In this document: piece after piece, positions 1 through 32,438 of the stretch
Numbering within the stretch: the stretch's first letter is position 1
How the letters are laid out: every line of letters starts with the position of its first letter
From: Terriglobia bacterium
GTDB lineage: Bacteria; Acidobacteriota; Terriglobia; Bryobacterales; Bryobacteraceae
NCBI GenBank assembly: GCA_025358575.1
Contig: JANYJA010000195.1
Span: 1 to 32,438 of the forward strand
Length of the DNA: 32,438 nucleotides
Reading direction: 5' to 3'
The notes under the pieces: generated by a model
What the model was told of the DNA's origin: nothing
The model's input: only the letters and a program-made list of their open reading frames with translations
Database searches by the model: none
Position numbers and translations under genes: made by a program

Positions 1-498
1 GGGCACTGTCAGGCGCGAGTAACGCTTGCCCTTGCCCAGATTGTTGGTGTTTTCAAATTCGATCCCCGGCGCGACGGTTAGCATCGAGCGCACATTCCAG
101 CCGGCATCCAGCAAATACTCTTCAAGCGGGCCGCCACTGGCCCAGGCGCTTTCGACGAAGCGGATGCGCTTGGCCCCGGCTTGCCCCATCAAGTGAGCCG
201 TCGCCGCGACCAGTTTCGGATTGGTGTAATGCGTGATGCCAAGCGGCTTGCCCTGCAGACGAAGGCCGGGGCTGCCGGTGAGGTTGAGCTTTACGGTCAC
301 GGTCTTGTTGCGGACGATGCGCGGCAGGCCGCCGAGCTGGTCGAACATGGTCGCGAGTGCGACGGTGAGGTCGCCGTCATACGACGCGCATTTGGCGATG
401 GAGACGGCGGCAACCGGAGCGCTGGAGGCAGAATCGGCGGACAAGTTTCGGACCAGCGGCAGAGCTCCTGCCAGGGCCAGCATTTCGCGTCGTGTCAT
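1..498 (-). CDS. DUF362 domain protein, N-terminal part (runs off window)
   Basis: The reading frame opens at ATG 498-496 and stays open to base 1, giving the first 166 residues. The N-terminus (MTRREMLALAGALPL) has an Arg-Arg pair before a short hydrophobic stretch, a weak Tat-like or secretion signal. After it come VSIAKCASYDGDL, a segment on NKTVTVKLNLTG and ITHYTNPKLVAATAHLM, the pattern of the N-terminal half of DUF362 proteins, which in some members is joined to a ferredoxin-like domain. The function of the family is unknown. The start lies 4 bases after the stop of the exported 472-residue protein, so the two are probably co-transcribed. The family call rests on remembered motif shape and is moderate; that the gene is real is well supported. 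Confidence 0.6.
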   Translation of the reverse strand, partial: MTRREMLALAGALPLVRNLSADSASSAPVAAVSIAKCASYDGDLTVALATMFDQLGGLPRIVRNKTVTVKLNLTGSPGLRLQGKPLGITHYTNPKLVAATAHLMGQAGAKRIRFVESAWASGGPLEEYLLDAGWNVRSMLTVAPGIEFENTNNLGKGKRYSRLTVP

Positions 499-502
499 CT
501 TC

Positions 503-1921
503 TTAGTCTAAACGCAAGGTGGCGTAGCTGGGAACTTTGCTGATATCGACGCCGCTGCCTTCTTCGTTGTCGTAGACTTCCAGGTCGCGCGGCTTGGCGT
601 CCGGCATGAACAGCGTCGCGTGATGATATTTGCCGAGCAGCATGACGGTCACGTCTTCGGCCGGATACTCGGAGTAATTCACCAGATTAACAATAACCTG
701 CTTATTGTCTGGGCTGCTCATCAGATTCGAGAGCATGGACGATACGTTGAAAAGTCGCGCCCCGAGGTTCTTGCGGCCGATTAGCGCTTGCATGTCGTGC
801 CAGATTTCGTCGATATGCTTCAACTCTTTATCGTTCAGCGTAATGCGCCCGGTGTCTCGTGGCGCAGCTTCCTTCCAGCCGGGAGGACCGGTAAAGACGG
901 TGCCGCCGCCGCGTGTGTAAGCTTGCAGGATTTCGCGCTGCTCGGGGCTAAGGGCATCTGTATCGACGTTGACAGTCATGGAGGCGCCCGCCAGCGATTC
1001 CCTAGTGAGCTTCTGCGGCGGGATCGCACGAACTGGCGTGTGGCGGACGGCGATCATATCGAGAATTCCGCCAGAGAGGAGCGCGCCATCGTCACTGCCT
1101 TGCACAATGGCGAGCTTGCCGAAGGGTGTGAAGGCACGCCACTCAGCGTGGCTTTCGTTGAATTGCAGGAGTTGGCCGATGCGGCCCCAGCTTTTGAGAC
1201 TGGCGGGATCGCTCTTGAGTAGGCGCTGCCAGAAGTCATCGTCAAGGGCGATGACCCAGCGTGAACCGGTCATGGCGGCGTCGCCGATGACTTGCAAATA
1301 GCGCTCGGGCGTGATGACGGATTTCTCCGGGGGGAGGTTGGCGAGCCAGACGGTGGCGTTTCCCCAGGCGCGGGCGGCACGGAGAAAGCCGGAGTTGGTG
1401 TCGATCCAGGCCGAGCCAGACGGACCGGCTTTGGCGGCGCCATCGGCTTCCACCTGGATGCCGGGCCAGACGCCCTGGTAAGTACCGAGGATGGGCGCTG
1501 CGCCACCGAGTCTCATGTGATTTCGCGCGGAAATTTCGACGACGGGAGTGCGGGTGTCGGCCAGGGCGTCACGCAGGCGAGGGGCGACGTCTAGGGGGAA
1601 GTCTCCTTCGAGAACGATGCCGGCGAAATGGGCGCGCACGGCGGCACGGGCGGGCGTGACGGGGTCGGTGCCGGGAGTTAAAATTGCGAAGGACGAAATT
1701 CCTTTCACGCTAGCGGCAGTTGCGAAGGCAGCCAGAGAGGGCGCTTCTTTGTCAGACCACGAGAGCAGGAGGCAGTTGATAGGCGTGTTAGCGAGGAGGG
1801 TGAGTGATTTGGGATCGGTGGAGTTCCAGCGCGCGGGGACCCAATCGGCGGGGGGGGGGGCGAACGCGGGAAGCAAGCCGGCGGCGAGGATGGTGACGGC
1901 TAGCAGTCGGGCGCGGGGCAT
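503..1921 (-). CDS. Exported protein of unknown function, possible amidotransferase-like fold
   Basis: A 472-residue protein with a clear signal peptide (MPRARLLAVTILAAGLLPAFA, residues 1-21) followed by Pro-Pro-Pro encoded by an 11-base C tract. I do not recognise a characterised family. Residues about 30-250 look like an alpha/beta barrel-like region (ALTPGTDP, VVEISARNHMRLGG, WVIALDDDFW). Residues about 285-360 (GGILDMIAVRHTPVRAIPP through LQAYTRGGGTVFTGPPGW) resemble the class-I-glutamine-amidotransferase-like domain found in beta-galactosidase trimerisation and related glycoside hydrolase-like proteins. The C-terminus (NKQVIVNLVNYSEYP, ending TLRLD) looks like a beta-sandwich. A role in carbohydrate binding or hydrolysis is inference only. 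It is followed after 4 bases by the DUF362 gene. Confidence 0.7.
   Translation of the reverse strand: MPRARLLAVTILAAGLLPAFAPPPADWVPARWNSTDPKSLTLLANTPINCLLLSWSDKEAPSLAAFATAASVKGISSFAILTPGTDPVTPARAAVRAHFAGIVLEGDFPLDVAPRLRDALADTRTPVVEISARNHMRLGGAAPILGTYQGVWPGIQVEADGAAKAGPSGSAWIDTNSGFLRAARAWGNATVWLANLPPEKSVITPERYLQVIGDAAMTGSRWVIALDDDFWQRLLKSDPASLKSWGRIGQLLQFNESHAEWRAFTPFGKLAIVQGSDDGALLSGGILDMIAVRHTPVRAIPPQKLTRESLAGASMTVNVDTDALSPEQREILQAYTRGGGTVFTGPPGWKEAAPRDTGRITLNDKELKHIDEIWHDMQALIGRKNLGARLFNVSSMLSNLMSSPDNKQVIVNLVNYSEYPAEDVTVMLLGKYHHATLFMPDAKPRDLEVYDNEEGSGVDISKVPSYATLRLD
1850..1860 (-). repeat. Homopolymer tract, 11 C on the coding strand
   Basis: Eleven G in a row on the plus strand encode Ala-Pro-Pro-Pro (codons GCC CCC CCC CCC) directly after the signal peptide of the 472-residue exported protein. 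A one-base slip here would shift the frame after about 22 codons and abolish the protein. Such tracts are typical of phase-variable genes in other bacteria; whether this one varies cannot be seen here. Confidence 0.9.
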
Positions 1922-2021
1922 AAATCAAGTTTAACGCTGGAAGGTATGTCGGATGCCGGAACACGCCGTGGCATTCGATTTTCCGTTTTAGACTCCAGTC
2001 GCGATCTAAACAGAGCGGCTT

Positions 2022-2660
2022 CTAGGCGGCGCTTAGGCAATCGGCTATTTCTTTTTCGCTGATGGTGCCTTCTTTGATCATCTTCCAATAGGGTTCAGTC
2101 ACATCGACTGTGCTGGCGCCGGGGCCTGTGCAGACGCCTCCATCGAGGACTAGATCGACGCTGCCATCCATGGTGCCGAAGACATCGATTCCGCTGCGGC
2201 AGGTGGGCTTGCCTGAAATATTGGCGCTGGTCGAGATTAACGGCTGGTTCAGCAGCGAGATCAGATTGTTCGCCACTTGGGAGGGCGACTGACGGACAGC
2301 GAGGCGCCCAGTGTTTCCCGTCACTTTCAGCGGGACGTTGGCTGAAGCGGGAATGATGATGGTCAGGGGGCCGGGCCAGAAACGGCGCGCTAAGAGATAA
2401 AAACGGCTCGAAAGCTCCTTGCCAAGATCCTCGACCATCACCAGATCTCCAACAAGCAGAGGAAGCGAGCGGTCGGCCTCGCGGCCCTTGGCTTGGAAGA
2501 CGCGGCTCACGGCGCGAAGATTGAATGGGTCGGCAACCAGCGTGTAGAGCGCATCGGAGGGGATGGCTACCACCTTTCCCAGGCGCACTGCGGCGGCAGC
2601 CCGCTCAATCGCCTTTTCCGAGGGGTTCTCTACATCAATTTCGATCAGGTCTGTCGCCAC
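2022..2660 (-). CDS. tsaC: L-threonylcarbamoyladenylate synthase (YrdC/Sua5 family)
   Basis: This 212-residue protein is the length of a stand-alone YrdC-domain enzyme; the Sua5 C-terminal domain is absent. The enzyme makes threonylcarbamoyl-AMP from Thr, bicarbonate and ATP for the t6A37 modification of ANN-decoding tRNAs in the cytoplasm. Visible family motifs are the N-terminal GKVVAIPSDALYTLVADP, KGREADRSLPLLV (the nucleotide-binding basic patch), RRFWPGPLTIIIPA, GRLAVRQ, and the signature ISTSANISG near residues 140-150. In most homologues the first motif reads PTDT or PTET followed by YGL; here it is PSDALYTL, a mild variation. The start lies 12 bases after the stop of the upstream response regulator, so they probably share a transcript. 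Confidence 0.9.
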   Translation of the reverse strand: MATDLIEIDVENPSEKAIERAAAAVRLGKVVAIPSDALYTLVADPFNLRAVSRVFQAKGREADRSLPLLVGDLVMVEDLGKELSSRFYLLARRFWPGPLTIIIPASANVPLKVTGNTGRLAVRQSPSQVANNLISLLNQPLISTSANISGKPTCRSGIDVFGTMDGSVDLVLDGGVCTGPGASTVDVTEPYWKMIKEGTISEKEIADCLSAA

Positions 2661-2672
2661 TTGAGGTCAAGA

Positions 2673-3395
2673 CTAACATAGAGCCTCAGCTTGCACGGAC
2701 CGGGGGACTTCCACGTTGCGCGGCTCGAATGAGTAGCCGAATCCGCGCACGGAGTGAATGATGATCGGGTTCGCCGGGTCGGCCTCGATTTTCTGGCGAA
2801 GTCGCAAGATATAAACGTCCACGGTGCGATCGGTAATCGCGCGATCCTGTCCCCACACGGCGTTGAGCAACTGTTCGCGGCTGAAGACGACTCCGGTGCG
2901 GCTCATCAGAAATTCGAGAAGCCGAAATTCGGTGGCGGTCAACTGAAGCTGTTCTCCATGTAGACGGGCCTGGCAACTGCTGCGGTCGAGTTCAATGCCA
3001 CCAGACTTCAGAACTCTAGCGGGCGCGGACTGAGAGCGAAATTGCAGCTTGATGCGAGCGATCACCTCGCGAAGGAAAAATGGCTTGACGATGTAGTCGT
3101 TCGCGCCCAGTTCGAGACCCACAATGCGGTCTGTCTCCGAGGCGCGGGCGGTGAGGAATATGATGGGGACCTGCCCAAGATCGACATCGTTACGAAGGCC
3201 TTTGCAAAGGTCGAGGCCGTCGGAATCCGGCAGCATGATGTCGAGCAGAATGAGGTCGGGTCGAATGCGGCGGCAAAGTTCGATCGCGCCCTTTCCGGTT
3301 TGCGTGCCTGCAAAACTGAAGCCCTCTTTTTCCAGGTTGTACTTCAGAAGAGAAAACAGGTCGGAATCGTCTTCGATTAAAAGGATCTTTTTCAT
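2673..3395 (-). CDS. OmpR/PhoB-family response regulator
   Basis: The 240-residue protein has an N-terminal receiver domain (residues 1-120) with the acidic pair Asp9/Asp10, phospho-acceptor Asp52 (LLDIMLPDSDG), Thr82 and Lys104 (IVKPF). A winged-helix DNA-binding domain follows (about 135-228), containing LTATEFRLLEFL, the recognition region DRTVDVYILRLRQKI and the wing HSVRGFGYSF. It should bind DNA as a phosphorylated dimer. It is the second of two tandem regulators of the same subfamily: the upstream one ends 81 bases before it, and tsaC starts 12 bases after it. No histidine kinase lies nearby, so its partner must be encoded elsewhere. The PhoB-like residues suggest a phosphate or envelope signal, but the ligand cannot be told from this sequence. 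Confidence 0.93.
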   Translation of the reverse strand: MKKILLIEDDSDLFSLLKYNLEKEGFSFAGTQTGKGAIELCRRIRPDLILLDIMLPDSDGLDLCKGLRNDVDLGQVPIIFLTARASETDRIVGLELGANDYIVKPFFLREVIARIKLQFRSQSAPARVLKSGGIELDRSSCQARLHGEQLQLTATEFRLLEFLMSRTGVVFSREQLLNAVWGQDRAITDRTVDVYILRLRQKIEADPANPIIIHSVRGFGYSFEPRNVEVPRSVQAEALC

Positions 3396-3476
3396 GATGC
3401 CTCGCCAGTGTTAAACCCCACTCTAGCGGCGGGACCGTTAAGAAACGGTTACGAGGCGGTAAACTCTGCGTGAAGA

Positions 3477-4169
3477 TCAGGACCCGGGTTCGAAGCGGTA
3501 GCCGAAGCCGCGGACGGTGACGAGGTGGCGCGGCTCATCGGGCTGCTCTTCAATCTGCTCGCGAAGCCGCCGGATGTGCACATCGACGGTGCGCGGCGTG
3601 ACGAAGTGCTGCTCACCCCACACTTCGGTGAGCAACTGATCGCGGCCGAACGCATGGCTGGGGTGAAGCAGGAAAAAGTCGAGCAACTTATATTCGGTAA
3701 ACGTTAGCGTGAGTTCGCGCTCGCCAAGGTAGACGCGATGGGCGCCGCGATCAAGGCGGAAAGAGCCCACCTGCACCCCGCTAATCTCCAGATCCTGTTC
3801 ACTGCGACGTAAATGGGCTTTCACGCGGGCCATGAGTTCGCGCGGGCTGAAAGGTTTGGTGATGTAATCGTCGCCGCCAATCTCCAAACCAAGCACGCGG
3901 TCGACTTCATCGGATCGCGCAGTCAGGAAGAGGATGGGGACGCGGGAGAGGTCGGGGATCTTGCGGATCTTGCGACAAAGGTCGAAGCCATCGGTATCTG
4001 GGAGCATCACATCCAGGACGATAAGATCGGGCTTCCATTCCTTAAGTAAATCCAGAGTATCTGGAGCCCCTGGAAGGATTTTGGCCTGGAAACCGCTGCG
4101 AATCAGATTGTATGCCACGAGAGCCGCCAGTTCGGCTTCGTCCTCAACGACGGCGACTTTCTTCGACAT
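3477..4169 (-). CDS. OmpR/PhoB-family response regulator
   Basis: The 230-residue protein carries a receiver domain with Glu9/Asp10, phospho-acceptor Asp53 (IVLDVMLPDTDG), Thr83 and Lys105 (ITKPF). A winged-helix effector domain (about 130-228) includes LTFTEYKLLDFFL, the recognition helix PRTVDVHIRRLREQI and HLVTVRGFGYRFEP. All phosphorylation residues are present, so it should be switchable. It is clearly related to the next regulator downstream and the pair probably arose by duplication. The start is 18 bases after the DedA-like gene. No cognate sensor kinase is present in the window. Confidence 0.93.
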   Translation of the reverse strand: MSKKVAVVEDEAELAALVAYNLIRSGFQAKILPGAPDTLDLLKEWKPDLIVLDVMLPDTDGFDLCRKIRKIPDLSRVPILFLTARSDEVDRVLGLEIGGDDYITKPFSPRELMARVKAHLRRSEQDLEISGVQVGSFRLDRGAHRVYLGERELTLTFTEYKLLDFFLLHPSHAFGRDQLLTEVWGEQHFVTPRTVDVHIRRLREQIEEQPDEPRHLVTVRGFGYRFEPGS

Positions 4170-4187
4170 TCAATTCCAGTTCACAGT

Positions 4188-4793
4188 CTAACGGACTTCA
4201 GTTTCGGAATAGACTTGCCGACGCCATCGGTCGCTCAATCGAACTAAGAGGTACAGGACCACAAAAAGGATGAGGGCGGAGATAATGAAATGCCAAGCGT
4301 GAACTTTCACGAAAGCCGTTGAGTTTGCACCCAACGAAACGCCAAGCCAGACTTCGCCAAAATAGCGCAGCATGCGCGCCAGTAAGATGACGCCGACAAA
4401 CGCCGGAAAGCTGGTGCGAAGCGCGCCAGCGGAGATTACAAAGAGCTTCAGCGGCATGGGAATTGGCATCAAAGCCGGGACGAAGACAGTGATAAGGCCA
4501 TACCGCTGAAACCATTCGCGAAAACGTTTGGCGCGGCCAGGAGAGGCCGATTTTTCAAGAAATTTCCTGCCGCCTCGACGTGAGGTCAAAAACAGGATAA
4601 CGTTGCCGAAGGTGGAGCCGATCACGGCTATACCGGCGAACCACCAAGCGTGCAAAGGAGTCTGAGCGGAGAGAAAGATAACGAGCGCGTCCAACGGACC
4701 GGCGACGGGGATGCCGACGGAATCCAGAAATGCAAGCAAGAATAGCCCGAGTGGCCCGAAGGCCACCAGGGCATGAGTAATCGTCTGGAACAA
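4188..4793 (-). CDS. DedA/VTT-domain membrane protein
   Basis: This 201-residue integral membrane protein has several hydrophobic segments: about residues 8-30, 45-70, 98-125, 128-150 and 166-187. The family pattern is visible in FLDSVGIPVAGPLDALVIFLSA near the N-terminus and in RYGLITVFVPALMPIPMPLKLFVISAGAL, the re-entrant loop region of the VTT (SNARE-associated) domain. DedA proteins are linked to lipid-carrier recycling and envelope homeostasis; the specific substrate here is unknown. The start is TTG (4793-4791); no ATG or GTG fits the family N-terminus better. The gene lies between the YflT-type stress protein (25 bases before) and the response regulators (18 bases after), so it may be in the same transcript. 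Confidence 0.82.
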   Translation of the reverse strand: MFQTITHALVAFGPLGLFLLAFLDSVGIPVAGPLDALVIFLSAQTPLHAWWFAGIAVIGSTFGNVILFLTSRRGGRKFLEKSASPGRAKRFREWFQRYGLITVFVPALMPIPMPLKLFVISAGALRTSFPAFVGVILLARMLRYFGEVWLGVSLGANSTAFVKVHAWHFIISALILFVVLYLLVRLSDRWRRQVYSETEVR

Positions 4794-4818
4794 CTAAGAA
4801 TTGTAACGTGCGCTCGGT

Positions 4819-5484
4819 TCAGACTTCGTACGACCCGCCGCCCGACGTCCGCGTGCGGGGTCGTTCGTTGTAGTCCAAATCGGCTGTTTCGTTAAGGTCC
4901 GCTACTTCCCGCTTGGTGTCTTGGTGCATCGGCCTGTCGTGCTTGTGCTTGTCAGTGACTCCGCCGCCTTCTTCCCCGGCTGACGCAACATCTTCCGCAC
5001 CGGTCCGCTTCAGGATATCTTCAGCGCGTTTCACCCAATCTGAGCTGTCACAGTGGACGGAAAGCAAAATACCGCCATTCTTCACGCGGCCTTCGTATCG
5101 TTTTGCCTCGTATTCTGGAATACCCATACCGACCAACGCGCCAACCACTCCGCCAACTGCTCCCACTGCGCCCGCACCCGCGAGCATGCCCATGATTGGC
5201 CCGGCCGCAATTAGAGGACCGACGCCTGGAATCGCTAAGGCTCCGATGCCAGCCAGCCAGCCCAGAACACCGCCCACGACGGCTCCAGAAGTCGCTCCCG
5301 TTACAGAACCTTCAGGAGCCTTCGTATTTTTCTCGTGCGCAAAATCCTTCGTCCCGGCATTATCCGGAAAAAGGGCGGAGATGTCGGTGTTCCTAAAATT
5401 CGCCTGCCGAAGTGCGTCGACAGCTTCTTCCGCGCGAGCGCGCGTCGGATAAATCCCAAACACTGATGTATTCTTGCCTGCCAT
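4819..5484 (-). CDS. YflT-type (general stress 17M-like) protein with glycine-zipper core
   Basis: The 221-residue protein starts with SVFGIYPTRARAEEAVDALRQANFRNTDISALFPD (residues 7-41), which matches the N-terminal domain of heat-induced/general stress YflT-like proteins. A long Gly/Ala-rich hydrophobic section (about 63-121: GATSGAVVGGVLGWLAG, GAGAVGAVGGVVGALVGMG) is a glycine-zipper-like membrane-active or packing region. ILLSVHCDSSDWVKRAEDILKRTGAEDVASAGE then closes the ferredoxin-like half. The tail (about 172-221) is charged and probably disordered. The gene is 30 bases after a BON-domain gene, a frequent companion in stress loci. A stress role is inferred from family and neighbour; no activity is known. 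Confidence 0.75.
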   Translation of the reverse strand: MAGKNTSVFGIYPTRARAEEAVDALRQANFRNTDISALFPDNAGTKDFAHEKNTKAPEGSVTGATSGAVVGGVLGWLAGIGALAIPGVGPLIAAGPIMGMLAGAGAVGAVGGVVGALVGMGIPEYEAKRYEGRVKNGGILLSVHCDSSDWVKRAEDILKRTGAEDVASAGEEGGGVTDKHKHDRPMHQDTKREVADLNETADLDYNERPRTRTSGGGSYEV

Positions 5485-5514
5485 GATGTCTCCTTTGATT
5501 AACGGTTTAATTAC

Positions 5515-5934
5515 TTAGCTTGCCTTCTTAGATTTTGCCGGCGCCACAGACAAGTTATCGGTAACCTTGTCAGCTCCAGCTACTTCGACCGCCTTCGCTA
5601 CCACCGCTTTCTTTTCTTCGTCCGAACGGACCGGACCCTTTAAAGTGACAGCTCCGTTCACGGTCACAATTTTCACGTTGTGCGCATAGCGTGACAGCGA
5701 TTTATCGGCGATGAGCGATTTCCGGATCTGTTGCGTGGTTACCCGATCAGGCCGGTTCTCTTTCTGCTGATCAGCTGTTACCGCAGTCTTCGCCCGGTCG
5801 CGCTTGTTCACTTTGGTATTGTCCGCCTTGACTGGCTTGGTATCGTCTTGAGCTCGTGCGACAAAAGATTGCCCGCCGACTAATAGACCGCCGGTCAATA
5901 GCGCGCGTGTAAAAAAGTCTCCCATTTTCTTCAT
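5515..5934 (-). CDS. Periplasmic BON-domain protein
   Basis: A 139-residue protein with a signal peptide (residues 1-29, cleavage likely after VARA), a Lys-rich linker, and one BON domain at about 66-132 (VTTQQIRKSLIADKSLS, VKIVTVNGAVTLKGPVRSDEEKKAVVAKA, ADKVTDNLSV). BON domains, as in OsmY, associate with phospholipid or envelope surfaces and are commonly stress-induced. It precedes the YflT-type gene by 30 bases. A terminator candidate lies upstream at the end of the GT9-like gene, so it probably begins its own transcript with the stress gene. Confidence 0.82.
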   Translation of the reverse strand: MKKMGDFFTRALLTGGLLVGGQSFVARAQDDTKPVKADNTKVNKRDRAKTAVTADQQKENRPDRVTTQQIRKSLIADKSLSRYAHNVKIVTVNGAVTLKGPVRSDEEKKAVVAKAVEVAGADKVTDNLSVAPAKSKKAS

Positions 5935-5970
5935 AAGTACTCCCGCGTCTCATGAAGCAATGAGAGTGCC

Positions 5971-6001
5971 AAAAAAAGAGGTGTCTTAATTTAAGTGACA
6001 C
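5971..6001 (-). terminator. Rho-independent terminator candidate after the GT9-like gene
   Basis: On the minus strand the last codons of the GT9-like gene form GTGTC, then a loop around the TAA stop, then GACAC, followed by CTC and seven T. The five-pair stem is short, but the T run is in the right place. It would separate the GT9-like gene from the BON/YflT pair. Confidence 0.45.
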
Positions 6002-7203
6002 ATTCGATTCATAGCGCGAATGGTATTGTTGAGCACGACTTCAATCGCAACACCGCTCGAAACCGATACTACTTCGATTGAACCGCAGCCTGCTGGCCGC
6101 CACCGCTCCAACATGCGGTCGGATACAAAGCCTGCGAATACGGACACGAGCGGAATCCCGAAGGCAGCGGCAGCGTGTTGGCCCGCTGAATCATAGCCGA
6201 GATAAAACTTACTCTGTGCGATTAGCGAGCTAAACCCCGCGAACGAGCCGGTCCAAGTTCGACAGCGGTCTTTCAAACCGCTCGCGACAACTGCCGCTTG
6301 AACGCGCCCGGCTTCGTCGCCCCCGGCTCCTGCGTCGACCCAGACCAGCTGGAAAAGTTCGCCCAGAGTTCGCAGTAGCGATCCCTCGAAGTGTGGGCCC
6401 AACATCTTAGCGGGATTGTCGCCTACCCCGAAGCTTACCGTCGCGAAAGGCCGCGACATTTCAGTGGGCACACGGAGCGGCACGATATTCGCGTGCGCCT
6501 CTACGCCGAAAGTATTCCAAAGCCATCGCCGCGTCAGCGCCGAAAGATTTTCGGTCCCATTGCCGCCATAGCTCCGGCTCTCGAAGAAAAAGTAATTGGC
6601 TTCGGCGCAGATAGGGAGTAATCCGAGCTGCGTAAGACGCGAGTCGGGATCGATCACAATTGAGTTCGGAGCATCTATTTTTCTTGCGAGGTCGACGCCG
6701 GCGGCGAGTTTTTGGGGCAGGGAAGCAGCCCGTGGATATTCGACGCGCACGTGATGGATTTCACTGTTGGCCTCGAATAACTCCGCCGATTTGGCGCTTC
6801 CCACCAGACTAAGCCTTGCATTCGGGAAACGTTTCCGGGCCGCGTCCAGGACCATGCTGGTGACCTTGATATCCGCGCCTAGCGTCACACGAGAAAGCAC
6901 GAATACCTCGTCTGGTTCGGACTCGCAAACTCGCGCGCGTCTCACCCGCTGGTAGCGGGCTAGAAGTTCCGCTGCGTCCGCGGCGGGCATCGCCTTCTCC
7001 ATCAATTGCGTGAATAAGTCGGCATAGGTGTCGCAGAGACCCGGGTCGAATAAATCGGCCAACCTTTCGACGACGATCCGGAACAGCGAGTCGGAACAGC
7101 CCGCTTCCAGCAGCTGATCCAGCAATCGCGCAGGCCAACGCGTGCCAGCCAGGCAATGGGCGAGCAGTTCCCGCGCGAGCGCGTTACACGAAGTACTTGC
7201 CAA
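5986..7203 (-). CDS. GT9/heptosyltransferase-like protein
   Basis: In this 405-residue protein residues 1-90 are a helical extension. The rest has a Rossmann-type pattern: [38 protein letters not shown] (about 98-135) resembles the start of ADP-heptose transferases, and a C-terminal half has [29 protein letters not shown] (about 340-368). That motif matches the GT9 sugar-nucleotide site, where family members usually have GxDTGxxHxAAAxGxP; here Asp-Ser-Ala-Gly-Gln-His is a close variant. A role in cell-surface glycan synthesis is inferred. The frame opens with TTG at 7203 and overlaps the end of mtnP by 20 bases; no strong ribosome binding site is seen, so the true start could be further in. 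The odd pairing with mtnP suggests translational coupling rather than shared function. Confidence 0.7.
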
Positions 7204-8044
7204 TCAGAAGGTCCAGCTTTTTCCGGGTCGTCTCGGGGACCAACGCCCGGTCGGTCATTATGGCGTGCGCCAGCGCCGCGCCGCATTTGCATGTGCGCTC
7301 TGCCGGCATCGCCTCCACTGCGGCGGCGACCACGGCGCAGGCATGCTCGGCATTCAGGTTGAGATTTGCAACGATGTCGCTGACCGTCACCGAATCATGT
7401 TCTTCATGCCAGCAATCGTAGTCGGTCACCATAGCGATGGTCACATAGCAGATCTCCGCTTCGCGCGCCAGCTTCGCCTCGGTCAGGTTCGTCATGCCGA
7501 TCACGTCCATCCCCCACGACCGATATAGTTGCGATTCCGCGCGCGTCGAAAACGCGGGACCTTCCATGCAAAGATACGTTCCACCTCTCTTCACCCGGAC
7601 GCCCACGCGCCCGCATGCCTCATGCACCACCGCCGACATCTGCCCGCAAAGCGGATCGGCGAAGCTGATGTGCGCCACAATTCCATCGCCGAAGAACGTA
7701 GAGATGCGCCCGCGCGTGCGATCCACAAATTGATCTGGGACCACGAAATCGAGCGGCTTATGCTCTTCCTTCAACGACCCCACGGCGCTCAGTGAAACAA
7801 TGCGCTCGACGCCCAGCGACTTCATGGCGTAAATGTTCGCGCGAAAGTTCAACTCCGAAGGCGAGATGCGATGCCCGCGCCCATGCCGCGTGAGAAATGC
7901 CACGTCCTTGCCCGCCAGCTTTCCGACAATAAAACTATCCGACGGACGCCCGAATGGCGTATCGATACCGACCTCCTCATGTGCCTGAAATCCGGGCATG
8001 GAATAGAGTCCGCTGCCGCCGATTATGCCGATTTTCGCCTGCAA
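7184..8044 (-). CDS. mtnP: S-methyl-5'-thioadenosine phosphorylase
   Basis: The 286-residue protein is full length for the trimeric MTAP/PNP family. It splits 5'-methylthioadenosine with phosphate into adenine and methylthioribose-1-phosphate, the first step of methionine salvage in the cytoplasm. Motifs seen: [15 protein letters not shown] at the N-terminus, [62 protein letters not shown], and TDYDCWHE, the base-recognition loop with Asp. The TTG start (8044-8042) is chosen because AAAAGGAG lies 7 bases upstream and the protein begins as the family does ([12 protein letters not shown]). It starts 12 bases after the MeaB-epimerase fusion gene. Confidence 0.93.
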
Positions 8045-8056
8045 TGAACGCTCCTT

Positions 8057-9178
8057 TTAGCTTTGAATCAACTCCAATAGTACGCCGCCGGTGCTGGCCG
8101 GGTGCACGAATACATAGAGATGTCCGCCGGCCCCGCGCCGCGGTTCGTTGAGCAGCCGCGCCCCGCCCGCCCGCAGCCGCTCCACGGCATCCGTCAGGCT
8201 TGAAACTCTGATCGCGACGTGATGCATCCCAGGACCATGCTTATCCAGAAACTTGGCAATCACCGTATCCGGATGCAGCGGTTCCAGCAGCTCTATCCGA
8301 GACCCGCCCGCCGGCAGCATCGCGACCCGAACGTTTTCCGATTCCACTATCTCGATCAATGCCACTGTCATTCCAAGCCGATCGCGATAGAATCTGAGTG
8401 CTTCATCGAGCGAGCGCACTGCAATGCCGAGATGATCGATCTCGAATGCCGCGCGGGTCTGCCTCATCACTGGTTTGCGCTCCTGGATCGCGACCAGCAA
8501 CTCGGCGACTCCCAGGCCTTCGAGTGCGGTCGTACGCACAATCGCGGGCGTCGCGCGCGGGCTGTGCCCCAGGCTCAACATCGACTGAATTTCGCGCTCG
8601 GTTTGCTCGGCGCCCGGCCGGTCGGCTTTGTTGATGACGAATATATCCGCAATCTCCATCACGCCCGCCTTAATCGCCTGGACGTCGTCACCCATGCCTG
8701 GCACCAACACCACGACGGTGACGTCCGCGAGACCCGCGACCGCAATCTCGTCCTGGCCCACGCCCACCGTCTCAATGATCACGAAATCGAAGCCCGCCGC
8801 GCGCAACAGCTTGGCGAGGTTTTCGGTAGTGCGCGCAATCCCGCCGACAGATCCCCGCGTCGCCATGGATCGGATAAAGATACCAGTGTCGGCGTGGTGC
8901 CGCTGCATGCGAATGCGATCGCCCAGGATGGCACCGCCCGTGACGCGGCTGGTAGGGTCGACCGCGATGATGCCAACCGTCTTGCCGCGCTTGCGAATCT
9001 CAAGAGCCAGTGCATCGACCAGCGTGCTTTTCCCAGCGCCCGGCGGACCCGTGATGCCAACAATGATGCCCGTGCCCGGCGTAACGGCAATCGCGTCCAG
9101 AAGCTGCGCGGCGTCTTGCGTGTGATTCTCAAGAGCCGACGCCGCGCGCGCCAAGGCACGTGGGTTGCGCTCGAACAT
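8057..9178 (-). CDS. Fusion of MeaB-type GTPase and methylmalonyl-CoA epimerase
   Basis: One 373-residue frame holds two enzymes. Residues 1-240 are a MeaB/ArgK-type G3E GTPase, the chaperone that loads and protects B12 in methylmalonyl-CoA mutase: Walker A GITGPPGAGKST (41-52), VDPTSRVTGGAILGDRIRM, FIRSMATRGSVGG, IIETVGVGQDE (134-144), VINKAD (181-186). Residues 247-373 are a complete methylmalonyl-CoA epimerase of the VOC fold with metal ligands His249 (IDHLGIAV), Glu296 (IELLEP), His319/320 (GMHHVAIRV) and Glu369 (LLEL). The usual C-terminal helices of MeaB (family length about 310-330), used for dimerisation, are missing and the epimerase sits in their place. The ATG overlaps the acyl-CoA dehydrogenase stop by one base (TGATG). 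The product should act in propionyl-CoA to succinyl-CoA conversion; the mutase itself is not in the window. Confidence 0.93.
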   Translation of the reverse strand: MFERNPRALARAASALENHTQDAAQLLDAIAVTPGTGIIVGITGPPGAGKSTLVDALALEIRKRGKTVGIIAVDPTSRVTGGAILGDRIRMQRHHADTGIFIRSMATRGSVGGIARTTENLAKLLRAAGFDFVIIETVGVGQDEIAVAGLADVTVVVLVPGMGDDVQAIKAGVMEIADIFVINKADRPGAEQTEREIQSMLSLGHSPRATPAIVRTTALEGLGVAELLVAIQERKPVMRQTRAAFEIDHLGIAVRSLDEALRFYRDRLGMTVALIEIVESENVRVAMLPAGGSRIELLEPLHPDTVIAKFLDKHGPGMHHVAIRVSSLTDAVERLRAGGARLLNEPRRGAGGHLYVFVHPASTGGVLLELIQS

Positions 9179-10320
9179 CAGTCCTTCAAAAGCTGCCGCG
9201 CGATCACCATCCGCTGAATTTCGCTGGTGCCCTCGCCGATAGTGCAGAGCTTCACGTCGCGATAAAACTTCTCGACAGGATAGTCCTTTATAAACCCATA
9301 ACCGCCGTAAATTTGCACCGCTTCATCGGCGATGCGCACTGCCGCCTCGGATGAAAACAGCTTCGCCATGGCGGATTCTCGCGTCACGCGTTTGCCGTGG
9401 TCGAGCATCCAGGCCGCGCGGTAAGTCAGCAGGCGCGATGCATCGATGGCCGTCGCCATATCCACCAGCTTGTGCTGGATCGCCTGAAATTCCGAGATGG
9501 GGCGCCCGAACTGTTTGCGAAGTTTGGAATATTTGAGCGCCGCGTCAAAAGCGCCTTGCGCCATGCCGATGGAAAGCGCGGCGATGGAAACCCGCCCACC
9601 GTCCAGAATTCGTAGGCTATCCACAAAGCCTTCATTCTGTTTGCCGAGCAACTGCGATTCCGGCAGCCGGCAGTTGTCGAAAATCACTTCGCCGGTTGCG
9701 CTGGCGCGAAGCCCCAGCTTGTTTTCTTTTTTGCCGGCGCGAAATCCCGGAGTTCCTTTTTCCAGGATAAACGCCGAAATGCCATGCTGGGCCGCGGCCC
9801 GATCCGTCACCGCCATCCCCACGCAGACATCCGCATAGTGCGCGTTCGTGGTGAATGTCTTGGCGCCATTCAGCACCCAATTCGCACCCTCGTGAATCGC
9901 CGTGGAGCGGGTGCCCGCGGCGTCCGAGCCAGCCTCCGGTTCAGTCAGCGACCAGCACCCGATCCACTCGCCCGTTGTGAGTTTCGGCAGATATTTCTTC
10001 TTCTGCTCGTCCGTTCCGGCTTTATAAATGTGATTGCTGCACAACGATGTGTGGGCCGCCACGATGATCCCAACCGAGCCATCCACGCGTGAGAGTTCCT
10101 CGATGATGATCGAATATTCGATATAACCGAGTCCGGCCCCGCCCAGCTCTTCCGGAAAAATCGAACCCATGTAGCCGAGCTGGCCCAGCTTCTTCACCAC
10201 TTCCATGGGGAAGATCTGCGCTTCATCCCACTCCATAACGTGAGGCGCGATTTCAGCCGCCGCAAACTCCCGAACTTCGCGGCGCAGATGCACCTGTTCG
10301 GGTGTGTAGTCAAACTCCAT
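9178..10320 (-). CDS. Acyl-CoA dehydrogenase
   Basis: The 380-residue protein is the normal length of short/medium-chain FAD-dependent acyl-CoA dehydrogenases, which introduce a trans-2,3 double bond and pass electrons to ETF. Motifs: [22 protein letters not shown] at the start, [12 protein letters not shown] (FAD/substrate region), [30 protein letters not shown], and [21 protein letters not shown]. The catalytic base is Glu363 in IGEGTSEIQ, the arrangement seen in butyryl-CoA and related dehydrogenases. The frame is open upstream to 10449, but ATG 10320 is chosen because family similarity begins there and the longer frame would overlap the Gfo/Idh gene. Coupling to the MeaB-epimerase gene suggests branched-chain or odd-chain acyl-CoA breakdown; the exact substrate is uncertain. 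Confidence 0.93.
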
Positions 10321-10345
10321 GATTACGACCTGCCGCCCGCACCGG

Positions 10346-11554
10346 TCAGACGATCTCTTCTTTTGCTTGATCCCACTTAACCGTTCGGCCTTGCCGGTAA
10401 CTTTCCACCGCCATGCGGCACGCGATGGAGACGCGGAAACCGAGGTCAAACGGGCAATTTGTCGGCTTGCCGCCGCGGATGCAGTTCAGAAAATTCTGCA
10501 TATGGGCTCGCGGCGGAGTTGGTGTTGAGCCAACCATCTCCGAGCCATCCGGGCGGTTGACCTTCTGCGGCGTGTAACGAATCTGCTGGCTCTTGGAAAT
10601 GGTTCCGTCGCTGCCCAGCACATCTTCCGAAACGCCAAGCTGGTTGTTACCAAATCCGGAGTCCCACGTAAACAAAACGTCTTCGGGTTGCTCCAGGGCT
10701 ACGCTCATGGTGTCGGGGACCTCTCGGCCGTCCTTCCACAAGTAGATTCCGCCCACCATGTTGACCGACTTCGGAATTTGCAAGCCCATCACTTTGTACC
10801 AAAAAGAAACCTGGTGGCACATGTTCTCGTAAACATTGCCGCCGGAATAATCCCAGAAGAAGCGCCAGTTCACGTAGCGGTTCGCATCGAACTCGTGCTG
10901 CGGAGCGCCGCCCAGAAATGATTTCCAGATAATATTTTCAGGCGTCATATCCGGATACACCGGGCGCGACCATTGCGGCTTGCCATTCGGCGTGTTGCGA
11001 AACATGTGCGCGTGAATTGCCGTAATCTTGCCGAGATTTCCAGATGACAGAAAGTTCGCGGCGTCCGCAACCTGGCCCGACGAACACGACTGGTGCCCGA
11101 TTTGCACCGTGCGCTTGCCCGCGTTCCGGTAAGCCGCGCGCATTTTCTTGGCATGCTCCACGGTAAACGCCATGGTCTTTTCCTGATAGACGTGCTTGCC
11201 GGCCTCGAGCGCTGCCACGAAGTGCTCCGCGTGTAAGTGCTGAGGCGTGGCGATCAGCACGGCGTCGATGGATTTATCGTCGAGCAGGTCTTGATAATTC
11301 AGGTACGACTTAGCGCCGGGCGCGACTTTGAGCGCACTCTCAAGGCGCTTGGTGTAGATATCGGCGAACGCGACGAAATCCGTCCCAGGGCACTCCATGG
11401 CCTCGCGGACGATCTGCATGCCCCGGTCACCGGCGCCGATAATTCCGAGCCGCAGGCGATCGTTGGCGCCCAGAACGCGCGACCCCGTGGCCAGCGTCCC
11501 CGCCAGCCCAGTAGCCACTTTGCCCAGAAAATTTCGTCGCGATTGCATAGTCAC
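10346..11554 (-). CDS. Tat-exported Gfo/Idh/MocA-family oxidoreductase
   Basis: The 402-residue protein begins with a twin-arginine signal ([21 protein letters not shown]). A Rossmann fold follows with [12 protein letters not shown] (NAD(P) loop), [47 protein letters not shown] (Lys of the EK motif), and a C-terminal alpha/beta domain ([38 protein letters not shown]). Exported members of this family are abundant in acidobacteria and planctomycetes and act on sugars or glycosides; the substrate is not predictable here. The ATG at 11554 or the one two codons later are both possible. It lies 14 bases after the metallophosphoesterase and 25 bases before the acyl-CoA dehydrogenase. Confidence 0.87.
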
Positions 11555-11568
11555 TCGTATCGTATCAT

Positions 11569-12621
11569 TCAGTGCGCGGAGGAAAGTTGGCGGTTATCGG
11601 TGAAACACCATCGCACCAGCGCCTCTGGCAGCCTGTTGGCATTGGCGCGCAGCAGGCGATCGACTTCGAGCTTTTGAAACGAGAAGGCGATGGTCCCATC
11701 GCTCATCACATTGGCTAACAAATAGCCGTAGACATCCGTCATGGCTTTGTCGCTTGTAACCACGCCCGGAGGAAGCCGGTAGCGCACCGCGCCAGCCGTG
11801 CCGACGATAAAGCCCTTGAGTATCCGCCCCTTCCAATAATCCGTTTGGTACACATCTTCCATGAAGAAATGGGAGTGGCTGGCAAGCACATAGACGTTCT
11901 TGTGCGCCGTGTCCTGGGCGTGCCAGAGCGTTTGATACACATCGCGCCCGCTTTTCTCGCCCTGCGCCCAATCGCTCATGCTGTGGCTCGCGCCTACGCT
12001 GCCGGGCAACGCGGCATGCATCCCAACAACCACCGTCTTGATGGCGGGTGACGCTTCCGCTCTTTCAATCACGGCGTGGAACCACTTCAACTGCGCGGCG
12101 TCGAACTGGTCCGACGATGCATTGTCAAGAGTGATGAAGTCAATACCTCGGTCGATCCAGTGATAGTAAGTGCGAAGACGATGATCTTGTGGATCATCTT
12201 GCAGACGCTGAGTTCTCAAGACGGGCGCGTCCAGCCAATCGGCGAACTGCACAATGTAGTTTTCGCGCGTGGCGGGCGGCACAGTCTCGTGATTCCCCAT
12301 GCCAAGATAAACTGGCAGCTTTCCGAACGGATCGAGCTGATGACTAATGAAGTCGGGCCAAGCGCCGCGGTGATAATCGCTAATATTTCCATGAGACGCG
12401 CCCAGATCCTCGTCGAAATTGTATAGAGCGCGAAAATCGCCGAGGTGCCAGTAGAATTCCGAACCGCTATTGGCAATGCTCGCGGCGATGGCCGGCATCA
12501 CGATGTCGCCGCAGTTTCGCGAATCGCCGGAGATCGCGAATTTCCAGACAGGCGCGGAGGCTTGGGCGAAGAGCTTGGCGGACAAAGCCAAGGCAATGCA
12601 GAGTATGCGTCTCATCAGCAT
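11569..12621 (-). CDS. Exported calcineurin-like metallophosphoesterase
   Basis: The 350-residue protein has a signal peptide (residues 1-23, MLMRRILCIALALSAKLFAQASA) and the metal-binding motifs of the calcineurin-like superfamily in order: SGDSRNCGD (31-39), HLGDF (59-63), GMGNHE (107-112), VVGMHAALPG (His, about residue 202) and ASHSHFF (about residue 248). The usual first motif D-x-H is replaced by D-S-R, as in several secreted members. It would hydrolyse phosphate esters in the periplasm or outside the cell; the substrate is unknown. It lies 44 bases after aceE and 14 bases before the Gfo/Idh gene. Confidence 0.85.
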   Translation of the reverse strand: MLMRRILCIALALSAKLFAQASAPVWKFAISGDSRNCGDIVMPAIAASIANSGSEFYWHLGDFRALYNFDEDLGASHGNISDYHRGAWPDFISHQLDPFGKLPVYLGMGNHETVPPATRENYIVQFADWLDAPVLRTQRLQDDPQDHRLRTYYHWIDRGIDFITLDNASSDQFDAAQLKWFHAVIERAEASPAIKTVVVGMHAALPGSVGASHSMSDWAQGEKSGRDVYQTLWHAQDTAHKNVYVLASHSHFFMEDVYQTDYWKGRILKGFIVGTAGAVRYRLPPGVVTSDKAMTDVYGYLLANVMSDGTIAFSFQKLEVDRLLRANANRLPEALVRWCFTDNRQLSSAH

Positions 12622-12665
12622 TGATTCTACGGAAGTGAGGGCGAGGTTGGGCGCCGCGCGGGCTG

Positions 12666-15338
<2,673 letters not shown>

Positions 15339-15349
15339 GGGTAGCTTTT

Positions 15350-15355
15350 ATTATA
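15350..15355 (-). promoter_or_regulatory. Possible -10 box for aceE
   Basis: On the minus strand the sequence is TATAAT, ending 11 bases before the aceE ATG. A start site 7 bases downstream would leave a leader of about 5 bases. No good -35 hexamer is seen at 16-18 bases (ACTGTG at 17), so the call is tentative. Confidence 0.35.
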
Positions 15356-15361
15356 AACAGT

Positions 15362-15485
15362 GCTCGCAAGATCACAGTCGAGGTGCCGCCGGAGCTTCGC
15401 AAAAATGCGCAGCGGGCGAGCGGCATTAGGGAACCGGTCGAGGCTTAAGATCGAATCCCGCCGCTTCGGCAAACTGAGATCCTAG
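15362..15485 (+). pseudogene. Remnant of a VapB-type antitoxin gene
   Basis: The plus strand reads ARKITVEVPPELRKNAQRAS from 15362, the conserved N-terminus of a common ribbon-helix-helix antitoxin group, then GIREPVEA and a stop at 15446-15448. There is no start codon before it in frame. A second frame at 15459-15485 reads RRFGKLRS and a stop, similar to the end of the same kind of protein. The piece therefore looks like a 5'-truncated, internally deleted antitoxin. It sits directly in front of an intact VapBC pair and behind aceE. The N-terminal match is strong; the second piece is weak. Confidence 0.5.
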
Positions 15486-15584
15486 TGTCGCGTAAGCAGA
15501 TTGGGGTCACTCAACATCTCCGCGAGTCACGATCCGGCCCCGTCAGAACCTGCGTGTCCCACAGCGCCCCGTCGAGCACCGAAC

Positions 15585-15600
15585 TCCCATAAATATGGGA
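15585..15600. promoter_or_regulatory. Palindromic operator candidate for vapBC
   Basis: TCCCATAAATATGGGA is a perfect 7-2-7 inverted repeat ending 10 bases before the antitoxin ATG. Antitoxins of this type bind such palindromes to repress their own operon. The AT-rich centre (TAAATA) could also serve as a -10 box, which would let the bound repressor block polymerase. Confidence 0.55.
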
Positions 15601-15610
15601 CAATGCAAGT

Positions 15611-15859
15611 ATGAAAACAACGCTGGAAATTCCCGACGCGCTTTTTCGGCGCGCGAAGACGGCTGCGGCTGATCGAGGGATACCGTTTCGGGAACTTGTG
15701 TCGGAGGCGCTGACCGACAAATTGCGCGCGAACGACGGTGTTGGTAAGCCCTGGATGAAAGCGTTTGGGAAGCTGCGATCGCTGCATAGTGAAACTCTGA
15801 AAATTAACAAGATTATCGAAGAAGAGTTCGGGCAGCTTGAGCCGGAGGATCTGCTCTGA
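15611..15859 (+). CDS. vapB: VapB-type ribbon-helix-helix antitoxin
   Basis: An 82-residue protein beginning MKTTLEIPDALFRRAKTAAADRGIPFRELVSEAL, the ribbon-helix-helix pattern (beta strand TTLEIPD, then two helices) of VapB antitoxins. The C-terminal part (about 50-82, with LKINKIIEEEFGQLEPEDLL) is the region expected to wrap and block the toxin. It should bind DNA as a dimer and repress its own operon, together with the toxin, through the 15585-15600 palindrome. No Shine-Dalgarno sequence precedes the ATG, and the leader would be short if the palindrome holds the promoter. Its last bases contain the GGAGG that probably serves the toxin gene. Confidence 0.85.
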   Translation: MKTTLEIPDALFRRAKTAAADRGIPFRELVSEALTDKLRANDGVGKPWMKAFGKLRSLHSETLKINKIIEEEFGQLEPEDLL

Positions 15860-16233
15860 TTCTGGACACGAACGCGTTTTCGGCGCTTGCGGACGGGGAC
15901 GCAATGTTAGAACCTATCCTTCGCGATGCGGACGAAGTCGCCCTGCCTGTAATCGTGTTGGGTGAATACCGCTATGGAATCAGGCAATCACGGAATCGGG
16001 CGGTGTATGAGAGGTGGCTAAAAACGTGTCTGCCGGATTTTCGATTGTTGCCCATCACGGAGCCGACCACGGATGGATATGCTGAAATACGCCACGAATT
16101 AGGGCGCTTAGGGCGTCCGATTCCCTCCAACGATATCTGGATTGCGGCGCTAGCACGGCAGCATGGAGAAACGCTGGTAAGCCGGGATCTTCACTTCGAT
16201 TTGGTGTCTGGGTTGAGGCGAATCGGTTGGTAG
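15856..16233 (+). CDS. vapC: VapC-type PIN-domain ribonuclease toxin with CTG start
   Basis: The product is 125 residues if started at CTG 15856, the usual length of VapC. PIN-domain acidic residues are all present: Asp4 (ILDTN), Glu37 (VLGEYRYG), Asp93 (PSNDIWIAALA) and Asp111 (SRDLHFD). They chelate Mg2+ for RNA cleavage; VapC toxins commonly cut tRNA or rRNA. The first ATG (15904) lies downstream of the LDTN motif and would remove the catalytic Asp4. An in-frame stop at 15838-15840 limits the start to 15841-15904, where there is no ATG, GTG or TTG before 15904. CTG 15856 overlaps the vapB stop as CTGA and has GGAGG 7 bases upstream; ATT 15859 is a second option. Confidence 0.85.
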   Translation: MILDTNAFSALADGDAMLEPILRDADEVALPVIVLGEYRYGIRQSRNRAVYERWLKTCLPDFRLLPITEPTTDGYAEIRHELGRLGRPIPSNDIWIAALARQHGETLVSRDLHFDLVSGLRRIGW

Positions 16234-16312
16234 CCTACCCTAGAGTTGGAGAAAGCGATTGCTACGACTCACGGTTGACTATGACAGGCGTTCGCGATTC
16301 GCTATAGACCAT

Positions 16313-16615
16313 TTAGTCAAGGTCGAAATCGCGGATGGGTTTGCCTTTGTTGGGATCGGATTTGGCCTGTTTCAGTAGCTCATCAAACTTACGATTCAAC
16401 ACTGTGGCGTTGGATTTTTCCGCGGCGACATGTTTTTGAAAAAGCTCTTCGCGGCGGCCGGAAGCGCCTTTTAGCTTGGCGACCTCGGCGGCTAGGTCTT
16501 CGATCGGCGCAGGCTTCTCGTGGACTTTGTGAGAGATGACGACGGCGAGTTGCGGATCGATCTTGAGCGTGGCCTGGCAGCAGGGACACGCGACTTCGAT
16601 GAGGACCTTGGGCAT
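16313..16615 (-). CDS. Small conserved-looking hypothetical protein with CPCC motif
   Basis: A 100-residue protein starting MPKVLIEVACPCCQATLKIDPQLAVVISHKVHEKPAPIEDLAAEVAKLKG. The Cys-Pro-Cys-Cys cluster at residues 10-13 resembles half of a zinc ribbon, where a short protein could complete the site by dimerising. The rest is a charged helix (about 37-88), probably a coiled coil, ending in an acidic tail (RDFDLD). I recall similar unnamed proteins in acidobacteria, but I cannot name a family or function. Codon use is like the housekeeping genes in the window, unlike the decayed DNA beside it. Confidence 0.65.
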   Translation of the reverse strand: MPKVLIEVACPCCQATLKIDPQLAVVISHKVHEKPAPIEDLAAEVAKLKGASGRREELFQKHVAAEKSNATVLNRKFDELLKQAKSDPNKGKPIRDFDLD

Positions 16616-16713
16616 TATCCAATATTACTCAAGAGCAGAGGAACTCAAACGCTCGCAAACAAATATGGTTGCGGGATCTATTAGATATGGAAGAAATTCG
16701 GCAAATAACAGGT

Positions 16714-16742
16714 TTGACAACCGATAACTATATGGTTATGGT
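16714..16742 (+). promoter_or_regulatory. sigma70 promoter with overlapping palindrome, before the arsR remnant
   Basis: TTGACA (16714-16719), a 17-base spacer and TATGGT (16737-16742) form a promoter. Between and over them lies ATAACTATATGGTTAT (16724-16739), an inverted repeat ATAAC/GTTAT of the kind bound by ArsR-family repressors. It is placed correctly for self-repression of the gene starting at 16749. Confidence 0.55.
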
Positions 16743-16748
16743 TTAGGA

Positions 16749-16831
16749 ATGCGGACTGTGGCGGACGATGTTTTCCAAGGCCCTCGCCGACCCGACCCGC
16801 CCGGGCTCTCTTCGAGCGTCCGGCTCAATGA
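16749..16831 (+). pseudogene. Decayed ArsR-family repressor, N-terminal part
   Basis: Starting at ATG 16749 the frames read MRTVADDVF, then FSKALADPTR after one extra C at about 16774, then RALFERPAQ and a stop after one extra C at about 16801. Joined, this is MRTVADDVFKALADPTRRALFER, the standard N-terminus of ArsR/SdpR-type winged-helix repressors. After 16831 only faint similarity remains. Two single-base insertions plus loss of the rest make this a dead gene, although its promoter and operator look intact. Confidence 0.65.
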
Positions 16832-17119
16832 TTGTGGTGGTTGACAGAGCTGGCACCCTGTACCTGTCAACCGAGTTCGGGCTGGTTTGGTCACGGAGCC
16901 GCAGCAAACTCCCAACCCCGAGTTCCGTTCTCATCTGTTGACCAGAATCGAACAGCTCAGGCTTGCTCCCAATTCAATTATTAGCTAGGAAGAATCGAGT
17001 GAGTCGCTGAAAAATGGTTTGGGAACCTTTCAGATGGCGTAAAGCGCAAAGCCCAGAAGAATGTTGGGACGTCACCTGATCTCTTCGACGGGCCAGGTGG
17101 TTTTTTAGATGAGCAAGCC

Positions 17120-17288
17120 CCCCCTGAAACCTACCTTACGAACAACGTAGAGGGTCCGGCTGCACGGGAACTTCGCAAGATCACCGCCGAAGGAGCCGTT
17201 TTGAGAAGTTCCGCCGGAGTTGATGCGGTATTTAGCTTGGGCTTGCCTCTTTGGTTTCCACGTTGAAGTGGTTGACGTTGAAACCGCC
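17120..17288 (-). pseudogene. Possible remnant of a TonB/Oar-type receptor C-terminus
   Basis: Minus-strand frames read GGFNVNHFNVETK and, in another frame, YRINSGGTSQNGSFGGDL followed by SRTLYVVRKVGF. The order FNVxNHFN, then SGGTSxxGSFG, then RTLxxxxKxxF is that of the last strands of Oar-like outer-membrane receptors common in acidobacteria. At least one frameshift and several odd residues separate the pieces. The match is short, so this is a suggestion only. Confidence 0.25.
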
Positions 17289-17595
17289 TCATGGCAAGTA
17301 TTTCATCTTCGGTGACAGGCTCGTTGGCTGGGGTACTCCCGATTGCCTTGAGGCTCCGCCTAGTTGTTTGCGGAATCCCTCCGCCTTTGTGAGGGCACCA
17401 CTGTCTCGAAGCCTCATCTTGGTCGGAAGGAACAGATCTCTTGGCATGGGAAATCACGCCTAGGCAAGTCAATAGCATTCTCGCCAGATGGTCCTACGAC
17501 TGGATCGTTGGTCCCACTGCGGATGTAGAAGCGGAGGCAGTTTTTGCCACACGGCGAGCATCGGCAATTCAATGAACGATAATTGCGCAAAACGG

Positions 17596-17660
17596 CCTGG
17601 GGCCGATCTGGACGTTTATTGGGACGGGCAGTCAGCAATTTCGCCGCTTGGCGACTTTGT
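17596..17660 (+). pseudogene. Fragment of a DUF2961 (GH172-like) protein
   Basis: The plus strand encodes ADLDVYWDGQSAISPLGDF. DUF2961/GH172 proteins have the motif LRIYWDGE followed by a short gap and PLGDFF near their substrate site, and this segment matches it closely. The sequence on both sides does not look like the family, so it is a small fragment. GH172 members act on fructans and arabinans; nothing active is expected here. Confidence 0.35.
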
Positions 17661-17672
17661 GCGATGTGTCGT

Positions 17673-18053
17673 TTACAGGTCGCGCCGAAAATCGTAGAAG
17701 ACACGAATGAGGTTGCCATCAAGATCGGCGGCCATAAACTCGCGCAGCTTCCACGGCTTGTCCCCGGGCTCGGAAACGATCTTCACTTGCCCGGCCTTCC
17801 ACTGTGCGAAGAGTTCGTCCACCTCAGCTTTGCTGTCGAGATTAAGCCAGAAAAGGATAGGGCCCATGTTGCCGTAGGAATCCCGGAAAGAGCGATTGGT
17901 GATAAACAGTCTGCAACTCCCTCTTGAGACGCCTGCAATGCCGCCTTGGTCGTTCCCCCAATCGAAGGTGAAGCCCAGCGTGTTGACATAGTACGCTGCG
18001 GCTATGTCAACGTTGGCCGCGGGGATCTCCGGGACAGGAGCGGGGAACGTCAT
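17673..18053 (-). CDS. Small VOC (glyoxalase/bleomycin-resistance) protein
   Basis: A 126-residue protein with the single-module VOC pattern: PVPEIPAANVDIAAAYYVNTLGFTFDW at the start, GPILFWLNLDSKAEVDELFAQWKAGQVKIV in the middle, and EFMAADLDGNLIRVFYDF at the end. The early metal-binding His of glyoxalase I is absent (Pro-Glu-Ile-Pro there), so this is more likely a ligand-binding or resistance-type member than a glyoxalase. It follows the GH116 gene by 37 bases on the same strand. An ArsR remnant of the type often paired with VOC genes lies beyond it, but on the other strand. Confidence 0.8.
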   Translation of the reverse strand: MTFPAPVPEIPAANVDIAAAYYVNTLGFTFDWGNDQGGIAGVSRGSCRLFITNRSFRDSYGNMGPILFWLNLDSKAEVDELFAQWKAGQVKIVSEPGDKPWKLREFMAADLDGNLIRVFYDFRRDL

Positions 18054-18090
18054 GAGTTAGGTTGGGTTTTTATCCTGAACACTTCGAATC

Positions 18091-20736
18091 TTAGGCGTGA
18101 GCTTTGAGGGTGAGCGAGTCCCCGGCGCGCAGGGTGATTAGGCCCGTTAGCTGGAATGATCCCGAAGCAAAAGTGTGGGGGACTGGGGTACCGCGGGCGG
18201 CGGCTTCGGTATTGTTTGCGGACTTCCAAGCCAGGTCGATGGCGGCGCATGGGAGTGTTCCCTCCAGCACGGTAAGGGCGAAATCCCTGGAAGTTTGGTT
18301 GAAGGTGCCCCACGCGGCGCCGGTGGACCAGAAGCTTTGGAAGACGGCGGCGGCGAGGCGGGGTTTTGCGGTGACGCGCTTTTCGGCGGCATCATAAGCG
18401 AATCCGCTTAAGGCTGGAATCGCAGCCCAGCTCGCCATCGCACGGGCGTAATGGTGGCCGCATTCAGCTTCATTCCACGGGTTGCGGCGCTCGCCATCGT
18501 AGCGGCGGCGAATGTTTTCGATGCATTCAATACCCTCGTTAACCATGCCGCGGTGGATCATCAGGACAGCTGCGGCGTACTCGAAACCAGTCATGACTTC
18601 GGCGAAATAGGGGAACGGAATTTCCGGACGCTTGCCTTGACCGTAATCGCAGATCACGAGCGCGGCTTCATCATTTAAGGCGTATACGCGCTGCACGGAT
18701 TCATGACGATCCATGCGGCGCTTGTAGTTGTACTTATAAATAGATGCGGCAGTTTTACGGAGATTTGTGGGATCGAGTAGATTGCCCAGCCCGGCAAGAT
18801 CAGACATGTACTGACCTACAAGCTGATCGATCAGGCAGCCATCGCCAAGCTGGAAGTCGGGTTTCTCGGTGTTGGCGGAACCCATGCCGACCAGCAGGCC
18901 ATTCGCGATTTTGTCTTTGGGAGAGCCTTGAATTTTCTGGATGTAGTATTCGCCATTGAATAGATTGGCGTCGATCCATTGGCTGCCTTGGGTGAAGAGT
19001 GTGTGGCAAGCGGCGGCAAATTCTGTATCGCCGACGACTCGCGCCATTTCTTCGGAAGCACGCAAGGCACCCAAGTACCAGACCCCGCATAGCGGATTCG
19101 GTCCGAAGAACTCGACATCGTATGTATTGTGCTGAACGCCTTCCATGACGCCATCGCGATTGGCGTCCCAGCCCCCTTCAATCCAGGCGAATTGGAGAGT
19201 ACGTTTCGCGGCGGGCCACAAGCGCCGGAGCCATTCGGTATCGCCGGACAGGCGCCAGTCGAAGTAGAGCTTCATGAGTTGGCCCATTTGTCCGTCGGCG
19301 GCGGCTTTGCCCCAACGCTGCCGATCGGCGGGAAGAAGCTGGCGAAAATCCTGACGGCCGTCGGAATCGGTGCAGAAGCCGAAGCTGTTCTCGCGCAGCG
19401 AGCGCGAAAGCGAGGGGAACACGTGGGCGGTGGCGGCTTCGTAATTCCAGACGTGAGTGCAGTTGCCGAAGCAGCAGCCGCCCTGGTTGTTGCTGCCCTC
19501 CCATCCGTGAAAGACGCCATCGGCAGTGCGGAATGAAGTGGGGGAAACGAGCGTGGTGAGGTTGGCCATGGCGGCCTCTTTCACGGCGGAGGGCAAGGTG
19601 GATGCGCGCATGGCAGAGGCGAAACGGCGCGTGCGGCTCTCGAGGTCGGCGAGATTCCGCACAGCGTACTCAGCGGATTTCCAGGCGTCGGAGAAACGGG
19701 TGCAGTAGTGATTGCCGATCTTGGTTTTCTCTGTGTCTTTGGGAGCGTCCCAGCCAATACGCTGAGGGGTGCGATTCGGAAAATTCCAGCTCAACAGAAA
19801 AGTGAAATCGGCTTTAGCACCGGCCGGAATCGATTTCTGAATGCAAAGTGACCCGACACTGTCGCGGACGGCGGCTTCGGGGCCGAGCATTCCATCGTCG
19901 GTGAAGTCGTCCCAAAACAGGAGGGGTCCCACGCGCCAGCCGGTGCCGCCGCGCCAGCCGCGCAGGTACGTTACTTCTCCGGGCTGAGATCCAACGGCAC
20001 AGAGGGCGAAAGATCCCGCGAGTGGATCGTCTGCAGACAGAAAAGGATTACGCATGAACAGGCCTTCGACGCCGTCGGTCTTACGATATTCCGTGGTGCG
20101 ACCGGTGGTGCCGACGGGGTTGTCGAGCGAATAGGCGACGGAGACGTTGGCTGTTTCGCGGGTGGGATTGTGAACGCGGTACCGCAAGATGGCGACGGGA
20201 AGACCGGACGCGTCGGCATCGTGCGGGATGAAAGGCGTGAAGGCATCGAGCGAAACTTGGACGGGGATCGCGGGATCGGCGAAGTCGAGTCTGGCTAGAG
20301 GAAATTCGCCGGTGAACGACGCTGACTTGAAGCGGGGCAGGCCGGGGACGTTGTTCGTGCCGAGACCGGAGGAACCCTCATAAGGCGGCACCAGAGCGGC
20401 TTCGATGATGGAGGCCACCGGTTTGCGATTGCCCACGTGCGCCCAGACGGAGGCGAAGCAATATTGTGGCGCGGAGCCTTTGTTGGGCTTATTGAAGACT
20501 TCCCAATCGCGCAATTGGCCGCGGCCACCCAGACTGATACTGCCGGACCCGACGCCGCCGAGCGGGAATGCGAGCATGGCGAGCTGCCGGCCCTTATAGA
20601 TGCGCGGATAGGCCGTGTCGATGGCGCCGGTGCGGGTCCGAGAGGCAGCTTTCGCGTGCCCGGCATCGGCGGAGGCCAGACCACCGGCGAGCGCGACCGA
20701 CTCTATGAAATCCCTGCGGCTAGGCGTTTTGGGCAT
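18091..20736 (-). CDS. Tat-exported GH116 glycoside hydrolase
   Basis: From ATG 20736 the product is 881 residues. MPKTPSRRDFIESVALAGGLASA is a twin-arginine signal. The N-terminal beta-sandwich (about 35-330) has FPLGGVGSGSISLGGRGQLRDWEVFNKP; the (alpha/alpha)6 barrel follows. Residues matching the family's active site are Glu433 (CTHVWNYE, nucleophile), Thr538 and Asp540 (QHNTYDVEFFGP, acid/base), Glu756 (NEAECG) and Arg765 (HYARAMASW), with the same Thr-x-Asp and Glu-9-Arg spacing as characterised GH116 enzymes. GH116 includes beta-glucosidases, beta-xylosidases and human GBA2; sugar specificity is uncertain. A longer frame from TTG 20760 would overlap the upstream stop, so the ATG one base after that stop is preferred. 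It is probably co-transcribed with the RraA-like gene. Confidence 0.92.
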   Translation of the reverse strand: MPKTPSRRDFIESVALAGGLASADAGHAKAASRTRTGAIDTAYPRIYKGRQLAMLAFPLGGVGSGSISLGGRGQLRDWEVFNKPNKGSAPQYCFASVWAHVGNRKPVASIIEAALVPPYEGSSGLGTNNVPGLPRFKSASFTGEFPLARLDFADPAIPVQVSLDAFTPFIPHDADASGLPVAILRYRVHNPTRETANVSVAYSLDNPVGTTGRTTEYRKTDGVEGLFMRNPFLSADDPLAGSFALCAVGSQPGEVTYLRGWRGGTGWRVGPLLFWDDFTDDGMLGPEAAVRDSVGSLCIQKSIPAGAKADFTFLLSWNFPNRTPQRIGWDAPKDTEKTKIGNHYCTRFSDAWKSAEYAVRNLADLESRTRRFASAMRASTLPSAVKEAAMANLTTLVSPTSFRTADGVFHGWEGSNNQGGCCFGNCTHVWNYEAATAHVFPSLSRSLRENSFGFCTDSDGRQDFRQLLPADRQRWGKAAADGQMGQLMKLYFDWRLSGDTEWLRRLWPAAKRTLQFAWIEGGWDANRDGVMEGVQHNTYDVEFFGPNPLCGVWYLGALRASEEMARVVGDTEFAAACHTLFTQGSQWIDANLFNGEYYIQKIQGSPKDKIANGLLVGMGSANTEKPDFQLGDGCLIDQLVGQYMSDLAGLGNLLDPTNLRKTAASIYKYNYKRRMDRHESVQRVYALNDEAALVICDYGQGKRPEIPFPYFAEVMTGFEYAAAVLMIHRGMVNEGIECIENIRRRYDGERRNPWNEAECGHHYARAMASWAAIPALSGFAYDAAEKRVTAKPRLAAAVFQSFWSTGAAWGTFNQTSRDFALTVLEGTLPCAAIDLAWKSANNTEAAARGTPVPHTFASGSFQLTGLITLRAGDSLTLKAHA

Positions 20737-20737
20737 G

Positions 20738-21457
20738 CTAGATCCGTCCGAACTTCGCAACAGCTTCGCCGATGGATTTGAATTTCTCGATGAAGGGGAT
20801 CATGCTGTGTTCGGTGAAGTCGAGCTCCTGGGCGCGTTTCAAAACTTCGGCAGCGTGGGCGCGGGGGACTACGGCCACACCGTCTTCATCGGCCACGATA
20901 ATGTCGTGGGCATTCACTTCAGCGCCAGCGCAGTTAACTTTCACGTTCATGCCAGCGAAGCGGTAGTGGTTGACCGATGTGGAAGGCGCGATGCCGACGC
21001 TGTAAACGGGGAATTGCAGCCGTTTGATTTGCGGAGTGTCGCGAATGGACGCGTCGACGATCGCGCCAGCGAGGCCGCGAACCTTCATCGCGGTCGCCAT
21101 GAGTCCGCCGATGCCGGCGATGTCTTCGCCTTGTTCGAGAACCATGACGTAGACGGAGCCAGGGGCGGCGGAATCAATTGCGTCGAGCATGCCTTTCGAG
21201 GCTTTCGAGCCTTCCTTGTGCTCTTCTTTTTTTAGCAAGACCGTAACGGCGGGGCCGGCGAATTTGGTGGTGAAGAGCGGGCGCATTTGATGGGACATGT
21301 GCGCGCGCGTTCCATAAAGCTGCTCGACGGCGTCGGCGACAGAGGCGACTTCGACTTGACGGAAGGCCTCGATGAGGGGATCGGCGGGGGCTTGGGCTCG
21401 CGAGATGGCGACGAGGGCAAAGCTTAGCGGGGCGGCGAGGACGAACTTTTTATTCAT
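20738..21457 (-). CDS. Exported RraA-like (HMG/CHA aldolase-type) protein
   Basis: The 239-residue protein has a signal peptide (MNKKFVLAAPLSFALVAISRAQA, residues 1-23). The mature part is the RraA/4-hydroxy-4-methyl-2-oxoglutarate aldolase fold: VEVASVADAVEQLYG, FAGPAVTVLLKK, the active-site loop GGLMATAMKVRGLAGAIVDASIRDT (Gly-rich turn, Arg and Asp that bind metal and pyruvate in the aldolases), FPVYSVGIAPSTS, VNAHDIIVADEDGVAVVPR. RraA relatives are normally cytoplasmic: RraA itself inhibits RNase E, others cleave oxo-acids. An exported copy beside an exported GH116 enzyme suggests a periplasmic role in carbohydrate or aromatic breakdown, which is inference. Confidence 0.88.
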   Translation of the reverse strand: MNKKFVLAAPLSFALVAISRAQAPADPLIEAFRQVEVASVADAVEQLYGTRAHMSHQMRPLFTTKFAGPAVTVLLKKEEHKEGSKASKGMLDAIDSAAPGSVYVMVLEQGEDIAGIGGLMATAMKVRGLAGAIVDASIRDTPQIKRLQFPVYSVGIAPSTSVNHYRFAGMNVKVNCAGAEVNAHDIIVADEDGVAVVPRAHAAEVLKRAQELDFTEHSMIPFIEKFKSIGEAVAKFGRI

Positions 21458-21563
21458 GCTCTGGATAGGCTATCACTGGTGCGATGATTTTCGATTCATC
21501 GCGTCGTTCTGCTCCCTATCCGTTCCCAAAACGAGCCCAAATCCACCCCCATGTTACGATGAT

Positions 21564-21676
21564 GGGTTGTCAGGTTCCGGGCTTCGTGCAACAGGCGGCT
21601 GCAAACCCCGCCAGGTCCGGAAGGAAGCAACGGTAGTGGCTTACCCTGTGTGCCGCGGATTACCCGGAGCCTGGCA
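21564..21676 (+). ncRNA. ffs: Small SRP RNA (4.5S type)
   Basis: The domain IV core is present: CAGGTCCGGAAGGAAGCAAC around 21612-21631 (the GGAA tetraloop and asymmetric loop bound by Ffh) and, opposite it, TGTGTGCCGCGG. The outer helix pairs CAGGTTCCGGG (from 21571) with CCCGGAGCCTG (to 21673). This matches bacterial 4.5S RNA in length and order, so it should target membrane proteins with Ffh. It ends just before dnaX, a widely conserved position. The ends are set from pairing and may be off by several bases. Confidence 0.9.
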
Positions 21677-21688
21677 TTTCCCGCCCCC

Positions 21689-23335
21689 ATGTATCAGGTC
21701 ATCGCGCGCAAATACCGGCCCCAGACTTTCGACGATGTCGTCAATCAGGACCACGTCAAAGTCACGCTGAAAAACGCCATCGAGCAGAAACGCATCGCTC
21801 ACGGCTACATTTTTTCGGGACAGCGTGGAACCGGCAAAACGACCGTCGCACGCATCATGGCTCGATGTCTGAATTGCATTAATGGCCCAACTGCGAATCC
21901 CTGCGGCGTGTGCGCCAGTTGCCTCGAAGTTTCAAATGGCGGCGGCGCTGTCGACGTCATCGAGATCGACGCCGCTTCCAACCGCGGCATCAATGAAATG
22001 CGCGAGCTGCGCGAGAACGTTCGCTACCGCCCCGCGCGAGATAATTTTAAGGTATTCATCGTCGATGAGGCGCACCAGATCACGAGCGAAGCCTTCAACG
22101 CGCTGCTGAAGACCATCGAAGAGCCGCCCGAGTGGGTAGTCTTCATTCTCTGCACCACTGAAGCGCATAAGATTCCCGCGACCATCGCCTCCCGATGCCA
22201 GCATTTCAGTTTCCGCTCGGTGGATTTCAACGATCTGGTCGAACGCATGCGCTGGATCTGCGAGCAGGAAGGCATTGAGGCCGATACGGAAGCGCTGTCC
22301 GTTCTGGCCCAAGCCGGTGAGGGCAGCGTGCGCGATTCGCTCTCCGCGCTCGATCAGGCCATCGCCTGCTGTGGTGCGAAGCTCGACGCCGCGGAAGTCC
22401 GCGCACTGCTTGGCGCATTCGGCATAGAGGCGCTCGCCTCCATCACCGACGCCCTGTCCGGTCAGGATCAAGGCAAGATGCTTGAAATTGTGGATGAGCT
22501 TGAACGCAACGGCCAGAATTTGCAGCATTTCAGCCGTGAGCTGTCGCGCTATTTTCGCAACCTGATCGTCGCCCGCATTTCCGGTGAAGATACGCGCTTA
22601 ATCGCGGCATCGCCCAGTGAACGCGCCCGTCTGGCGCGGATCGCCGCCAGCTTTTCCGAAGACGATCTCACGCGTTATCTGCAGCTCGCGCTCGATCTGT
22701 TTCGCGATCTGCAATTCTCATTACAGCCGCGATTTCACCTTGAGATTGGGCTGCTGAAAATGGTGCAAGCCGGCAGGCTCGTAGAGGTGGAGGAAGCGCT
22801 CGCGTCTCTGGGCGGCAAACCTGTCAAAGTCGTGGCGGCTCCGAAACCTCAACCGTCTACAGCACCACCGCCCGCTCGTCCCGGGCCCTCGCCATTCGAA
22901 CTCGATTCGCAGAAGAAAGCGTCGAAGCCCGCGCCTGAAGCCGTGCTCCCTTCCGCCCCCCCCTCTGGAGACGCCGAGTGGCGCGATAAATTACATTCCG
23001 CGCTGATGCAACTCGATATGCCTTTCACGGCCGACGCTATCGAGCACTCGCAAGTCAGCGCGGAAGCCGGCGAATTGGCGGTATTCACGCCCAAAGAATT
23101 TGCACTCGGAATCAAGGCCGACGATTTACAAAAGGTCATCCGCCATCTCGCCCTTCCGCCGATGCGGATTAAGCTGACTTTCGGCGATGTCGCCGCAGCC
23201 GCCCAAAACATCACCAAACCGAAAGTGACGGAAGATCAAATCACCCAACGAGCGCTCGCCAATCCGGAAGTCCAGCGTTTTCGCGAACTCTTCGGCGGCG
23301 AAGTTCGAACGGTTCGAAATCTAAAGGAGTCATAA
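21689..23335 (+). CDS. dnaX: DNA polymerase III subunit gamma/tau
   Basis: From ATG 21689 the product is 548 residues. The AAA+ clamp-loader part begins YQVIARKYRPQTFDDVVNQDHV and has Walker A GQRGTGKT (44-51), four zinc cysteines among C60, C63, C72, C75 and C78, Walker B FIVDEAH (122-128), sensor IEEPPEWVVFILCTTE and the Arg finger region ASRCQHF. Residues about 365-450 are a Pro/Ala-rich linker, followed by a C-terminal tau domain. The frame opens earlier (21650), but that would run into the SRP RNA, and family similarity starts at MYQVIARKYRPQ. The order ffs, dnaX, ybaB, recR is conserved in many bacteria. Confidence 0.95.
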   Translation: MYQVIARKYRPQTFDDVVNQDHVKVTLKNAIEQKRIAHGYIFSGQRGTGKTTVARIMARCLNCINGPTANPCGVCASCLEVSNGGGAVDVIEIDAASNRGINEMRELRENVRYRPARDNFKVFIVDEAHQITSEAFNALLKTIEEPPEWVVFILCTTEAHKIPATIASRCQHFSFRSVDFNDLVERMRWICEQEGIEADTEALSVLAQAGEGSVRDSLSALDQAIACCGAKLDAAEVRALLGAFGIEALASITDALSGQDQGKMLEIVDELERNGQNLQHFSRELSRYFRNLIVARISGEDTRLIAASPSERARLARIAASFSEDDLTRYLQLALDLFRDLQFSLQPRFHLEIGLLKMVQAGRLVEVEEALASLGGKPVKVVAAPKPQPSTAPPPARPGPSPFELDSQKKASKPAPEAVLPSAPPSGDAEWRDKLHSALMQLDMPFTADAIEHSQVSAEAGELAVFTPKEFALGIKADDLQKVIRHLALPPMRIKLTFGDVAAAAQNITKPKVTEDQITQRALANPEVQRFRELFGGEVRTVRNLKES

Positions 23336-23336
23336 A

Positions 23337-23645
23337 TTGAAACTGCCAGGAAACATGCAGAACATGATGAAGCAGGCCCAGGCCATGCAGGAAAAAATGC
23401 AGGCTGAAGTGGCCCTGATCCGAGTGGAGGCGGGCGCCGGCGGCGGCATGGTCACCATCAAGATGGATGGCCATAAAAACGTGCTGGGCTGCAAGATCGA
23501 TCCCGAGGCGGCTGGCGATGTCGAAATGCTGCAGGATATGGTGGTGGCGGCATGCAATGAGGCCGTGAAGAAAGTTGACGACGAAACCAAACAGAAAATG
23601 GGCGGGATGCTTGGCGGAATGGGTCTGCCTCCCGGGCTATTTTAA
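23337..23645 (+). CDS. ybaB: YbaB/EbfC nucleoid-associated protein
   Basis: The 102-residue protein contains MQNMMKQAQAMQEKMQAEVALIRVEAGAGGGMVTIKMDGHKNVLGCKIDP and MLQDMVVAACNEAVKKVDDETKQKMGGMLGGMGLPPGLF, the full pattern of this small dimeric DNA-binding family. The start is TTG 23337, one base after the dnaX stop, with AAAGGAG ending 7 bases upstream. The role is nucleoid binding, with suggested links to recombinational repair through recR. Confidence 0.95.
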   Translation: MKLPGNMQNMMKQAQAMQEKMQAEVALIRVEAGAGGGMVTIKMDGHKNVLGCKIDPEAAGDVEMLQDMVVAACNEAVKKVDDETKQKMGGMLGGMGLPPGLF

Positions 23646-23648
23646 GCG

Positions 23649-24248
23649 GTGCCCGATTTTGCGGAACCGTTAGCGCGGCTGATTACCGAATTTAAGCGCC
23701 TTCCGGGAATTGGACAGAAGTCCGCGCAGCGAATCGCGTTTCATGTTTTGCGCGCCTCGCGCGAGGATGCCGAGCACCTGGCACAAGCGCTCTACGACGT
23801 AAAGGACAAGCTCGGCCTCTGCCGCGTCTGCAACAACATCAGCGATTCCGATCTTTGCCAATATTGCCGCGACAGCGGTCGCGACCAAAAGCTGCTCTGC
23901 GTAGTGGAAGAGCCGCACAACATCGTCGGCATAGAAGTCACGCGCCAGTTCTCGGGCGTGTACCACGTGCTGCACGGTGCCCTTTCTCCGTTGCGCGGAA
24001 TTGGTCCGGAGCAACTGAAGATCAAGAGCCTCGTCGAGCGCATTGGCCAAGGCGCCATTGAAGAAGTGATCGTCGCGACCAATCCGAATGTGGAAGGCGA
24101 AGCTACCGCGATCTATATTTCAAAATTGCTGAAGCCGCTAGGCATCAAAGTCACCCGAATCGCAATGGGCATTCCGGTCGGCAGCGATCTCGAGTTCGCC
24201 GATGAAGTCACCATGTGGAAAGCCATCGAAGGCCGCCGCGAAATCTAA
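23649..24248 (+). CDS. recR: Recombination mediator RecR
   Basis: The 199-residue protein is full length. It has a helix-hairpin-helix ([18 protein letters not shown]), a zinc site at Cys58, Cys61, Cys70 and Cys73 ([17 protein letters not shown]), a Toprim domain ([15 protein letters not shown] through [18 protein letters not shown]) and the C-terminal [23 protein letters not shown]. It loads RecA on gapped DNA with RecO. The start is GTG 23649, three bases after the ybaB stop. Confidence 0.97.
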
Positions 24249-24360
24249 GCTTTACCACTCGTAAACCCGCACGTAAGTCGTGAACTTGATGTCGGCCCGC
24301 GGCGTGCGTGATTGCCGATAGCCCGCAAGAGCGGGCAAAGACGGAGCCTATATTATCGTT

Positions 24361-25304
24361 GTGAGCCACCGTTTGACTAACGTAATTGGGAACACGCGGG
24401 CGGCGATTAAGGTTGTTTTAGCTTTGTGTGTCGCTTGCCTTGCAACCTTGAAGGCGGCCCCACCGTTCGACCCCAATTTCATCGGACGAACGGTAGTTTT
24501 TCTGTATACAGCTACCGCGGAAGGAAATCCTGATATCAATTCGGCGATTGGGACCGCATTTTTGATTAGAGTACCTCATTTGCACGACGATAAAATGACC
24601 CTGCTTTTGGCAACTGCCCGGCACTTATTAGACCCGGAATGGGTTCATTGCGCTGGGCAGCACAATCCTGAGATCCTTTTTGCCCGCGTCAACGCTCGTA
24701 AGGGCGGCACCGGCGAGCAGGTCAGGTATATCAAGTTAGTCCTGTCAAACCAAAGTAAGCGGATGTGGGTTAAGCATCGCAGGAATGATGTTGATGCGGC
24801 GGTAATCGTGTTCCCGGCTAATGAAGACGACCTGCTCAAATCCGATATGAGCCTTCTTCCTATGTGGCGGCTCCCCACTCACGGAGAGCTCGCGAAGGTG
24901 TCAGTGGGCGATGACATTTTTTCAGCTGGAATGTTGGTTGAATTGGGACGGACAACAAGAAATTATCCTGTCTTCAAGTTCGGCAAGGTATCGAACATAC
25001 TGGAAGAAGATATCCATACGTCTTGCGAACGAGGCGAGGGCGTGAATGTCAATGCCTGGTTGATCGCGGCCAATCTGGTGCCGGGTAATAGCGGGCCTCG
25101 GTATTTTACTATCCACCTCTCGGTGAGCACGCGGACATCAGCAGCCCTGGCCTTGATCGTCTCGTGCTCCTTGGAATCCATTCATCTTCGTCCGTGCTTT
25201 CCGACGTGGCTTTTATGACGCCCGCAACTTATGTGTCCGAGATAATTGAAGACATGAGACTGCCGGATGTGGATCTCTACCTGGGCAAAAAGCCTGCGAA
25301 ATAA
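24361..25304 (+). pseudogene. Exported trypsin-fold serine protease-like gene with one frameshift
   Basis: From GTG 24361 there is a hydrophobic signal (about residues 15-33), then a chymotrypsin-like domain: GTAFLIRV, ATARHLL (His88), NDVDAAVIV (Asp145), VPGNSG (Ser244). Directly after the catalytic Ser-Gly the frame changes: the first frame runs on as PRYFTIHLS to a stop at 25218, while the next frame from 25101 reads VFYYPPLGEHADISS, LDRLVLLGIHSSSSVLSDVAFMTPATYV and ends at 25304. One G missing from a G run at 25093-25095 would restore GNSGASVFYY and a 314-residue protein. So either the gene was lost very recently or this is a sequencing error. Its target is unknown. No promoter is clear; a TATATTAT lies 11 bases before the start. 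Confidence 0.75.
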
Positions 25305-26418
25305 ATGAACGAACATGCAAGTTTCCTGGTTAGCGCGGTGGCTTACCTCGACCGTGTGAATATTTCCATCGCTGGCCAGCGATCGCCCGAGAATTCCACC
25401 TCAATAACGAACAGCTCGGCTGGATGTTTAGCGCCTTCGTGCTGGGCTACGCGCTGTTTCAAGCGCCCGGCGGATGGCTTGCCGACCGCATCGGCCCGCG
25501 CATTTTGCTCACGCTCGGGGTAGTCTGGTGGGCCGTTTTCACATGTCTTATCACCTTCTTCTCACCCACCGCCGCGGCATTGCTGCCGATGCTCATCGCG
25601 ACGCGCTTCTGTCTCGGGCTCGGCGAAGCCGTGGTGTATCCGGCGTTAAACACTGTGGTCTCGGCGCGGATTCCCTCCTCCGAACGCGGCATTGCCAACG
25701 GCGTAATCTTCGCAGGAGGGGGTTTCGGCGCTGGCATCACGCCGCCTCTCATCACGTGGGTGCTTTGAATCACGGCTGGCGTCCATCGTTTTGGATCAGC
25801 GCGGTGCTGGGCCTTGTCGTGGGGGGTTGGTACATCGTTGCGCGCGAAACTCCGGCGCGGTACCCGTGGATCTCCGCCAGCGAAACTGAATTTATCCAAG
25901 CCGGCCTGCCACAGGAAAAAAGTCCCGGTGCGACTTTGAGCTGGGGAGCCATTCGGCGCAGCCGCGACGTGCTCGCCGTCACCCTGAGTTACTTCACCTA
26001 CGGCTACGCCGCGTACATTTTCTTTAGCTGGTTCTTTATCTACTTGAATGCCGTGCGCGGCCTCAACTTGAAGCAAAGCTCTTACTACACCATGATGCCG
26101 TTTCTCGCCATGGCCATCGGTTCGCTGGACGGCGGATGGTTCGGCGCCGCCGCCATGCTGCTGGCCGCCGTATTCATCGCCATGGGGTCGCAAGTCGCCA
26201 GTCCGCAACTAGCGAGTTTCGTGCTGGCCGGCGGTGCAGGCGCACTCTATCTTTCGCAAAGCTCGTTCTGGTCCGTGACGGCCGACATCGGCAAGCGTTC
26301 GGCCGTTTCGGTTTCCGGCATCATGATTATGGGCGGGCAGCTTAGCGGCGCGATCCTGTGGCTGCCCGTGCGCCCCGAGGCGCATTGGACCCGGCTGCTT
26401 AGGATCGCGACTTGGTGA
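25305..26418 (+). pseudogene. Decayed MFS transporter (anion:cation symporter type)
   Basis: Pieces of one major-facilitator protein occur in three frames. The first reads VAYLDRVNISIAG from 25305; one missing C at about 25377 moves the frame to AREFHLNNEQLGWMFSAFVLGYALFQAPGGWLADRIGPR through GAGITPPLITWV. A second shift at about 25763 leads to NHGWRPSFWISAVLGL and on to SYYTMMPFLAMAIGS. Near 26130 a block of about 25-30 residues is missing (GSLDGGWFGAAAMLL), and near 26350 another (SGAILWLPVRPE). The end overlaps the stop of the opposite gene. The type matches hexuronate/tartrate symporters (ACS family). The number of lesions makes it a true pseudogene. Confidence 0.85.
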
Positions 26419-28813
26419 TTCGCGGTTTGGTTTCCGACCGCAACATCACGTAAAGAGGCGCGTGCGATGCGGGAGGCGCTGGGAGGTGCACCTGAAGCTT
26501 TTGCCGCTGGCCGTCTCCGGGAATGGGCAACGGCAGGTCGGCTATCGCCTCTACTTGGTCCTCGCTCCAGCCGACCTTCTCAATCATTTCGAGATTCTCA
26601 CCTGTTAAATTCGCCGTAACCCCGTCTTTGGTTTCGTCCGGGCCTCCGATTTCGAATTTCTCGATTTTAGGCACGCGCACAAGACGTCCCAATTTATAAG
26701 ACTGTGATTTTCCTTCGCTGCCGTTGACAATGGTAGCTTGCAGCGGGCAACCGTTAGGCCAAGCGCTAGTATCAAACGACAGGAAAATTTGATCCGGCGC
26801 CAACTGTTGCAAGTTTAGCGGGCCGGACCGCTCTCCCAAATGAAGCACGAGACTGCGCACGGGCTCCGGACCATCGCAACTTAGCTCAACCGTGCTGTTG
26901 GATTGCAAGTGCTGTACGCGCATCATGGCACTGAGATAACCGCCGCCCGGCAATTCCCCGATTTGCAACTGCACATCCTGATCGGGAGGCGCGGAGAGCG
27001 CCACCTCGGTAATTTGCGGTCGCGGACCGACGATTCGCACGGCGTCGGCAAAAGTCAGCGGCTCGCTGCGATCCTGAATGAACGCCTTCACCGCGAGACT
27101 GGTGCCTGCGTCCAGGTCGCCCTTCATCCGAAGCGTCAATTTGCGCTGCTTGCGATCGGCCGAGACTTCACCCAGCTCGGCGCTGCCATGCGCGACTTCC
27201 ATCCGATTGAGAAGATCGAGACGCTCACCGGTCAATGCGAAGTTAGCCTGCAACGCGCCTTCATTGAGCACGACCGGAAAGTTGTTAAGCTCTGGCGGCG
27301 CCGCCAGGATCTTAATGTTCACCGCATGCGGTTTTCCATCGAGCTGCGAGATTGACAGCTTGTAAGAACCGGTGTCCATGTCGATCGTATTCAACTGCAT
27401 GTCGACATGATCCTGCGGACCCTCCCGCAAGCCCTTGGGCAGAATGAAGGGCACGCTTGCGGGGGTTGCAAAGCGGTCGTCCAACTTGAGGACTTCTATT
27501 TTCGTAACAAATTCAAAATCACCGCCTTTCAACGTTACCGGGACTTTCCCAGTCTTCGCAACCAGCAGATCCTGCGAGGACGCGGTCAGCCGTGCCGAAC
27601 CGAATTCGCTCAGCGGGCGCACCACCACTTCGCCCTTTATGGTGAATTTGTTCCAGTCCCAATTGGCGGCCAAGGTATAAGTTCCAGCTTTCACTGCCGG
27701 GCCGATGTCCAATTCCAGGTTACGCGATTCGCCAAGTTTCACCACGGAGACGGGGACAGGTTTTCCGGCCTCCGGAATCATCATCCAATTGCGGGCGCGC
27801 TGAACGTATTTCCAGTCGGAGTCGGCGGCGGAGAATGGCAGCGGCGACTTGAGCCCGGAGGGAAGCGAGCTGCCTTTTTCAATTTCGAGACGCGGGGGCC
27901 CGATATTGGGGACACGCATAGCCCACAAGTACGCAAGCTTGGTGTGAGCGGAAACGCCGTCGCGGCGGCCGCAGAGTCCCACGCCGTCGTCCGAGATGGA
28001 TTGACCAAATGAGGATCGAAACTCCGCATTCGGGAATACCAGCGAGCGAACTTCCATCAACATGGCAGTGCCGCCAGCCGCGAGACCGACGGGGCTGCCG
28101 AAGAACAGAGCCGCCACCGACGTAGCCAGGCTTGCGGTCTGACTGAACTGCCGTGAACGCTGCGGCGTAATGGGGTCATAACTTGCCATCTGCGGATTCA
28201 AAGCGCGGAACATGGCGAGGGCCTGTTGATCGGAAGGAGCGGTTTTGTCGAGGTGGACGTTGAGCCCGTATTGCCCCGAAAACCCTTGTAACGCGGATTG
28301 GACGGCGGCGGCAGACGTATCGGGCGACGCGAGAGCGGCGATGAGGGCCTCGGTTTGCGCGGTTTTCTCGGCGTAATCGGCGAGCTGCGTTACCAAGTCG
28401 TCGTCACGAGTTAGAAAGCTGCGCACTTTTTTGGAGCTGAGGCCGGATGGACCGTAGACATAAGCGACTACCGCGGTGCGTACCGGCACCTTCCATTGCT
28501 GAGGTTTAGCAGCGGGCTTGGGCTCCAAAACTATCAATTTCTCACCGGCAGCGCCTTTGTTGACGGGCACCAAAACTAGCAAAACTTCGCCTGTGCGTTT
28601 CTCGCCGCCGCGAGTTAGAGGTTTGTAGAGGAGAATATCGCCTTCTTCTAAGCGATTGATGGTGCGGAGGGGAAGCGGTTCTACTTTGATGGAAGCTGAA
28701 GCAACACGAAGGTCAATATCGCCTATTGGGGAACCGGCGGGACAGACAGTGGGTGGGGAAGAGGCCGCAACGTGGCCTAAACAACAAGCCAGGAGAAGGC
28801 TAACGCGCAGCAT
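26399..28813 (-). CDS. Large exported protein with IPT/TIG-like repeats, function unknown
   Basis: The 804-residue protein has a signal peptide (residues 1-18, MLRVSLLLACCLGHVAAS). Residues about 30-300 hold a domain I do not recognise, starting with a beta-rich part (IKVEPLPLRTINRLEEGDILLYKPL), then a helical part and a hydrophobic patch (LATSVAALFFGSPVGLAAGGTAMLM, 229-253). From about 310 on it is beta-sandwich-like. Three segments share a pattern: VTLKGGDFEFVTKIEVLKL (425-443), FALTGERLDLLNRMEVAHG (525-543) and ANLTGENLEMIEKVGWS (734-750), the typical first strand and turn of IPT/TIG (Ig-like) domains. The likely place is the periplasm or cell surface. It lies downstream of the PEP-CTERM gene but is separated from it by a strong hairpin. 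Confidence 0.8.
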   Translation of the reverse strand: MLRVSLLLACCLGHVAASSPPTVCPAGSPIGDIDLRVASASIKVEPLPLRTINRLEEGDILLYKPLTRGGEKRTGEVLLVLVPVNKGAAGEKLIVLEPKPAAKPQQWKVPVRTAVVAYVYGPSGLSSKKVRSFLTRDDDLVTQLADYAEKTAQTEALIAALASPDTSAAAVQSALQGFSGQYGLNVHLDKTAPSDQQALAMFRALNPQMASYDPITPQRSRQFSQTASLATSVAALFFGSPVGLAAGGTAMLMEVRSLVFPNAEFRSSFGQSISDDGVGLCGRRDGVSAHTKLAYLWAMRVPNIGPPRLEIEKGSSLPSGLKSPLPFSAADSDWKYVQRARNWMMIPEAGKPVPVSVVKLGESRNLELDIGPAVKAGTYTLAANWDWNKFTIKGEVVVRPLSEFGSARLTASSQDLLVAKTGKVPVTLKGGDFEFVTKIEVLKLDDRFATPASVPFILPKGLREGPQDHVDMQLNTIDMDTGSYKLSISQLDGKPHAVNIKILAAPPELNNFPVVLNEGALQANFALTGERLDLLNRMEVAHGSAELGEVSADRKQRKLTLRMKGDLDAGTSLAVKAFIQDRSEPLTFADAVRIVGPRPQITEVALSAPPDQDVQLQIGELPGGGYLSAMMRVQHLQSNSTVELSCDGPEPVRSLVLHLGERSGPLNLQQLAPDQIFLSFDTSAWPNGCPLQATIVNGSEGKSQSYKLGRLVRVPKIEKFEIGGPDETKDGVTANLTGENLEMIEKVGWSEDQVEAIADLPLPIPGDGQRQKLQVHLPAPPASHAPLYVMLRSETKPRITKSRS

Positions 28814-28846
28814 TTACAACAATTATAAACGGATCTCAACAATAAG

Positions 28847-28895
28847 AAGAGGCTCGGCAGCGCGAAAACGAACACAAACACGCCGCGAGCCTCTT
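28847..28895 (-). terminator. Perfect 10-bp hairpin after the PEP-CTERM gene
   Basis: AAGAGGCTCG (28847-28856) and CGAGCCTCTT (28886-28895) are exact inverted copies around a 29-base loop. On the minus strand the hairpin is 35 bases after the PEP-CTERM stop and is followed by CTTATTGTTG, a broken T run. A terminator is likely, though the long loop and weak T tract leave room for another role. Confidence 0.5.
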
Positions 28896-28929
28896 CGAGG
28901 GCACCCAAGGCAACTAAGGGTGATAACGT

Positions 28930-29580
28930 TTAGCGTTTGGCAAAACGACGGCTGGCGAGGGCTAAGCCGACGAGACCGCTGCCGAGTAGCATCATGGACG
29001 CCGGTTCAGGGACGCCGCCCGGCGCTACCGGGATGGAGACGCTTCCAACGCCTTGATCGGTGAGACCCGCGGAAGCAGAGCCATCCGCCTTAGTATTCTG
29101 GAACGTGAAATTTCCAGTGGGCGCGGAACTGCCGTAAATCGACCCGATCGTGAAGACGAACGTGGCCTGACCCTGGACGTTCGGCGCAAACTGACCATAG
29201 TTAAAAGTGATATTAGCAACGCCCGGGTCGTCGAAAATCGTGCCCGCAATGCTGGACGGAGTCGTCCCCGTAGTCGATGACGTTGCGGTCCAATTGGCAT
29301 TGGGAACACCGGTAACTCCATTGAATCCGGCGAAATCGTAGATGGTCAAGAATGTTCCGGGGGGGTTACATACCACGAGCGTCGTGCCAGGACCCGGGCA
29401 CGTCGCCGGACCATATGTCTGGTAAGGATACAGACCCTCATTCGAAGAAAGAGTGGCCGTGTAAGTGAAAGTATAATTACCAGCGCTGCCGGTAATTGAC
29501 GTAAGTGCGGGGATCAAGCTGGCATAAGCAGCGGTAGACATCAAAACCGCGCTGGCGATGCTAAAAAGAACCTTTTTCAT
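28930..29580 (-). CDS. PEP-CTERM sorting-domain protein
   Basis: The 216-residue protein has a signal peptide (residues 1-20, MKKVLFSIASAVLMSTAAYA), a Gly/Thr/Ser-rich beta region (21-188) and a classical PEP-CTERM tail from residue 190: VPEPASMMLLGSGLVGLAL followed by ASRRFAKR. Such tails are cut by exosortase and the proteins are exported, often together with exopolysaccharide. No exosortase gene is in the window. A Shine-Dalgarno GGGAG precedes the ATG, with a small hairpin (CTGGG/CCCAG, 29594-29609) just before it. Confidence 0.9.
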   Translation of the reverse strand: MKKVLFSIASAVLMSTAAYASLIPALTSITGSAGNYTFTYTATLSSNEGLYPYQTYGPATCPGPGTTLVVCNPPGTFLTIYDFAGFNGVTGVPNANWTATSSTTGTTPSSIAGTIFDDPGVANITFNYGQFAPNVQGQATFVFTIGSIYGSSAPTGNFTFQNTKADGSASAGLTDQGVGSVSIPVAPGGVPEPASMMLLGSGLVGLALASRRFAKR

Positions 29581-29764
29581 GGATGTTATTGCTCCCTGGG
29601 GTAATACCCAGAACCATGCTATACAGTTGTTTCCATATAGGAAAGATAGTAGCGACAGTGGGCTGTTTGTTACTTCACAAATTCAGGGTGCAAAGCGTGA
29701 TTTCCAACCCATTAAGCGTTAAATTTAGGGGTGCGGGGGACAAACCGGGAAATGAGGAATGAAA

Positions 29765-29841
<77 letters not shown>

Positions 29842-29933
29842 GCGATTACAGACGATTCGATGGTAGCACAAGCCGGGCCGACCGGCTGAGTTCTGTGAGA
29901 ACATAAGGCTCTAAAGGCTTTGGGGAGGTGCTC

Positions 29934-30218
29934 ATGAGCTATCAATCGGAAACTCCGTTCGACAATATTGAAAGCTCGCATCACTATGTAGCGCTTTTGG
30001 CGGAGGCCATCGCCGAGGCCAAAGCGGACGTCGAAGAGCAGATGACGGCTGCGGTTGTGGACGAGGCGGACCGGCGCAAAGAGGCTCTCCAACTGGTGTG
30101 TTTCAAACTGAACAAACTGGGAACCCATATCGCTGAAAGCCGCCGCATCCTTAACGACCTGCGCATGCTACGACGTTTATTGCTGGACGAGCGGGTCCAA
30201 AAGACCGGAACCATGTGA
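29934..30218 (+). CDS. Small helical hypothetical protein
   Basis: From ATG 29934 (GGGGAGG 6 bases upstream) the product is 94 residues, almost entirely charged helix: ALLAEAIAEAKADVEEQMTAAVVDEADRRKEALQLVCFKLNKLGTHIAESRRILNDLRMLRRLLLDER. It has no signal peptide or membrane segment and probably forms a coiled coil. I do not recognise a family. A 7-bp hairpin (ACACCTC/GAGGTGT, 30218-30234) overlaps the stop codon but has no T run. The good ribosome binding site supports a real gene. Confidence 0.65.
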   Translation: MSYQSETPFDNIESSHHYVALLAEAIAEAKADVEEQMTAAVVDEADRRKEALQLVCFKLNKLGTHIAESRRILNDLRMLRRLLLDERVQKTGTM

Positions 30219-30345
30219 CACCTCAGAGAGGTGTATTGGGGAAAGAGGGCAATGCCGACAACACCGAGGGTTCCGTTATTTTGCGCGGCCAAGAACTTAA
30301 CTAAAGGCTTGAGGGGCTTGTTAAATGGCTTTTTTAAATGGCCGC

Positions 30346-30374
30346 TTGACATTAAATTTTCGTGATATTAAGAT
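30346..30374 (+). promoter_or_regulatory. sigma70 promoter of carD
   Basis: TTGACA (30346-30351), a 17-base spacer and TAAGAT (30369-30374). The -35 is a perfect match. Just upstream TTAAATGGC occurs twice (30321-30329 and 30334-30342), 13 bases apart, possibly a regulator site. The transcript would have a leader of about 60 bases before the carD ATG. Confidence 0.65.
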
Positions 30375-30441
30375 GAGTTGCTCGTCACGGAGTTAAATTC
30401 TTAAGCAACTGAACACCGGTGGTTAGGTGGGGGATCCTCGT

Positions 30442-30951
30442 ATGACCTTCGAGATCGGTGAAAAAGTAGTTTATCCCAACCAGGGCGTTGGGACAATCGA
30501 GAACATCAGTGCCAGGTCGTTTGGCGCTCAGTTCGAGAAATTTTACCTGTTGCGGCTGGTTTATACCAGCATGACTGTAATGGTTCCGTTTTCCAACGTC
30601 GGAAACATTGGATTGAGGAAGATCACAAAAACGTCAGAGATAGCCAAGGTACTGAATTATCTCTCGATCGGAGTTGTTTCAAACATCGCGGACTGGAAGT
30701 GTCGTTTTAAGGTCAATAGTGAAAAGATGCAAAGCGGGAACCTGCTTCAGATTGCCGATGTACTGAAGGGCTTGCTGATTCTGCAAGCGGACAAACCGTT
30801 GTCTTTCCGCGAAAAGAAAATGCTGGAACGCGCGCGCCACATGCTGGTATCGGAACTTTCGATAGCGCGCGGCATGGACCAGGAGGAAGCAACCGCGACC
30901 CTCCAAAAAGCCCTCGCTAAGTCGTTTCTCACCCTGCCACCCGTATCTTAA
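30442..30951 (+). CDS. carD: CarD/CdnL-family transcription regulator
   Basis: From ATG 30442 the product is 169 residues, normal for CdnL-type proteins. The N-terminal RNA-polymerase-interacting domain reads FEIGEKVVYPNQGVGTIENISARSF, FYLLRLVYTSMTVMVPFSNVGNIGLRKI (1-60). The C-terminal helical DNA-binding domain includes DWKCRFKVNSEKMQSGNLLQIADVLKGLLILQADKPLSFREKKMLERARHMLVSELSIARGMDQEEA, with the Trp that wedges into promoter DNA (Asp-Trp-Lys-Cys-Arg). CarD proteins stabilise open complexes, notably at rRNA promoters. A GTG at 30427 is in frame, but the ATG matches the family start. It has its own promoter and ends in a hairpin region before coxB. Confidence 0.93.
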   Translation: MTFEIGEKVVYPNQGVGTIENISARSFGAQFEKFYLLRLVYTSMTVMVPFSNVGNIGLRKITKTSEIAKVLNYLSIGVVSNIADWKCRFKVNSEKMQSGNLLQIADVLKGLLILQADKPLSFREKKMLERARHMLVSELSIARGMDQEEATATLQKALAKSFLTLPPVS

Positions 30952-30968
30952 ATCCTCTCCACCAACCG

Positions 30969-31006
30969 GGGCTGAGCCGCTATCTATACTTATAGAGGCT
31001 CAGCCC
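30969..31006 (+). terminator. Strong hairpin between carD and coxB
   Basis: GGGCTGAGCC (30969-30978) and GGCTCAGCCC (30997-31006) pair perfectly; inside, CTAT and ATAG extend the stem. Only three T follow before the coxB GTG at 31011, so termination may be partial. The hairpin would also cover any ribosome binding site of coxB. Confidence 0.55.
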
Positions 31007-31010
31007 TTTC

Positions 31011-31790
31011 GTGTTTCTCGCCCCCTTGTTACTTATCTTCGCCGCTCTGGTCGCATGGCTGTGCGTCTGGCCGCCAGCGTGGGCACCGCTTGCCATCACG
31101 GCAGCGGGGCGGAACTACGACCAGCAGTTTGCGCTCACGCTAGCCGTCACTGGAGTGCTATTCGTGGCGGCGCATCTGCTGCTGGCTTACGTTTTGATGC
31201 GATACCGGAAGGGCGACGGCCCGGTCTCTACGACGATTGGCAGCCGGAAGGTCGAGATTCTCTGGACGGTCGCGATGGCGCTTACTTTCGCCGCGCTTGG
31301 GCTCACGGGAGCGCGGTTGTGGGGAGGGCCGAGCGCGCCTCCTGCCGGTGCTGAGGCCGAAACCATTGAGGTGACAGCCCACCAATTCGCGTGGAATTTC
31401 CGGTACGCGGGACCGGATCACCGATTTGGGCATACGGATGTGCGGTTGATCGATGACGCGGCGGCGAATCCCTTCGGGCTCGACCTGCACGATCCAGCGG
31501 CCCTCGATGATCGCATGACTAGCACGCTGCGGGTGCCGGTGGATACCGAGATTCAGCTCATCTTAAAGGCGCGCGACGTGATCCACGATTTCTTTGTGCG
31601 TGAATTGCGATTGAAACAAGACGTGGTGCCGGGAATGGAGATTCCGTACCGCTTCCGGGCAGATCGTTTGGGCGTGTATGAGATTGCGTGTTCAGAACTG
31701 TGCGGGCTGGGGCACAGCCAGATGCGAAGCACGATGCAAGTGATGCCAAAGAGCGATTACACGCGCTGGATTGCCGGCGGGCACGAGTGA
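31011..31790 (+). CDS. coxB: Cytochrome c oxidase subunit II
   Basis: The 259-residue protein has hydrophobic segments at about residues 3-20, 41-63 and 83-100 and a periplasmic cupredoxin domain with a complete CuA site: His192 (VIHDFF), Cys227, Glu229, Cys231, His235 and Met238 (CSELCGLGHSQM). The aromatic patch HQFAWNFRY (124-132), which carries electrons from cytochrome c, is present. There is no fused cytochrome c domain. The GTG start at 31011 has no Shine-Dalgarno sequence and lies 4 bases after a strong hairpin, so the start is uncertain. The stop overlaps the coxA start by four bases (GTGA). Confidence 0.9.
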   Translation: MFLAPLLLIFAALVAWLCVWPPAWAPLAITAAGRNYDQQFALTLAVTGVLFVAAHLLLAYVLMRYRKGDGPVSTTIGSRKVEILWTVAMALTFAALGLTGARLWGGPSAPPAGAEAETIEVTAHQFAWNFRYAGPDHRFGHTDVRLIDDAAANPFGLDLHDPAALDDRMTSTLRVPVDTEIQLILKARDVIHDFFVRELRLKQDVVPGMEIPYRFRADRLGVYEIACSELCGLGHSQMRSTMQVMPKSDYTRWIAGGHE

Positions 31791-32368
31791 CGGTGTTCTC
31801 ACGAGATCACCGCGTAATTGGCCGTCAATATTTCTACCTGGCATTGTTCGCGGTTCTTGTGGGGACCGCACTTTCGCTGGTGATGCGGTTTCATTTGGTG
31901 CATCCGGAGGGTTACAGCATGACCCCGGAACTGTACCTTTCGTTGATGACGATGCACGGCACCATCATGGTGTTTTTCGTGCTGACCACGGCGCCGCAGA
32001 ATGCTTTTGGCAATTTGATTCTGCCACGACAAATCGGGGCGGCGGGGATGGCCCATCCAACGCTGAACATGATGTCTTTCTGGACCACTGTGTTGTCGCT
32101 GCTGGTGATGGCGGCGGCGTTTCTGGCGCAAGGCGGCGGTCCACTCTCGGGGTGGACAGCTTACCCGCCATTGAGCGCGGTCGGGGCGATCGCGGGGCCG
32201 GGGCAAGGAACGGGGCAGACGCTTTGGTTCGCGAGCATCGCGATCTTTTGCTTGGGGTCGGTTATGAGCGCGATCAATTTTATCGCCACCGTGATCGACC
32301 TCCGAACCGTCGAATTGATGGCGATGCCGCTGACCTGCTGGAATTGGTTCGTGACCAGTGATAGGTAG
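31787..32368 (+). pseudogene. coxA: Cytochrome c oxidase subunit I, 5' part, broken after residue 190
   Basis: From GTG 31787 (overlapping the coxB stop) the frame reads true subunit I: IGRQYFYLALFAVLVGTALSLVMRF, LSLMTMHGTIMVFFVLTTAPQNAFGNLILPRQIGA with the low-spin haem ligand His57, PLSGWTAYPPLS, GQTLWFASIAIFCLGSVMSAINFIATVIDLR, MPLTCWNWFVT. After Thr190 it continues only as SDR and a stop at 32368. In intact subunit I the protein would run on for about 350 more residues. The bases after the break encode a later part of the same protein on the other strand, so the gene is interrupted by an inversion or a mis-join rather than by point mutation. Confidence 0.85.
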
Positions 32369-32438
32369 CCGCGAAGATGGCGAAAATCGCCGCCACCGCC
32401 ATAATGATGTGGAAGTGCGCCACAACGAAATAAGTGTC
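32355..32438 (-). pseudogene. coxA: Inverted internal segment of coxA (HFH haem-ligand helix)
   Basis: On the minus strand the last 84 bases encode DTYFVVAHFH followed by IIMAVAAIFAIFAATYHW, 28 residues. This is the subunit I helix whose two His of HFH bind haem a3 and haem a, ending at the point where intact proteins read YHWFPKM. The frame runs off the window to higher coordinates. It abuts the end of the forward coxA part at 32354-32357, where TGGT and ACCA (32345-32348, 32354-32357) form a short inverted repeat. Confidence 0.85.

Follow-up and report, generated by a model that had tools for sequence, protein, structure and literature searches.

A strand switch within coxA at the right end of a Terriglobia draft contig is very probably a chimeric terminus

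Chimeric joins between nearby DNA segments have been characterized in amplified DNA. In DNA amplified from a single cell of E. coli, Lasken and Stockwell (2007) mapped 475 chimeras; in the parts of that study drawn upon here, 406 of them (85%) were inverted, the joined segments lay mostly less than 10 kb apart, and 76.8% started at two or more complementary bases (PMC1855051). Library preparation alone also yields inverted chimeric reads, as described in the relevant part of a second report (PMC10908179). Invertons form a distinct class: according to the portion of a third study used here, inverted repeats serve to locate them, and they are called when reads show both orientations (PMC11892184).

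The window analysed here is the whole of contig C81 (32,438 bp) from the draft genome of a Terriglobia bacterium, G000 (4,766,175 bases in 261 contigs, with a listed completeness of 95.6%), and the assembly holds nothing past position 32438. At its right end coxA, encoding a subunit of a cytochrome c oxidase, abruptly continues on the opposite strand (Table 1). This join resembles the chimeras of multiple displacement amplification in its inverted second segment, its skip to a nearby site and its 2–3 common bases, and joins of its geometry (inverted, with a skip of about 650 bp) predominate in the portion of the chimera survey cited here (PMC1855051). It is seen in a contig, whereas Lasken and Stockwell dealt with single reads, and we liken the two by the form of the join, as far as that source describes it (PMC1855051). 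Like the chimeric reads of library preparation, it has one part from one strand and the remainder from the opposite strand nearby; however, those reads, as described, need pre-existing inverted repeats or palindromes in the genome, whereas the coxA join has 2–3 nt in common and a skip of about 650 bp (PMC10908179). With invertons it shares a segment reversed relative to related genomes; these are defined in the cited part of that study by inverted repeats together with reads in both orientations, neither of which is in evidence for C81 (PMC11892184). Compared with the caa3/aa3-type coxA families (TIGR02891, PF00115), the gene aligns in its forward part, but only two pieces of it are present and a Gly replaces the Asp that precedes the MAFP motif in most relatives. 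We conclude that the right end of C81 is very probably a chimeric contig terminus, i.e., an artefact, and not a real inversion of the gene.

Table 1. Features at the right end of the window (contig C81)
Feature	Positions	Strand	Remarks
coxB, cytochrome c oxidase subunit II	31011-31790	+	complete frame, 259 aa
coxA, 5' part	31793-32356	+	188 codons, GTG start at 31793, ends ...CWNWFVT; open to the junction
junction	32354-32356		AC or ACC common to both sides; from 25 relative rows
antisense coxA piece, HFH helix to YHW	32357-32438	-	last 82 bases, to contig end

The identity of both pieces was established by profile searches. The forward part of coxA matches positions 2–166 of the 436 of the Pfam COX1 model (E = 4.3e-38) and its alignment to the NCBIfam model TIGR02891 takes in the first 185 of 504 positions. 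The antisense piece consists of 27 residues of the coxA family, reading DTYFVVAHFHIIMAVAAIFAIFAATYHW; most of the aligned rows show 70–85% identity between it and the relatives. When the minus strand of 32352–32438 was compared with Pfam COX1, it matched positions 339–366 with E = 1.7e-6 and 27.6 bits, a score that misses the COX1 cut-off of 34.8 owing to the shortness of the piece (29 residues); the corresponding match to NCBIfam CtaD_CoxA covers positions 362–389 (E = 1.4e-8). Given these two E values, the switch of strand lies far beyond chance, and the claim of the earlier note that it falls within coxA is borne out by the COX1 and CtaD_CoxA matches on opposite strands. Immediately upstream, coxB matches Pfam COX2 (E = 1.1e-15), scores 145.2 bits against the NCBIfam CoxB model TIGR02866, slightly below its cut-off of 147.7, and contains CSELCGLGHSQM, which we take to fit the CuA ligand pattern; its description as intact holds, given the complete frame and the COX2 match.

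Of the 257 genomes of the order, 99 yielded a protein match with E = 1e-40 or lower, G000 itself being one of them. Our comparison covered 76 loci; some genomes contributed more than one of these, and the second oxidase of G000 (L001) is included. All 76 have both pieces on one strand and in the usual order; in 73 of them, representing 62 distinct proteins, the pieces also lie in one frame, and among the other three, which keep the same strand and order, two come from a single genome interrupted by a stretch of N. In one titled relative (L046) the genes follow the order coxB-coxA-coxC. The distance from the forward break to the Trp of the antisense piece is 215–216 codons in 25 relative rows, these being the rows that fit the patterns and are readable base by base, with some genomes represented twice; an earlier estimate of some 200 residues was thus close. 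C81 therefore joins two nearby segments in opposite orientation with 215–216 codons skipped between them. All 25 rows have Ala (GC) past the forward break and a T past the Trp codon; the relatives therefore indicate that the two sides have either AC or ACC in common at the join. Since random inverted joins would have at least 2 nt in common in 17% of cases and at least 3 nt in 6%, this overlap is weak evidence for an inverted chimera, and it would fit a real illegitimate inversion equally well.

The same comparisons bear on whether the antisense piece belongs to this gene at all. A truncated coxA might lie tail to tail beside part of a second copy on the other strand: two matches occur in seven genomes of the family (G003, G030, G067, G068, G075, G152 and G259) and in G039 from another family, and 27 residues are too few to assign the piece to the same copy with certainty. 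However, we found no second copy of the same type in G000, and a single locus, L018 of genome G006, is the top-scoring match for both pieces; we regard this arrangement as the least likely of those considered, with hardly any probability attached to it. The oxidase on contig C202 is likewise an unsupported source for the antisense piece, its match extending over 20 of the 27 residues at 70% identity; that oxidase is 27% identical to the forward part of the C81 gene.

Alternatively, some 650 bp of coxA may really be inverted, with the inversion fixed in the sampled population and the terminal oxidase inactivated; the break of the contig 82 bases on would then have had another cause. The observed strand switch is exactly what would be expected at one end of the inverted segment, and with a second oxidase on C202 the loss might be tolerated. 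The protein deviates at 7 of 81 near-invariant positions, the joint highest number among 42 sequences, which might hint at relaxed function. On the other hand, a comparison of the 188 forward codons with, for instance, L059 gave 37, 31 and 92 differences at the first, second and third codon positions, respectively; changes are two to three times as frequent at third positions as at first and second ones, and from this pattern the forward part looks to be under purifying selection rather than decaying. Its motif AAGMAHP carries Gly where most relatives have Asp before MAFP; this Asp would be D132 of the Rhodobacter enzyme, at the entrance of the D proton pathway. This Asp is also missing in 6 of 63 aligned relatives (L226, L228, L229, L230, L242 and L025, with G, G, E, E, Q and K among them at this position), all of which are full-length and keep the Glu of GHPE. 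Because these six full-length relatives lack it too, the unusual residues of the C81 protein are no proof of decay, and together with the codon-position pattern these relatives leave pseudogene decay of coxA unsupported. Moreover, the border of a fixed inversion would have to fall by chance within the last 85 bases of the contig: the join lies 82–85 nt from the contig end, and positions no more than 85 nt from either end make up 0.5% of C81. We accordingly judge a fixed inversion very unlikely. If fixed and switching forms are taken together, an inversion of about 650 bp in the cell that silences this oxidase, with the C202 oxidase as the remaining heme-copper enzyme found, is still improbable; if true, it would be a case of a terminal oxidase silenced within its own coding sequence, possibly as a respiratory switch.

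We also surveyed the contig ends of G000, sampling 400 bases from each of 160 other ends as well as from both ends of C81. Among the 162 ends 149 were readable, while the other 13, on ten contigs shorter than 3 kb, read N. Contigs C17 and C18 end in an identical stretch of 141 bases, and this single pair suggests that the assembly was made with k = 141. Shorter identical overlaps run tip to tip between C22 and C49 (57 bases), C5 and C27 (85 bases) and C32 and C60 (76 bases); they suggest ends at which coverage was too thin for k = 141, and the contigs of each pair probably adjoin in the genome. Overlaps other than tip to tip link C234 with C60 (102 nt) and C38 with C78 (71 and 47 nt). The idea that C81 ends exactly one k-mer past its junction was rejected, the full overlap of two ends being 141 nt and not 82–85. 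The start of C44 (L107 = G000:C44:1-400, bases 1–259) is a perfect inverted repeat with arms of 128 nt and 3 nt between them that reaches the first base of the contig. This is a probable fold-back chimera, resembling the inverted chimeric reads of library preparation as that source describes them (PMC10908179), and its presence suggests that inverted chimeras find their way into contig ends of this assembly. At the other readable ends we found no inverted arms of 15 nt or more except for a 16-nt palindrome in the stretch common to C17 and C18. Fold-backs are thus rare, at 1 of 149 readable ends, and differ in form from the skip-ahead join of C81, which counts against the chimeric reading.

A further form of the inversion would be a reversible switch, with the internal part of coxA turned round by a recombinase and either orientation represented in the population. 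Matches to tyrosine recombinases (14) and resolvases (4) elsewhere in the genome would be compatible with it. However, among the 26 window sequences scanned, a subset of its frames, we found no site-specific recombinase or transposase domain and hence no nearby invertase gene, and in place of flanking inverted repeats the break sites have only 2–3 nt in common, the second border being placed from the relatives. The short repeat at which the earlier note had preferred to locate an inversion (TGGT-5-ACCA, 32345–32357) is unremarkable: it is one of 149 equal hairpins in the window, it was partly created by the join, with its last A lying beyond it, and it stands at only one of the breaks and does not frame the segment. 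Collinearity holds in each of the 76 loci, and if both orientations were present, contig building with k = 141 would be expected to halt at the branch, near 32356, rather than 82 bases further on. We therefore rejected the switch as the main reading, for want of flanking repeats and of a recombinase among the scanned sequences, and consider it extremely unlikely. Of the three readings proposed earlier, i.e., a knock-out, a switch and an assembly chimera, we favour the last over inversion at a short inverted repeat, which had been put first, and the switch is the weakest in view of the 2–3 nt overlap, the 149 occurrences of this type of repeat and the absence of a recombinase or transposase among the 26 scanned sequences.

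For the chimeric terminus we propose the following course. While the DNA was being amplified or the library prepared, a growing 3' end on forward coxA would have stopped at about codon 188, paired through 2–3 bases with the other strand some 650 bp ahead in the gene, and been extended backwards from there. One or a few chimeric reads of this kind would then have extended C81 beyond its true coverage; by simple arithmetic, a single 150-nt read would carry the join with 59 + 82 = 141 bases. The join would thus have arisen outside the cell, in few of the reads, and the true gene would be collinear: an operon with the usual order coxB-coxA-coxC is presumably present at this site of the genome, the remainder of coxA falling into an assembly gap. 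More generally, a strand switch within roughly 100 bases of the end of a short-read contig, at a join of 2–3 nt, should be taken for a chimeric end unless reads show otherwise.

The rest of the assembly was searched for the continuation of C81. The contig ends before coxA is complete, and neither the missing part of the gene, which includes the active-site half, nor a continuation of the contig was found in searchable G000, in which the fetched contigs shorter than 3 kb read N; the remainder of coxA might sit on one of these short contigs. The last 99 bases of C81 have no other long match in G000. A coxC partner for this coxA was likewise not found in the searchable part of the genome, where the only COX3 match is on C202.

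Two further frames of the window deserve mention. A transporter frame on the plus strand (25474–26418) matches only positions 147–345 of the 347 of the MFS_1 model, and its first half must therefore be missing or out of frame. On the minus strand, a frame of 373 aa (8057–9178) combines a MeaB domain at residues 7–241 with a glyoxalase-type domain at residues 248–357, and we take it to be perhaps a fusion of MeaB to methylmalonyl-CoA epimerase.
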